Origin: an uncultured Erwinia sp.
GTDB taxonomy: Bacteria > Pseudomonadota > Gammaproteobacteria > Enterobacterales > Enterobacteriaceae
Direction of reading: 5' to 3'
Assembly: GCA_945290265.1 (NCBI GenBank)
Contig: CALYQW010000019.1
Coordinates: 1 to 62,337 of the forward strand
Length of the DNA: 62,337 nucleotides
Below are positions 1 to 62,337 of this stretch, in pieces. Under the pieces are notes generated by a model that worked only from the letters and a program-made list of their open reading frames with translations, was not told the DNA's origin and searched no databases. Numbering within the stretch: position 1 is the first letter of the stretch; each line of letters opens with the position of its first letter. Position numbers and translations under genes: made by a program.

Positions 1-14
1 GAACTGCCAGGCAT
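1..14 (+). rRNA. rrf: 5S rRNA, 3' end only
   Basis: The first 14 bases match the end of enterobacterial 5S rRNA (GAACTGCCAGGCAT), and a strong terminator follows. The rest of the rRNA operon lies before the window. In E. coli the rrnE operon sits just before metA, so this is likely the rrnE equivalent. Confidence 0.85.
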
Positions 15-27
15 CAAATTGCGATGA

Positions 28-53
28 CCCCAGCCGGAAGGCTGGGGTTTTTT
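28..53 (+). terminator. rRNA operon terminator
   Basis: A perfect 8-bp stem (CCCCAGCC/GGCTGGGG) with a GGAA tetraloop is followed by six T. It directly follows the 5S end and is a typical rho-independent rrn terminator. Confidence 0.9.
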
Positions 54-148
54 GCTTTCTGGCTCGCGCAAACTCACCTCTTTTAATAGTGAAACATTTT
101 CAACTACCTGATGTTTACTCGACTTTATTTGATACTCAGGGTAAATTC

Positions 149-164
149 AGACATCCGGACGTCT
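149..164 (+). promoter_or_regulatory. Two tandem MetJ (met) boxes before metA
   Basis: Two adjacent 8-mers, AGACATCC and GGACGTCT, match the MetJ consensus AGACGTCT at 6 and 7 of 8 positions. MetJ binds cooperatively to at least two tandem boxes, and these lie 33 bp before the metA start. Repression of metA by MetJ with S-adenosylmethionine is established in E. coli; its operation here is inferred. Confidence 0.75.
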
Positions 165-196
165 GAATGTATAAAAGTGAAATGAGGAAGCAGGTT

Positions 197-1126
197 ATGC
201 CGATCAGGGTGCCAGACGATTTACCCGCAGTGAATTTTTTGCGTAATGAAAACGTCTTTGTAATGACCTCGACGCGTGCCAGTACGCAAAATATTCGCCC
301 GCTGAAAGTGCTGGTTCTCAATCTGATGCCTAAAAAAATAGAAACTGAAAACCAGTTTTTGCGCCTGCTTTCCAACTCCCCGCTGCAAATTGATATCCAG
401 CTTCTGCGCATCGATAGCCGTGAGTCGCGTAATACCCCCCGCGAGCATCTGAATAACTTTTACTGTAATTTCGAGGATATTCGCCATAACAACTACGATG
501 GGTTGATCGTGACCGGTGCCCCACTGGGATTAGTGGATTTCTGTGATGTGGCCTGGTGGCCGCAAATTCAGAAGGTGCTGCTGTGGGCGCGGGAGCATGT
601 TACCTCTACGCTGTTTGTCTGTTGGGCGGTGCAGGCCGCGCTGAATATTCTGTATGGCATTCCTAAACAGACCCTGAAAAATAAGATTTCCGGCGTCTTT
701 GCACATCGGATCCTGCATCCCCATGCGTTGCTGACCCGTGGCTTTGATGACACCTTTCTGGCACCGCATTCGCGCAATGCTGATTTCTCCACACAGTTGC
801 TGCGTGACTATACCGATCTGGAGATCTTTGCCGAATCAGAGCAGGCAGGTGCCTATCTGTTTGCCAGCCGCGATAAACGTCTGGCCTTTGTCACCGGCCA
901 CCCTGAGTATGATGCGCTAACGCTGGCGACGGAATATCACCGTGATGTCGCCGCCGGGCTGGAGCCGCAAATCCCGACGAATTATTTCCCGGATAACAAT
1001 ACAGAACTGCCACCGCGCGCCAGCTGGCGCAGTCACGGCAATCTGCTGTTTTCCAACTGGCTGAACTACTATGTTTATCAAATCACACCGTTTGATTTGC
1101 GTCATATGAATCCCACGCTCGACTGA
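197..1126 (+). CDS. metA: Homoserine O-succinyltransferase
   Basis: This enzyme catalyses the first dedicated step of methionine synthesis, transferring succinyl from succinyl-CoA to homoserine in the cytoplasm. The 309-aa product has the E. coli length and is similar throughout. The catalytic Cys142 lies in FVCWAVQAA, and the His and Glu of the triad lie in VTGHPEYD near residue 235. I chose the ATG at 197 (MPIRVPD) because it matches the family N-terminus and has a GAGGAAG ribosome site. An in-frame ATG at 167 would add ten residues and overlaps the region next to the met boxes. It is monocistronic, with MetJ boxes upstream. Confidence 0.98.
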
Positions 1127-1269
1127 CGCTTAAAACTGAGCGCTTAATGGTGATATATCACGCTGATTAACAAAATTATTTATTCACCTCGTCTAAAATA
1201 AGAGAACTGGTACTGCTGTCCACGATTGCGGTACCCTGAATTTACTCTGTAGTAACGAGGTCGATATTA

Positions 1270-2895
1270 GTGTTAACCCTGCTTAATCTTCTTTCTGCCG
1301 TCGCGCTGCTGGTCTGGGGGACGCACATTGTGCGCTCCGGGATTATGCGCGTATACGGTGCCGACCTGCGGCGGGTGCTGAGCCGCAGCGTCTCGAAAAA
1401 GCCAATGGCCTTTCTGGCCGGGATTGGCGTTACCGCGTTGGTGCAAAGCAGTAATGCCACCACGCTGCTGGTGACATCCTTTGTTGCTCAGGATCTGGTG
1501 GGGCTGACGCCTGCACTGGTGGTGATCCTCGGTGCAGATGTGGGTACTGCGCTGATGGCGCGTATCCTGACCTTTGATCTCTCCTGGCTTTCTCCGCTGT
1601 TTATCTTCTTTGGCGTGGTATTTTTCCTCGGACGCAAGCAAACCCGTGCCGGACAGCTGGGGCGCACCAGTATCGGTCTGGGTCTGATCCTGCTGGCTTT
1701 GCAGCTGATTGTGGCTGCCGCCACCCCGATTATGCAGGCCTCCGGGGTGAAAGTGATGTTCTCGTCACTGACCGGGGATGTGATGCTGGATGCGCTGGTT
1801 GGCGCGATGTTTGCCATTATCAGCTACTCCAGCCTGGCTGCGGTACTGATTACCGCCACCCTGACCGCCACCGGGGTGATCTCGTTTAAGGTTGCACTCT
1901 GTCTGGTGATCGGGGCCAACCTCGGCAGTGGAATGCTGGCGATGCTGAATAACAGCACCGCTAATGCCGCCGGTAAGCGGGTGGCACTGGGTAGCCTGCT
2001 GTTTAAATTTATTGGTGCGCTGATGGTACTGCCGGTGATTGAACCGCTGGCAAACGGGCTGCGACACCTGCCGGTGAATGATGAAGAGCTGGTGATATTC
2101 TTCCATGTATTCTACAACCTGATCCGCTGCCTGATTATGGTGCCGTTTGCCGAGCCGATGGCGCGCTTCTGTCGTCGCTTAATCCGTGAAGAGCCGGATA
2201 TCGAACAGCGCATGAAGCCGAAGCACCTGGATATCAGCTCGCTGGATACCCCGGCGCTGGCGCTGGCCAATGCCGCGCGTGAAACCCTGCGTATGGGTGA
2301 TGTGATGGAGCAAATGCTGGCGACCTTTGGCAAGGTGGTACACGGTGAGCTGCGTGAAGATCGCGAAATCCGTCGTCTGGATGATGATGCGGACGTGCTT
2401 TACACCGCCATCAAACTCTATCTGGCCCAGATGCCTAAGGACGATTTGCCAAAAGAGGATTCCAGGCGCTGGGCGGAAATTATCGAAATGGCGCTGAACC
2501 TTGAACAGGGAGGGGATATCCTCGAACGAATGAGTGGTGAAGTGGTGGATAAGTCCCTGACCGCCAGACGCGCCTTTTCCGCGGAAGGGCTGGAGGAGCT
2601 GGATGCGCAGCTTGAGCTGTTAACCAGCAATCTGCGCCTCAGCCTGTCGGTATTTTTCTCCCGCGATATGCTAAGCGCCAAACGCCTGCGCCGCGCCAAG
2701 CACCGCTTCCGCATCCTCAACCGGCGTTATTCACATGCACACGTTGATCGCCTGCATCAGCATAACGTGCAGAGCATCGAAACCAGTTCACTGCATCTGG
2801 GGTTGTTAGGGGATATGAAGCGTCTGAACTCGCTGTTTTCTGCCGTGGCTTACAGCGTGCTGGAACAGGCGGATGATGACCATGACGAGGAATAA
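1270..2895 (+). CDS. yjbB: Na+/phosphate symporter family protein YjbB
   Basis: The 541-aa protein is close to E. coli YjbB (543 aa), an inner-membrane protein of the Na/Pi-cotransporter (NptA/PF02690) family reported to export phosphate. The N-terminal half holds about eight to nine membrane segments with the paired repeats VQSSNATT (about residue 58) and a related IGANLGS motif near residue 217. The C-terminal half, from about residue 340, is a soluble PhoU-like helical domain rich in charged residues. The start is GTG with an ACGAGG ribosome site 7-8 bases upstream. It lies between metA and lysC; E. coli has metH upstream and pepE-rluF downstream, which are absent here. Confidence 0.95.
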   Translation: MLTLLNLLSAVALLVWGTHIVRSGIMRVYGADLRRVLSRSVSKKPMAFLAGIGVTALVQSSNATTLLVTSFVAQDLVGLTPALVVILGADVGTALMARILTFDLSWLSPLFIFFGVVFFLGRKQTRAGQLGRTSIGLGLILLALQLIVAAATPIMQASGVKVMFSSLTGDVMLDALVGAMFAIISYSSLAAVLITATLTATGVISFKVALCLVIGANLGSGMLAMLNNSTANAAGKRVALGSLLFKFIGALMVLPVIEPLANGLRHLPVNDEELVIFFHVFYNLIRCLIMVPFAEPMARFCRRLIREEPDIEQRMKPKHLDISSLDTPALALANAARETLRMGDVMEQMLATFGKVVHGELREDREIRRLDDDADVLYTAIKLYLAQMPKDDLPKEDSRRWAEIIEMALNLEQGGDILERMSGEVVDKSLTARRAFSAEGLEELDAQLELLTSNLRLSLSVFFSRDMLSAKRLRRAKHRFRILNRRYSHAHVDRLHQHNVQSIETSSLHLGLLGDMKRLNSLFSAVAYSVLEQADDDHDEE

Positions 2896-2898
2896 CCG

Positions 2899-2946
2899 TG
2901 CTCACGGCAGGCACCGCGCCTGCCGTGAGCAGCGAGTTATTTTTTC
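2899..2946. terminator. Bidirectional terminator yjbB / BASS transporter
   Basis: A perfect 14-bp stem (2899-2912 with 2918-2931) and a 5-base loop sit between two convergent genes. A T-run at 2940-2946 follows on the plus strand, inside the end of the minus-strand gene. Confidence 0.85.
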
Positions 2947-3851
2947 AGTGATTTACCCGACCAGTAACCGGCCAGCAGGGAGCCGGAAAGGTTATGCCAG
3001 ATAGAGAACAGTGCGCCGGGCAGCGCCGCCAGCGGCGAGAAGTAGAGTTTACCCAGCGTGGCAGCCAGTCCGGAGTTTTGCATCCCCACTTCCAACGCCA
3101 GGGTGCGGCAGGTTGATTCGTCAAAGCCAAACAGTTTCCCGCCCCAATAGCCGCCCAGCAGCCCGATGGCGTTATGCAGCACCACGGCGGCAATCACCAT
3201 CAGCCCCACCGAACTGATAAAGCTCTGGCTGCCTGCCACCACCGCACTGATAATCAGCAGGATTGCCACCATCGACAGTGCAGGCAGATAAGGTTCGATG
3301 CGTTTTACCAGCCCATTCAGACAGTGATGCACACTCAGCCCGAGGCCAATCGGGATCGCCACAATGCGGATAATGCTCCACAGCATTCCGGCGACGTCCA
3401 CCTGAATATGCGTATCGACATAAAACCGGGTCAGCAGCGGGGTGGCAATCACACCAACCAGCGCCGAAACCGAAGAGATGGTCACTGACAGCGCCACATC
3501 GCCTTTTGCCAGATAGATCATCACGTTGGAGGCGGTGCCACTGGCAACGCTGCCCACCAGGATCATGCCGGCTGCCAGATCCGGCGGCATATGAAACAGC
3601 TTTGCCAGCCCCCAGGCTGTCAGCGGCATCACCAGATAGTGCAGAAAGGTGCCGGCGATCACCGGTGCCGGGCGGGTCAGCACGCGTTTAAAGTCATCAA
3701 TACTGAGGGTGACGCCCATAGCGAACATAATCAGCATTAACAGCCAGCTGACCTAGGGCGAAATAAAGGTGAAGCTGTCAGGGCGATAAAACGCCGCAGC
3801 GGAAAGCAGAACTGCCCACAGCGGGAACAGTCGGGTAATGATAGTCAGCAA
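2937..3851 (-). pseudogene. panS: PanS-like BASS-family transporter, interrupted by an amber codon
   Basis: From 3737 downwards this encodes 266 aa of a bile-acid:Na+ symporter (BASS) family membrane protein of the PanS type (ketopantoate/pantoate uptake). Features are [19 protein letters not shown] near the middle and a C-terminal [14 protein letters not shown] block. The reading frame clearly extends upstream: codons from TTG at 3851 give LLTIITRLFPLWAVLLSA, then YRPDSFTFISP, then TAG at 3753-3755, then [12 protein letters not shown]. The family has one continuous first helix here, so the TAG falls inside coding sequence. GGGAG lies 9 bases before the TTG, and an ATG at 3875 is also in frame. 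Re-initiation at the ATG at 3737 would lack the first membrane segment. Probably inactive; suppression or a sequencing error cannot be excluded. Confidence 0.8.
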
Positions 3852-3919
3852 GTGGCCAGTCTCCCGGATTAACATCCTGATGGTACAGGCTTTAGGGGCC
3901 AGACTGGCCGGCCCGGTTG

Positions 3920-5275
3920 TTATGAACCAAATAAATTATGATGCAGCGTTTGTACCACCTTCTCTGCATCATTGCCAGGCACCAGGAAGCACAGATTGTG
4001 GCTGCTGGCACCGTAGCAAATCAGGCGCAAATTAGACGACTCAAGGACACCAAACACTTTATTACCGACGCCGCAGGCCTGGTTAATCTTATTGCCGATC
4101 AGGGCAATCAGCGCCAGGTTTTCTTCCACTTCCACCCGGCACAGGGACGACAGCTCGGTCAGCAGCGCCTGAGTTAACAGACTGTCGCTGGTCGAAGTAG
4201 AACCGGTAGTATCCAGCGTCAGAGCCACGCTGACTTCTGAGGTGGTGATCAGGTCGACGGAAATATTGTGGCGCGCCAGAATATTAAACACCTCGGCCAG
4301 AAAACCACGTGCGTGCAGCATATTCAGGCTGTGCAGCGTCAGCAAGGTCTGCTTACGGCGCATCGCCAGGGCGCGGAACAGCGGCGGATTCGCGGTGTGA
4401 TTGCACACCAGGGTGCCACCGGCGGCCGGATCTTTACTGGAGCCAACAAACACCGGGATATCATTGCGTACCGCCGGTAGCAGGGTAGCCGGATGCAGCA
4501 CTTTGGCACCAAAGGTGGCCATTTCCGCCGCTTCTTCAAAGGTGATCTCGTCGATACGCTGGGCGGTCGGTACCACGCGCGGATCGGTGGTATAAATGCC
4601 TGGTACATCGGTCCAAATATCAATCTGACGGGCACCCAGCGCTTCGCCCAGCAGTGCGGCGCTGTAGTCGCTGCCGCCGCGCCCCAGCGTGGTGGTACGT
4701 CCCTGCGCTTCACAGCCAATAAAGCCCTGGGTGATCACCAGGCTGTCGGCAATACGCGGCTGCAGATGGCTGGCGGCCAGCTGACGCAGTGTGGTCACTT
4801 CGGGTTCCGCACGGCCAAAGCGGTCGTTGGTGCGTATCACCTTGCGCACATCAAACCACTGCGCGTTGACGTCACGCTGGCGCAGGATCTCAACGAACAG
4901 CAGGGTCGACATCAGCTCGCCGTGGCTGACCAGTTCATCGGTCAGCGCCGTAGAGGTCGCCAGCGCTGCGCCTTCAGACAGTGCGGCGATGTTTTCCAGC
5001 AGACGATCAATTTCTTCCCGGATCAGATGCGGCTGGTGCAGCGATGCGATAATCGCATACTGAATACGGCGCAGTTCATCCAGCAGACTGGCGCGCTGCT
5101 CCGGTGTTTGCCCTTCAGACAGCGCCACCAGCAAATTTGTTACGCCCGCTGATGCAGAAAGCACCACCAGACGAACGTCCGGGTTAGACAGCACCACATC
5201 GGCACTGTGGTTCATAGCGGTAAAGTCGGCCACGCTGGTGCCGCCAAACTTCGCTACGATCAAACGTTGGGACAT
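3920..5275 (-). CDS. lysC: Lysine-sensitive aspartokinase III
   Basis: It phosphorylates L-aspartate in the first step of the lysine, threonine and methionine pathway. The 451-aa product matches E. coli LysC (449 aa). The kinase domain carries KFGGTSV at residues 9-15 and TTLGRGGSDYSAALL near residue 200. The C-terminal third contains the paired ACT domains that bind lysine, including the conserved DLITTSEVSVALTLD. The start ATG has GAGGT just upstream. The gene is monocistronic and preceded by a lysine riboswitch, so both the enzyme and its mRNA sense lysine. Confidence 0.98.
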   Translation of the reverse strand: MSQRLIVAKFGGTSVADFTAMNHSADVVLSNPDVRLVVLSASAGVTNLLVALSEGQTPEQRASLLDELRRIQYAIIASLHQPHLIREEIDRLLENIAALSEGAALATSTALTDELVSHGELMSTLLFVEILRQRDVNAQWFDVRKVIRTNDRFGRAEPEVTTLRQLAASHLQPRIADSLVITQGFIGCEAQGRTTTLGRGGSDYSAALLGEALGARQIDIWTDVPGIYTTDPRVVPTAQRIDEITFEEAAEMATFGAKVLHPATLLPAVRNDIPVFVGSSKDPAAGGTLVCNHTANPPLFRALAMRRKQTLLTLHSLNMLHARGFLAEVFNILARHNISVDLITTSEVSVALTLDTTGSTSTSDSLLTQALLTELSSLCRVEVEENLALIALIGNKINQACGVGNKVFGVLESSNLRLICYGASSHNLCFLVPGNDAEKVVQTLHHNLFGS

Positions 5276-5549
5276 GACTACCTCGTGTCAGGTTAATTCT
5301 TGCAACATTACACAAGGGGGCACAGAAGAGGGAAAGACGTAGAAACGGGCAGCTACGAGTCACCCAGAAGTGCTCCACCTTGTAAAGCGTCCGACAGGCG
5401 AACGTTACTGGTGACAACCCAGAGGATTCAGCCCCTGCGGTCGATACCACCCACTCCGTGTGGTGGGTATCTCGGCGTCGCTCCCCCTGGTATGTTATCG
5501 CGGGATACGGTTCCTCCAACATACTGCCTGGGCGACGCGCCTCTCCTGG
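5276..5549 (-). promoter_or_regulatory. Lysine riboswitch (L-box) of lysC
   Basis: The leader of lysC contains the full lysine aptamer on the minus strand, 5549 down to 5364. The closing helix P1 pairs CCAGGAG (5549-5543) with CTTCTGG (5370-5364) including one G-U pair. Inside are the conserved L-box blocks AGAGGCGCG, TGTTGGAGGAACC and GGGCTGAATCCTCTGGG. The segment 5363-5276 is the expression platform, reaching the ribosome site GAGGT before the lysC ATG. The E. coli lysC leader is known to repress lysC when lysine binds; the same is inferred here. Open frames on either strand in this stretch are not genes. Confidence 0.93.
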
Positions 5550-5847
5550 CTTACGCGGTGCGTAAGAAGGCGCATAGAGATATACGGTTATCGGTTTGCT
5601 GTCAACGCCTGTCTCATTGAGATAACTCATTTTCCTGAATGCGCGGTCTTCATCAAATACACTAATCATAAATGAACAGCATTTAGCGCCGGCAGGCGGT
5701 AGTATCCATTCTTATTCGCACGAGAGGCGCTATCATTTTTTTCGGCGCTGTTCATACTGAACGGGTAAAACAGCTGTTGCGGGAAGGGGATCCGGGAGGC
5801 AAAACCGGATTTCAATGACGAACCTTAAATAAAATGAGTGTGTTGCT
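5550..5847 (+). other. lysC-pgi intergenic promoter region
   Basis: This region should hold the start of the lysC leader on the minus strand and the pgi promoter on the plus strand. A hairpin TTACGC/GCGTAA (5551-5565) borders the aptamer. I could not assign promoter hexamers with confidence, and no additional gene is visible. Confidence 0.5.
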
Positions 5848-7494
5848 ATGAAAAATATCAATCCGACACAAACCGCTGCCTGGCAGGCGCTACAGCAGCA
5901 TTTTGAACAAATGAAAGACGTCAAAATTGCTGACCTTTTTGCGGCAGACAGCCAGCGTTTCAGCAAATTTTCCGCGACCTTTGACGACCAGATGCTGGTG
6001 GATTTCTCTAAAAACCGCATTAGTGAAGAAACCCTTGAAAAGCTGCTGACGCTGGCAAAAGAAACTGACCTGCAAAGTGCCATTAAATCCATGTTCTCCG
6101 GCGAAAAAATTAACCGCACGGAAGATCGCGCGGTACTGCATGTGGCGCTGCGTAATCGCAGTAATACGCCGATCCTGCTGGATGGCAAAGATGTGATGCC
6201 GGAAGTGAATGCGGTTCTGCAGAAGATGAAGGCTTTTTCAGAGCGCATTATCAGCGGGGAATGGAAAGGCTATACCGGCAAAGCGATTACCGATGTGGTG
6301 AATATCGGGATCGGCGGCTCAGATTTAGGGCCGTTTATGGTGACTGAGGCTCTGCGCCCGTATAAAAATCATCTGAATATGCACTTTGTCTCCAATGTGG
6401 ATGCGACCCATATTGCGGAAACCCTGAAGCCGCTTAATCCGGAAACCACCCTGTTTTTGGTGGCATCAAAAACCTTCACCACCCAGGAAACCATGACCAA
6501 TGCGCACAGCGCGCGTGACTGGTTCCTGAACGCTGCCGGCGATCGGCGCCATGTGGCAAAACACTTTGCGGCGCTGTCGACCAATGCCGACGCAGTGGGT
6601 GAGTTCGGTATTGATATTGCCAATATGTTTGAATTCTGGGACTGGGTCGGTGGACGTTACTCCCTGTGGTCAGCGATTGGCTTGTCGATTATTCTCTCGG
6701 TGGGCTATGAGCACTTTGAACAGTTGCTGAGCGGTGCGCACGCGATGGATCGTCATTTCGCTGCAACTCCGGCGGAGCAAAACCTGCCGGTGCTGCTGGC
6801 GCTGATCGGCATCTGGTATAACAACTTCTTCGGTGCGGAAACCGAAGCCATTCTGCCTTATGACCAGTATATGCACCGTTTTGCGGCCTACTTCCAGCAG
6901 GGCAATATGGAGTCCAACGGTAAATACGTCGATCGTAGCGGTGAACCGGTCAGCTATCAGACCGGGCCGATTATTTGGGGTGAACCGGGCACTAACGGCC
7001 AGCATGCGTTTTACCAGCTGATCCATCAGGGCACCAAGCTTATCCCCTGCGACTTTATTGCGCCGGCGAACAGCCATAACAAACTGGGCGATCATCATAG
7101 CAAGCTGCTGTCGAACTTCTTTGCCCAGACCGAGGCGCTGGCGTTTGGTAAATCCCGTCAGGTAGTGGAAAAAGAGTTTGCCGATGCCGGTAAGGATACT
7201 CAGTCAGTGGCGCATATCGTGCCGTTTAAGGTGTTTGAGGGTAACCGTCCCACCAACTCGATTCTGCTGCGCGATATCACGCCATTCAGCCTGGGGGCGC
7301 TGATTGCGCTGTATGAGCATAAGATTTTCACCCAGGGGGCGATCCTGAATATCTTTACCTTCGATCAATGGGGCGTTGAGCTGGGCAAACAGCTGGCTAA
7401 CCGCATTCTACCTGAACTGGCGGATAGCCGTGCCGTGACCAGCCATGACAGTTCGACCAATGGTTTGATTAATCGTTATAAAGACTGGCGTTAA
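5848..7494 (+). CDS. pgi: Glucose-6-phosphate isomerase
   Basis: It interconverts glucose 6-phosphate and fructose 6-phosphate in glycolysis. The 548-aa product is one residue shorter than the E. coli enzyme and collinear with it. It shows [16 protein letters not shown] near residue 150, the SIS-type sugar-phosphate site [15 protein letters not shown] near residue 210, and the catalytic region [17 protein letters not shown] around residue 380. The conserved C-terminal Lys lies in [13 protein letters not shown]. The ATG start has only a weak ribosome site. Monocistronic, with a terminator shortly downstream. Confidence 0.98.
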
Positions 7495-7544
7495 TTCGCT
7501 GCGCTGGCTCCTGTGGTGACACGGGGGAGAGTATGTATTTGAAG

Positions 7545-7570
7545 CCTGCATTTGTATGCAGGTTTTTTTT
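7545..7570 (+). terminator. pgi terminator
   Basis: The stem CCTGCA/TGCAGG with a six-base loop is followed by eight T, 50 bases after the pgi stop. Confidence 0.85.
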
Positions 7571-7592
7571 GTGGGGGCGAGGGTTTTGATGT

Positions 7593-7975
7593 CTGTGTTT
7601 TTAAAAGCAAGGGCAAAAGCCAGGTCAACTACGTTTCACCATTCCGCTGCGCGGACTGGCGAGCAGGGCGGCCAGTCGCCGCCGCCCTGCACCCGGGCTT
7701 GCGGCGTCACTTCGCCTGCTGCGCAGGTTCCCTCGGCCACGCCGCTTTCCGACGGAACGGCGTGATTCGCCGTCCAGGCGAAGCACGCCTCGCGCCGCCG
7801 TCCGTGGCGGCTTGTCCTGGAAATCGTCGTCGCCTCGGCTCCGTTCCTGATGCCGCCTGAAGGTCAACTGCCAAAGCCAGGGCAACGGCAAAAGCAAAAG
7901 CCAGGGCAACGGCAAAGGTCAGGGGAAAGGCAAAAGCAAAAGCCAGGTCAAAGTCAGCGGTAAATCAGCGGCAGG
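7593..7975. repeat. Dispersed structured intergenic repeat, copy A (complete)
   Basis: The core spans about 7619-7868. Its first 44 bases (7619-7662) are identical to 62176-62219, its TGATTCGCCGTCCA (7763-7776) matches the end of the window, and its last 23 bases (7846-7868) match 14574-14596. It folds into several hairpins: 7663-7672 with 7681-7690 (10 bp), CCTGC/GCAGG near 7718, 7738-7744 with 7758-7764, and GCCGCC/GGCGGC near 7800. Both ends carry AGGTCAAC. The right flank (7870-7967) is about 16 units of a degenerate hexamer, consensus CMARRG, and shorter hexamer runs lie on the left. It is GC-rich and carries no credible gene. Confidence 0.8.
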
Positions 7976-8533
7976 GGATTAATCTGCACGTCCTGTTATT
8001 AAAGGTTATATTTTTTATCCCAGAGTTATTACCGGTGATAATTAACCATGCAAATACTGACCGGTTAATCTTCTGCTATTTTCTTCCAGTATTCCTGGGA
8101 TTGAAATATCAATTACCACTTTGCTGAACTCGCGTTTAACCGGATAATTGTCCAACTAATTTTACTGAATGAAATAAATCGGTCAGCGGTTAACTCTATG
8201 GTAATCATAGTAAAAATTTGACATTTGTAAGAATTTTGTCTCGCTTTTGAGCGTTTTTTAGCTATTTTTAATTGTCTTTTCGTGCGGTGGTTGTTATATT
8301 TACAACCCGGGATAAACAGATAGCTGCAATGGCGTCTTTGATTCAGCATTATTTACGCGATATTTATCTCACCTCAGTATTAATAAATTAACTGTTCTGC
8401 CGACGCCGGAATAATTAATACCGTTAGGAATTTTATTTCATATTTCGGTCAATTTACTGTGCCTTTGTGCACCTGGTTCAGGGCTAGTTTCCTCATGCCC
8501 TGCTGTATTTCTATTTGATAAAGAGTATCTGTA
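7976..8533 (+). other. AT-rich leader region of yjbEFGH
   Basis: This long AT-rich, noncoding stretch precedes yjbE. In E. coli the operon is under RcsB control. A half-match to the Rcs box (TTAGGAATTTTATT) occurs near 8425, and a hairpin CAGGGC/GCCCTG (8479-8502) lies 30 bases before yjbE and could act in the leader. No open reading frame here looks real. Confidence 0.35.
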
Positions 8534-8788
8534 ATGAAAAAAACGATATGGGCAACTGTAGCCTTAATACAGCTCACTGCAGCGTCTGCTGCTTTTGCTT
8601 CTGCGGATAATGTGGGTAGCGCTGCGGGTTCTGTCGCAGCCGCCGGCGTACTGTCTGCAGGTACTGCCGGTGTGACGGGTGTTAGCGCCGTGGACGCCCT
8701 GGCTGGCGTGGCGATGGCTGCTTCCGGTCATGGTGGTGATAACTCTAATACCAGCAGCACCAACACCACCGTTAACACTATTCGTTAA
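8534..8788 (+). CDS. yjbE: Exopolysaccharide operon small secreted protein YjbE
   Basis: This 84-aa protein has a signal peptide (MKKTIWATVALIQLTAASAAFA) and a low-complexity mature part made of Gly, Ala, Ser, Thr and Val that ends in an Asn/Thr-rich tail (SNTSSTNTTVNT). It resembles E. coli YjbE (80 aa) in size, composition and position. The operon is linked to production of an extracellular polysaccharide in E. coli; the role of YjbE itself is not known. A GAGTATCTGTA leader precedes the ATG. A 169-base gap separates it from yjbF. Confidence 0.85.
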   Translation: MKKTIWATVALIQLTAASAAFASADNVGSAAGSVAAAGVLSAGTAGVTGVSAVDALAGVAMAASGHGGDNSNTSSTNTTVNTIR

Positions 8789-8957
8789 TTGTTTTATCGC
8801 CACTCCGCAAAACAACCTGATCCATCCGGTTTAATTATTTCCTTTGCCGGACAGCATGCATATCAGCATGTGCAATAACGTCACCTGATGGGTCAGGGCC
8901 GAACTCCGCTGTCATGCGATTATCCGGGGTGCTGTCAAGATATCAGGGGCTAAACCC

Positions 8958-9602
8958 GTGCGTAAAATAACGCTACTGTTGTTATGTCTGTTACTCCAGG
9001 CATGTACACAAACGCAAAAGGAATTGGGAAATTCTGTCAGACAGGCATTTTTCGGTGCTGATGATGTGCAGAAAACGGATGCACAAATAAATAGTTCTCC
9101 CTACGCCAGTATGTATTTGCGTATCAACAATGGTGCACAAATTTATGTGGTTCTGGGCTTTAGTGAGCAGGGGCAACAGAAATGGATCACCCATGATCGT
9201 GCCATGGTCGTTACCTGGAACGGGCGGCTGGTTAAAACGCTCGATCTGGCAGATAACCTGCTGGAAGTCACCAACCTGCAGCAGGACCCTTTAGCGGATA
9301 TTCAGCATCTGCAACCCGGTGCCCGCTGGACGCGCACGCTGACCTGGACCGAACAGGGGCAATTGCGTGCGGCAACTGCCGTTTCACGCTTCAGCCGCCA
9401 GCCCGATCAGGTACTGAAACTGGCCGGTAACCCGGTGAACTGCCAGGTCTGGCAGGAAGATGTGGCAACCACCGATGGTCGTCACGCCTGGCGCAACACC
9501 TTCTGGATTGACCGTGCCGGCGGGCAGGTTCGCCAGTCTGAGCAGATGCTGGGCGCAGTTTATTTTCCGCTCAAAACTACCCTCCTGAAGCCGGCCAGAT
9601 AA
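8958..9602 (+). CDS. yjbF: YjbF-family outer-membrane lipoprotein
   Basis: The 214-aa protein has a lipoprotein signal with lipobox LLQAC (Cys at residue 16), so it is probably outer-membrane anchored. It matches E. coli YjbF (212 aa; group 4 capsule GfcB family). The start is GTG with CAGGGG upstream; the stop TAA overlaps the ATG of yjbG by one base, which indicates translational coupling. It is part of the yjbEFGH polysaccharide operon. Confidence 0.92.
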   Translation: MRKITLLLLCLLLQACTQTQKELGNSVRQAFFGADDVQKTDAQINSSPYASMYLRINNGAQIYVVLGFSEQGQQKWITHDRAMVVTWNGRLVKTLDLADNLLEVTNLQQDPLADIQHLQPGARWTRTLTWTEQGQLRAATAVSRFSRQPDQVLKLAGNPVNCQVWQEDVATTDGRHAWRNTFWIDRAGGQVRQSEQMLGAVYFPLKTTLLKPAR

Positions 9603-10351
9603 TGAATAAAATCCAAACTCTTTTCGCAGGCAGCGTGATGCTGTTTGCTTTGCCTGTTCTGGCTGCCAGCCAGGTCACCATTAGCAGGCCGGGACAGCCC
9701 GATGTGCTGGTCAGGGATGCTGAAAACCTGGCGCAGTTACTCACCCGTGCGGAGGTCCAGGGGAAAACCTGGTGGCCGGGCACGGTGATCGCCGAACAGC
9801 AGGCCAGCGTGCGGGCGCAGGCGCAGCAGCATGCGTTGCTGCGCCGTTTGCAGCAGTGGCACGGCGCACTGCTGGCTGAAAATAACCGCAGGCTGGCGGT
9901 GAGGGTGGAGTCGCTGCATCAACAGATTGCGGCGCTGCGCGTCACCGGACGGCAGGTAGTCCCGGTGGATGCGGATGTCGTGCGTTTACATCCGCAGGAT
10001 AACCATCGTCTGGTTGGTGGCTACCAGCTCTACCTGGCATCAGAACCGACCTCAGTTGTTCTGGCCGGCGTCGTAAACCGGCCGGGTAAAACCCCCTGGG
10101 TTCCCGGTCGCAGCGTGGCAGATTACCTCCCGGGAGCACCTGCCGACGGGGCGGAGCGCAGCGTTGTACAGCTGATCTCGCCATCAGGGTGCGTAAGCAC
10201 GGTACCGGTGGCTTACTGGAATCAGCGCCATATTGAACCTCAGACCGGCAGCATTATCGTGGTGGGGTTCTCCTCATGGGTGCTGCCTGACAACCTGAGC
10301 GATCTTAACCAACAGATTGTTTCTCTCTTTACGCAGCGGATACCTGACTGA
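9602..10351 (+). CDS. yjbG: Capsule biosynthesis GfcC-family periplasmic protein
   Basis: The 249-aa protein has a signal peptide ending near FALPVLAAS and is predicted to be periplasmic. It belongs to the GfcC/YjbG family, whose members resemble parts of polysaccharide export proteins; the SLBB-like segment around residues 150-210 ([15 protein letters not shown]) supports this. It overlaps yjbF and yjbH by one base at each end. Confidence 0.9.
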
Positions 10352-12465
10352 TGAAAAAACACCTTATTCTCAGCCTGCTGCCGCTGCTGCCGCTGCTGCC
10401 GCTGCTGGTTGCGGGTGCCTGTCAGGCACAGAGCGTCAGCTGGTTGGCGCCAGAGGGCCCTTCTCAATCCGACTTTGGTGGCGCGGGGCTGCTGCAGCTG
10501 CCTACGGCACGTATGGCGCAGGAAGGCGAATTCAGCCTGAATTATCGCTATAACGACCAGTATCACTTCTATTCCGCATCCGTACAGCTGTTTTCATGGC
10601 TGGAAACTACGCTGCGCTATACCGATGTCAAAACCCGCCGTTACAGCGATTCAGAAAGCTTTAGCGGTGACCAGAGCTACAAAGACAAAGCATTCGATCT
10701 GAAGCTGCGCCTGTGGCAGGAAAGCTGGTGGCTGCCGCAGGTGTCGCTGGGGATGCGCGATATTGGCGGAACCGGGCTGTTTGACAGTGAATATCTGGTG
10801 GCCAGCAAGGCCTGGGGTCCCTTCGACTTTACCGTCGGACTGGGCTGGGGCTATCTGGGTACCAGTGGCAATATCAGCAACCCATTTAACGCCGTCAGCG
10901 ATAAATTTAATACCCGTCCCCGCCGCTATGGATCGCCCGGCGCAGTCAGCTTCGACAATATGTTTCGCGGCCCGGCTTCCGTATTTGCCGGCATTGAATA
11001 TCAAACGCCCTGGCACCCGCTGCGCCTGAAGGTGGAGTACGAAGGTAATAACTACCGCGAGGACTTTGCCGGATGTCTGAAGCAGGACAGCAACATTAAC
11101 GTTGGGGCGGTTTACAGTCTGACGGACTGGGCGAGGATCAATCTCAGCTACCAGCGGGGGAACACCCTGATGGCCGGGGTGACGCTGCACACTAACTTTA
11201 ACCAGCTGCGTTATCACGGCAGGGACACGCCGAAACCGCCTTACCGGCCGCAGCCACCGCAGAGCGGCACCATCGATGCGGAGCAGGCCAGTCAGCAGCT
11301 GACCGATCTGCAGATCCTGGCCGGTTTCTATGCGCCCAAAATCGAGGTTAAAGGCAACACGCTGTATGCCAGTGGTGAGCAGGTGCGTTATCGCGATAAT
11401 CAGGAAGGTATTGACCGTGCGAATGTGATCCTGGCGAACCATCTGCCGGCAGGCGTGGACACCATTGCGCTGACTGAAACCCGCACTCACCTGCCGCAGG
11501 TTACCACCAAAACTGACGTTGCCAGCCTGCAGCGTCAGCTGGAAGGCTATCCGATGGGGCAGACTGAAACCCTGCGTCAGCAGCGGGTAGAGCCGGTGGC
11601 TGCGCCGCCAGCCAGCCAGCGCTTTGCGGTAAACAGTCAGCGTCTGAACTACAGCCTGTCGCCGGTGCTGAATCAGTCGGTGGGTGGCCCGGAAAGCTTC
11701 TATATGTACCAGCTGGGGCTGATGGCGAATGGCAGCTACTGGCTGACAGACAATTTGCTGGTGGACGGCAGCGTATTTGCCAACCTGAAGAACAACTACA
11801 GCAAGTTCAGATACGACGGCACGCCGCATGACTCCACGCTACCACGGGTGCGTACCCATGTACGTGACTACCTGGACAATAATGTATTTATGAATAATCT
11901 TCAGGCGAACTATATGCAGCATCTGGGTAATGGCTTCTATGGCCAGCTGTACGGCGGCTATCTGGAAGCCATGTTCGGTGGTGTGGGTGGCGAACTGCTG
12001 TACCGTCCACTGGATGCGCGCTGGGCAGTGGGCGTCGATGTGGCCCGGGTGCGCCAGCGTGACTGGAACAATATGATGAAGTTCACATCATACAGCGCCA
12101 GCGTGGGGAATATCACCGCCTACTGGCGGCCCTGGTTCAGTGAAGACATTCTGGTTAAAGCCAGCGTAGGGCAGTATCTGGCGAAAGATCGCGGCGTGAC
12201 GTTCGATATCTCGAAGCGCTTTGACAGCGGGATCACCGCCGGCGTTTATGCCACTAAAACCAACGTCAGCAGGAAGGATTATGGCGAAGGTGGCTTTACC
12301 AAAGGCTTCTATATCTCGGTTCCGATGGATCTTTTCAGTTCTGCGCCAGTGCGAAGTCGTGCTCAGATCAACTGGGTGCCGCTGACGCGTGATGGAGGGC
12401 AAATGCTGGGACGTAAGTTCCATCTGTACGATATGACCAGCGATCGCGATCGTTATTATCGCTAA
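10351..12465 (+). CDS. yjbH: YjbH/GfcD-family outer-membrane polysaccharide protein
   Basis: The 704-aa protein is the last of the operon and matches E. coli YjbH (698 aa). It has an N-terminal signal, a large beta-rich N-terminal domain with repeated aromatic, amphipathic strands, and a C-terminal domain also rich in YGGY-type strands, consistent with an outer-membrane barrel. The signal peptide hydrophobic core contains four consecutive copies of a Leu-Leu-Pro unit made by a 9-bp DNA repeat. Start ATG overlaps the yjbG stop (TGATG). A terminator follows. Confidence 0.92.
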
Positions 12466-12492
12466 ACGGCAATCCGCCTCAGCATGATGGTA

Positions 12493-12525
12493 AAGCCTGC
12501 AAGGATTACATGCGGGCTTTTTTTG
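12493..12525 (+). terminator. yjbEFGH terminator
   Basis: The stem AAGCCTGCA/TGCGGGCTT with a 9-base loop (one G-T pair) is followed by a run of T, 28 bases after yjbH. Confidence 0.85.
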
Positions 12526-12535
12526 TGAATGGTTT

Positions 12536-12570
12536 TTGGCAAACGGCCAGGCCAGGTCAAAAGCGCACCG
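12536..12570. repeat. Remnant of the dispersed repeat border (copy D)
   Basis: A run of the same period-6 units seen at the borders of copy A (GGCAAA CGGCCA GGCCAG GTCAAA AGC) sits between the yjbH terminator and psiE. No core is present, so it is a border remnant or a solo tail. Confidence 0.5.
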
Positions 12571-12665
12571 GCGGAAAAGCGGAAAGATTGTGATAATGGT
12601 CAGGCTGACGCATAGTATAACCGCCCGGTATTTTGCCGGGTAATGATGACTTTAAGGTATGTAAC

Positions 12666-13079
12666 ATGACCCCATCTGTACGAACACCCGCTGCCTGGCT
12701 GGCCTTTGCCCTGCAGATGGTGCTGAATTTTGGTTTGATTATTCTGGCCTGTATCCTGGTCGTTTTTCTCGGTAAGGAAACCCTGCATCTGGCGAACGTA
12801 TTACTGAATGTGGATGAACAGACCTCGTCATATCTGCTGATTGAAGGGATTGTCACTTACTTCCTGTACTTTGAATTTATCGCGCTGATCGTCAAGTATT
12901 TCCAGGCGGGTTATCATTTCCCGCTGCGTTACTTTGTTTACATTGGTATCACCGCAATCATTCGGCTGATCATTGTCGATCATAAAAATCCTTTCGATAC
13001 CCTGGCGTATTCCATTGCCATCTTGATTCTGGTGATTACCCTGTGGCTGGCCAACAGTCAGCGTCTGAAGCGCGAATAA
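12666..13079 (+). CDS. psiE: Phosphate-starvation-inducible protein PsiE
   Basis: The 137-aa inner-membrane protein has four hydrophobic segments and the highly conserved [15 protein letters not shown] and [19 protein letters not shown] blocks of PsiE (136 aa in E. coli). Its function is unknown; in E. coli it is induced by phosphate starvation and cAMP-CRP. I prefer the ATG at 12666 (AAGG 8 bases upstream) to one at 12633. In E. coli it also follows yjbEFGH. Confidence 0.93.
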
Positions 13080-13157
13080 CGCGCCCTGCGGTATACTTGT
13101 ACCCGATTGAGGTGTCCGGTGCCTGAGGGGGCCGGACAGTATCCGTGGAGAGAAGCG

Positions 13158-13697
13158 ATGACGGAAAATGCGTTAAGCTGGTTGCGCGCGCTGGACTGGT
13201 CAGCGGAGCAGGCTTGCCAGCTGTCGCCCGCACTGCGTGACTGGCTGCTGGAAGAGCGATCCATGACCCGGCGTTTTGAACGCCACTGCCGTCAGGTCAC
13301 CGTCCGTATCACGCGTGAAGGGTTTATTTCCCGCCAGCAGGCGACACCAGAGGTGGCGCTGCTGCCGCAGGAAATGCGCTACTGGCTGCGTGAAATCGTG
13401 TTATATGGTGATGGCGTTCCCTGGCTGGCCGGGCAAACGCTGTTACCGGAATCGACCCTGACCGGGCGGGACAGGCAGCTGCTTGAGCTGGGCACCATGC
13501 CGCTGGGGCGCTATCTGTTCAGCAGCCCGGATCTGACCCGCGACTTTATTGATGTTGGCAGCAGCGGTGAACTGTGGGGACGGCGTTCGCGCCTGCGCCT
13601 GGCAGGTAAACCGCTGCTGCTGACTGAACTGTTTTTACCTGACTCACCGCTTTATGGTGAGACGCTGCCTGCCGGAGAGAAATCTGCTAATGAGTAA
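13158..13697 (+). CDS. ubiC: Chorismate pyruvate-lyase
   Basis: It removes pyruvate from chorismate to give 4-hydroxybenzoate, the first committed step of ubiquinone synthesis. The 179-aa product shares RYWLREI, PLGRYLF and WGRRSRLRL with the family (E. coli 165 aa); the extra residues lie at the C-terminus ([13 protein letters not shown]). The ATG at 13158 has GGAGAG upstream. The 3' end overlaps ubiA by 8 bases, so the two are coupled. Confidence 0.95.
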
Positions 13698-14535
13698 GCT
13701 GTCTGCTTACGTCCGCCTGATGCGGATCGATAAACCTATTGGATCGCTGCTGCTGCTGTGGCCAACGTTATGGGCACTGTGGCTGGCGCATCTGCGCGTT
13801 CCGCCGCTGAATATTCTGCTGGTCTTTGTCCTGGGGGTGTTCTTTATGCGCGCGGCGGGCTGCGTGGTGAACGATTTTGCTGACCGTAAAATAGACGGTC
13901 ATGTGAAACGTACCCGCCAGCGTCCGCTGGCCAGTGGCGAAGTCACCACGCGGGAAGCGAAAATCCTGTTTGCACTGCTGGTGCTGGTGTCGTTTTGCCT
14001 GGTGCTGACCATGAACAGCATGACTATCTGGCTGTCGCTGGGAGGGCTGCTGCTGGCGTGCTGCTATCCGTTTATGAAGCGCTATACCCATTTACCGCAG
14101 GTGGTGCTGGGGGCGGCGTTTGGCTGGGCGATCCCGATGGCCTGGGCGGCGGTCAGTGAAAGCGTTCCTTTCACCTGCTGGCTGCTGTTTGTGGCGAATA
14201 TCTGCTGGACGGTGGCTTACGATACGCAATACGCGATGGTCGATCGCGATGACGATCTGAAGATCGGCGTTAAATCGACGGCTATTTTATTCGGTCGCCA
14301 CGATACGCTGATAATTGGTCTGTTGCAGCTGGCAACCCTGGTGCTGATGGTGTGGCTGGGCTGGCTGCTGGCGCTGGGGTCAATGTTTTATCTGGCACTG
14401 CTGGCGGCGGCGGGGCTGTTTATTTATCAGCAGAAGCTGATCGCCGGGCGGCAGCGTGACGCCTGTTTTCAGGCGTTTCTGAACAATAACTATGTTGGCA
14501 TGGTGCTGTTTATTGGCATTCTAATGGGGATATGA
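13690..14535 (+). CDS. ubiA: 4-hydroxybenzoate octaprenyltransferase
   Basis: It attaches the octaprenyl tail to 4-hydroxybenzoate in the inner membrane. The 281-aa protein has about eight membrane segments and both Asp-rich prenyl-diphosphate sites: [15 protein letters not shown] near residue 70 and [16 protein letters not shown] near residue 190. I chose the ATG at 13690 ([18 protein letters not shown]), which overlaps the ubiC stop, rather than an upstream in-frame ATG at 13654. Confidence 0.97.
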
Positions 14536-14630
14536 TCCAGGCGAATGCCTGGTGCATTCCGCCGGGCGCGGGACCTGATGCCGCCTGAAGGTCAACGTCA
14601 ACAAGGTCAACAGCCAGGGCAAGGGCTAAA
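14536..14630. repeat. Dispersed structured intergenic repeat, copy C (right end)
   Basis: It begins with TCCAGGCGA, as found at copy A 7773-7781, and then ends with 23 bases (14574-14596) identical to the right end of copy A core. Between them most of copy A right half is missing, so it is an internally deleted copy. The following 14597-14625 consists of period-6 units related to the copy A border (GTCAAC, GGTCAA, AGCCAG, GGCAAG). Confidence 0.75.
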
Positions 14631-14635
14631 CATTG

Positions 14636-14672
14636 AAAAAAGCGGAGCCACTCCGGTGAAGGAATGGCTCCG
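14636..14672 (-). terminator. plsB terminator
   Basis: On the minus strand a 12-bp stem (14672-14661 with 14654-14643, one G-U pair) is followed by six T, just after the plsB stop. Confidence 0.85.
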
Positions 14673-14685
14673 TATTAGTCAGAAC

Positions 14686-17112
14686 TCAGGCAGGCGTTTG
14701 GATGGCGCTCTCAATCGTGATTCTGACGTCCTGGGTAATCAGGTCAGCCAGCAGCTGATATACCTGCGGCGTCTGCGTCACATCCGCATCGCCGTAATCA
14801 CTGATATAGCCTTCATCGCGCAGGGTTAGTACCAGCGAGGTAAATACCGCTTTATCAAAGAACTCCGGAGCGTTAATCCCATGTAGTACCGACAGCCGTT
14901 GCGCGATGGTACGGCTCTCTTTCTCCAGCGTACCCCGATTGATTGCCGGGTTCGCGCTTAATACCGAAAAGGTAATAGCATAACGCTGTAGCGTCTCGCG
15001 CACCCCGGCCGCCAGTACCTGCAGAGGCCGTACCCTTGCTGGATTTATCTGTAGCTGGTCATCTGTACGGGTCAGCAGTGCCTGACGCGCCATTTCCTTT
15101 GTCAGCGCAACGATGACCGCCGGCAATTCGGCCTTATCCCAGCGCAGGAACAATTCACGCTTCAGCATCGGATAAATCACGCTCAGCTGATGCAGCAGCG
15201 CTTCCCGACTCAGCGTCTGATGCTGCAGCAGGATCGCGGCAATCAGTGACGGCAGTACCAGCATATGATGGATATTATTACGGTAGTAGGTCATCAGCAC
15301 CGCCTGCTCGCGCGGCAGAATGACAATCTCACCAATATTATCCTGCTCCAGCTCAAACTTGTTCATCCCCAGCGCCTGATCCAGCAGCGCCTCAGCGCTG
15401 AGATCCGGCACGGTGGAATCGGCAGAATACGGCACGTTGCGCAGCAGCTGCAGATAGCAGTCAAGCTGCTCAACCAGCTGCTTACGCGTCATTGAGCGCT
15501 GACGTGACGCCAGTAGCGCGGTCACGCACAAGTTCATGGCGTTGGCCGCCCCGGCGCTGTTAATGCGCTCCATCACCTGCTGGGCGATATCGTTGACCGC
15601 CGGAGCCAGCCAGCTGGGGCGCTGAGCTTCAATCGGATCGATGGCTTCACGCCATTCCGGCACCTGATGATTCAGATAGGCCACCAGCGGCAGCGGTTCA
15701 CCAAAGTTCACATAGCCCTGACCGAGGTTACGCAGCTTACGCAGGCCGCGCACCATCGACATAAAGCCTTCTTTCTCTTTAGCGGCACCGCGCAGTTCTT
15801 TAGCATAAGTACCCACTTCCATCACATGCTCATAGCCAATGTAGATCGGGATCAGCGTAATAGGACGGTTGCCGCCGCGCAGCATCGCCTGAATGGTCAT
15901 CGCCAGGGTGCCGGTTTTCGGATCGAGCAGACGCCCGGTGCGCGAGCGACCACCCTCGACAAAATATTCCACGGAATAGCCACGGGTAAAGAGTTCGCCC
16001 AGATACTCACGGAAGACGGTGGAATAGAGTTTATTGCCCTTAAAGGTGCGGCGAATAAAGAATGCCCCGAGGCGGCGGAAAATCGGCCCGGCAGGCCAGA
16101 AATTCAGGTTAACCCCGGCGGCAATATGCGGTGGCACCAGTCCCTGATGGTAAAGCACATAGGACAGCAGCAGATAGTCCATATGGCTGCGGTGACAGGG
16201 CACATACACCAGTTCATGACCGTCCTGCGCCAGCTGACGCACCCGCTCGCCGCCGCTGACGTTAATGCCCTGATACAGCCTGCTCCAGGTCCAGCCCATC
16301 ACGCGGTCGGTGATGCGGATCGCCTCATAGGAGAAATCAGCGGCCACTTCTTCCATCAGCTCAACAGCATTCTGCTGCGCTTTTTCATGAGAGATTTTTT
16401 TACTGCGCGCTTCATCAGCCACCGCTTTGGCAATGGCTTTGGACTGCAACAGCTTATTAAACAGATCCTGTCGTGCCGGCAGACGCGGCCCTACCGCCGC
16501 CAGGCGCTGACGGGCAAAGTGCATTCGTGCCACCCGCGCCAGCTTCTGGGCAATGGTTTTATCGGTGCCATGCTCCGTTGCCATGCGCCGCAGCGAGACC
16601 ATCGGTGAGAAGCGCACAAAGCTGTCGCGTCCGAGCCACATTACGGCGACGAACTTCTGAATCCCGTTCAGCACCCGCAGATGCGGCTGTTGCTCACCCT
16701 GCACTTCACGGCCGGGGGCGCGGCCAAACATCACTGATACCGGCACCATCTGCACGTCTAAATCAGGATTATTGCGGTGCAGATCCAGATAGTCATGAAA
16801 CAGTTTTACCGAGTCGGGATTGGGCACAAAATAGGGGAAAACTCGCGGGCCATCATGGATAAAGACATAGCGCGGTAAAACTGCACCATCAATTTCCAGC
16901 GGCCGCAGTGGATCGGGCAGATCCTGCTGACGACACTGCGCGCGCAGGGCCAGAAGATCGGCCTTTGAATCATAAGGCAGCACATACATAATAGGGCGCG
17001 ACGTATCGAGCCCCAGTTCGGCAACCGGTTCAGCCGGAATTGCCTTACTTTTTACCAGTAGTTTTAATGGTAAATTCAATAATTTGTAATATAGATTACG
17101 CCAACCTGACAT
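14686..17112 (-). CDS. plsB: Glycerol-3-phosphate O-acyltransferase
   Basis: It acylates position 1 of glycerol 3-phosphate, the first step of phospholipid synthesis, at the inner membrane. The 808-aa product matches E. coli PlsB (807 aa). The four acyltransferase blocks are present: [13 protein letters not shown] (the H-x4-D motif, near residue 305), [24 protein letters not shown] and [16 protein letters not shown] used the ATG at 17112 ([13 protein letters not shown]) as in E. coli; in-frame ATGs at 17121 and 17148 would add 3 or 12 residues. It is divergent from dgkA. Confidence 0.97.
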
Positions 17113-17236
17113 AAACAACATAAGCCTCTTGTTAGCAAAGCGCAGCAAGAATAACAGAAAGAGCGGTCATAATCTGTGGGGACGGAAAGATGTCCGTCTT
17201 TTACCGCATGGTACAGCCCAATGGGAAGAGCGAATT

Positions 17237-17614
17237 ATGGCAAGTAATGTTACCGGATTAACCCGGATTATAAAGGCGGCAGGCTACTCGTGGAAAGGGT
17301 TACGCGCGGCCTGGCAGTATGAGGCGGCTTTCCGCCAGGAAACGGTGCTGGCAGTGATTGCCATTGCGCTGGCCTGCTGGCTGGATGTTGACCCCGTTAC
17401 CCGGGTACTGCTGATCGGGTCGATTGTGCTGGTGCTGATTATGGAAATCCTTAACAGCGCGATTGAAGCGGTAGTTGATCGGATTGGTAGTGAAATTCAT
17501 CCGCTGGCAGGCAGAGCGAAAGATATGGGGTCCGCTGCGGTATTCCTGGCGCTGATACTCGCTTTTTTTGTATGGATTATCCTGTTATCAGCCCACCTTA
17601 AAGACTTTTTTTAG
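17237..17614 (+). CDS. dgkA: Diacylglycerol kinase
   Basis: The 125-aa inner-membrane enzyme phosphorylates diacylglycerol, recycling the lipid by-product of osmoregulated glucan synthesis. It has three membrane helices and the signature [17 protein letters not shown], with the catalytic Glu region, plus [11 protein letters not shown]. The start at 17237 ([21 protein letters not shown]) has GGGAAGAG upstream; a longer frame from 17129 overlaps the plsB promoter and is not supported. Confidence 0.96.
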
Positions 17615-17664
17615 CTCTGTGAATACCAGAATCTCACCGGCTTTGGTTTTCAAGACCGGAATAC

Positions 17665-17680
17665 CTGTATATACTCACAG
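17665..17680. promoter_or_regulatory. LexA (SOS) box 1 of lexA
   Basis: CTGTATATACTCACAG matches the SOS consensus CTG-N10-CAG with a TATA-rich centre, 29 bases before lexA. Confidence 0.93.
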
Positions 17681-17684
17681 TCGA

Positions 17685-17700
17685 CTGTATAAACAACCAG
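17685..17700. promoter_or_regulatory. LexA (SOS) box 2 of lexA
   Basis: CTGTATAAACAACCAG lies exactly 20 bp after box 1, the tandem arrangement known for E. coli lexA autoregulation. Confidence 0.9.
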
Positions 17701-17708
17701 GGGGCGGA

Positions 17709-18317
17709 ATGAAAGCATTAACGGCAAGGCAGCAGCAGGTTTACGATATGATTCGTGACCACATTAATCAAACCAGTATGCCACCCACGCGGGCAGAAAT
17801 TGCTACGCAGCTTGGCTTCCGTTCCCCCAATGCGGCTGAAGAACACCTGAAAGCGCTGGCGCGTAAAGGCGTTATTGAAATTATTTCCGGCGCATCGCGC
17901 GGTATCCGTCTGATGATGGAAGAGGAAGAAGGATTGCCGCTGATCGGGCGTGTCGCTGCCGGTGAACCCCTGCTGGCGGAACAGCATATCGAAGGGCACT
18001 ATCAGGTGGACCCCAATTTATTTAAGCCGGGTGCGGATTTTCTGCTGCGCGTCAACGGTATGTCGATGAAAGATATCGGCATCATGGATGGCGACCTGCT
18101 GGCGGTACATAAAACTGACGATGTGCATAACGGTCAGGTGGTGGTGGCGCGCATTGACGATGAAGTCACGGTGAAAAGGCTGAAAAAACAGGGCAATATT
18201 GTGCAGCTGCTTCCGGAAAATAACGATTTTCAGCCGATTGTGGTCGATTTACGTCAGCAGGCACTCACTATCGAAGGACTGGCCGTCGGCGTTATCCGCA
18301 ACGGCAACTGGCTGTAA
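17709..18317 (+). CDS. lexA: SOS response repressor LexA
   Basis: The 202-aa protein represses DNA-damage genes until RecA filaments stimulate its self-cleavage. The N-terminal winged helix is at residues 1-70 ([15 protein letters not shown] recognition region). The cleavage site Ala84-Gly85 lies in RVAAGEP, the catalytic Ser119 in NGMSMKDIG and Lys156 in [11 protein letters not shown]. The ATG at 17709 follows GGGGGCGG; a longer upstream frame runs through both SOS boxes and is not real. Confidence 0.98.
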
Positions 18318-18338
18318 CTCAGGCCATTAATCACAGTG

Positions 18339-18362
18339 CGCTACGTCGGGTAGCGTATACTG
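18339..18362 (+). terminator. Possible attenuating hairpin between lexA and dinF
   Basis: CGCTAC/GTAGCG with a 5-base loop lies between lexA and dinF, with TTATTTTT shortly after. The T-run does not start directly at the stem, so it may only reduce read-through. Confidence 0.35.
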
Positions 18363-18392
18363 TTATTTTTGACCGATAACCGCTGGCTGGTG

Positions 18393-19742
18393 ATGCAACT
18401 TTTTACTTCCGCAGATAAACAACTTTGGCGGCTGGCGCTGCCAATGATCCTCTCCAATATCACTGTTCCCCTGCTTGGCCTGGTTGATACCGCCGTTATT
18501 GGTCATCTTGACAGCGCGATCTATCTGGGTGGCGTAGCGCTGGGCACCACCATCACCAGCTTTCTGTTTATGCTGCTGCTTTTTCTGCGTATGAGCACCA
18601 CCGGACTGACGGCACAGGCCTTTGGCGCTGGCAACAAACCGGCGCTGGCGCGCGCGCTGATGCAGCCGCTGCTGCTGGCACTGATTGCCGGTCTGGCCTT
18701 TATTGTATTTAAAACCCCGCTTACCCAACTGGCGCTAAGTATTACCGGCAGCAGTCCGGCGGTACAGCAGCAGGCGGAACTGTTTATGCAGATACGCTGG
18801 TTGAGCGCACCGGCAACCCTGGCCAATCTGGTGCTGCTGGGCTGGCTGCTGGGGGTTCAGTATGCCCGGGCACCGGTGATCCTGCTGATTATCGGCAACC
18901 TGGTGAATATTGGCCTGGTGCTGTGGCTGGTGGTGGGTATGGGCGCCGGCGTACGCGGTGCGGCGGCAGCCACCGCGATCTCGGAATACGTGACGCTGCT
19001 GGTGGGGCTGGTACTGGTCTGGCGGGTGATGCGCCTGCGTGGACTGTCACTGGCGCTGCTGCTGAACAGCTGGCGCGGGAATATTGGCCGTCTGCTGCGC
19101 CTGAACCGCGATATCATGCTGCGTTCGCTGTTACTGCAACTCTGCTTTGCCTCACTGACCATACTGGGCAGCCGGCTGGGCAGCGATATTGTGGCGCTGA
19201 ATGCTGTGTTGCTGATGTTTATGACCTTTACTGCCTATGCGCTGGATGGCTTTGCTTACGCTGTCGAAGCCTGTTCCGGGCAGGCGTTTGGTGCCGGTGA
19301 CAGTAAGCAGTTACTTCGTATCTGGCAGGCGTCCTGTCGGCAGGCCGGTGGGCTGGCGCTGCTGTTTTCGCTGATTTACGCCATCAGTGCTGAGCAGATT
19401 ATTGCGCTGCTGACCAGCCTCGACAGTTTACGCCAGCTAGCGGTTCATTATCTGTGGTGGCCGGTGCTGATGCCGCTGGCCGGCGTAGGCTGTTACCTGC
19501 TGGATGGGATGTTTACTGGCGCTACCCGGGCGCGCGAAATGCGCAACAGTATGCTGGTGGCGGCCGGAGGATTTGGTCTGACGCTGTTTACCCTGCCGCG
19601 GCTGGGGAATCACGGTCTGTGGCTGGCGCTGACGGTGTTTTTGCTGCTGCGCGGCGTTTCCCTGTGGGCTATCTGGCGCTGGCACTGGCGGCATAACAGC
19701 TGGTTCCGCACGCCAGAAAATCACGCCAGATCAGACGCTTAG
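18393..19742 (+). CDS. dinF: MATE-family efflux protein DinF
   Basis: The 449-aa membrane protein has about twelve helices and belongs to the MATE family of cation-coupled multidrug transporters. It is similar to E. coli DinF throughout (WRLALPMILSNITVPLLGLVDTAVIGHLD near the N-terminus). It follows lexA in the same direction, so SOS induction is inferred as in E. coli. I used the ATG at 18393; a TTG at 18369 is less likely. Its last four bases overlap the convergent end of zur. Confidence 0.94.
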   Translation: MQLFTSADKQLWRLALPMILSNITVPLLGLVDTAVIGHLDSAIYLGGVALGTTITSFLFMLLLFLRMSTTGLTAQAFGAGNKPALARALMQPLLLALIAGLAFIVFKTPLTQLALSITGSSPAVQQQAELFMQIRWLSAPATLANLVLLGWLLGVQYARAPVILLIIGNLVNIGLVLWLVVGMGAGVRGAAAATAISEYVTLLVGLVLVWRVMRLRGLSLALLLNSWRGNIGRLLRLNRDIMLRSLLLQLCFASLTILGSRLGSDIVALNAVLLMFMTFTAYALDGFAYAVEACSGQAFGAGDSKQLLRIWQASCRQAGGLALLFSLIYAISAEQIIALLTSLDSLRQLAVHYLWWPVLMPLAGVGCYLLDGMFTGATRAREMRNSMLVAAGGFGLTLFTLPRLGNHGLWLALTVFLLLRGVSLWAIWRWHWRHNSWFRTPENHARSDA

Positions 19743-20254
19743 CGTCCGCGCTTTTTACCCTGCACGCTATGGTCATGATCGCAGTTGTCCTGATGCGCAC
19801 AGGCCTCAATCTCCGCACAGGGGCGACAAAAGCCGTGTGCTTCAATCACGCAGTGACCGAGGGTAAATCCGCAGCTGTTAGCCAGCGCCTGCAGCATATT
19901 CTCAGCCCCTGTTGCCTGCTGCTCGCTGACCGAGCCACAGCGATCGCAAATCAACATCGCAGACGTATGCGCGGGTTGCTCAAAATGGTGGCAAACCACA
20001 TAACTGTTGGTGGACTCCACGCGATGAATAAACCCCTGCTCCAGCAGAAAATCCAGCGCGCGGTAGACGGTTGGGGGCTTGGCCTGCGGTTCAGCCACGC
20101 GCAGTAAATCCAGCAAATCGTAGGCACTGATGGCGCCCTGATGTTCATTCATCAGGCGCAGCACTTCCAGCCGTTGCGGGGTCAGCCGCACGCCGCGTTG
20201 CTGGCAAAGTTGCTCTGCCTGGGTCAGGAGTGACTCAGCACGGTTTACCTTCAT
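19739..20254 (-). CDS. zur: Zinc uptake regulator Zur
   Basis: The 171-aa Fur-family repressor represses zinc uptake genes when loaded with Zn(II). The winged helix occupies residues 1-90 (RLTPQRLEVLRLM, PPTVYRALDFLLEQGF). The metal sites include Cys-rich CDRCGSV and CRPCAEIEAC, plus the C-terminal His-rich CDHDHSVQ. Length equals E. coli Zur. A probable Zur box lies 22 bases upstream, suggesting autoregulation. E. coli yjbJ, which separates dinF and zur, is missing here. Confidence 0.96.
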   Translation of the reverse strand: MKVNRAESLLTQAEQLCQQRGVRLTPQRLEVLRLMNEHQGAISAYDLLDLLRVAEPQAKPPTVYRALDFLLEQGFIHRVESTNSYVVCHHFEQPAHTSAMLICDRCGSVSEQQATGAENMLQALANSCGFTLGHCVIEAHGFCRPCAEIEACAHQDNCDHDHSVQGKKRGR

Positions 20255-20275
20255 CTTAATTCCTCAGGCCGGATC

Positions 20276-20298
20276 GAAATGTTATTTTATCACGTTTT
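20276..20298. promoter_or_regulatory. Probable Zur box between zur and dusA
   Basis: GAAATGTTATTTTATCACGTTTT is a 23-bp match to enterobacterial Zur boxes (GAAATGTTATA-N-TATAACATTTC): the left arm is perfect through GAAATGTTAT and the right arm is partly conserved (ATCAC, TTT). Confidence 0.6.
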
Positions 20299-20464
20299 AT
20301 GTTGAAACGCCGAATGTTGGGGAGAAGTGTGCATCGGCTTCATGCCATTTCTTTGCTATAGTAGCGCAGGCTTTTCCTGTTCCCCGCTCCGCATTGCCCG
20401 GTGAACCGGGCAGGAAAACGTCCGACACCTAATCTGAATACACCGACAGAAAGAATTCACCAGC

Positions 20465-21493
20465 ATGCATCAGACCCGTGATACCCGCGACAGGCTGCCG
20501 GCTTACAGCCCCCAGCGCTTCTCAATTGCCCCAATGCTCGACTGGACTGACCGTCACTGCCGCTACTTCCACCGGCAGCTAACCCGCCAGACGCTGTTGT
20601 ATACCGAAATGGTCACCACCGGCGCGATCATCCACGGCAAGGGCGATTACCTGGCATTCAGCGCCGCAGAGCAGCCGGTGGCCCTGCAGCTGGGTGGCAG
20701 CGATCCGGCGGCGCTGGCGCAGTGCGCGCATCTGGCGCAGCAGCGCGGTTACACTGAGGTTAACCTGAACGTTGGCTGTCCTTCTGACCGGGTGCAGAAC
20801 GGGCGCTTTGGTGCCTGCCTGATGGGTGACGCGCAGCTGGTGGCGGACTGCATTAAGGCGATGCGCGATCGGGTATCGATTCCGGTCACGGTAAAAACCC
20901 GTATTGGGATTGATGAGCAGGACAGCTATGAATTCCTGTGTGACTTTATTCAGCGAGTGGCGGAGCAGGGCGGCTGCGATACCTTTATCATCCATGCGCG
21001 TAAAGCCTGGCTCTCCGGCCTCAGTCCGAAAGAGAACCGTGAAATTCCGCCGCTCGACTACCCCCGGGTCTATCAGCTGAAGCGTGATTTCCCGCAGCTT
21101 ACGCTGGCAATCAACGGCGGGGTAAAAAACCTGGCGGAAGCCAGAGAACATCTGCAGCATCTGGACGGGGTAATGATGGGGCGTGAAGCCTATCAGAACC
21201 CGGGCCTGCTGGCGCAGGTTGACCGCGAACTGTTTGGCAGCACCCAGGCTGCGCCCGATCCGGTGGCGGTGGTGCGCGCCATGTATCCCTATATTGAACG
21301 TGAACTGAGCCAGGGCACTTACCTCGGCCACGTTACCCGCCATATGCTCGGCCTGTTCCAGGGCATTCCCGGTGCCCGCCAGTGGCGGCGCTATCTGAGT
21401 GAGAACGCCCATAAAGCGGGTGCCGGGGTTGAGGTGGTGGAAAAAGCGCTGGCGCTGGTGGCGGATAAAATCACTTCTGCTGGCGAGATCTGA
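20465..21493 (+). CDS. dusA: tRNA-dihydrouridine(20/20a) synthase
   Basis: It uses FMN and NADPH to reduce uridine at position 20/20a of tRNA. The 342-aa protein has the Dus TIM barrel. Motifs are [14 protein letters not shown] near the N-terminus, the active-site Cys in [14 protein letters not shown] near residue 105, [24 protein letters not shown], and NGGVKN. It is divergent from zur. The 5' end, a known integration site for mobile elements in other bacteria, is intact here. Confidence 0.97.
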
Positions 21494-21505
21494 TCGTTAG
21501 CACAC

Positions 21506-21561
21506 CCCGTTTGCCGCGGGCAAATCGCCGAACAAGTAAGGACGGCAGCGCGGCAAACGGG
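21506..21561. repeat. 13-bp perfect inverted repeat before dnaB
   Basis: CCCGTTTGCCGCG (21506-21518) and its exact complement (21549-21561) flank a 30-base loop between dusA and dnaB. No T-run follows. Confidence 0.6.
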
Positions 21562-21605
21562 TATACTTGAGCGTTATCTCACACGCTTTCTGGTACCGCA
21601 TTACT

Positions 21606-23021
21606 ATGACCCCAAATAAACCTGCCAACAAATCCTTTGAGAACCGCGAACCGCGCGACCGTCAGATGGAAGGGCTGAAACTGCCTCCGCACTCGCTGGA
21701 AGCTGAACAGTCAGTGTTGGGCGGGCTGATGCTGGATAACGAACGCTGGGACAACGTCTCAGAGCGTGTGGTGGCACAGGACTTCTTCAGCCGCCCGCAC
21801 CGGGCTATCTTTGCCGAAATGCAGCGCCTGCTGGAAATGGGCAAACCCATTGACCTGATCACCCTGTCGGAATCGCTGGAAACCAAAGGCGAACTGAGCA
21901 CCGTAGGGGGCTTTGCCTATCTGGCAGAGCTGTCAAAAAACACCCCGAGTGCGGCCAATATCGGTGCCTATGCCGATATCGTGCGCGAGCGCGCGGTGGT
22001 ACGCGAAATGATCGCGGTCGCCAATGAGATCGCCGATGCCGGTTACGATCCGCAGGGGCGCAGCAGTGAAGATCTGCTCGATCTGGCGGAATCACGGGTA
22101 TTCCAGATCGCCGAAAACCGCGCCAACAAAGATGAAGGGCCGAAAAGCGTCGATCAGATCCTCGAAGCCACCATCTCGCGCATTGAGTCGCTGTACCAGA
22201 CCCCCCATGACGGCGTGACCGGGGTGGATACCGGCTACCAGGATCTGAATAAAAAGACCGCCGGGCTGCAGCGCTCGGATCTGATTATTGTCGCCGCCCG
22301 TCCGTCGATGGGGAAAACTACCTTCGCCATGAACCTGTGTGAAAACGCGGCGATGCTGCAGGATAAACCGGTGCTGATCTTCAGTCTGGAGATGCCCGGC
22401 GAACAGATTATGATGCGTATGCTGGCGTCACTGTCGCGGGTCGACCAGACGCGTATTCGTACCGGGCAGCTGGACGATGAAGACTGGGCGCGTATTTCCA
22501 GCACCATGGGCATTCTGCTGGAAAAGAAAAACATGTTTATCGATGATTCATCCGGCCTGACGCCAACCGAAGTGCGCTCGCGCGCCCGGCGTATCTTCCG
22601 CGAGCACGGCGGACTGAGCCTGATTATGATCGACTACCTGCAGCTGATGCGCGTGCCTGCGCTGTCGGATAACCGTACCCTGGAAATTGCCGAGATCTCA
22701 CGCTCGCTGAAAGCGCTGGCGAAAGAGCTGCAGGTGCCGGTGGTAGCGCTGTCGCAGCTGAACCGCTCGCTGGAGCAGCGTGCTGACAAGCGCCCGGTGA
22801 ACTCGGATCTGCGTGAATCCGGCTCCATCGAGCAGGATGCCGATCTGATTATGTTTATCTACCGTGATGAGGTCTATCACGAGAACAGCGACCTGAAAGG
22901 GATCGCTGAAATTATTCTGGGTAAACAGCGTAACGGCCCTATCGGCACCGTGCGTCTGACCTTTAACGGCCAGTGGTCACGCTTTGACAACTATGCCGGA
23001 CCGCAGTACGACGATGAGTAA
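21606..23021 (+). CDS. dnaB: Replicative DNA helicase
   Basis: The hexameric 5'-3' helicase of the replication fork. The 471-aa protein has the E. coli length. It has the N-terminal primase-binding domain (PHSLEAEQSVLGGLMLDNERW), a linker, and the RecA-like domain with Walker A ARPSMGKTTFAMN near residue 232 and LIMIDYLQLM (Walker B). The C-terminus matches E. coli exactly. Start ATG at 21606 (MTPNKPANKS); an upstream ATG at 21567 adds 13 non-conserved residues. No intein. Confidence 0.98.
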   Translation: MTPNKPANKSFENREPRDRQMEGLKLPPHSLEAEQSVLGGLMLDNERWDNVSERVVAQDFFSRPHRAIFAEMQRLLEMGKPIDLITLSESLETKGELSTVGGFAYLAELSKNTPSAANIGAYADIVRERAVVREMIAVANEIADAGYDPQGRSSEDLLDLAESRVFQIAENRANKDEGPKSVDQILEATISRIESLYQTPHDGVTGVDTGYQDLNKKTAGLQRSDLIIVAARPSMGKTTFAMNLCENAAMLQDKPVLIFSLEMPGEQIMMRMLASLSRVDQTRIRTGQLDDEDWARISSTMGILLEKKNMFIDDSSGLTPTEVRSRARRIFREHGGLSLIMIDYLQLMRVPALSDNRTLEIAEISRSLKALAKELQVPVVALSQLNRSLEQRADKRPVNSDLRESGSIEQDADLIMFIYRDEVYHENSDLKGIAEIILGKQRNGPIGTVRLTFNGQWSRFDNYAGPQYDDE

Positions 23022-23054
23022 ACCCTGACCTTTTATCTGATGGAGATCTGCACC

Positions 23055-24248
23055 GTGTTTCAACATGTTGATGCCTATGCCGGCGACCCGATCCTCTCCC
23101 TGATAGAGACCTTCAAGCAGGACCCACGCAGCGAAAAGGTTAATCTCAGCATTGGCCTGTACTACGATCAGAAAGGCATCATCCCGCAGCTTGACGCGGT
23201 GGCAAAGGCGGAAGCACAGCTGCAGGCACTGCCATCCGCCGCCTCACTCTATCTGCCGATGGAAGGGCTGGGATCCTATCGTCAGGCGATTGCTCCCCTG
23301 CTGTTTGGCACGGACAACCCGCTGCTGAGCGCCGGACGCATTGCCACCATTCAGACCCTTGGCGGCTCCGGGGCGCTGAAGATCGGGGCTGATTTCCTGA
23401 AAGCGTATTTCCCTGACTCTGAAGTCTGGGTCAGCGATCCGACCTGGGAAAACCATATCGCTATTTTCAACGGTGCCGGTTTTACGGTAAATACTTACCC
23501 GTGGTATGACCCGCAAAGCAACGGCGTGCGTTTCGATGCGCTGCTGAATAAGCTGAAAGCCCTGCCGGCGCGCAGTATCGTGCTGCTGCATCCCTGCTGC
23601 CATAACCCGACCGGCGCCGACCTGACGGAAACCCAGTGGGATGAAGTCACCCGCGTGCTGGCAGCCGGAAAACTGATCCCGTTCCTTGATATCGCTTATC
23701 AGGGCTTTGGCAGCGGCATGGAGCAGGATGCTTATGCTATCCGTAAAATGGCGGCTGCCGGCCTGCCGGTGCTGGTCAGCAACTCCTTCTCAAAAATCTT
23801 TTCGCTGTACGGTGAACGCGTTGGCGGGCTGTCGGTGGTCTGTGACGATGCGCAGGAAGCCGATCGGGTGCTGGGGCAGCTGAAAGCGGCGGTGCGCCGT
23901 AACTATTCCAGCCCGGCTAACTTTGGTGCTCAGGTGGTGGCGCGGGTACTGAATGATGCGGAGCTGAAGGCTAACTGGCTGGCAGAAGTGGAAGCGATGC
24001 GGGTACGTATTCTGGAAATGCGTCAGACGCTGGTGGATGCGCTGAGCCTGGCACTGCCGGGTAAAAACTTTGATTATCTGCTGAAGCAGCGCGGCATGTT
24101 CAGCTACACCGGCCTGAGCGCGCTGCAGGTTGAACGCCTGCGCACTGAGTTTGGCGTCTACCTGATTGCCAGTGGACGGATCTGTATGGCCGGACTGAAC
24201 CGTAACAATATCCATCGGGTAGCCGAAGCCTTTGCGGCGGTGATCTGA
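23055..24248 (+). CDS. tyrB: Aromatic amino acid aminotransferase
   Basis: This PLP enzyme makes tyrosine, phenylalanine and leucine by transamination. The 397-aa product has the E. coli TyrB length. It shows [18 protein letters not shown] near residue 190 and the PLP lysine in [17 protein letters not shown] near residue 257. The GTG at 23055 ([13 protein letters not shown]) matches the family start and follows TGGAGA; the ATG at 23040 would overlap that ribosome site. It lies directly after dnaB, whereas E. coli has alr between them. Confidence 0.95.
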
Positions 24249-24251
24249 TAA

Positions 24252-24277
24252 AACGGGCCGGAGCAATCCGGCCCGTT
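24252..24277. terminator. Bidirectional terminator tyrB / alcohol dehydrogenase
   Basis: An 11-bp perfect stem AACGGGCCGGA/TCCGGCCCGTT with a four-base loop lies between two convergent genes. Confidence 0.8.
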
Positions 24278-24290
24278 AAGCACTTCCTGA

Positions 24291-25340
24291 TTAACGCAGG
24301 GAATCCATATCAATCACAAAGCGGTACTTCACATCGCTTTTCAGCATCCGTTCGTAAGCCTCGTTAATTTCATCCATCCTGATCATCTCAATATCGGCGG
24401 TGATATTGTGCTTACCGCAGAAGTCCAGCATCTGCTGGGTTTCCTTAATACCGCCGATCAGTGAACCGGCAATACTGCGGCGCTTAAATATCAGATTAAA
24501 TACCTGCGGTGACGGATGATCGTGATCCGGTGCGCCTACCAGCGTCATGGTGCCGTCGCGGCGCAGCAGGGTGATAAACGGATTCAGATCGTGCGGAGCC
24601 GCCACGGTATTCAGAATGAAATCCAGGCTGTTGGTATGCTGTGCCATCTGGTCAGCATCTTTTGACACCACCACTTCGTCAGCCCCCAGGCGCTTACCGT
24701 CCGCTACTTTCGAGGCGGAAGTGGTAAACAGCACCACGTGCGCCCCCATCGCGTGGGCAATTTTCACCCCCATATGACCGAGGCCGCCCAGTCCGACGAT
24801 CCCCACTTTTTTCCCCGGACCAACGCCCCAGTGATGCAGTGGAGAAAAGGTGGTGATGCCGGCACACAGCAGCGGTGCCGCACCGGCCGGATCGAGGTTT
24901 TCCGGAACGCGCAGCACAAAGTCTTCGTTGACGGTCACCTGAGTGGCATAGCCGCCGTAAGTGATCTCACCGTTCACCCGATCTTTGCCGTTATAGGTGC
25001 CGACAAACCCTTCTTCACAATACTGCTCTTCATCTTCTTTGCAGCTGTCACAGGTGCGACAGGAATCGACCATACAGCCGACGCCCACCAGTTCGCCCAC
25101 CTTATAGCGCTTACTGTGGCTGCCTACCGCACTGACGCGGCCGACGATTTCGTGGCCGGGCACCAGCGGGTAAATGGTGTTATGCCATTCATTACGCGCC
25201 TGGTGCAGGTCGGAATGACAGACGCCACAGTACAACACTTCAATCTGAACATCATGATCGCGCAATTCACGTGGCTGGTACGCAAACGGAGCCAGTTTTG
25301 CCTGCGCACTTTGTGCAGCATAAGCCTGAGTCTTGGTCAT
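24291..25340 (-). CDS. Zinc-dependent NADP alcohol/aldehyde dehydrogenase (YahK-like)
   Basis: The 349-aa medium-chain dehydrogenase is similar to E. coli YahK, a broad aldehyde reductase of the cinnamyl-alcohol-dehydrogenase group. Catalytic zinc ligands lie in YCGVCHSDLH and GHEIVG. Four structural zinc cysteines lie in CRTCDSCKEDEEQYC. The cofactor-binding motif GIVGLGGLGHMGVKIAH is near residue 180. A good ribosome site (GGAGAGATCC) precedes the ATG. It is not adjacent to uvrA in E. coli, so it was gained or moved. The natural substrate is unknown. Confidence 0.88.
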   Translation of the reverse strand: MTKTQAYAAQSAQAKLAPFAYQPRELRDHDVQIEVLYCGVCHSDLHQARNEWHNTIYPLVPGHEIVGRVSAVGSHSKRYKVGELVGVGCMVDSCRTCDSCKEDEEQYCEEGFVGTYNGKDRVNGEITYGGYATQVTVNEDFVLRVPENLDPAGAAPLLCAGITTFSPLHHWGVGPGKKVGIVGLGGLGHMGVKIAHAMGAHVVLFTTSASKVADGKRLGADEVVVSKDADQMAQHTNSLDFILNTVAAPHDLNPFITLLRRDGTMTLVGAPDHDHPSPQVFNLIFKRRSIAGSLIGGIKETQQMLDFCGKHNITADIEMIRMDEINEAYERMLKSDVKYRFVIDMDSLR

Positions 25341-25399
25341 GGATCTCTCCGGTTAGTTTGGTGTGTCAGTACCTGTCGGATCACGGCAGGAAGAGCGTA

Positions 25400-25417
25400 G
25401 CGGGGTCGGGACCCCGC
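25400..25417 (-). terminator. Possible uvrA terminator hairpin
   Basis: GCGGGGTC/GACCCCGC forms an 8-bp stem just after the uvrA stop codon on the minus strand. No U-run follows, so termination is uncertain. Confidence 0.4.
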
Positions 25418-25425
25418 CAGAAGAA

Positions 25426-28254
25426 CTACTGTGCCAGTAAGGGCTTAAGAAAACGCGCGGTGTGAGAGCGTTCGCATTCTGCAACGGTTTCCGGGGTGCC
25501 GGCTACCAGGATTTCGCCGCCGCCGCTGCCCCCTTCCGGGCCAAGATCAACAATCCAGTCGGCGGTTTTAATCACATCCAGATTGTGTTCAATCACCACG
25601 ATGGTATTCCCTTGGTCGCGCAGCTGATGCAGCACCGCCAGCAGTTGCTGGATATCGGCAAAGTGCAGGCCGGTAGTGGGTTCGTCCAGAATATACAGCG
25701 TCTGGCCGGTGCCGCGTTTTGACAGCTCGCGCGCCAGCTTCACGCGCTGGGCCTCGCCGCCGGACAGCGTGGTGGCCGACTGGCCGAGACGAATATAGGA
25801 CAGGCCGACATCCATCAGGGTTTGCAGCTTACGCGCCAGTGCCGGTACCGCATCAAAGAACTCGCGCGCTTCTTCAATGGTCATCTCCAGCACCTGATGA
25901 ATGCTTTTGCCCTTGTACTTCACTTCCAGGGTTTCCCGGTTATAGCGCTTGCCCTTGCACTGATCGCAGGGCACATAAATATCCGGCAGGAAGTGCATCT
26001 CAACCTTCAGTACCCCATCGCCCTGGCAGGCTTCGCAGCGGCCACCGCGCACGTTAAAACTGAAGCGCCCCGGGGTATAGCCACGGGTACGCGACTCCGG
26101 CACGCCGGCAAACAGTTCGCGCACCGGGGTAAAGATCCCGGTATAGGTTGCCGGGTTGGAACGCGGGGTGCGGCCAATCGGGCTTTGATCGATGTCGATC
26201 ACCTTATCAAACTGCTCCATCCCGCTGATATTGCGATACGGTGCCGGTTCAGCCAGGGTGGCACCATTCAGCTGGCGCTGGGCAATCGGGAACAGGGTGT
26301 CGTTAATCAGCGTCGATTTACCGGAGCCGGAAACCCCGGTAATACAGCTGAACAGCCCGACCGGCAGCGTCAGGGTCACGTCCTTCAGGTTATTCCCGCT
26401 GGCACCCGTCAGCTTCAGCACTTTCGCCGGATCGCCCTGCACCCGCTGCTCGGGGATCTCAATGGCGCGCTTGCCGCTGAGGAACTGGCCGGTCAGGGAT
26501 GCTTCCACCGCCATAATGTCCTCGACATTGCCTTCGGCGACCACCTGGCCACCGTGTACCCCGGCACCCGGGCCGATATCGATCACATGGTCGGCGGCGC
26601 GGATCGCATCTTCATCATGCTCCACCACAATCACGGTATTACCGAGATCGCGCAGGTGGATCAGGGTTTCCAGCAGACGTTCGTTATCGCGCTGATGCAG
26701 ACCGATAGACGGCTCATCCAGCACGTACATCACCCCCACCAGGCCGGCACCAATCTGGCTGGCCAGACGAATACGCTGCGCCTCGCCGCCGGAGAGGGTT
26801 TCTGCCGAGCGTGACAGCGACAGATAGTTCAGCCCGACGTTGACCAGGAACTTCAGGCGGTCGCCGATTTCTTTCAGCACTTTCTCGGCGATTTTTGCCC
26901 GCTGGCCGCTGAACTGCAGATTCTTAAAGAACTCCATGGCATGACCAATGCTCATTTCTGAGATGGTCGGCAGCGCGGTGTTTTCGACAAACACGTGGCG
27001 CGCTTCGCGGCGTAAGCGGGTGCCTGCGCAGCTGGCACAGGAGCGGTTGCTGATAAACTTCGCCAGATCCTCGCGTACCGCGCTGGATTCGGTCTCTTTA
27101 TAGCGGCGCTCCATATTCGGCAGCACCCCTTCAAACGGATGGCGGCGCACCGAAGTATCGCCGCGATCGTTTACGTACTTAAACTCGACGGTCTCTTTGC
27201 CGGAGCCGTAGAGGATCACCTTGCGCGTCGATGCCAGCAGGGAGTCAAACGGCGCTTCAATATCAAAATCCAGATGATCGGCCAGCGAGCGCAGCATCTG
27301 GAAATAGTAAAAGTTACGCCGATCCCAGCCGCGGATCGCACCACCGGCCAGCGACAGTTCGGGGTTCTGCACCACGCGATCGGGATCAAAATACTGCTGT
27401 ACGCCCAGACCGTCACAGGTTGGACAGGCTCCGGCGGGATTATTAAATGAGAACAGGCGTGGCTCCAGCTCATTCATGCTGTAGCCGCAGATCGGGCAGG
27501 CGAAATTGGCGGAGAACAACAGCTCTTCGGCACTGGTATCGTCCATATCGGCAACCACCGCGCTGCCGCCCGACAGTTCCAGCGCGGTTTCAAACGATTC
27601 CGCCAGACGCTGTGCCAGATCCTCACGCACTTTAAAACGATCGATTACCACTTCAATGGTGTGTTTCTTCTGCAACTCCAGCTTCGGCGGATCGGAGAGA
27701 TCGCACACCTCACCATCAATCCGGGCGCGGATATAGCCCTGACTGGCAAGGTTCTCCAGGGTTTTGGTATGTTCACCCTTACGATCTTTAATAATCGGAG
27801 CCAGCAGCATCAGGCGGCGGCCTTCCGGCTGTGCCAGCACGTTATCCACCATCTGACTGACGGTCTGGGCGGCCAGCGTGACATCATGCTCCGGGCAGCG
27901 CGGTTCACCGACGCGGGCAAACAGCAGACGCAGGTAATCGTGGATCTCAGTAATGGTGCCCACGGTTGAACGCGGGTTATGGGAAGTTGACTTCTGCTCA
28001 ATGGAAATCGCGGGAGACAGCCCCTCAATATGGTCGACGTCCGGCTTTTCCATCAGCGACAGGAACTGACGGGCATAAGCGGAAAGCGACTCAACATAGC
28101 GGCGTTGTCCTTCGGCATACAGGGTATCGAAAGCCAGCGAAGACTTACCGGAACCTGACAGGCCAGTGACCACGATCAGCTTATCGCGTGGAATGGTCAG
28201 GTTAATGTTTTTCAAATTGTGGGTGCGGGCGCCCCGAACGTCGATCTTATCCAT
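25426..28254 (-). CDS. uvrA: Excinuclease ABC subunit A
   Basis: UvrA recognises bulky DNA damage with UvrB in nucleotide excision repair. The 942-aa protein has two ABC ATPase halves: Walker [14 protein letters not shown] (near residue 32) and [13 protein letters not shown] (near residue 640), each with LSGGEAQR signatures. The zinc modules are [16 protein letters not shown] with CPTC, and CEACQGDG with CDQC. It is divergent from ssb, as in E. coli, and is probably SOS-controlled. Confidence 0.98.
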
Positions 28255-28335
28255 TACACTCCCCGGATCAGCAAAAACTTACCATTCCAGCCGGGCATGG
28301 CCAGAAACAAACATATTATTATGGCACAGAAAAGA

Positions 28336-28351
28336 CTGAATGGATAACCAG
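28336..28351. promoter_or_regulatory. Possible LexA box between uvrA and ssb
   Basis: CTGAATGGATAACCAG is the only CTG-N10-CAG match in this intergenic region, 82 bases before uvrA. The E. coli uvrA/ssb intergenic region has one SOS box. The central part is less TATA-like than in lexA, so binding would be weaker. Confidence 0.45.
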
Positions 28352-28548
28352 TGCTTTGAGCATAAAGCACGGCGGGATAAAAATGAGCGGCGATCCAAAG
28401 CACAGTGCCCAATGCCACGCGATAACGGCTACAATCATTGCTGGAGCTGTGCCACAAAGCGCCCTGATACAGGTGCGATTAGCGGCCTCGCATGATAGAC
28501 TTCGCCCACATAAAGAACCAATCAGACTGATTAACTGGAGACAGCATC

Positions 28549-29082
28549 ATGGCCAGCAGAGGCGTTAACAAAGTTATCTTAGTGGGAAATCTGGGACAGG
28601 ACCCGGAAGTTCGCTACTTACCGAATGGCGGCGCTGTGGCCAATATTACCCTGGCGACCTCCGAAAGCTGGCGTGACAAGCAAACCGGCGAAACCAAAGA
28701 AAAAACCGAATGGCACCGCGTGGTGCTGTTTGGCAAAGTCGCCGAAGTCGCCGGTGAATATCTGCGTAAAGGTTCGCAGGTGTACATTGAAGGTGCCCTG
28801 CAAACCCGCAAATGGACCGACCAGGCTGGCGTAGAAAAATATACCACCGAAGTCGTGGTTAACGTCGGCGGCACCATGCAGATGCTGGGTGGCCGTGCTC
28901 AGGGCGGCGGCGCACCGGCCGGCGGCGGCCAGAACAACAACGGCTGGGGTCAGCCACAGCAGCCACAGGGCAACCAGTTCAGCGGCGGCGCGCAGTCACG
29001 TCCGCAGCAGCAGCCACAGCAGAACAGCGCCCCGGCCAGCAATGAACCGCCAATGGACTTTGATGACGATATTCCGTTCTGA
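28549..29082 (+). CDS. ssb: Single-stranded DNA-binding protein
   Basis: The 177-aa protein coats single-stranded DNA in replication and repair. The OB fold covers residues 1-115 ([21 protein letters not shown]). A Gly/Gln/Pro-rich linker follows, with the acidic C-terminal tip MDFDDDIPF that docks partner proteins. The ATG has TGGAGACAG upstream. Confidence 0.98.
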
Positions 29083-29136
29083 ATGACATCAGGAAATGAC
29101 GGTTAAATCATTCCTGACTACAGCATTCATCATAAG

Positions 29137-29161
29137 ACCCCGTTTTTACGGGGTTTTTTTG
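29137..29161 (+). terminator. ssb terminator
   Basis: The stem CCCCG/CGGGG with a short loop is followed by eight T, 55 bases after ssb. Confidence 0.9.
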
Positions 29162-29164
29162 TGT

Positions 29165-29325
29165 CTGTTTCACATAGGGCCAACCATAAACGGTCAGAGC
29201 CTGAACAATTGCGCCAGACAGCCGATGTCTTTGAGGGAAATCAGCCCGGGTTAAGCGATGCCGATCAAAGGGCCGTATGCGCTAATTGGTGCGCTGCCGG
29301 TAATGACCGCTGGCTGCAACCGTAA
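29165..29325 (+). pseudogene. C-terminal fragment of an unidentified gene
   Basis: From the end of the ssb terminator a plausible coding frame runs 29191-29325 (RSEPEQLRQTADVFEGNQPG, then LSDADQRAVCANWC, ending WLQP and TAA). Its composition looks like protein rather than random sequence. No start codon with a ribosome site precedes it. It looks like the 3' remnant of the first gene of the decayed cluster that follows. I do not recognise the family. Confidence 0.4.
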
Positions 29326-29385
29326 TGCGTCCCAAATGTGCCAGGTGTAATAGCGGCGCTGGTTTTGACAATATAAGAAAATGAT

Positions 29386-30857
29386 ATGGCAGTATATTTA
29401 TCTGCCTGTTATCCAACAGGCAGCGAAACGCGCTGTGTTTCTCATTTCATCTCGTTCAGCGTCAGCGAGGACATGATTGTGTTTTGCTGTCTTATTCTGA
29501 TGATTACCAGTCTTATATGCAGAGAAAAGGCATTGCAACGGGAACCGAGCCCACCGTCCTGGCGCGGGAGAATACAGAGAAAATAAAGCCATCCCTGTCT
29601 GCGATGAAAATCGCCGTAGATAACTGGATGACGCCCTACAATAATGCCTTCTTTAAAGATGACGTACGGGAATTATTTGATTGTGCCCGGCAACGCGGAG
29701 CCATTGAATATCACCAGTCATCAGAACCTTATTGCGCCGGGTGTAATTTATGGGGCTATGAGGCATTTGGCCGCGGGCTATGTAACTATTGAGGCGTTGA
29801 TTCTGATGCCAGCCAGTGTGAAGGCTGTGCAAATGCCCCTGATGCAGAAAAAATGCAGAATTTTCACTGCAAGTAATGTCACCAGCCCCCGAAATTTACC
29901 CCGGTAAACCGTGCGTTCTTACACCTTGAGCGCTTCGCGCCATTGCTGCAAACATGGCATGCGCAATATGACAAACGCCTGCCGATGGCTTCCTGGCTGG
30001 GTACTGCTATCAACCAGCTTAAACCCTGGGGTGTTGCCCGCCCTGAAGAGGCAGAGATGGATCTGGAGGAAGACGGTAGCTGCCGCGTTCATACCTGGTT
30101 TATGGGAATGGCGGGCGATATTGCGGCTTTTCGCGAATATGCTGCACAACGCAACGATCCAGAGCTGTTCGAGCGTTTCTGGTGTTCCGGCGAAGGGGAA
30201 GTGATCCACTTCCCCGGGTTTGATTGCCTGTTCAGCCATGCCATTACTTACCCAGTGCTGCTTGAGCAGTGTGCCGCTATTGATGTGCGTCAGCGTCTTA
30301 TACCTGCCCAATTCCTTATGCTGGATGGCCTGAATCTCTCAACCAGCCGTAACCATGCTATCTGGGCGCGTGAACTGGTGGAGCAGGTGGGGAGCGACAG
30401 CGCCCGCCTGTACCTGGCCAGTGTTGCGCCTGAAGAGGAAGAGGGGAATTTCAGTCGGGATGCCTTCGCCTGCTGGCATAAAGATCTTTTTGTCGAGCTG
30501 ATACCACGTATCTTCCAGGCCGTCGAAGCGAAAAATATGAACTGGCGCTGGAGCCGCGAATTAACCGGGCCGGATGGCGAAATATTGGATGCATTAGGCC
30601 AGAAGTGGGTTGCTGCAGGCGATGCCAGCCACTTTTCAATGAAAGCACTGGCAGCAACGATCCTCGATGCCTTCGCATTGTGTCGCGTCAGGCTGGAGCA
30701 GGATAAGCCGATTGCGCATCTGGCTGCGTTTATTGCGGTGGCCGGGCAAGCGTTGATCCCGGACCTGAGCCATCACTTAATCACGCAGTTTCGTTTGCCA
30801 AAAAACGCCATCCTTTGCTGGCTGGTGGATGTCACGCTGGCTGATTACAACATTTAG
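29386..30857 (+). pseudogene. Methionyl-tRNA-synthetase-like protein, decayed
   Basis: One frame (29400s to 30857) reads almost through as a class I aminoacyl-tRNA-synthetase-like protein of the MetRS type. It shows LLSYSDDYQSYM after the presumed HIGH region, four zinc-knuckle CxxC pairs at 29733-29879, FPGFDCLFSHA, and a KMSKS equivalent LSTSR at 30335-30349 followed by NHAIWARELV. Two in-frame stops interrupt it: TGA at 29790-29792, exactly where the second Cys of a CxxC pair is expected, and TAA at 29874-29876 inside the fourth pair. The N-terminus (MAVYLSACYPTG from 29386) is in another frame, implying a frameshift near 29450. It is much smaller than cellular MetRS and lacks an obvious anticodon-binding end. 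Stand-alone MetRS-like proteins occur in some natural-product clusters; that role here is inference. Confidence 0.6.
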
Positions 30858-30868
30858 TGGGGGTGCCT

Positions 30869-32015
30869 GTGACCATCGGCTGCTAAGTTTGCGTCATTGG
30901 GGGCGGGGTGGCAGGGGCGACCCTGGCCGCCGCCCTGTGCGAGCGTAATGTTGAAACGGTATTGCTGGAGGCCGGAACGGTTGCAGGTCAGGGCGCGTCG
31001 GCATTCTCGGGTGGACTGGTGCGTTGCTATGATCCCGATCCTGTCATTATGGCCTTAGCCTCACATGCGCTGAAGGTACAGAAAACGCACATTTTGGTGA
31101 CGTTTTTAGCCGCGCAATCCGGCGCACGGGCATGTTGTATCGTGATGCGCCCGTTATGGCCGGGCGGGTTGGCCACCCGCTGGCGAGCTACAGCCACGCT
31201 GAATATCCCCTGCAGTTGCTGACAGCCGGGGAAGTGGACGCAATGTCCCTGTCCGTCGCACGTCGCAGCGATCGGGTCAATGTGTATGAACCTTACGCCG
31301 GGATCGGGGATGTGAGAATGGCGACGCGACTGATGGCTAACCTTGTTATGCACCAGGGATTGCTGCTGGAACATACCCGGGTAGCGGCAATTGAGATGGA
31401 TAAGCGCGGTGAATGCCGGATACATACCGAAAATTTTAACTTTACCAGTCGCGTGGTGGTGATTGCGGCAGGCGCATGGGCCATCAGTGGTCTCCGCAGC
31501 TGACGGAGGTCAGGACAATCCCCCTTGCCCGGCTGTATGGTGCCGACCTGCCGCATATTCCGGTGATTGATGCCCCGGCAGTGGCCTGTGCGATCCCCTC
31601 GGGCAGGGATGTGGTGCAGGTTGGCTGTCAACCGCGCTCACAGGCTGCGCATATTGATAAATTATCGCCGCCAAATCAGGAGCATAAGCAGGATGTGCTG
31701 AGACGCTTGCAGGAAATTACCGGGGGCCGCAGTGAGGCTCAGGTTCTGGATGTGCTGGCAGGCTATGACAGTTACAGTCGGGATGGGCTGCCCATTCTGG
31801 GTTTTTCCCCGAACGGCGGCGGCTGTTATCTGGCCACAGGCCTGAATGGTATTGGATTTAAACTTGCCCCTGCGCTGGCTGATATTGCGTCAGGGGAGAT
31901 ATGCCGCTTTTTGCAGCGTAAACGCAAGGCGCAACACAATATCTGGAGTGAACTGTCCCCGGAACGTGAAGGTCCGCTCCCGGCGTTATCAAGGCTGACT
32001 CAGGTGGATCGCTGA
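30869..32015 (+). pseudogene. FAD-dependent amino-acid-oxidase-like protein, decayed
   Basis: The sequence encodes a DAO-family (glycine/D-amino acid oxidase type) flavoprotein in three frames. The Rossmann motif VIGGGVAGATLAAAL begins at about 30887, right after an in-frame TAA (30884-30886) that separates it from the GTG start. A frameshift in GAAAACG near 31081 moves the reading frame (ENAHFGDVFSRAIRRTGM continues), and a second near 31475 restores WSPQLTEVRTIPLARLYG. The C-terminal YLATGLNGIGFKLAPALADI is typical of the family. It directly follows the MetRS-like remnant and its stop overlaps the next ATG, showing these genes were once one operon. Confidence 0.65.
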
Positions 32016-32480
32016 TGAAAAAGTTGGAAGTCGGCATCAGTGCGCTGTTTGAACCGCAGGTAACGCGTCATGCAAGGACCTTTATGCGCGCACTTGCCGT
32101 GGCCCGCAGTCATTTCCCCGGATTATCGCAGGTTAAGTTTATCTTTCGCGATGACGGGGCTTCTCAGGAAACGGCACTGGCGGTGGTGCGCTATTTTATC
32201 CAACAGGGCGTTGATCTGGTGGTGGGACATTTTTCATCGGATGCGGCATTAAGCGCAGCACAGTATTACCGGCAGGCGGGGATCCCTTTACTCACGCCAG
32301 CCGCGACCATGGACCGAACAGCCTGAAGGACTGCGCCATATCCGGGCTGTCCCTGAGCAGTACGACCTGCAAATAGTTGATTTACTTTTTGCCAGCGCGG
32401 CGAAGCAATCGGGATTAATGCTAAGAGGGGCAGGTAAGCACGGGAAGACTCGCAATCCACAGAGACTCCCTGTAGGCTGA
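32015..32480 (+). pseudogene. ABC-type amino-acid-binding-like protein, truncated
   Basis: The start ATG overlaps the TGA stop of the flavoprotein. The first 100 residues resemble the periplasmic leucine-binding-protein fold (VRYFIQQGVDLVVGHFSSDA, QAGIPLLTPAATMD) but no signal peptide is evident. The frame stops at 32326; in the +1 frame sequence continues as TEQPEGLRHIRAVPEQYDLQ up to a stop at 32478-32480. A family member would be about 350 residues, so most of the gene is lost. Confidence 0.5.
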
Positions 32481-32552
32481 GCCGGTTAGCGCACTGAGGA
32501 CACTATCGCCTTAGTTAACCAATTGTGGTCGTGTTTATCCGGGAAGAGTGAT

Positions 32553-33005
32553 ATGAAAAAGTGGTTGCCAGGGCTGACAGCGTTGCTGATGACTTTTCAG
32601 GTGGCAGCGTCTGAGCATCGAGCCGATCCTCAGAGCATCAGTCAGACATTTTATAACTGGTATCTGGCTGCGCTGGTAAAAGATGAAAGCCCGATTGATG
32701 AGCACGATCCGCGTCTGAATCAGTACGTCACACAGCGTCTGTTGCAGAAGATTAATCTGCTGATCAAAAGCCCCGATGGCATGGATGACGACTATTTCCT
32801 GCAGGATCAGGATTACAATGACAGCTGGGTCAATCATATCAGCGTCAGCCGCTTTACTCAGGCAGGTAACCGGGCAACAGGTGAAGTGGTGCTGGGCAAC
32901 GACCCCCGCGACAGCCAGCATCTGCTGGTGACGCTGTTACGTGAGGCTGATGGCTGGAAAATTGACGAGATTGAACCTGAGTCGCCTCCCGACGATGCCC
33001 CCTGA
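32553..33005 (+). CDS. DUF3828-type exported protein
   Basis: The 150-aa protein has a clear signal peptide (MKKWLPGLTALLMTFQVAAS) and a mature domain of the DUF3828/YbjP-like type: SISQTFYNWYLAALVKDESP at the start and VTLLREADGWKIDEIEPE at the end. It is predicted to be periplasmic; its function is unknown. The ATG at 32553 has GGGAAGAG upstream. It is the first intact gene after the decayed cluster and converges with soxS. Confidence 0.75.
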   Translation: MKKWLPGLTALLMTFQVAASEHRADPQSISQTFYNWYLAALVKDESPIDEHDPRLNQYVTQRLLQKINLLIKSPDGMDDDYFLQDQDYNDSWVNHISVSRFTQAGNRATGEVVLGNDPRDSQHLLVTLLREADGWKIDEIEPESPPDDAP

Positions 33006-33033
33006 CGCCGGTTCCCGGCTGAGTGCCGCCCGC

Positions 33034-33414
33034 TTACTGCACTGCATATTCATTACAGTCAAAACACCAGTGGTTGCGCTGCAACACCTGACGCCGCATC
33101 GCGTGGCGGTAGGCGGTGGGCGTCTGGTCAAACTGACGGCGAAATACGCGTGAAAATGTCTGTTGCGAGTCATAACCATACTGCAGGGCGATATCGAACA
33201 CCGGGCGCTGCGTCTGGCACAAGGTTTCCGCGGCACGGGTCAGACGACGCTGGCGAATATAGTCACCCAGCGTCTGCCGGGTAACGGCACGGAACATGCG
33301 CTGCAGATGCCATTTTGAGTAACCCGATTTGGCCGCCACTTCTTCAATCGACAATGTTTTATCAAGATTATCTTCGATCCAGTCTGTCAGTGTGCGAATG
33401 ATTTCATCATGCAT
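33034..33414 (-). CDS. soxS: Superoxide/redox stress activator SoxS
   Basis: The 126-aa AraC/XylS-family activator of the superoxide regulon has two helix-turn-helix motifs (IEEVAAKSGYSKWHLQRMF and IALQYGYDSQQTFSRVFRRQF). E. coli SoxS is 107 aa and ends at RHRL; this protein continues for about 19 residues (QVLQRNHWCFDCNEYAVQ) with two cysteines. I chose the ATG at 33414 with GGGAG eight bases upstream; a longer frame to 33507 would cross its own promoter. Confidence 0.92.
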   Translation of the reverse strand: MHDEIIRTLTDWIEDNLDKTLSIEEVAAKSGYSKWHLQRMFRAVTRQTLGDYIRQRRLTRAAETLCQTQRPVFDIALQYGYDSQQTFSRVFRRQFDQTPTAYRHAMRRQVLQRNHWCFDCNEYAVQ

Positions 33415-33492
33415 TCCCTGTTCTCCCAGCTGTTTAGTGTGGCCGTCAAGCGTGACAGTAACCTGTTTACCTGGCGGTGCTAATGGCGGCAA

Positions 33493-33523
33493 AGTATAAT
33501 TCCTCAAGTTAACTTGAGGTAAA
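33493..33523 (-). promoter_or_regulatory. soxS promoter with SoxR operator
   Basis: The perfect 18-bp palindrome CCTCAAGTTAACTTGAGG (33502-33519) is identical to the E. coli SoxR site. On the minus strand it lies between a -35 TTTACC (33523-33518) and a -10 TATACT (33498-33493) separated by 19 bp, the long spacer that oxidised SoxR untwists. It also overlaps the start region of soxR. Confidence 0.95.
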
Positions 33524-33530
33524 GCGTTAA

Positions 33531-34004
33531 ATGAAAAAAATTCGCAATCCGCTTAATAAGCGGGAACTGACCCCCGGTGATGTCGCCCGCCGTTGTGGTG
33601 TGGCGGTATCTGCGCTGCATTTCTATGAAAGTAAAGGATTAATCAGCAGCTTCCGTAACGCCGGCAATCAGCGCCGCTACCATCGCGACGTGCTGCGCCG
33701 GGTGGCGGTGATTAAAATTGCCCAGCGCATCGGCATTCCGCTGGCGACCATTGGCGACAACCTGGCGCAGTACCCGCCGCACCAGCGCATGTCGGTAAAA
33801 GAGTGGGCGGTTTTATCACAGCAGTGGCGTGATGAGCTGGACAGCCGTATCGAAACGCTGATCCATCTGCGCGACGATTTAAATGGCTGCATCGGCTGTG
33901 GCTGTCTGTCGATGGAAGACTGCCCGCTGCGCAACCCGAATGACCGTCTGAGTACCCAGGGCACCGGCGCGATCCTGCTGGATGGTAAAAATGACGCCCC
34001 CTGA
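33531..34004 (+). CDS. soxR: Redox-sensing transcriptional activator SoxR
   Basis: The 157-aa MerR-family sensor activates soxS when its [2Fe-2S] cluster is oxidised. The N-terminal winged helix is [21 protein letters not shown]. The cluster cysteines lie in [12 protein letters not shown] (C-x2-C-x-C-x5-C) near residue 120. It is divergent from soxS over the shared operator. The start at 33531 lacks a strong ribosome site, so a slightly different start is possible. Confidence 0.97.
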
Positions 34005-34321
34005 GCCGGGGCAATGCCGCGTGCGGTTATCCTGCCACTGCGTTGCGGATAAATTAAAGCTGAACAGGTGTTGAAAATGCCCCATTAAACCCGGGATAAT
34101 CGTTTGCTTTTACAGATCTGCGTAAAACGGTCACCTATCTGTACGCGTGGGTTTGCCGGGAACGGTAAAGACGCCCGGGCACTGAATTTTGCCGCCATCC
34201 GGTTTTTACCGTCGTTAATGTTGGTGTGCCGTGAAGGCTGACCCAGGGATGCAAAATCAGTCTCTGCCACGCGGTTGCCGTGTTACTCAGCCATAATTTA
34301 TAAAAATATCAGAGGATTACT
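34005..34321. other. soxR-ghxP intergenic region, nothing assigned
   Basis: 317 bases without a credible gene. It presumably carries the ghxP promoter; no recognised riboswitch or repeat was seen. Confidence 0.4.
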
Positions 34322-35680
34322 ATGTCAATGCCGTCAGGCTCGTCGCAACCTACCACCGGCAGGCTGGATGCCTGGTTCAGCATCTCTGCCAGAGGCAGCA
34401 GCGTTCGCCAGGAAATTTTAGCCGGGCTGACCACCTTCCTGGCGATGGTGTACTCGGTGATTGTGGTGCCATCCATGCTGGGTAAAGCGGGTTTTCCACC
34501 GGCGGCGGTGTTTGTGGCGACCTGTCTGGTGGCCGGGTTTGGTTCTTTGCTGATTGGGCTGTGGGCCAATCTGCCGATGGCGATTGGTTGTGCCATCTCG
34601 CTGACGGCGTTTACGGCGTTCAGTCTGGTGCTGGGGCAGCATATCAGCGTACCGGTGGCGCTGGGGGCGGTGTTCCTGATGGGGATCCTGTTTACCCTGA
34701 TCTCCGCCACCGGCATTCGTAGCTGGATCCTGCGTAATCTGCCGATGGGCGTGGCGCACGGCACCGGGGTGGGGATTGGTCTGTTTCTGCTGCTGATTGC
34801 GGCAGATGGCGCGGGGCTGGTGGTGAAGAACCCGGCTCCTGGCTTGCCGGTGGCGCTGGGGCACTTTACCGCTTTCCCGGTGATGATGACGTTGCTGGGG
34901 CTGGCGGCGATATTTGGCCTGGAAAAACGGCGCGTACCGGGGGGGATCCTGCTGACGATTATTACCCTGTCGGTGATCGGGCTGATTTTTGATCCGGCGG
35001 TAAAATATCATGGACTGTTCGCCATGCCGAGCCTGAATGACGGGCAGGGGAAATCGCTGATGTTCAGCCTGGATATTGTTGGCGCACTGCAACCGGCAGT
35101 ACTGCCCAGCGTGCTGGCGCTGGTGATGACGGCGGTATTTGATGCCACCGGCACCATCCGCGCGGTGGCCGGGCAGGGTAATCTGCTGGATAAAAATAAC
35201 CAGATTATTAACGGCGGCAAGGCGCTAACCAGTGACTCCATCAGCAGCATTTTTTCCGGGCTGGTGGGGGCTTCACCGGCGGCGGTGTATATCGAATCTG
35301 CAGCCGGCACGGCGGCGGGCGGTAAAACCGGTCTGACGGCAATTGTGGTTGGCGTATTGTTCCTGCTGATCCTGTTCCTGTCGCCGCTAGCTTATCTGGT
35401 ACCGGGATACGCCACGGCACCGGCGCTGATGTATGTCGGTTTGCTGATGCTGAGTAACGTGGCAAAAATCAATCTGGAAGACTTTGTTGATGCCATGTCG
35501 GGTCTGCTGACGGCGGTATTTATTGTGCTGACCTGTAATATCGTCACCGGTATTATGCTGGGCTTCGGTACGCTGGTGATTGGTCGCCTGTTTGCCGGCG
35601 AGTGGCGTAAGCTGAACATTGGCACGGTGATTATTGCCGTCGCGCTGGTGGCCTTTTACGCCACCGGCTGGGCAATTTAA
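34322..35680 (+). CDS. ghxP: Guanine/hypoxanthine permease GhxP
   Basis: The 452-aa NCS2-family purine permease of the inner membrane imports hypoxanthine and guanine with protons. It has about 13-14 membrane segments and is very close to E. coli GhxP (YjcD, 449 aa). Signature blocks are [19 protein letters not shown] around residue 280 and [22 protein letters not shown] near residue 320. AGAGGATT precedes the ATG. Same position relative to soxR as in E. coli. Confidence 0.95.
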
Positions 35681-36163
35681 CGTCTGGCCCACCAGGCTAT
35701 TTTATTCGTCATTTTGAACCTGGGCAGTGCCCGGAATCCTCACGTGCTACGTGTACGCTGTGGTTCCTGTGCGCTGTCCGTGTTTAAACAATAACGCCTG
35801 ATGGGTCAGACTCAGCCTCAGTGTTATCAGGTGGGTTTATAAGACATTTTTAACCCGGGCAGAGCCTGGTTTGCATGGTTTTGCTGTTCAGGCTTTGGCC
35901 TTGCCTTTACTCCTTTGATATGGTCTGTAAAAAGCTGGCTGCATAGCCAACAAAACCACCGAACCCCAGCCCCGTGCAGCGAAGTACCCAGCGCAGCGCC
36001 CCGGTTCAAACCTGTAATAAACGCGCAAATCGTTAAATGTGTACTTTTCGCACATCAGGATTTTAAAAAAACTAACGTTTTTGTTTTACTATTGACCCTG
36101 GGCATACCTGTCGTCATGCCCGTATTTGTGTTGAACTTCACAGGAAGATGTATTAAGGAAAGC
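35681..36163. other. ghxP-yjcE intergenic region
   Basis: 483 bases between two genes in the same direction. It includes degenerate short palindromes (CACGTGCTACGTG near 35745) and an inverted repeat ATGTG/CACAT near 36040. A -10 like TACTAT near 36089 may serve yjcE. The open frame running into yjcE from 35915 is not conserved. No gene identified. Confidence 0.4.
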
Positions 36164-37813
36164 ATGGAAATCTTCTTTACCATTCTCATTTTGACCCTGG
36201 CCGTGTCGCTATCCGGTGTGGCCGCTCGTATCATCCCGTTTCAAATCCCTCTGCCGCTGGTGCAAATTGGGATGGGCGCACTGCTGGCCTGGCCGACTTT
36301 TGGACTGCACGTTGATTTTGACCCGAATCTGTTTCTGGTGCTGTTTATCCCGCCACTGCTGTTTGCCGACGGCTGGAAAACCCCAACCAGCGAATTTCTG
36401 CACCACGGGCGCGAGATAATCGGTCTGGCGCTGGTGTTGGTATTGATCACTGTGGTGGGTATTGGCTATATGATTTACTGGCTGGTGCCAGGGATCCCGC
36501 TGATACCGGCGTTTGCACTGGCAGCAGTACTGTCACCGACCGATGCGGTGGCGCTTTCCGGCATTGTCGGTGAGGGACGTATCTCGAAGAAAATCATGAC
36601 CATTTTGCAGGGCGAGGCGCTGATGAACGATGCGTCAGGTCTGGTATCACTGAAGTTTGCTATCGCTGTAGCAATGGGCACCATGGTATTTACCGTCACC
36701 GGTGCCTCGCTGGAGTTTCTGAAAGTGGCGCTGGGCGGCCTGCTGGCGGGGATTATCATCTGCTGGCTGTACGGTAAATCTTTACGCCTGTTTAGCCGCT
36801 GGAGTGGTGATGATCCGGCAACGCAAACCGTGCTGTTACTGCTGCTGCCATTCGCGTCCTATCTGATTGCAGAACATATCGGCGTTTCCGGCATTCTGGC
36901 CGCCGTGGCGGCGGGGATGACCATCTCCCGTTCCGGTATTATTCGTCAGGCGCCGCTGGCAATGCGTCTGCGCGCCAACAGTGTCTGGCAAATGCTGGAA
37001 TTTGTGTTTAACGGCATGGTGTTCCTGATGCTTGGCCTGCAGCTGCCGGAAATCCTCGAAGTGTCGCTACGCGCGGCGGAAGCCGATCCGAATGTGGAAC
37101 TCTGGGTGCTGTTTGTCTCCATTGCTACTATCTATTTTGCTCTGATGCTGGTGCGCTTTGGCTGGCTGTGGTCGATGCGGGCCATCAGCCGTCGCGCGCT
37201 GAAGAAGCGGCCGATGGAGTTCTCAACCTACTCCACGCGTGAGCTGCTGATTGCCACCTTCGCCGGGGTGCGCGGGGCGATTACCCTGGCCGGTGTGCTG
37301 TCGATCCCCCTGATGCTGGCCAACGGCAATGACTTCCCGGCGCGTTATGAACTGGTCTTCCTCGCCACCGGAGTTATCCTGTTCTCGCTGCTGGTGGGGG
37401 TGGTGGTACTGCCACTGCTGCTGCACGGTACGGAGGGCGTTGATAAAACGGTTCACCGGCGTGAAGTGCAGACGGCGCGGGCGGTGATGGCGAGTTCCGC
37501 TATCGAAAGCCTGTACAAAATGGAAGAACGCCTGAATGATGACAGCGAAGAGAATATTGACCCGGATCTGCTGAAAGAGGTGAGCTCGCGGGTGATTGGT
37601 AACCTGCGGCGACGCGTTGAAGGCAAAGACGATCTGGAACGTTCCCAGTATGCTGAAAATCTTGAGCGGCGTTTCCGTCTGAGCGCGCTGCGCGCGGAAC
37701 GTGCCGAGCTTTATCACCTGCGCGCCACGCAGCAGATTAGTAATGAAACCATGGTCAGGCTGCAGCACGATCTGGATTTGCTGGAAACCCTGCTGAGCGA
37801 AAAAGAAGAATAG
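36164..37813 (+). CDS. yjcE: Na+/H+ antiporter YjcE (CPA1 family)
   Basis: The 549-aa protein is identical in length to E. coli YjcE. The N-terminal 400 residues form about 12 membrane helices with the CPA1 motifs FIPPLLFADGW, LSPTDAVALSGIVGEG and EALMNDASGLVSLKFA (ion-binding ND). A C-terminal cytosolic helical region holds a charged, coiled-coil-like tail. The ATG at 36164 has AAGGA at good distance; longer frames upstream are not family-like. Substrate assignment follows the family. Confidence 0.94.
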   Translation: MEIFFTILILTLAVSLSGVAARIIPFQIPLPLVQIGMGALLAWPTFGLHVDFDPNLFLVLFIPPLLFADGWKTPTSEFLHHGREIIGLALVLVLITVVGIGYMIYWLVPGIPLIPAFALAAVLSPTDAVALSGIVGEGRISKKIMTILQGEALMNDASGLVSLKFAIAVAMGTMVFTVTGASLEFLKVALGGLLAGIIICWLYGKSLRLFSRWSGDDPATQTVLLLLLPFASYLIAEHIGVSGILAAVAAGMTISRSGIIRQAPLAMRLRANSVWQMLEFVFNGMVFLMLGLQLPEILEVSLRAAEADPNVELWVLFVSIATIYFALMLVRFGWLWSMRAISRRALKKRPMEFSTYSTRELLIATFAGVRGAITLAGVLSIPLMLANGNDFPARYELVFLATGVILFSLLVGVVVLPLLLHGTEGVDKTVHRREVQTARAVMASSAIESLYKMEERLNDDSEENIDPDLLKEVSSRVIGNLRRRVEGKDDLERSQYAENLERRFRLSALRAERAELYHLRATQQISNETMVRLQHDLDLLETLLSEKEE

Positions 37814-37883
37814 CGCCGCCAGAACGGTAGTGCACAACAGCGGGGCGCAACCGAAAGGCAGCGCCCCGTTTTTTATGCGCGGG

Positions 37884-38786
37884 TCACAAGGAAAGACGCG
37901 GCGCGTTACCCGGCCAGAACTCACGGCAGCAGGCAATCCATGCCCGGGCACTGCGTGAAAGATAGTTGCCTTCACGCCAGATCAGCCCCAGCTCCCAGAC
38001 CACATCTGACCGTAATGGCAGCCACAGCAGATGGCGCTTATCCAGACGCTGACAGACCGGCTCCGGTAAAATGGCCACGCCCATACCGGCCTGTACCATC
38101 GCCGCCAGAAAATCCCACTGCCCGCTGCGCACCGCAATCTGTGGCGTAAAGTCGTTGTCGTGAAACGCCTGCATCAGCTGGCGATTAAGGGAAAACTCCT
38201 CGTTATAAATCAGGATCGGCTGCCCGGCCAGATCGGCAATCGACAGCTGCGTATGCTGTAGCCAGCTCTCCGTGCGTGGAACCAGTACGCACAGCGGGTG
38301 GCTCATCAGTGACAGGGAGTGCAGTGGCTGCGCATCGGCCACCGGCAGGGCGGTCAGCGCAATATCCAGCCGACCCGACAGCACCGCCTGCTGCATGGTC
38401 AGGCCGCCGAACTCGGCAATTTTCAGCCCCACCCCCGGATAACGCTGGCGAAACGCCGAAATAGAATCGGCGATCTGCATTCCAACCATCGGGGGGATGC
38501 CCAGCCGTAGCTCACCGGTTTTCAGCTGATGAATATCGTCAATTTCCGTCTGCAACTGAGAGAACTCCTGCAGAATGGTTAGTCCGCGCTGATAAACCAC
38601 CTGCCCGGTATCGGTCAGGTGCAGCTTACGCCCTTCACGGATCAGCAGGCTACATCCCACCTCATTTTCCAGCTGGCGCAACATTTTACTGATGGTCGGT
38701 TGCGTAACGTAAAGCTGTTCTGCGGCGCGGGTAAAGCTCTGCTGACGCACCACTTCAACGAAGTAACGCAGGGCGCGAACGTCCAT
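37884..38786 (-). CDS. LysR-family regulator next to cidAB
   Basis: The 300-aa regulator has an N-terminal winged helix (FTRAAEQLYVTQPTISKMLRQLE) and a C-terminal effector-binding domain. It is divergent from a CidA/CidB pair, the arrangement of CidR-type regulators that control murein-hydrolase export genes in response to weak acids in other bacteria; control here is inferred from position. Confidence 0.88.
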   Translation of the reverse strand: MDVRALRYFVEVVRQQSFTRAAEQLYVTQPTISKMLRQLENEVGCSLLIREGRKLHLTDTGQVVYQRGLTILQEFSQLQTEIDDIHQLKTGELRLGIPPMVGMQIADSISAFRQRYPGVGLKIAEFGGLTMQQAVLSGRLDIALTALPVADAQPLHSLSLMSHPLCVLVPRTESWLQHTQLSIADLAGQPILIYNEEFSLNRQLMQAFHDNDFTPQIAVRSGQWDFLAAMVQAGMGVAILPEPVCQRLDKRHLLWLPLRSDVVWELGLIWREGNYLSRSARAWIACCREFWPGNAPRLSL

Positions 38787-38894
38787 AAGTATTCCTTTCC
38801 GGCATAGTTTGAATAATATTAAGTCATTTTTTTCACCCCCGGATACCGCTTTATACTGGTTGACATCAATCTCAGGCGGGTTAAGGCAGAAAGC

Positions 38895-39332
38895 ATGTTT
38901 TTGGCAATGCGGTCATCCCGGTTATCCGGTTCCGGCTGGTGGCGCTGGCTTCAGGTGCCGCTGCAGGTCACCCTGTATATCGGACTGTTTTTACTGGCAA
39001 AGATGCTGGTCAGTTACCTGCATCTGCCGCTGCCGGCCAATATCGTGGGTATGCTGCTGCTGCTGGCGTTAATTATGTTGCGGGTGATGCCGCTCGCCTG
39101 GGTCAAAGCCGGGGCAAACTGGCTGCTGGCCGAGATGCTGCTGTTTTTTGTTCCGGCGGTGGTAGCGGTGATTAACTATGCTGACCTGCTGCGGGTGGAG
39201 GGCTGGCGGATTATGCTGGTGATTATGCTCAGCACGCTGCTGGTGCTGGCGGCGACCGGTCTGGTGGTCGAACGGGTTTATCGTTATGAAATGCGCCGCG
39301 CGGCGCGCAGGAATGGCGGCAACGATGCGTGA
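38895..39332 (+). CDS. CidA/LrgA family holin-like membrane protein
   Basis: The 145-aa protein has four membrane helices and the family core LPLPANIVGMLLLLALIM and NWLLAEMLLFFVPAVVAVINY. CidA/LrgA proteins are holin-like or small-metabolite transporters that work with CidB/LrgB. The ATG follows AAGGCAG. Its stop overlaps the next gene by 8 bases, so the two are coupled. Confidence 0.88.
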   Translation: MFLAMRSSRLSGSGWWRWLQVPLQVTLYIGLFLLAKMLVSYLHLPLPANIVGMLLLLALIMLRVMPLAWVKAGANWLLAEMLLFFVPAVVAVINYADLLRVEGWRIMLVIMLSTLLVLAATGLVVERVYRYEMRRAARRNGGNDA

Positions 39333-40026
39333 TTTAATCATCAGTCTGCTCTGTCTGGCGGTGACGCTGCTGGTTTATTACTGCAATAAACGTCTCTACC
39401 GGCGCTGGAACCGGCTGGTACTGATGCCGCTGGTAATGACCCCGCTGGTGCTGGTGGGGTTGCTGCTGGTCACCCATATCTCCTGGCAGAACTATATCGG
39501 GGAAAGCCACTGGCTGCTGTGGCTACTGGGACCGGCCACCCTGGCGTTTGCGGTACCGGTTTATGAAAATATGGCGATTATCCGCCGTCACTGGATGTCA
39601 CTGACCGCCGGCGTGTTGACCGCCACCGTGGTAGCGATTTGCAGCTCTGTCTGGCTGGCGCGGCTGTTTGCCTTACCGGAAGCCATTCAGCGCAGTCTGG
39701 CGGTGCGGTCGATTACCACGCCGTTTGCGCTGGCGGCGGCGCAGCAGATGGGAGGACAGCCGGATCTGGTGGCACTGTTTGTGGTGATCACCGGCGTTTT
39801 TGGGATGGCGGTTGGCGATGTGCTGTTTTTGCGTCTGGCGATTAAGCAGGGGCTGGCGAAAGGAGCCGGATTTGGTGCGGCATCGCATGGCGCCGGTACG
39901 GCACACGCTTACCAGCTGGGGCAGCAGGAAGGGGTGGTCTCCAGCCTGGTAATGATGCTCTCCGGTGTGGTCACCGTGGTGCTGGCACCGGTTATCAGTC
40001 ATATTATGTGGGCGGTAGCAGGCTGA
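39325..40026 (+). CDS. CidB/LrgB family membrane protein
   Basis: The 233-aa partner of the previous gene has about seven helices and family blocks LGPATLAFAVPVYEN, RSITTPFALAAAQQ, and GAASHGAGTAHAYQLG. It likely acts in pyruvate/small-molecule transport or autolysis control with CidA; the precise role here is unknown. The ATG at 39325 lies within the end of cidA. Confidence 0.88.
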   Translation: MRDLIISLLCLAVTLLVYYCNKRLYRRWNRLVLMPLVMTPLVLVGLLLVTHISWQNYIGESHWLLWLLGPATLAFAVPVYENMAIIRRHWMSLTAGVLTATVVAICSSVWLARLFALPEAIQRSLAVRSITTPFALAAAQQMGGQPDLVALFVVITGVFGMAVGDVLFLRLAIKQGLAKGAGFGAASHGAGTAHAYQLGQQEGVVSSLVMMLSGVVTVVLAPVISHIMWAVAG

Positions 40027-40163
40027 TACACCGGTTTACTTTTCGTGGTCAAATGACCGCTTAATTCATTTTTTGCAGTTTGTTCCGACTGTAATTACTC
40101 TGAAACCTGGTTTACTCTTCCTGCGCGAGTATGCTTGTAAGTAACATTATCCAGGAGAATAAG

Positions 40164-40709
40164 ATGAAAGCAGTGGCAATCAAAATGGGCGCACTGGCGC
40201 TGCTGGCGCTGGCCGGTTCAGCTCAGGCTATCCAGGGCGGTGTTCAGGTAGGTAAAGACTATACCGACGTAAATGTGGGTCTGGGCACTGATACGCCAGG
40301 GTTTGCTCTGTCCGGTAACTGGCTGCGTAGCGATCATGACGGTAACGTTGAAAGCCTGGGTCTGGGCTATAACGTGACCATTGGCGACGTTATGCTGTCA
40401 CCGACCATCAAAGCGATGTCTACCAACCCGAAAGACAGCAAAGATGGCTATGCTATTGCGGTAGGGGGTTCGGTCAGTGTTCCGGTGACGAATATGTTTA
40501 ACGTTTATGGCGCCTATTTCTACTCGCCGGATTCGTTCTCCAGCCATATTGATAATTACCAGGAAGCCACTGCCGGCGTCAGCTTCCAGCCAATTTCGCT
40601 GGTGGACGTGAACGTGGGTTATAAATATATGACCATGAACGGCAAAGACGGTCGTAAAGATAACGTGATTGCCGATGGCCCTTATATCGGTGCTGCGCTG
40701 CACTTCTGA
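40164..40709 (+). CDS. yfaZ: YfaZ-family outer-membrane protein
   Basis: The 181-aa protein has a signal peptide cleaved near AGSAQA and alternating beta strands ending in an aromatic residue (AALHF), as in small outer-membrane barrels. It matches the YfaZ family in length and sequence. The ATG at 40164 has CAGGAG upstream; a GTG/ATG further upstream is not needed. In E. coli yfaZ is elsewhere on the chromosome, so it was relocated. Function unknown. Confidence 0.85.
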   Translation: MKAVAIKMGALALLALAGSAQAIQGGVQVGKDYTDVNVGLGTDTPGFALSGNWLRSDHDGNVESLGLGYNVTIGDVMLSPTIKAMSTNPKDSKDGYAIAVGGSVSVPVTNMFNVYGAYFYSPDSFSSHIDNYQEATAGVSFQPISLVDVNVGYKYMTMNGKDGRKDNVIADGPYIGAALHF

Positions 40710-40733
40710 CTCCGGGTATGGTTGATAAAAGCT

Positions 40734-40762
40734 GGGGCGACTGTTGTCGCCCCTTTGCTTTT
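40734..40762 (+). terminator. yfaZ terminator
   Basis: The 8-bp stem GGGGCGAC/GTCGCCCC with loop TGTT is followed by TTTGCTTTT. Confidence 0.8.
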
Positions 40763-40777
40763 CAGGCTGACAGCTGC

Positions 40778-42436
40778 TTAATGCCCTTTACCCCCCTCAA
40801 TCCCCAGCCCGGTTTGCGAACGGACAAACTGCGCCAGGAAGCGCTGACGTTCAGCCAGACCGCTGGCCGATTTATCGGTTACGGAAAACAGCCAGCTGAT
40901 GGCAAAAGCCACCAACATGGAGAACAGCGCCGGGTATTCATAAGGATAAACCGCTTTCTGATATCCGAGGATCTGCACCCAAATGGTTGGCCCAAGGATC
41001 ATCAGCCCCACGGCGGTGAGCAGGCCGCTGGCACCGCCCAGTAGCGCCCCACGGGTCGTCAGCTTTGACCAGTACATCGACAGCAGAATAATCGGGAAAT
41101 TACAGCTGGCAGCGACTGAGAAGGCCAGTCCGACCATAAACGCGATGTTCTGGCGTTCAAACAGGATGCCCAGCGCGATAGCCACTGCCCCCAGCACTAC
41201 CACCGTGATTTTAGAAATACGCAGCTCATCGCGTTCGCTGGCCTGCCCCTGACGTATTACGCTGGCGTACAAATCGTGTGAAACCGCCGAGGCACCTGCC
41301 AGCGTCAGTCCTGCCACTACCGCCAGAATGGTGGCAAAGGCCACGGCAGAGATAAAGCCGAGGAACAGACTGCCGCCCACGGCATCCGCCAGATGGATTG
41401 CCGCCATATTGCTGCCACCGATGAGCTGTCCTGCTGCATAGTGGAACGCCGGGTTTGCGCTGACTAACAGAATGGCACCAAACCCGATAATAAAGGTCAG
41501 TATATAGAAGTAGCCCATCAGCCCGGTGGCCCAGAACACGCTTTTGCGCGCTTCACGCGCATCGTTCACCGTAAAGAAGCGCATCAGAATATGCGGCAGG
41601 CCGGCAGTACCAAACATCAGCCCCAGCCCCAGTGACAATGCAGAGATCGGATCATGTACCAGGCCGCCCGGGCGCATAATGGCTGCGCCCTCGGGATGCA
41701 CCCGGATTGCCTCGCTAAACAGGGTATTAAAACTGAACCCGACTGACTGCATCACCATAATCGCCATAAAACTGGCACCAAACAGCAGCAGCACGGCTTT
41801 GCTGATTTGTACCCAGGTGGTGGCCAGCATGCCGCCAAACAGCACGTACAGCACCATCAGAATGCCGACCAGCACCACGGCAACGTGGTAGTTCAGGCCA
41901 AACAGCAGCTGGATCAGCTTGCCGGCCCCCACCATCTGCGCAATCAGATACAGCGCGATCACCACCAGTGAGCCGCAGGCCGACAGGGTGCGGATCGGCT
42001 TTTGTTGCAAACGGTACGAAACCACGTCGGCAAAGGTATAACGACCCAGATTGCGCAGTCGTTCGGCAATCAGAAACAGAATAATCGGCCAGCCCACCAG
42101 AAAACCGAGTGAGTAGATCAGCCCGTCGTAACCGGAGGTATACACCAGCGCAGAAATGCCGAGAAAGGAGGCGGCAGACATAAAATCCCCGGCCATCGCC
42201 AGCCCGTTCTGAAAGCCGGTGATATTGCCGCCTGCCGTGTAGTAATCGCTGCGGGTACGGGTACGTTTGGCAGCCCACCAGGTAATCCCGAGGGTCGCGC
42301 CGACAAACACCAGGAACATCACGATGGCCGCCACGTTGACCGGCTGTGAGCTGATATCAACGCTGATGGGGGCAGCCGCGCGGGTGATGACCGGCACAGC
42401 GACGGTCAGCAGGGTCAGTAAAGGAAGCAGGCTCAT
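40778..42436 (-). CDS. actP: Cation/acetate symporter
   Basis: The 552-aa SSS-family symporter imports acetate and glycolate with a cation. It has a signal peptide-like N-terminus ([22 protein letters not shown]), about 13 membrane helices and family blocks [22 protein letters not shown] and [16 protein letters not shown]. Length and ending match E. coli ActP (549 aa). Its start overlaps the yjcH stop by 4 bases. Confidence 0.97.
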
Positions 42437-42744
42437 CCGTTCACCTCCTGCAACAGTTCCCGGGTCAGGCGATCAAACTCACCGTTGGCGCGCCAGACGT
42501 AAACGCCGGTCAGCAGAAATGAGATCACGATCAGCCCTATGCCCGCCGGTATGCCGCGCGTGACGCTGGTGCCCTGCCAGAGGGGCGTTCCCAGCCAGTC
42601 CGGGGCAAAGGCGATCAGCAGAATAAAAGTAATATACAGCACCAGGACAATCAGTGAGAGCAGGGTGGCAAATCGCTGGCGTATCCGCACCAGGGTGGTA
42701 AATTGCGCACATTTCTCTATTCGTTGATAAATAACATCGTTCAT
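42433..42744 (-). CDS. yjcH: DUF485 inner-membrane protein YjcH
   Basis: The 103-aa protein has two membrane helices ([21 protein letters not shown] and [22 protein letters not shown]) and always sits before actP; a role as its partner is inferred. The ATG at 42744 has GGAG 6 bases upstream, better than the upstream ATG at 42762. Confidence 0.94.
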
Positions 42745-42826
42745 CAGGATCTCCAGAGGCATCAGCCAGGATAAAAATCATGAAGTGTGGAAACAACGTC
42801 GCTGTGTGCAGCCCGGTCAGGGCGAA

Positions 42827-42855
42827 TAAAAAGTAACGGGGCATTGCGCCCCGTT
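42827..42855 (-). terminator. Terminator between acs and yjcH
   Basis: On the minus strand AACGGGGC/GCCCCGTT (8 bp, 5-base loop) is followed by ACTTTTTATT, directly after the acs stop and before yjcH. Confidence 0.75.
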
Positions 42856-42857
42856 GG

Positions 42858-44813
42858 TTACGGCATACTGAGTGCGTGTTTTTCTTCCAGTAGCTTATCG
42901 ACAACGCCTGGATCGGCCAGTGTTGAGGTATCGCCAAGGTTTCCGGTATCACCGGTAGCTATTTTGCGCAGAATACGGCGCATAATTTTGCCGGATCGGG
43001 TTTTCGGCAGTGAGTCGGTCCAGTGCAGAATTTCCGGCGTGGCAATCGGGCCGATCTCTTTGCGCACCCATTGGCATACCTCGTTATACAGCTCTGCAGA
43101 AGGCTCTTCACCGTGATTCAGGGTGATATAGGCATAGATGGCCTGACCTCTAAGCGGGTGAGGGATGCCAACTACCGCCGCCTCAGCAATTTTAGGGTGC
43201 GCCACCAGCGCGGATTCAATTTCAGCGGTGCCAAGGCGGTGACCTGAGACATTCAGCACATCATCCACCCGACCGGTGATCCAGTAATCGCCGTCGTCAT
43301 CGCGCCGTGCGCCATCTCCGCTGAAATAGCAATGTTTAAAGGTGGAGAAATAGGTCTGCTCAAAGCGTTCATGGTCGCCGAACAGAGTGCGCGCCTGGCC
43401 CGGCCAGGAGTCGGTGATCACCAGGTTGCCTTCAGCGGCCCCTTCCAGCCTGTTTCCTTCGTTATCTACCAGCGCCGGCTGGACGCCAAAGAACGGCCGG
43501 GTGGCTGAGCCGGGCTTCAACACGGAAGCCCCTGGCAGAGGGGTTAACATAAAGCCACCGGTTTCCGTCTGCCACCAGGTATCGGAGATCGGGCAGCGAC
43601 CGTTGCCGATTTTTTTATGGAACCACTCCCAGGCTTCAGGGTTAATCGGCTCGCCCACCGAGCCGAGAATGCGCAGGCTGGTGCGAGTGGTGCCTTCAAT
43701 GGCTTTATCTCCTTCCGCCATCAGCGCACGGATGGCAGTGGGAGCCGTATAAAGGATCGTGACATGATGCTTATCTATAATCTGCGCCAGCCGGTTTGGC
43801 TGCGGCCAGTTAGGCACCCCTTCAAACATCAGCGTGGTGGCACCACAGGCCAGCGGCCCGTACAGCAGATAACTGTGGCCGGTCACCCAGCCAACGTCGG
43901 CAGTACACCAGTAGATATCTTCCGGGTGATAATCGAAGGCATATTTAAAGGTGGTGGCCGCAAACACCAGATAACCGCCGGTGGTGTGCAGCACCCCTTT
44001 GGGCTTACCGGTGGAGCCGGAGGTATAAAGAATAAAAAGCGGGTCTTCGGCATTCATTGCCACCGCCTGATGGCTGTCGCCCACTTGGTTGATAAGTTCG
44101 TGCCACCAGAGATCGCGTGTATGCTGCCAGCCGATAGGATTACCGGTGCGCAGACAGACCACCACATTTTCGACGCTGGTGATGGCCGGGTTGGCCAGGG
44201 CGTCATCAATATTCTTCTTCAGGGGAATGGTGCGTCCGGCACGTACTCCTTCATCGGCGGTGATCACCAGCCGGGCGTTGCAGTCAATTACGCGCCCGGC
44301 TATCGCTTCCGGCGAAAAACCAGCGAAGATCACTGTATGCACGGCACCAATGCGCGCGCAGGCCAGCATAGCTATGGCGGCTTCCGGCACCATCGGCATA
44401 TAAATCGCCACCACATCGCCTTTGCCAATGCCCAGTTTCTGCAGCACGTTGGCAAAGCGACATACTTCAGTATGCAGTTCGAGCCAGCTGAGCGTGCGGT
44501 TCTCACTGGCATCATCCCCTTCCCAGATGATGGCAGGCTTATAGCCCTGGCTGGCTAAGTGGCGATCGAGGCAGTTGGCGCTCAAATTCAGCGTGCCGTC
44601 TTCAAACCAGCGAATAGAAATATTACCGGGGGAAAAAGAGGTATTTTTTACCTGCGTGTAAGGTTTTATCCACTCCAGAATCTGTCCCTGTTCCCGCCAG
44701 AAGGTATCGGGATCCTCTACCGACTGTTGATACATTGCCTGGTACTGTGGTGGGTTGATCAGCGTGTTTTCTGCAATATTAGCGGGAATCGAATATGAGT
44801 TAATCTGGCTCAT
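42858..44813 (-). CDS. acs: Acetyl-CoA synthetase
   Basis: It activates acetate to acetyl-CoA through acetyl-AMP, for growth on low acetate. The 651-aa protein (E. coli 652) has the adenylate-forming motifs [16 protein letters not shown] near residue 265, [10 protein letters not shown] near 415 and [17 protein letters not shown] near 515. The acetylation-regulated Lys lies in [15 protein letters not shown] near residue 608. First gene of the acetate cluster acs-yjcH-actP. Confidence 0.98.
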
Positions 44814-45341
44814 GACGGCCTCCTTTATAATTTGTTAATAATATGTCAACCAAAAGTTAAGGGAAGATGGGGGTAATGCTTTGTTTTCTTTTTGAGTGAC
44901 AGATCACGCCTGCATCAGTTTTCAGGCGCAAAACGGAACTTTTTTCCAGCCAATATCCTGGTAAAAGCAAAGGAATGCTGATGGTGGTATGGTGATAGGG
45001 TGGTATAAAAAATAGCCAATCAAACTTTTTACCGGCTTCGGTAAAAAAGGGGGGAGTGCCCTATATTTTTACTGTATTTCAAAATTAATTCCAATAATAA
45101 CATGGGGTTGTTTTTAACTTTCCCACGATATTATTTTTCATGCAACTGTTAAAAAAAAACGCCGCCTTTTATGCAGGGTTGCATTTATACCGTTGGAAAT
45201 GGTACTGATTACGCGCCTGTTAATCAGGTATCGAAAATCCATTATCCGCGAATTGCCCGAGTTCGGTCAGCCTCCTCGAGTGTCATTCTCTCCGCATGCT
45301 TCAAGCAGAGGGCGGGTTTTGTTAAGGAAAAAAATACTTAT
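44814..45341. other. acs-gltP divergent intergenic region
   Basis: 528 AT-rich bases hold the promoters of acs (minus) and gltP (plus). A palindrome CTTTTTACCG/CGGTAAAAAAG at 45025-45049 is notable. I found no canonical CRP site with the right spacing, although acs is CRP-controlled in E. coli. In E. coli the nrf operon fills this place. Confidence 0.45.
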
Positions 45342-46640
45342 ATGAAAGCTTCAAAATTTAGTCTTGCCTGGCAGATATTGATTGCATTGGTACTGGGGAT
45401 AATAGTTGGTGCAGTTTTGCATAATCAGCCGGAAAGTCGCGAATGGTTAGTCACCAATATTCTGCGCCCGGCCGGTGATATCTTTATCCATCTGATTAAA
45501 ATGATCGTGGTGCCGATTGTGATTTCGACGCTGATTGTCGGGATTGCCGGTGTTGGTGATGCGAAAAAGCTGGGTCGTATTGGCTTAAAGACCATTATCT
45601 ATTTTGAAGTGATCACCACCATTGCCATCGTAATCGGGATTACGCTTGCCAATGTGTTTCAACCCGGTTCCGGCATTGATATGTCTACGCTGGCAACGGT
45701 GGATATCACTAAGTACGAAGCGACCACCGCAGCAGTACAGGGGCAGCCGCACAGCCTGATCAGCACCATTCTGTCGCTGATCCCACAGAATATTTTCGCC
45801 GCGATCGCCAAAGGCGATATGCTGCCGATTATCTTCTTCTCGGTGCTTTTTGGTCTGGGGCTTTCTTCGCTGCCGGCCGAACATCGCGAGCCGCTGGTGA
45901 AGGTGTTCCGTTCCGTTTCTGAAACCATGTTTAAAGTCACCAACATGATTATGCGTTATGCGCCGGTAGGGGTATTTGCGCTGATTTCGGTGACGGTTGC
46001 CACCTTTGGCTTTGCTTCGCTTTGGCCACTGGCCAAGCTGGTGGTTCTGGTGTATGCCGCTATTATGCTGTTTGCACTGCTGGTGCTTGGCGGCGTGGCG
46101 CGGTTCTGCAACCTGCGCATTACGATGCTGTTCAGGATACTGAAAGAAGAGCTGATCCTCTCTTACTCCACCGCCAGCTCTGAAACCGTGCTGCCGAAGA
46201 TTATGGAGAAGATGGAAGCCTACGGTGCGCCGAAATCCATCACCAGTTTCGTGGTGCCGACGGGTTATTCGTTTAACCTCGACGGTTCGACGCTGTACCA
46301 GAGTATTGCCGCCATCTTTATTGCCCAGCTGTACGGTATTGAACTGTCACTCGGCCATGAAATCATTCTGGTCCTGACGTTGATGGTCACCTCGAAAGGT
46401 ATTGCCGGCGTGCCGGGTGTTTCCTTTGTGGTGCTGTTGGCGACTCTGGGAAGCGTCGGTATTCCACTTGAAGGCCTGGCGTTTATCGCCGGGGTGGATC
46501 GTATCCTTGATATGGCGCGTACCGCCCTGAACGTGGTGGGTAACGCGCTGGCAGTGCTGGTGATTGCCAAGTGGGAAAACCAGTTTGATGAAAAACAGGC
46601 TGTGGCGTATGAAGCTCAGCTGAAAAAACACGCGGCCTGA
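45342..46640 (+). CDS. gltP: Glutamate/aspartate:proton symporter GltP
   Basis: The 432-aa DAACS-family transporter imports glutamate and aspartate with protons. It has the family signatures LSYSTASSETVLPKIMEKM (serine-rich loop), SFVVPTGYSFNLDGSTLYQ and KGIAGVPGVSFVVLLATLG with ALNVVGNALAVLV near the end. The ATG at 45342 (MKASKFSLAWQIL) has AAGGA upstream and matches E. coli; the longer frame from 45171 is noncoding leader. Confidence 0.96.
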   Translation: MKASKFSLAWQILIALVLGIIVGAVLHNQPESREWLVTNILRPAGDIFIHLIKMIVVPIVISTLIVGIAGVGDAKKLGRIGLKTIIYFEVITTIAIVIGITLANVFQPGSGIDMSTLATVDITKYEATTAAVQGQPHSLISTILSLIPQNIFAAIAKGDMLPIIFFSVLFGLGLSSLPAEHREPLVKVFRSVSETMFKVTNMIMRYAPVGVFALISVTVATFGFASLWPLAKLVVLVYAAIMLFALLVLGGVARFCNLRITMLFRILKEELILSYSTASSETVLPKIMEKMEAYGAPKSITSFVVPTGYSFNLDGSTLYQSIAAIFIAQLYGIELSLGHEIILVLTLMVTSKGIAGVPGVSFVVLLATLGSVGIPLEGLAFIAGVDRILDMARTALNVVGNALAVLVIAKWENQFDEKQAVAYEAQLKKHAA

Positions 46641-46652
46641 TCCCGCAGTATT

Positions 46653-46690
46653 ACCGGAGGGCAGCACTGTGCTCTCCGGTCCTTTCAGCT
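46653..46690 (+). terminator. Possible gltP terminator
   Basis: ACCGGAG/CTCCGGT with a 14-base loop follows gltP by 12 bases, with CCTTTC after it; a weak candidate. Confidence 0.45.
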
Positions 46691-46738
46691 ATAAATCTTC
46701 CTTTTATTTACTTTCCCTGTTCCCGAATTAATCAGCGT

Positions 46739-46891
46739 ATGTACCTGCAGAAGCATAGCGCAGCGACTTGCCAGCGAGCGGAAGCTATCCGGCAGGCAAT
46801 CATTCACCTGCTGCAGAATGATGCCTGGTGGCCAGGCTCTGAGCTGGATATTTCCCCTTTTCCAGGCGGATCACCTTATAGGGGGTTTTAA
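46739..46891 (+). CDS. Small hypothetical ORF (50 aa)
   Basis: An ATG-TAA frame in the 470-base gap after gltP encodes 50 residues with a helical amphipathic stretch (RQAIIHLLQNDAWWPGSELD) resembling the start of a winged-helix domain. No clear ribosome site is seen. It could be a gene remnant. The flanking sequence up to 47111 is very AT-rich and otherwise empty. Confidence 0.2.
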   Translation: MYLQKHSAATCQRAEAIRQAIIHLLQNDAWWPGSELDISPFPGGSPYRGF

Positions 46892-47111
46892 TATAATTTG
46901 CGGAAAGGCAAAAGCCGTCTTTTCAGGATATGTCAGTCTTATAATTTAAAATTTTTCATATTCGCGGCTTAAAAAAATATTTTAATTGAGACTGATTTCT
47001 TATATCTAAAAAAATAAATTATTTTAAGATTTTTTTACTGTATGCTCTGCAACCGATTTTTATGTTATTTTAAAGGATGATTAGCTAACAAACTTAACTG
47101 GGAGTTTTATT

Positions 47112-47456
47112 ATGAATAAAAGATTCTCATATTATTTTACCGTTCCTAATGGTCAAAGCCCTCATTTCCATGTGATAAATATAACGGAGTCTGAACTGAT
47201 CCCATTCTATATTCCAGGGCGGATGATACTGGGGGTTCCACAAGGTGGGCCGGATTCTTTAAAATGGACTGCGGCAGTATACAATGAAAGGTTACGGAAA
47301 ATTATTAGTGAATATATACCCTTTAAACATGGTACTAACGCACTGACCATTCCTATTTGGTCGAGCTCAGTACAAAAGGGAGACGGGTTGTCTGTGGTAC
47401 TACATAATGATGAAGGTACTGGAAGTGTATCGTTTGGGGCGAATGTAGGGCCTTAG
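47112..47456 (+). CDS. Hypothetical protein, AT-rich, probably acquired
   Basis: The 114-aa product is not recognised. It has GGGAG 8 bases before the ATG, no signal peptide or membrane segment, and a beta-rich, Gly/Ser-containing C-terminus (GDGLSVVLHNDEGTGSVSF). Its base composition and the preceding 200 bases are markedly more AT-rich than the rest of the window, which suggests horizontal acquisition. An inverted repeat follows. Confidence 0.6.
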   Translation: MNKRFSYYFTVPNGQSPHFHVINITESELIPFYIPGRMILGVPQGGPDSLKWTAAVYNERLRKIISEYIPFKHGTNALTIPIWSSSVQKGDGLSVVLHNDEGTGSVSFGANVGP

Positions 47457-47896
47457 TTTAGTAACGATAAAGGCACGGGCTTAAAAATCACTACCCTGCT
47501 GAATTAACTGCATGTTAAATCCGGCAGGGTAGTGTCTGCGCGAGGGGTGGTCTTTGAGTGTTTATAATAGTCCACTATCAAAAAAGATAGCTGCTGAAAT
47601 TACCCAATTTAAATAACAACGACCAGTGGGTGGATGCTGGTTTTAACTACCTGCAGTGATAGTAATAACCTGGTGAATCCGTAGTCTCAATCACAATTCC
47701 AGATTAAACACCGTGCGTCAGGTATTGAAAAGGTATATAAACGGTGGCTGATGTCCCTGAACAGTAAATACCAAAGATGGTAAGGTCACTCCGGTGGTTG
47801 CTGCCGATATCACCCCTTAACTGTTTTATATGCCAATACCAGGGCTCTCCCCCGTGCAGACCTTACACAATTTCCGGTCTGCACGTTTTTGGTGGG
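47457..47896. other. Gap with inverted repeat and coding scraps
   Basis: An 11-bp perfect inverted repeat CACTACCCTGC (47489-47499) / GCAGGGTAGTG (47524-47534) may end the preceding gene. At 47764-47820 one frame reads VNTKDGKVTPVVAADITP then TAA, which looks like the C-terminus of a lost protein; upstream the frame is closed. Confidence 0.35.
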
Positions 47897-48473
47897 TTAT
47901 CTGAAAACACAGATCGCATCGACCAGCGGCGTCACCTGCCTGGCAACCCGGTCAGACTCACTGGCTCCCTCATCTACCCGCAACGCATTGTTATGGGTGA
48001 TTTGATCCAGTTCCTCCACCGCCTGGCTAACCTCGCTAAGTGCTGTTGCCTGTTCCGCTGTCGCCGAGCTGATTTGAGCCATTAGCGACGTCACCTGCTG
48101 GACCTGTTCAACAATAGTATTCATGGTTTCACCAGACTGATTCGCCTGGGGTTGACCTGCCGCTATCTGCCCGGCGCTTGCTTCAATCAGGGCTTTAATC
48201 TCGCTGGCTGCAGTGGCACTGCGCTGTGATAAATTGCGCACTTCGCTGGCGACTACAGCAAATCCCCGACCATGTTCCCCGGCCCGCGCGGCTTCTACCG
48301 CAGCGTTCAACGCCAGAAAGTTAGTCTGGAAAGCAACGCCATCAATCATGCTGGTGATGCTGGCAATTTTCTGTGAGCCTTCGTCAATCGCCTCCATCAT
48401 TCTGTTCATCTCTTCCATTGCGGTACCGCCCTGCTGAGCAACCTTACTGGTTGCCAGCGACAGCTGACTTATT
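47897..48473 (-). pseudogene. Methyl-accepting chemotaxis protein, C-terminal fragment
   Basis: About 190 residues of an MCP cytoplasmic signalling domain remain, including [41 protein letters not shown] and a distal helix with [20 protein letters not shown]. The periplasmic sensor, membrane segments and HAMP domain are missing. The frame runs on into antisense sequence of a cytochrome gene, so the 5' end was lost at about 48475. Confidence 0.8.
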
Positions 48474-48476
48474 CCA

Positions 48477-48779
48477 GGTCCTCCGGCACTGCGCGGTAAT
48501 TCGGTGGTGCTGACCGACGATGCCACCTATCTGATCCATATCGTGCTAAGCGGTGCTCAGCTACCGGCGACCAGAGAAGCGCCTTCGGTGATCACCATGC
48601 CTGCCTTTGGCTGGCGTCTGAACGATCAGCAGCTAGCGGATGTGGTGAACTTTATTCGCACCAGCTGGGGTAATCAGGCTGCCAGGACGGTCACGGCCGG
48701 TGACGTAGCCAAAGTACGCCAGGATAAAACGGCGCAACAGCAGCAGGGTAGCCCGGATGTGGACAAGCTGAGTCCGTAG
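48477..48779 (+). pseudogene. Cytochrome c subunit of a membrane dehydrogenase, C-terminal fragment
   Basis: About 100 residues match the last cytochrome c domain of alcohol/gluconate/aldehyde dehydrogenase cytochrome subunits: [41 protein letters not shown] (with the axial Met) and IRTSWGNQA. The haem CxxCH motifs upstream are lost. It joins the MCP fragment head to head, and a hairpin terminator follows at 48802-48823. Confidence 0.75.
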
Positions 48780-48801
48780 TCTCTGCGCGTCAGTCTGTGA
48801 C

Positions 48802-48830
48802 AAAGCCGCCGCCTCAGGCGGCTTGGTGCT
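48802..48830 (+). terminator. Terminator after the cytochrome fragment
   Basis: AAGCCGCC/GGCGGCTT (8 bp, 6-base loop) is followed by GGTGCTTTT. Confidence 0.6.
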
Positions 48831-48982
48831 TTTCAGACTTTTGATAACCCAACTGTTTCCAGATGGAAACAATAGCGCTTTTCAGTGCTTTACTGTTGCA
48901 GTCAGCTGAGGCTGTGGCAGGATGGTTGCAACGGGTGATAACCCCACTGATTTGAACTGAATCCAAAAGGGAAGGTGTTGCT

Positions 48983-49762
48983 ATGAACGATAAAGTTGTT
49001 AACTGGAATGGTGGCTTACAGCCGGAAGCCGTGAAAATCCTGTCTGCTGACGGCGGGATGATTGTTTGCCCAACCAAAGTGGGTTACATCATCATGACTT
49101 CGGATGCCAAAGGTCTGGAGCGCAAATTTGACGCCAAGCAACGTAACCGCAATAAACCCGGTGTGGTGCTGTGCGGATCGCTGGAACAGCTGAAAGAGCT
49201 GGCGCAGTTGAACCCGGAAATTGAAGAACTGTATCAGCAGCATTGGGACAAAGATGTCCTGCTGGGCTGTATCCTGCCGTGGAAAGAGGACGCGGTGGCC
49301 CGTATCCCGGATGACGGTTCAAAAGATCTGATGATGGATCGCCGCCAGACCAGCTGTTTCGTGATTAAGTTCGGCATTCCGGGAGAGAATCTGGCTAAAG
49401 AGCTGTGGGAAAATCATGGTAAATTCTCGTTCGCCAGCTCAGCTAACCCTTCAGGTAAAGGTAACCGTGGCCTGGTGGAAGGGATCGGTGAGCGAATTGA
49501 ACAGCATGCTGACCTGATTATTGCTGCCAATGATTATGTGAAATCCATTCAGCCACACGAATCTGAGCGGACCCGCTACGAGCAGGGGGTGATGGTGGCG
49601 ATGGTGGATGAACAAGGCAAGCTGGTGCCTGAGCAGAAAGGTGAGCGCAATATTACGCCGTGTCCGGTGCTGATCCGTAAAGGTCTGGATGTGGATAAAA
49701 TTATGTCCATGATGTCCGATATCTTTACCACCTGGGATTACCGTCACGGTAACTACTATTAA
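48983..49762 (+). CDS. Sua5/YciO/YrdC-family protein
   Basis: The 259-aa protein belongs to the family of threonylcarbamoyl-AMP synthases that start tRNA t6A synthesis. It carries GGMIVCPTKVGYIIMTSDA near residue 25 (substrate-binding loop), a basic KQRNRNKPG block and FASSANPSGKGNRGL near residue 150. It is longer than E. coli YrdC (190) and YciO (206), with an extra 60-residue C-terminus, so it is a paralogue whose role is unclear. The ATG has GGGAAGG upstream. Confidence 0.75.
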   Translation: MNDKVVNWNGGLQPEAVKILSADGGMIVCPTKVGYIIMTSDAKGLERKFDAKQRNRNKPGVVLCGSLEQLKELAQLNPEIEELYQQHWDKDVLLGCILPWKEDAVARIPDDGSKDLMMDRRQTSCFVIKFGIPGENLAKELWENHGKFSFASSANPSGKGNRGLVEGIGERIEQHADLIIAANDYVKSIQPHESERTRYEQGVMVAMVDEQGKLVPEQKGERNITPCPVLIRKGLDVDKIMSMMSDIFTTWDYRHGNYY

Positions 49763-49783
49763 TTCACAGCGATTCAACAGCCT

Positions 49784-49814
49784 GAGCCGGCCTGATGTCG
49801 GCTCAATTTTTTTT
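49784..49814 (+). terminator. Terminator after the Sua5-family gene
   Basis: GAGCCG/CGGCTC with a 9-base loop is followed by AATTTTTTTT and overlaps the convergent LysR gene end. Confidence 0.8.
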
Positions 49815-50705
49815 CAGCCCCAGCGCCTGCTGTAGCGCCTCAACAAATAACCGGATACGCGGGGAAACCACGCTATCGTTGCGGATCAGGATACCGGATT
49901 TATACACATCCATTTCCCAGTCCGCCAGTATCTGTACCAGTTCACCGCGTTCCAGCGCCTCCGCAGCAATATAATTCGGCAGATAAGCAATACCACTATG
50001 CGCCAGAGCACAGTTGAGCAGGGCGGTACTGTTATTAGCGCGGAAGCGACTGCGTACCTCAATATCTCTTTTCTGTTTATCCTTGCGCAGGGGTAAAGAA
50101 ATGGTATGTGCCGGACCGCGAAACAGCACGAAATCATGGCGTGGCAGATCGTCCGGGCTGTGGATGGGCGCGGCGCGCTGCAAGTAGTCCGGGGACGCAT
50201 ACAGCCCCCAGCGAATATCCATTAGCCGGCGATCGGGGCGCAGCTCGGAAAGATCGCGCCGGATAACGATCGCCAGGTCAACGTTATCCTCTGTCAGACT
50301 CACCGGACGATCGGTCAGATCCAGATCCACACTGACGTGAATATTACGGGCAACAAATTGGTTCAAAATGGGCACAACGCACTGGCAGCCGAAGGTAACC
50401 GGAGCCACCACCCGCAGATTACCACCGGGTTCTTCATGAAACTGACGGATAAACAGGTCGGCACTTTTTGCTTCATGCAGGATGCGTTCGCAATAATGGT
50501 AATACGTCATCCCGACATCGGTCATCTGAATCCGCCGGGTGGTACGCTGCAGCAGGCGAGCACCCAGACGCACCTCCAGCGCAGAAATCTCTTTGCTTAC
50601 TGAGGATTTGGCCAGGCCGAGCAGTTTAGCCGCTTCGGTATAGCTCAATGTTTCTACCACTTTGGCAAAAATCAGCATGCCGTGCAGATTGGCAAATTCG
50701 TTCAT
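49803..50705 (-). CDS. LysR-family transcriptional regulator
   Basis: The 300-aa regulator has an N-terminal winged helix (SYTEAAKLLGLAKSSVSKEISALE) and a LysR substrate domain. The next gene upstream on the same strand is a LysE-type exporter, 75 bases away, so the pair may work together; target unknown. Confidence 0.88.
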   Translation of the reverse strand: MNEFANLHGMLIFAKVVETLSYTEAAKLLGLAKSSVSKEISALEVRLGARLLQRTTRRIQMTDVGMTYYHYCERILHEAKSADLFIRQFHEEPGGNLRVVAPVTFGCQCVVPILNQFVARNIHVSVDLDLTDRPVSLTEDNVDLAIVIRRDLSELRPDRRLMDIRWGLYASPDYLQRAAPIHSPDDLPRHDFVLFRGPAHTISLPLRKDKQKRDIEVRSRFRANNSTALLNCALAHSGIAYLPNYIAAEALERGELVQILADWEMDVYKSGILIRNDSVVSPRIRLFVEALQQALGLKKN

Positions 50706-50779
50706 TCTCTTCCCGTATTCCTGGCAGGAACCATGCTGGCTGAAGATAATACAATTCCCACTTTTCGGCCGTCAGTCGG

Positions 50780-51406
50780 CTATCTGGCTGACAGCGCCAG
50801 CGCGCCGCCGGCAAAGACAAACAGGCTGCCGGTGGCACGGTTAAGCAGGCGTAAACGCTTTGGATTACTGAATAATCCGGACAAACGACGTCCGGCACAG
50901 GCATAGCTAAACATAAAACTAAAATCTAACAGCGCCCAGGTCACTGCCAGAGTGACAAATTGCGCCAGATGTGGCTGACTGGCATCAATAAAGTTGGGGA
51001 ACAGCGCGGCAAAAAACAGCAGATCTTTAGGGTTACTGATCCCGACGGTAAATCCTTTGCGGAACAACTGCAGCGATCCGGGCGCCTCTCCCTGTTCTGC
51101 GGATGCGGCAGGCTTACTGGCACTGGTATCGCGCCAGGCAGCAATGCCCAGCCAGACCAGATAGCAGGCACCGACAACTTTTAATACTGTAAAGGCGGTG
51201 GTTGAGGCGGCTAAAATAGCGCCCAGTCCCAGGGCCGAAGTGGTCATCAGGATCATGGCGGCCACCACGCCACCCTGCACGGTGGCTAGCGCCTGACGAT
51301 GTCCATAGCGCAAACCGTGAGTCATGCTGATAAGGGCAGAGGGGCCAGGGATAGCTATCAGTGTGGCAATAATGCCGGTATAAGCCAGCCAGAGATGAAA
51401 AGTCAT
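50780..51406 (-). CDS. LysE/RhtB-family amino acid exporter
   Basis: The 208-aa inner-membrane protein has about six helices and the family N-terminal motif IPGPSALISMTHGLRYGHRQALATVQGG plus GISNPKDLLFFAALFPNF. It probably exports an amino acid or similar molecule. It lies before the LysR gene on the same strand. Confidence 0.9.
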   Translation of the reverse strand: MTFHLWLAYTGIIATLIAIPGPSALISMTHGLRYGHRQALATVQGGVVAAMILMTTSALGLGAILAASTTAFTVLKVVGACYLVWLGIAAWRDTSASKPAASAEQGEAPGSLQLFRKGFTVGISNPKDLLFFAALFPNFIDASQPHLAQFVTLAVTWALLDFSFMFSYACAGRRLSGLFSNPKRLRLLNRATGSLFVFAGGALALSAR

Positions 51407-51475
51407 AAAATCCTCAAGAACTTTTAAAACCCTGTGGTAAATAAAAAGGTTTCATAATGCGATACGGGTTGCCGA

Positions 51476-52285
51476 TCAATTAAAGGGGATAATACCAGAG
51501 ACCACCTTTTCAATAACGTTGAGTGCGCCTTCTGAATTATTATCTTCAGTATGATAGCGGGCCGCCTTCTTCAGCATGGGTTGAGCATTCGCCATTGCAA
51601 AACCGTATCCGGCTTTGCTTACCATTTCAATATCGTTGCCACTGTCACCGATGGCGACAACTTCACGATCGGCAATGTGCCATTGCTGCTGTAGTAGCAT
51701 CAGGCCGTGTGCTTTATGCACGCCCGGAATAATTAAATCGACAAAACCAAAGCCACTGGAAACCGGGGTAACAATGCCGTCAAGCTGATGACCAATATGT
51801 GCCATCAGTTCGGGGATCCGTTCATCAGCCAGATTGAGAGAAAACTTAAAAACCGGTTCATTGATCTGATGAAAATCCGGGAGCAACTCCAGGCGGTGAT
51901 AGTGATGTGACATCAGAGTAATCAGATCACCAGGAGAGGACTCCAGCATCCAGGCCGTGCGTGGCCCACAGACCACCGCATGCAGGTAGGGTAAATCATT
52001 CAGCACCTGTAGTACCTGCTTAAAATGGTCCTCACGGAACTGACCGCAAAAACGCGTCTCGCCGGCATCGATCACCCAGGCACCGTTTTCTGCGACAAAG
52101 GCAATCTCATCACGTATCTGCGGGAAGAAGCTAAGCAGCTGGTAGTACTGGTTGCCACTGGCGACAACGAATCTGATGTTTTTATGCTTAAGTTGATGAT
52201 ACAGAGTCATAAATCTGGACTGGTTATAGCTTTTATTGCTGTCAAGAAAGGTACCGTCCATATCCACGGCAATCATTTTAATCAT
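51476..52285 (-). CDS. ybiV: HAD-IIB (Cof-type) sugar phosphatase YbiV-like
   Basis: The 269-aa cytoplasmic HAD hydrolase is close to E. coli YbiV (271 aa), which acts on sugar phosphates and FMN in vitro. HAD motifs: DMDGTFLDSNKSYNQ (nucleophile Asp), FVVASGNQYYQLLSFFPQ, a Lys in GVHKAHGL and VAIGDSGNDIEM. The ATG at 52285 is used; an ATG 39 bases upstream is not family-like. Confidence 0.88.
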   Translation of the reverse strand: MIKMIAVDMDGTFLDSNKSYNQSRFMTLYHQLKHKNIRFVVASGNQYYQLLSFFPQIRDEIAFVAENGAWVIDAGETRFCGQFREDHFKQVLQVLNDLPYLHAVVCGPRTAWMLESSPGDLITLMSHHYHRLELLPDFHQINEPVFKFSLNLADERIPELMAHIGHQLDGIVTPVSSGFGFVDLIIPGVHKAHGLMLLQQQWHIADREVVAIGDSGNDIEMVSKAGYGFAMANAQPMLKKAARYHTEDNNSEGALNVIEKVVSGIIPFN

Positions 52286-52538
52286 TAGTTCTGCCCTGAA
52301 AAGTAAATAAAGGTTTTCATTCATTATGATAAAAAAGCGCCGCAGTAAAAAGGGTGTTTTGAGATCATTGCCTCATCGTTTATTGCGGACAACCGTCTTG
52401 TATATACAACTATGCCATCCTCTCCTTACACTGGCAGTGCAGGAGCATGACAGGAAACCTTCGCCGTTCAGCAGCAATCTTTGCTAATTCGCTTATCAGG
52501 CCGCTGGCGGATGGCAATACCCGCTTAAGGAGAATATT

Positions 52539-53906
52539 ATGAGTCCATGGAAGCGCTGGTTTATTGCCATTAAGCTGCTAAGTGTAAGTGGGGTCGGTAT
52601 CTTTCTTTTTTTTATCCCACTAGAAATAAGCGGCAGAAGCACTATCCTGCTGGATCATATCAGCGAGTTTATCATCTTCAGCCTGCGGCCTGTCGCGCTG
52701 ACTTTCCTGGTCTGCATAATGCTATTCGGCGGCCTTTCCCCCTTTCTGCACGGGCGGGTTTATCTGCGCCAGCGCGTGCTGATTTCCCATATCCGCTTCA
52801 GAAAAGGGGGCACGACATCAGCCGGGATGATCTTCAGTAGCTGTCAGTTCGCGGGTCTTGCGTTATCGCTACTCTATTTATCCGGGTATGCGCCGCAGTG
52901 GATGATGCAACCAAACCTGTTACCTTTTCTGTTTGAAAAGCTGGCGCTGACAGTTGGGATCCTGATCCCGCTCGGTAGTATGGCGCTGACGTTTTTGCTG
53001 GGCTTTGGTTTACTGGAGATGGTGGGCGTGCTAATGGAAAAAGTCATGCGTCCATTATTTCGTACGCCGGGTTATTCAGCGGTTGATGCGGTGACCTCTT
53101 TTGCTGGCAGCTATTCGCTGGGTTTATTGATTACCAGCAGGATGTATTGGAGTGGGCGTTATTCACTGCGTGAGGCGGTGATTGCGGCCAGTGGATTCTC
53201 CACCGTATCTGCGACCTTTATGGTGGTGGTAGCAAAAACCCTGGGCCTGATGGATCACTGGAATTTCTGTTTCTGGGCAACCTTTGTGATCACCTTTCTG
53301 GTCACCACTATCACGGCTTATCTCCCGCCGATTTCCGCAATGGACAACCTCCGCTCCAGGCAGGAGACAGAGCAGGTTGCCGGCAGCCGGTTACGCTATG
53401 CGCTGGCAACCGGTATTCGCCACTATCTGAATCGTCCGCCACTGGGTAGACTGCTGCATGAAAACCTGAAACAGGGTCTGGCAATGTCGGCCGTGGTCGC
53501 GCCTTCTGTACTGGCCATCGGGTTTATCGGCAGCTGTGTCGCCAGTTACACGCCACTGTTTGAATGGCTCGGGTATCTGCTGAAACCGGTGCTGATGCTG
53601 ACAGGTGTGATACTAAGTATGGATAACGCACCGGCCGTCAGTGGTGCGGTTGCGTCAGGACTGGCGGAGATGTTTCTGCCGGCGATCCTGTTAAAAGACC
53701 ATCCCGACGTCGCCATACGGTTTATCGCCGCCGTCACCTCTGTCAGTGGCGTGCTGTTTTTCTCAGGATGCATTCCCTGCATTCTGGCTACCCGCATCCC
53801 GGTGAAGATGATTGATTTGATGATTATCTGGCTGCTCAGAACGGTACTGAGTATTTTGCTTTCCGGCATTGCGGCCTGGATGGGGTTAAATATGGGGTGG
53901 CTTTGA
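52539..53906 (+). CDS. YjiH-family membrane protein (nucleoside-recognition/Gate domain)
   Basis: The 455-aa protein has about ten membrane segments and Gate-domain repeats around GLLEMVGVLMEKVMRPLFRTPGYSAVDA and GFSTVSATFMVVVAKTLG, as in the E. coli YjiH family. Function is unknown. AAGGAG precedes the ATG. Expressed alone, with a strong terminator behind it. Confidence 0.82.
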   Translation: MSPWKRWFIAIKLLSVSGVGIFLFFIPLEISGRSTILLDHISEFIIFSLRPVALTFLVCIMLFGGLSPFLHGRVYLRQRVLISHIRFRKGGTTSAGMIFSSCQFAGLALSLLYLSGYAPQWMMQPNLLPFLFEKLALTVGILIPLGSMALTFLLGFGLLEMVGVLMEKVMRPLFRTPGYSAVDAVTSFAGSYSLGLLITSRMYWSGRYSLREAVIAASGFSTVSATFMVVVAKTLGLMDHWNFCFWATFVITFLVTTITAYLPPISAMDNLRSRQETEQVAGSRLRYALATGIRHYLNRPPLGRLLHENLKQGLAMSAVVAPSVLAIGFIGSCVASYTPLFEWLGYLLKPVLMLTGVILSMDNAPAVSGAVASGLAEMFLPAILLKDHPDVAIRFIAAVTSVSGVLFFSGCIPCILATRIPVKMIDLMIIWLLRTVLSILLSGIAAWMGLNMGWL

Positions 53907-53920
53907 TACGCTGAAAAGCA

Positions 53921-53945
53921 TTAAGGCGCTCGAAGAGCGCCTTAA
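53921..53945. terminator. Terminator between yjiH-like gene and tRNA-Gly
   Basis: An 11-bp perfect stem TTAAGGCGCTC/GAGCGCCTTAA with a 3-base loop sits between two convergent genes. Confidence 0.85.
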
Positions 53946-53952
53946 TTTAATT

Positions 53953-54028
<76 letters not shown>

Positions 54029-54204
54029 ATTGTCGTAACGGCGTAACCATTTGTCCGTCGTTATGGAGGCGCATTATACGAAGATTCTTTTATCGTGCAA
54101 GCCTGTCGGAGAAAAAAATCCTGCTTTTTGGTTTGTTAGCCTGTTTTTACAACAATCTGGCGATTTGCTCAGCGTTTTTAGCGGGAAACCGCCGGAAAAG
54201 TTAG

Positions 54205-54750
54205 TTACGACTGAATAAAATGTTCGCGATAATAAGCCAGCTCGGCCACTGACTCACGAATATCATCCAGGGCCTGATGAGTTCCTTCCTTTTTTAAGCC
54301 GGTCAGGATTTCCGGTTTCCAGCGGCGCGCCAGCTCTTTCAGGGTGCTGACGTCCAGATAGCGGTAATGGAAATACGCTTCCAGCGTCGGCATATACTTA
54401 AACAGAAAGCGTCTGTCCTGGCCGATGCTGTTACCACAGATAGGGGAACTGTTGGCCGGCACCCACTGGGCGAGGAAATCCAGCGTGGCCTGTTCAGCCG
54501 ACTGCTCGTCGATCTGACTTTCCCTGACCCGCGTCACCAGGCCACTGTTGGTGTGGGTGCGCACATTCCAGTCATCCATCAGTGCCAGCTGTGCATCTGA
54601 CTGATGTACCGCCAGCACTGGACCTTCAGCCAGAATATTCAGGTCTGCATCTGTGACCAGAGTAGCAATCTCAATAATACGATCCTGTTCCGGGTTAAGC
54701 CCGGTCATTTCGAGGTCGATCCAAATCAGGTTGTTAGCGTTAGCTGTCAT
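54205..54750 (-). CDS. orn: Oligoribonuclease
   Basis: It degrades short RNAs (nanoRNAs, pGpG) to mononucleotides. The 181-aa DEDDh exonuclease equals E. coli in length; the catalytic acids are in [13 protein letters not shown] at the start, [10 protein letters not shown] (mid), and the HxxxxxD end [14 protein letters not shown]. Start at 54750 ([10 protein letters not shown]); an upstream ATG at 54771 is not conserved. Divergent from rsgA. Confidence 0.97.
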
Positions 54751-54837
54751 AGTGCGTCTCACGTAAGGCATAATTAGTGTGTATGATAGACGTTTTGCCC
54801 CGAAGGGCGAAGTACTGCCAGAATCCGGTGAGGAACA

Positions 54838-55899
54838 GTGAGTAAAAACAAACTATCCAAAGGTCAGCAACGACGCGTCAGTGCCAACCATGAGCGCCGT
54901 CTGAAACAGCGCGCCGATAAGCCCGAACCCGATGACAGTCTGTTTGGGGAAGCGCGTGACGGTGTGGTGATCAGCCGGTTCGGCATGCACGCTGATGTGG
55001 AAGATCTGGACGGTTCCGTACACCGCTGTAATATCCGACGCACTATTCGCTCGCTGGTAACCGGGGACCGCGTGCTGTGGCGTCCGGGGGTAGAAGGTGG
55101 CGCGACGGTAAAAGGCATTGTCGAAGCGGTACACGAACGGACTTCCGTGCTGACGCGCCCGGATTTTTACGACGGCGTGAAGCCGATTGCGGCAAACATT
55201 AATCAGATTGTGATTGTGTCAGCCATTCTGCCGGAACTGTCGCTGAACATTATCGATCGCTATCTGGTGGCCAGCGAAACCCTGAATATTGAGCCGCTGC
55301 TGGTGCTGAACAAAACCGACCTGCTGGATGAAGAAGGGCGGGAATTTGTTGACGAACAAATGGATATTTACCGTGCGATTGGCTATCGCGTCCTGATGGT
55401 GTCGAGCTATCAGCAGGAAGGACTGGCGGCGCTGGAACAGACGCTGGCCGGACGGGTCAGTATTTTTGCCGGCCAGTCCGGGGTAGGTAAATCCAGCCTG
55501 CTCAACGCGCTGCTGGGGCTGGAGCCGGGCCAGGATGAAATCCTGACCAATGACGTCTCGGATATCTCCGGACTGGGTCAGCACACCACCACGGCAGCAC
55601 GGTTGTATCACTTCCCACAGGGCGGAGATGTGATTGATTCTCCCGGCGTGCGGGAGTTTGGGTTGTGGCATCTGGAGCCGGAACAAATCACCCGGGGATT
55701 TGTCGAGTTCCGCGATTATCTTGGTGGCTGTAAATTCCGTGACTGTAAGCACGATACCGATCCAGGCTGTGCGATCCGCGCCGCCGTGGAAGAGGGAAAA
55801 ATTGATGAATCGCGCTTTATTAACTATCACCATATTTTAGACAGCATGTCCGAAGTGCAGGCAAAAACCCGCCGTAGTTTCTCTGCTGATAAGGAATGA
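54838..55899 (+). CDS. rsgA: Ribosome small subunit-dependent GTPase A
   Basis: It checks late 30S maturation. The 353-aa protein has an N-terminal OB fold, a circularly permuted GTPase with order G4 NKTD, G1 GQSGVGKSS (near residue 215) and G3 DSPG, and a C-terminal zinc domain [14 protein letters not shown]. Start GTG with GGAACA upstream, as the E. coli start. Confidence 0.97.
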
Positions 55900-55999
55900 G
55901 GGCTTTGTGGGTCAATAGCGTTAATCACCGGGCGCTGCTACAATCCGCCCCCTTTAATGTATAACTGTCTGAGCTTGTTTAAAAAAACAGGAGGTGAAC

Positions 56000-56899
56000 G
56001 TGTTGAACCGTATTAAGCTTGGCCTGAATGCCATGCTACCCAAGAAGGCGTTAACCGAACTGGCTGGCTGGGGTGCCGGCAAGCGCGGTGGCTGGCTGAC
56101 TAAAGCCGTTATTGACCTTTTTGTCTGGTACTACAAAGTCGATATGAAAGAGGCGCAGAAGCCGGATACCGGCAGCTATCGCACCTTTAATGAATTTTTT
56201 GTCCGACCGCTGCGCGATGATGCGCGTCCGTTGAGCACCGATCCTAATCTGCTGGTACAGCCGGCAGATGGGGCAGTCAGCCAGCTGGGGCGGATCAACG
56301 GCGATCAAATTTTTCAGGCCAAAGGACACCACTATTCACTGGAAGCCCTGCTGGCAGGAAATACCCAGGCAGCTGAGTTGTTCCGCGATGGAGAGTTTGT
56401 GACCACTTACCTCGCGCCGCGTGATTACCATCGCGTCCATATGCCCTGTAACGGTATCCTGCGTGAAATGATTTATGTACCCGGCGATCTCTACTCGGTG
56501 AATCCGCTGACTGCACAGAATATCCCTAACCTGTTTGCCCGCAATGAACGCGTGATTTGCCTGTTCGATACCGACTTTGGTCCAATGGCGCAAATTCTGG
56601 TCGGTGCGACCATTGTCGGTAGCATTGAAACCGTCTGGGCGGGTACGGTGACGCCACCGCGTGAAGGGATCATTAAGCGCTGGTGCTGGCCTGCGGCTGA
56701 AGATGAAGGCGCTGTGGTGTTGCTGAAGGGCCAGGAAATGGGGCGCTTCAAGCTGGGCTCCACCGTGATTAACCTGTTTGCAGCCGGTAAAGTGCAGCTG
56801 GCGGCGAACCTGGCGGCAGAGAGTAAAACGCGTCTGGGAGAGACGCTGGCGAACGGACTGCAAAAGGAAAATGCTGATGATCTCACTCAACACAGCTGA
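56000..56899 (+). CDS. psd: Phosphatidylserine decarboxylase
   Basis: It makes phosphatidylethanolamine at the inner membrane using a pyruvoyl group formed by self-cleavage at the LGST motif ([11 protein letters not shown] near residue 253). Other family blocks: [18 protein letters not shown] and [22 protein letters not shown]. The 299-aa protein is about 20 shorter than E. coli at the C-terminus. The GTG at 56000 has AGGAGG five bases away; a GTG at 55994 overlaps it. mscM follows within 10 bases. Confidence 0.96.
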
Positions 56900-56908
56900 T
56901 AAATCGTG

Positions 56909-59900
56909 ATGTTACGCCTGTTTATTGCGCTGTTACTGGGCTGGAGCATACTCCAGCCGGTACAGGCTGCCAGCGTGCCAGAAGCGTCACAACTTAAGCA
57001 GCAGCTTGAAGACGCCAAAGCGCGTAAAACCACGCCCGGCCAGACCGAGCAGATTGAAGCTCTGCAGGCGGCCATCAACTGGCTGAGTGAAAGCCGCAGT
57101 TCGCGCGAACGGGCGCAGGAATACCAACAGATCATTGATGGTTTCCCCAGGCTTTCGCGTGAACTGCGCCTGCAGCTGGCGGATACCAGTGACAGTGGCA
57201 AAAAAAAATCGCTCAGCAATCTGGATGCGGCTTCACTGGACCAGGAGATCCTGCAGGTCAGCAGCAAGCTGGTCGAAGAAAGCCGCCAGGCTCAGCAGGA
57301 GCAGGAACGGGCGCGGGAGGTCAGTGACTCCCAGTCACAGCTGCCGCAACAACAGACCGAAACCCGGCGCAGATTAAGCGATATTGAGCGCCGTCTTCAG
57401 GGGACATCATCCGCGACAACGCCCCTGGCTCAGGCACAGCTGGCCTCGCGTCAGGCGCAGTCTGCCGCACTCAAAGCACGGGTTGACGAGCTGGAACTGG
57501 CGCAGCTGTCGGCCAATAACCGTCAGGAACTGGCACGCTTACGGGCTGAAATTCATCAGCGTAAAGCCGGGCAGCTTGATGCCTGGTTACAGGAGTTACG
57601 TAACCAGCTGAACAGCCTGCGTCAGCGTGAAGCAGAGCAGGCGCTGGCTCGGACCGAACAGCTGGCGGAAAACAGCGGCAACCTACCCTCCGGTATCACC
57701 GAACAGTTTCGTATTAACCGTGAGCTGTCTGCGGCGCTTAACCAGCAGGCAATGCGCATGGATCTGGTGGCATCTCAGCAACGTACCGCTACTAATCAGA
57801 CGCTGCAGGTCAGCCAGGCGCTCAACACCATCCGCGAGCAGTCTCAGTGGCTGGGGGTTTCCAGCGTGCTGGGTGAAGCGCTCAGGGCCCAGGTGGCGCG
57901 CCTGCCTGAAATGCCAAAACCGCAACAGCTGGACAGCGAAATGGCGCTGTTACGGGTTCAGCGCCTGCATTATGAAGATGTTATGGGGCGTCAGTCATTA
58001 CTGCGCGAAATGCGCCAGGACAATGGCCAGGAGCTGACCAGCGAACAACAGCGCATCCTGAATGCTCAGCTGAAAACCCAGCGTGAACTGCTGACTTCGC
58101 TACTGTCCGGCTGCGATAATCTGATCCTCGAAGTCACCAAGCTGAAAGTGAGCAACAGCCAGCTGGTGGATGTGCTGAAAGAGGTGAAGGAAGCCACCCA
58201 CCGCTATCTGTTCTGGACCGCCGATGTCAGCCCGGTCAGCTTTAATTATCCGGTGCTGTTGGCACGGGATCTTCAGCGGATGCTGTCGCTGGATACCCTG
58301 GGACAGCTGGGTGGGGCGCTGGTGATGATGGTTACCAGCCGTGAAACGGTACTGCCATTGCTGGGTGCTATCCTGCTGGTGGGGATCAGCATCAGTTCGC
58401 GTCGCCATTTCCGTCGTTTTCTCGAGCGCGCTTCCAGCAAGGTAGGGAAGGTCACGCTCGATCAGTTCAGCCTGACGCTGCGCACCGTATTCTGGTCGAT
58501 TCTGGTGGCGTTACCGCTGCCGGTACTCTGGGCGGCACTGGGCTATGGTTTGCAACATGCCTGGCCTTATCCGATCGCGGTGGCGGTTGGTGATGGCGTT
58601 ACCGCCAGCGTTCCGCTGCTTTGGGCATTTATGATCAGCGCCACCTTTGCCCGCTCGCAGGGATTATTTATCGTTCACTTCCGCTGGTCGCAGGTGCGGG
58701 TGGCGCGAGCGATGCGCTTCTACACCCTGTGTGTCGGGGTGGTGGTGCCGCTGATTATGCTGCTGATTGCTTATGATAACCTGGAAGATCGCGAGTTCTC
58801 CGCAACCCTGGGGCGGCTGTGCTTTATCCTGATTTGCGGCGCGCTGAGTCTGGTCACCCTCAGCCTGAAACGGGCCGGTATCCCCCTCTATCTGGACAAA
58901 GAGGGGAACGGTGAAAACTTTATTAATAACGTCCTGTGGAATGCGCTGATCGCTACCCCACTGCTGGCGGCTGTCGCATCCTGCATTGGCTATCTGGCCA
59001 CGGCGCAGGCGCTGCTGGCTCGTCTTGAAACCTCGGTGGCTATCTGGTTCCTGCTGCTGGTGGTTTATCATATTATCCGGCGCTGGATGTTGATCCAGCG
59101 GCGCAGGATCGCCTTTGATCGTGCCCGCCAGCGCCGTGCGGAAATCCTTGCGCAGCGCGCTCGCGGTGAAGAAGAGCTGGCCGCGCAGCAAACGGCGGCG
59201 GACAGCGTGGAAGTAGAAGAGCCGGTGATTAATCTGGATGCCATCAGCGCTCAGTCACTGCGCCTGGTGCGTTCGCTGTTAACCCTGGTGGCGCTGGTAT
59301 CGGTGATTGCCCTGTGGTCGGAAATTCACTCCGCCTTTGGCTTCCTGGAAAATATTACCCTGTGGAACGTCAGCAGTATGCAGGGGGGTACGGACAGTCT
59401 GCAGTCGATCACCCTGGGATCGGTACTGCTGGCAATTCTGGTGCTGATTATTACCACCCAGCTGGTGCGCAATATGCCTGCACTGCTGGAACTGGCGTTG
59501 TTGCAGCACATCAGCCTGACGCCCGGTACTGGTTATGCGATTACCACCATTACCAAATATTTGCTGATTATGATTGGTGGCCTGAGCGGCTTCTCGCTGA
59601 TCGGCGTGGACTGGTCGAAACTGCAGTGGCTGGTGGCCGCGCTCGGTGTCGGACTGGGGTTTGGTTTACAGGCGATCTTTGCCAACTTCGTTTCCGGTCT
59701 GATCATTCTGTTTGAAAAGCCCATCAGGATTGGCGATACCGTGACGATCCGCGATCTGACCGGCAGCATCACGCGCATCAATACCCGTGCGACCACCATT
59801 ACTGACTGGGATCGTAAAGAAATCATTGTTCCAAATCAGGCATTTATCACCGAGCAGTTTATCAACTGGTCGCTGTCGGATTCGGTAACCCGCGTGGTGC

Positions 59901-60247
59901 TGACCATTCCGGCACCGGCGAGCGCCAGCAGCGAAGAAGTGACGCAGATCCTGTTACAGGCGGCACACCAGTGCAGTTACGTGCTGGAAACGCCGCAGCC
60001 GGAAGCGTACCTGGTCGATTTGCAGCAGGGCATTCAGTTGTTTGAGCTGCGTATTCACGCGGCGGAAATGGGGCACCGTATGCCGCTGCGCCATGAACTG
60101 CATCAGCTGATCCTGCGTGGCTATCAGCAGCACGGTCTGGAAATGCCATTCCCGCCATTCCAGGTGCGGATGGAAACCATCGTGCCGAAAAAGCCGACCA
60201 GCAACGGCGCGCCGGTAGCGCGCACCTATAAATCCGGTGGGGTCTGA
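56909..60247 (+). CDS. mscM: Miniconductance mechanosensitive channel MscM (YjeP)
   Basis: The 1112-aa protein (E. coli 1107) has a signal peptide, a long periplasmic coiled-coil region (residues about 25-470), about ten membrane helices and the C-terminal MscS channel core (GVGLGFGLQAIFANFVSGLI, KPIRIGDTVTIRD). It opens under membrane tension. It forms an operon with psd, whose stop is 9 bases upstream. One conserved Glu of the pore helix motif (GLQEIFANF in E. coli) is Ala here. Confidence 0.95.
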   Translation: MLRLFIALLLGWSILQPVQAASVPEASQLKQQLEDAKARKTTPGQTEQIEALQAAINWLSESRSSRERAQEYQQIIDGFPRLSRELRLQLADTSDSGKKKSLSNLDAASLDQEILQVSSKLVEESRQAQQEQERAREVSDSQSQLPQQQTETRRRLSDIERRLQGTSSATTPLAQAQLASRQAQSAALKARVDELELAQLSANNRQELARLRAEIHQRKAGQLDAWLQELRNQLNSLRQREAEQALARTEQLAENSGNLPSGITEQFRINRELSAALNQQAMRMDLVASQQRTATNQTLQVSQALNTIREQSQWLGVSSVLGEALRAQVARLPEMPKPQQLDSEMALLRVQRLHYEDVMGRQSLLREMRQDNGQELTSEQQRILNAQLKTQRELLTSLLSGCDNLILEVTKLKVSNSQLVDVLKEVKEATHRYLFWTADVSPVSFNYPVLLARDLQRMLSLDTLGQLGGALVMMVTSRETVLPLLGAILLVGISISSRRHFRRFLERASSKVGKVTLDQFSLTLRTVFWSILVALPLPVLWAALGYGLQHAWPYPIAVAVGDGVTASVPLLWAFMISATFARSQGLFIVHFRWSQVRVARAMRFYTLCVGVVVPLIMLLIAYDNLEDREFSATLGRLCFILICGALSLVTLSLKRAGIPLYLDKEGNGENFINNVLWNALIATPLLAAVASCIGYLATAQALLARLETSVAIWFLLLVVYHIIRRWMLIQRRRIAFDRARQRRAEILAQRARGEEELAAQQTAADSVEVEEPVINLDAISAQSLRLVRSLLTLVALVSVIALWSEIHSAFGFLENITLWNVSSMQGGTDSLQSITLGSVLLAILVLIITTQLVRNMPALLELALLQHISLTPGTGYAITTITKYLLIMIGGLSGFSLIGVDWSKLQWLVAALGVGLGFGLQAIFANFVSGLIILFEKPIRIGDTVTIRDLTGSITRINTRATTITDWDRKEIIVPNQAFITEQFINWSLSDSVTRVVLTIPAPASASSEEVTQILLQAAHQCSYVLETPQPEAYLVDLQQGIQLFELRIHAAEMGHRMPLRHELHQLILRGYQQHGLEMPFPPFQVRMETIVPKKPTSNGAPVARTYKSGGV

Positions 60248-60364
60248 TTATGAAAACGCGATGGCTGTCATTACCCGAGGCTGCGATGATGTCTGCTGGC
60301 GTTCAACAGCGTTGCGGCTGCTGCCGCAGGTTATGTTACTCAGGAAAACAGGTTAATTTGCTCA

Positions 60365-60385
60365 GCCCGGGGGGCTACCCCGGGC
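60365..60385. terminator. Hairpin between mscM and epmA
   Basis: GCCCGGGG/CCCCGGGC (8 bp) separates two convergent genes; no long T-run. Confidence 0.6.
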
Positions 60386-60401
60386 GGTATGCCTCAGGTT
60401 A

Positions 60402-61379
60402 TCAGCTGCGATCTACGGTAAACGCAATCACATCGCTCAGCCGTTCGGCCTTCAGCGCCAGCATCACCAGACGGTCAACGCCTAACGCCACACCGGAACT
60501 TTCCGGCATTCCCTGCGCCAGCGCAGCCAGCAGGTTATTATCAATCGGCTGCTGCGGCAGACCGGCAGCGGCGCGCTTACGGTTATCCTGTTCGAAGCGC
60601 TGGCGCTGTTCCTGGCTGTCAGTCAGTTCGCGGAACCCGTTAGCCAGTTCAATGCCTTTGTAGTAAACCTCAAAGCGTTCAGCCACCCGATGATCTTCGG
60701 TGCTGATTTCGGCCAGTGCGGCTTGGCTGGCCGGGAAATGGTAGACAAATACCGGCTTCTCTTTGCCAATTTGCGGCTCCACGCCCAGCATAAACAGCAG
60801 TTGCAGCAGGGTATCGCGATCTTCTTCGTCGCGAGCAAGTTCACCGGCTCCGAGTTTTTCCGCTACTTCACGCAGCTGTGGTTTTTCTGCTGACAGTGGG
60901 TCGATTTCCAGATGGCGCTGGAAAGCCTGCTGATAGGAGATGGATTCTGCCGGCGCGCACTCCAGTACCTGCTGTAACAGATCGTCCACCTCATTCATCA
61001 GACGATACATATCATAGTGCGGACGATACCATTCCAGCATGGTGAATTCGGGATTATGATGACGCCCCATCTCTTCATTACGGAAGCAGCGGCACAGCTG
61101 ATAAATCGGGCCACTTCCTGCCACCAGCAGCCTTTTCATATGGTATTCCGGGCTGGTCATCAGATAGAGGTCTATACCGTTGCTGGCTCCCGGCCCGACA
61201 AAACGGGTTTGAAACGGAAACAGATGCACGTCAGTGACGGTGGCCTGGCTCATCGCCGGGGTCTCCACCTCCAGTACGCCACGATCGGCAAAGAAACGCC
61301 GGATTTCAGCCATGATTGCCGCACGTTTCAATAAGTTCTCCACGGGGGCACCAGGCTGCCAGCTTGCCGTATCGCTCAT
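60402..61379 (-). CDS. epmA: Elongation factor P beta-lysyltransferase
   Basis: It adds (R)-beta-lysine to Lys34 of EF-P. The 325-aa protein is a truncated class II lysyl-tRNA synthetase lacking the anticodon domain, with motif 2 [23 protein letters not shown] and motif 3 [15 protein letters not shown]. The start at 61379 ([10 protein letters not shown]) fits E. coli exactly in length. Longer upstream frame is not conserved. Confidence 0.97.
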
Positions 61380-61570
61380 ATTTTCTACTCCAGTGTCAGT
61401 AAGGGAGGAGAAGTCTACCGTTCCACAGGACAACACACAATTATGCGGTGGATAAAAACGGTTTACCGGTAACGGTGCCAAAGTACTTCTCACAGCCAGT
61501 CGCAGACGGCGGGCGCATAACGCTATCAACAACTATAATAGATTTGTCGATAAATAAGGGAGTTACCGTA

Positions 61571-62095
61571 ATGTCGTTGTGGAAAATGGTCACGGCAGGT
61601 GCCGGAGCGCTGCTGTCGGTTGCCTGTGTCACTAAACCCCCTGCCGGGATCATGCCGGTATCGCCTTTTGACAGTGAGCGGTATCTGGGACGCTGGTATG
61701 AAATTGCCCGCCTGGATCACCGTTTTGAGCGCGGACTGGAGCAGGTGACCGCCAGCTACAGCAAACGTCAGGATGGCTCAATTAAGGTGATTAACAGTGG
61801 TTTTAACCCACGTAAGCAGCGCTGGCAGGAAAGTGAGGGTAAAGCTCGCTTTACCGGTGCGACCGATCGTGGAGCGCTTAAGGTATCGTTCTTTGGTCCT
61901 TTTTATGCCGGTTACAACGTGTTTGTGCTGGACAGCGACTATCAGTATGCGCTGGTGTGTGGACCGAACCGCGACTATCTGTGGATGCTGTCGCGCTCGC
62001 CGCACCCGAGTCAGGCGCTGAAGCAGGAATGGGTGGAAAAAGCCCGTCAGGCCGGCTTTGACACTGATAAGCTGATCTGGGTAAAACAGCAGTAG
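61571..62095 (+). CDS. blc: Outer-membrane lipoprotein lipocalin Blc
   Basis: The 174-aa lipocalin binds fatty acids or lysophospholipids in the outer membrane. It has a lipoprotein signal with lipobox LSVAC (Cys near residue 20), the lipocalin GxW motif in YLGRWYEIARLDHRFERG and the TDxxYALV-like ALVCGPNRDYLWMLSRSP block near the end. The ATG at 61571 is preceded by GGGAGTTACCGTA. In E. coli blc lies near epmA with frd and ampC between them. Confidence 0.95.
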   Translation: MSLWKMVTAGAGALLSVACVTKPPAGIMPVSPFDSERYLGRWYEIARLDHRFERGLEQVTASYSKRQDGSIKVINSGFNPRKQRWQESEGKARFTGATDRGALKVSFFGPFYAGYNVFVLDSDYQYALVCGPNRDYLWMLSRSPHPSQALKQEWVEKARQAGFDTDKLIWVKQQ

Positions 62096-62154
62096 CGGCT
62101 GGCCGAGACCGGGGCCTGGGCTGGTCCACTGCGTGGGGGAGGGGGGCTGCGCTG

Positions 62155-62337
62155 GCTGTGTTTTTAAAAGCCAGGGCCAGGTCAACTACGTTTCACCATT
62201 CCGCTGCGCGGACTGGCGACAAGGGGAGAACATCGCCTTCTCCCCTTGACCCCGCGCTAGCGGCTGGCACTGCGCCCGCTTACGCGGGTGCCCTCGGCAA
62301 TGCCCTTTCCCTTTGGTACAGCCTGATTCGCCGTCCA
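62155..62337. repeat. Dispersed structured intergenic repeat, copy B (cut by window end)
   Basis: It shares TGTGTTTTTAAAAGC and then a 44-base identical block (62176-62219) with copy A 7619-7662. Next comes an 11-bp hairpin at 62220-62248 (AAGGGGAGAA with TTCTCCCCTT) whose arms have no sequence similarity to the copy A arms but occupy the same place, with a similar loop (CATCGCC against CAGTCGCC). A CCCGC/GCGGG hairpin follows, again equivalent to CCTGC/GCAGG in A. It ends with TGATTCGCCGTCCA as in A. The right part lies beyond the window. Confidence 0.8.

Follow-up and report, generated by a model that had tools for sequence, protein, structure and literature searches.

BOX sequences belong to the small dispersed repeats that do not code and can fold into hairpins. 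Parts of PMC2229807 describe ERIC/IRU, RU-3 and Correia/NEMIS as small, non-coding, dispersed and hairpin-capable, features shared by the element reported here; by the same description, however, they are mostly shorter than 200 bp and carry terminal inverted repeats, and on this description we set them apart. YPAL/RU-2 (Rfam Ysr224) represents a GC-rich mobile repeat of enterobacteria of ~168 bp, according to sections of PMC2759123 and PMC2229807, and resembles our element also in its two GGA-type hairpin loops (by eye). The REPIN/BIME systems with RAYT consist of inverted pairs of hairpin units, form tandem clusters, have diverged partners, are sited behind genes and display compensatory stem changes (parts of PMC3116915 and PMC3733652), and in all these respects they are like the element described below. 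Yet, a REP unit comprises 20–40 bp and one hairpin in these sources, whereas an arm of our element is ~250 bp long and forms five hairpins.

In turn, the Rfam family RF01731 (TwoAYGGAY) is modelled over 168 positions and classed as Cis-reg. Portions of Weinberg et al. 2010 (PMC2864571) regard TwoAYGGAY as probably an RNA and probably not cis-regulatory, and list it from human gut, Gammaproteobacteria and Clostridiales, while a passage of PMC4333381 proposes that it binds CsrA. Our literature search, which covered titles, abstract openings and selected passages, for the most part outside the subscription journals, returned no account of the present element or of TwoAYGGAY as a dispersed repeat.

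We found that the element is a real, high-copy, structured and mosaic repeat that varies between species, is built as a fixed inverted unit and contains RF01731. We give about an even chance to the explanation that fits best, namely that it is a large mobile DNA repeat akin to RF01731, non-autonomous, mosaic and kept as a folded single strand; its chief rival is a role as RNA.

Copies in the window

The window, i.e., the whole stretch of 62,337 nucleotides that was analysed, carries a dispersed non-coding element at 7593–7975, complete and with a reproducible core at 7619–7868. R1 denotes a covariance model of the middle 126 arm positions, for which 28 arms from six genomes of the genus were used.

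7598..7618, + strand: T-run/hexamer module 5' of the arm (TTTTTAAAAGCAAGGGCAAAA); TTTTAAA occurs at most 64 bp 5' of 37/60 copies
7619..7868, + strand: complete arm downstream of pgi, type A by eye; 61 copies aligned over this span; R1 137.5 bits
7869..7960, + strand: degenerate hexamer array 3' of the pgi arm, direct repeats D3/D5; other copies are flanked by similar arrays (by eye)
12546..12563, + strand: short remnant of an array, past the gene at 10351–12465 and its terminator
14536..14596, + strand: remnant downstream of ubiA, a leader-like stretch fused to an arm 3' end (sequence comparison); leader motif 5' of 2/60 arms
62176..62337, + strand: arm downstream of blc, truncated 3' at the contig end and assigned by eye to type B; 78% in blastn over 162 bases; R1 64 bits

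The sequence-only reading had claimed at least four copies in the window, all just downstream of genes. The repeat itself is real: the 44-base identity between 7619–7662 and 62176–62219 and the equalities of 7763–7776 with 62324–62337 and of 7846–7868 with 14574–14596 are all exact on direct reading, and the multiple hairpins and common AGGTCAAC ends are borne out. Instead of four copies, however, there are two arms and two remnants. R1 detects arms at 7700–7823 and 62259–62337 (the latter cut by the contig end); the ubiA remnant retains the final ~32 bases of an arm behind the leader-like stretch, and the other is an array piece of ~18 bases around 12552–12560. As for the position behind genes, pgi, ubiA and blc are named by NCBIfam, but the protein of 10351–12465 is not; its name yjbH comes from the sequence-only reading.

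The arm at 7619 belongs to type A by its end sequence, while that at 62176 was called type B from its inner letters because its end is missing; arm types, array composition and the features of loci L171 and L174 (see below) were judged by eye. A second hairpin-like module (GGTCCACTG...) is located at 62120–62139 and recurs 54–99 bp 5' of 14/60 arms; it may be a separate repeat or the leader of the unit. The window also contains a lysine riboswitch (RF00168, 84.9 bits) at 5360–5553 on the − strand, upstream of a 451-aa ORF (3920–5275).

Copy number and arrangement of arms

A 281-base query from the window copy gave at least 45 blastn matches in the genome of origin (G000, 3.44 Mb), a lower bound in that 40 of 114 first-look candidates were scored, and R1 found 80 arms there. 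Both counts exceed chance and uphold the claim of a dispersed multi-copy repeat, on a larger scale than first proposed. The near-complete copies are ~68 to 92% identical to the window copy. Counts of clusters, contig ends and RF01731 overlaps in this genome rest on 74 of the 80 R1 matches. At least 14 of these 74 listed arms lie no more than 400 bp from a contig end, against 1.07 expected; the assembly breaks at arms, which explains contig breaks including the window end at 62337.

In the genome of origin, all 7 close arm pairs are convergent, and 60 of the 67 clusters are lone arms. In other genomes (74 loci, 157 matches), neighbours at most 700 bp apart, with overlapping opposite-strand matches left out, are 56 convergent, 1 divergent and 21 tandem, or 53, 1 and 21, respectively, once 3 duplicated clusters are removed. 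The 75 clusters kept comprise 40 with one arm facing one, 8 with two facing one, 5 with three facing one, 19 lone arms, 2 that are only tandem and 1 irregular. This inverted unit had escaped the sequence-only reading. Like a REPIN, the element thus has two inverted units (53 convergent neighbours against 1 divergent), but the 250-bp arm with its five hairpins differs in size and hairpin number from a REP, which is defined as a 20–40 bp palindrome tagged GTAG or CGTC. The facing arms have diverged: in G000 the usual arm ends in ...CAAAGGTCAA and its partner in ...CACCAACGTCAA, and in Enterobacter the unit aligns with its reverse complement over 574 bp at 72%.

Distribution, presence and absence

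At E 0.001, R1 matched 17/37 genomes of the genus; at E 0.0001 and with stricter filters it matched 57/295 genomes of the family, in 34/154 genera (both counts include the genome of origin). For the class, 7/274 genomes were matched. RF01731 exceeded its cut-off in all five loci fetched from other families. The named records obtained by a pattern scan belong to Pantoea species, Edaphovirga cremea, Enterobacter ludwigii and Erwinia rhapontici. Three Klebsiella loci gave weaker R1 matches of 27–29 bits, two of them with annotated convergent neighbours, and none of the three carries an RF01731 match. One Klebsiella record deposited as a plasmid (CP125156.1, 5.37 Mb) is of chromosome size. No match to the window copy was found in plasmids, phages or E. 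coli, a set that may lack records near the genome of origin; a query with one distant relative gave none in E. coli either.

All 36 other genomes of the genus share the pgi neighbourhood, and in none of them did blastn, run with E up to 1e-20 and thereby blind to distant subfamilies, find a copy there. Of 20 pgi loci searched with R1, only our own gave a strong signal, the 19 relatives having no element at this place. Locus L212 carries a 19-bit R1 match ~1.2 kb beyond pgi. A site of Enterobacter ludwigii, compared in 26 loci, holds facing arms in 7, a lone arm of another subfamily in 1 and no arm in 18; an inverted repeat of 23 bases (GGTCGCCATTTATGGCGTAATGC) flanks the lone arm (L174, genome G347). 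When occupied and empty sites were compared (Enterobacter, pgi), the gaps proved too diverged to align to the base, and neither a target-site duplication of the MITE kind nor an exact junction was read from them. Presence and absence were compared between species, with one genome per species in which neither polymorphism nor excision was seen, and the differences may reflect loss; these points stand against the mobile reading.

The sequence-only reading had left three options: a mobile element, a structured RNA tail on 3' ends and a DNA architecture site. The many copies, the presence and absence at given loci and the patchy distribution make a non-autonomous mobile element the best fit among them.

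Hairpins, covariation and strand

The alignment A1 comprises 61 copies over 7619–7868. It omits L056, L069, copies shorter than 235 bases (including L054 and the + arm of L018), the − arm of L045, in which H2 is expanded, and two cut arms, namely the incomplete one of the window and the second one of L067. Five local hairpins were recognized in it:

7636..7662, + strand: hairpin H1, A1 columns 18–44; 98.4% of cells paired, three pairs with double changes
7663..7690, + strand: hairpin H2, the most variable stem, A1 columns 50–69; double changes in 4/6 pairs; MFE
7714..7728, + strand: hairpin H3, A1 columns 101–116
7759..7789, + strand: hairpin H4, GGA in the − strand loop, A1 columns 148–179; GGA-loop hairpin in 176/228 segments
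7794..7811, + strand: hairpin H5, ACGGAC loop on the − strand, A1 columns 185–203; GGA-loop hairpin in 224/228 segments

In these hairpins, 98.0% of 2256 cells are paired, double-change cells number 248 against 68 in shuffled alignments, and the covariation score reaches 0.319, compared with 0.113 for shuffled and no more than 0.070 for slid alignments. Further pair types show no excess (37 against 39.8 shuffled). RNAalifold alone gives compensatory change in 19/43 pairs, and the 28 arms from six genomes score 0.332 against 0.117 shuffled. An outer stem enclosing H4 and H5 is Watson-Crick in 880/973 cells (846.5 shuffled, at most 424 slid) and has 21 double-change cells in A1.

Across all ten hairpin pairs, stem-allele linkage differs from the shuffled value by no more than two standard deviations, and column pairs with four gametes amount to 246/680 within 25 bp and to 1092/1693 beyond 80 bp. 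Therefore, the copies exchange hairpins and are mosaics, and independent compensations must be fewer than the cell counts suggest.

The strictness of the pairing bears against the mobile reading in that it may stem from template switching without selection. In full, this explanation supposes a palindrome-prone sequence that is not selected, is kept perfect by template switching and is spread by recombination and horizontal transfer. The many direct Watson-Crick swaps, including GC to CG, and AT to GC to TA at H2, accord with it, as do the mosaicism and the tandem arrays beside and between arms; against it, genera share conserved unpaired blocks and conserved letters in the loops, and convergent order holds in 53/54 opposed neighbours. 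We consider it very unlikely.

With respect to strand, both strands fold below shuffles (z −2.40 for + and −3.32 for −), and it is apparently the − strand whose fold is maintained. In + letters, the local hairpins hold 2129 Watson-Crick cells, 21 G-T, 25 A-C and 20 other mismatches, and show no excess of wobble on either strand; these hairpins were picked after a first count over the 49 pairs common to both folds, which gave 26 G-T and 77 A-C. The outer stem, in turn, has 5 G-T against 51 A-C in + letters (21.3 and 61.9 shuffled), or 5 and 28 when two of its most variable pairs are removed, which indicates that wobble is tolerated on the − (RF01731) strand alone. Across genera, H5 shows 6 G-T and 0 A-C on the − strand, while H3 shows 4 G-T and 12 A-C at badly defined stem ends. 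Frequent GT pairing is read by the REP authors as a sign of transcription (a section of PMC3733652). The strict local stems lean to DNA and the outer stem to RNA or to one DNA strand. The wobble of the outer stem on the RF01731 strand is what would be expected of an RNA made from that strand, and in this it stands against the mobile reading, as does the H5 count across genera.

Relationship to TwoAYGGAY

The middle of the window arm matches the Rfam family above its gathering cut-off:

7751..7819, − strand: RF01731 TwoAYGGAY match, model positions 43–116 of 168; 50.5 bits, cut-off 43

Like TwoAYGGAY, the element has GGA-loop hairpins (ACGGAC in H5 and TGGAC in H4 of the window copy), and the model also matches relatives of the element from other genera and families. 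It differs in that the matched segment here is part of a 250-bp arm, belongs to an inverted unit and occurs in tens of copies, and in that the window copy matches only positions 43–116; the Rfam outer stem is unmatched in this copy and matched with mismatches in others. The genome of origin yields 61 RF01731 matches at E up to 10, of which 22 exceed the cut-off. We determined that all but two of the 61 fall on listed R1 arms, always on the opposite strand (59/59), and that 15 of the 74 listed arms have no such match. Two short matches to model positions 73–107 (G000:C43:8416-8450 and C43:17543-17577) are not among the listed R1 arms. In other genomes, RF01731 is over its cut-off in 10/20 loci. 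The sequence-only reading, by which a match to a catalogued repeat would tell against its proposal, had missed RF01731; as this family covers a part of the element above cut-off, the objection holds by half.

The main rival to the mobile reading, in our view a doubtful one, is that the arms are RNA genes or parts of them that would be transcribed from the unit centre outward, with two GGA-loop hairpins that would bind CsrA and copies that would act as a sponge. Such a role is consistent with the 22/61 matches over cut-off on one strand only (59/59 of those overlapping arms), the GGA loop in 224/228 H5 segments, the outer-stem wobble restricted to the RF01731 strand, the fold of this strand further below shuffles (−3.32 against −2.40) and the CsrA binding proposed for TwoAYGGAY in the cited passage of PMC4333381. 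However, the local hairpins lack a wobble excess on either strand, R1 leaves 20/37 genomes of the genus unmatched, and one would not usually expect an sRNA gene to come as tandem and inverted arms.

Kinship with YPAL/RU-2 is not supported: two plasmid-borne RU-2 relatives (75% identical) match RF02770 instead of RF01731, and their R1 score is 6.3 bits over 18 bases. These RU-2/YPAL-like (Ysr224) repeats lie beside an alcohol dehydrogenase gene of conjugative plasmids (L196 1501–1664, L197 1501–1664), and similar matches occur on plasmids of several enterobacteria.

Flanks and gene context

Degenerate hexamer arrays (GGTCAA, CAAAGG and similar; by eye) surround the arms. In locus L171 (G355), foreign sequence follows after the 5' end of the first arm (by eye), and in L106 (1501–2168) ~100 bp separate an arm from a CRISPR array with RF01317 repeats. 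Terminator-like sites are found at most 230 bp 5' of 53/60 arms against 113/300 shuffled, and 3' of the arms in 12/56 and 22/56 for the two orientations. Part of the 5' signal is the element's own because of the TTTTAAA that closely precedes 37/60 arms; with the nearest 50 bp excluded, the 5' count is 31/60 against 79/300 shuffles, a modest excess, and the 3' counts are 8/58 and 18/58. A structured RNA tail on the upstream 3' end, as had been offered initially, finds little support here: in those 31/60 arms a terminator-like site stands already more than 50 bp 5', and the strand favoured by the fold and by Rfam is antisense to the upstream message.

Gene calls for the context and terminator counts came from a home-made caller based on codon usage; the context count left out L024 (the same locus as L051), the 14565 remnant and a duplicate window row, and counted both arms of a pair sharing one gap. 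An upstream gene was called for 61/68 copies, 52 of which are co-oriented with it, an observation that is uninformative inside convergent gaps. The 50 copies with both neighbours called occupy 29 convergent and 21 co-directional gaps (14 sense, 7 antisense) and no divergent one, while the 46 gene pairs of the window are 9 convergent, 28 co-directional and 9 divergent.

This placement could be that of a DNA site useful to the host in the manner of BIMEs, be it a gyrase or nucleoid-protein site that relieves supercoiling where genes converge or a barrier against read-through. The excess of convergent gaps (29/50 against 9/46), the absence of divergent ones (0/50 against 9/46) and the terminator-like sites 5' of 53/60 arms all fit. 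Conversely, 238/295 family genomes are without a match under strict filters, the T-run of the element supplies part of the 53/60 (beyond 50 bp, 31/60 against 79/300), and selection on a parasite likewise leaves its copies behind genes. We hold this reading to be unlikely.

Search for a mobilizing enzyme

The search covered three families, i.e., Y1, RVT_1 and Y2, and yielded no enzyme, which counts against the mobile reading. A RAYT partner was rejected since the genome of origin has no PF01797 (Y1) match, which sets the element apart from RAYT-dependent REPs and REPINs and bears out, as regards ordinary REPs, the earlier remark that it is not REP/BIME. Of the 16 element-bearing genomes, only 5 have any PF01797 match, and 11, our own included, have none. 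Spread by reverse transcriptase, suggested by simple-repeat tails, was likewise discarded, RVT_1 being absent from G000 and, with it counted, from 9/16 genomes. For rolling-circle transposition of the Y2/IS91 type we found one fragment with stops in G000 and no match in 13/16 genomes. Nor did an autonomous copy with a gene between its arms emerge: among 79 matches of two genomes, there is no gene-sized gap between facing arms. In a third genome (G348), a gap of ~1 kb between facing arms consists of tandem repeats (L223 1180–2030), with a tandem array on a 32-base scale outside them, and the gap in L175 contains repeats and a run of N.

Proposed mechanism and implications

For the mobile reading, we propose that the − strand of an arm, as modelled by Rfam, would be recognized as folded single-stranded DNA, and that an enzyme supplied in trans would place the unit at new sites. 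Such movement would resemble that of REPINs, which are thought to be moved by RAYT, but would depend on a different enzyme. Recognition of the strand, together with gene conversion among copies, could keep the stems paired while their letters change. Surviving copies would then sit where insertion harms little, at gene ends away from promoters, and the RF01731 'RNA' would be part of the DNA element.

Tentatively, and as a possibility still well short of probable, we further suggest that TwoAYGGAY, rather than being a cis-regulatory RNA, forms the core of mobile DNA elements with two arms and many hairpins, which would make up a superfamily in Proteobacteria; their mobilizer would read one folded single DNA strand and would belong to none of the Y1, Y2 and reverse-transcriptase families. 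Genomes that carry the element without a known mobilizer point to a missing enzyme. Beside REPINs, the element offers a second, larger case of inverted hairpin units without coding capacity. It also links an orphan RNA family to a dispersed and probably mobile DNA element of many enterobacteria, whereby both readings become testable.
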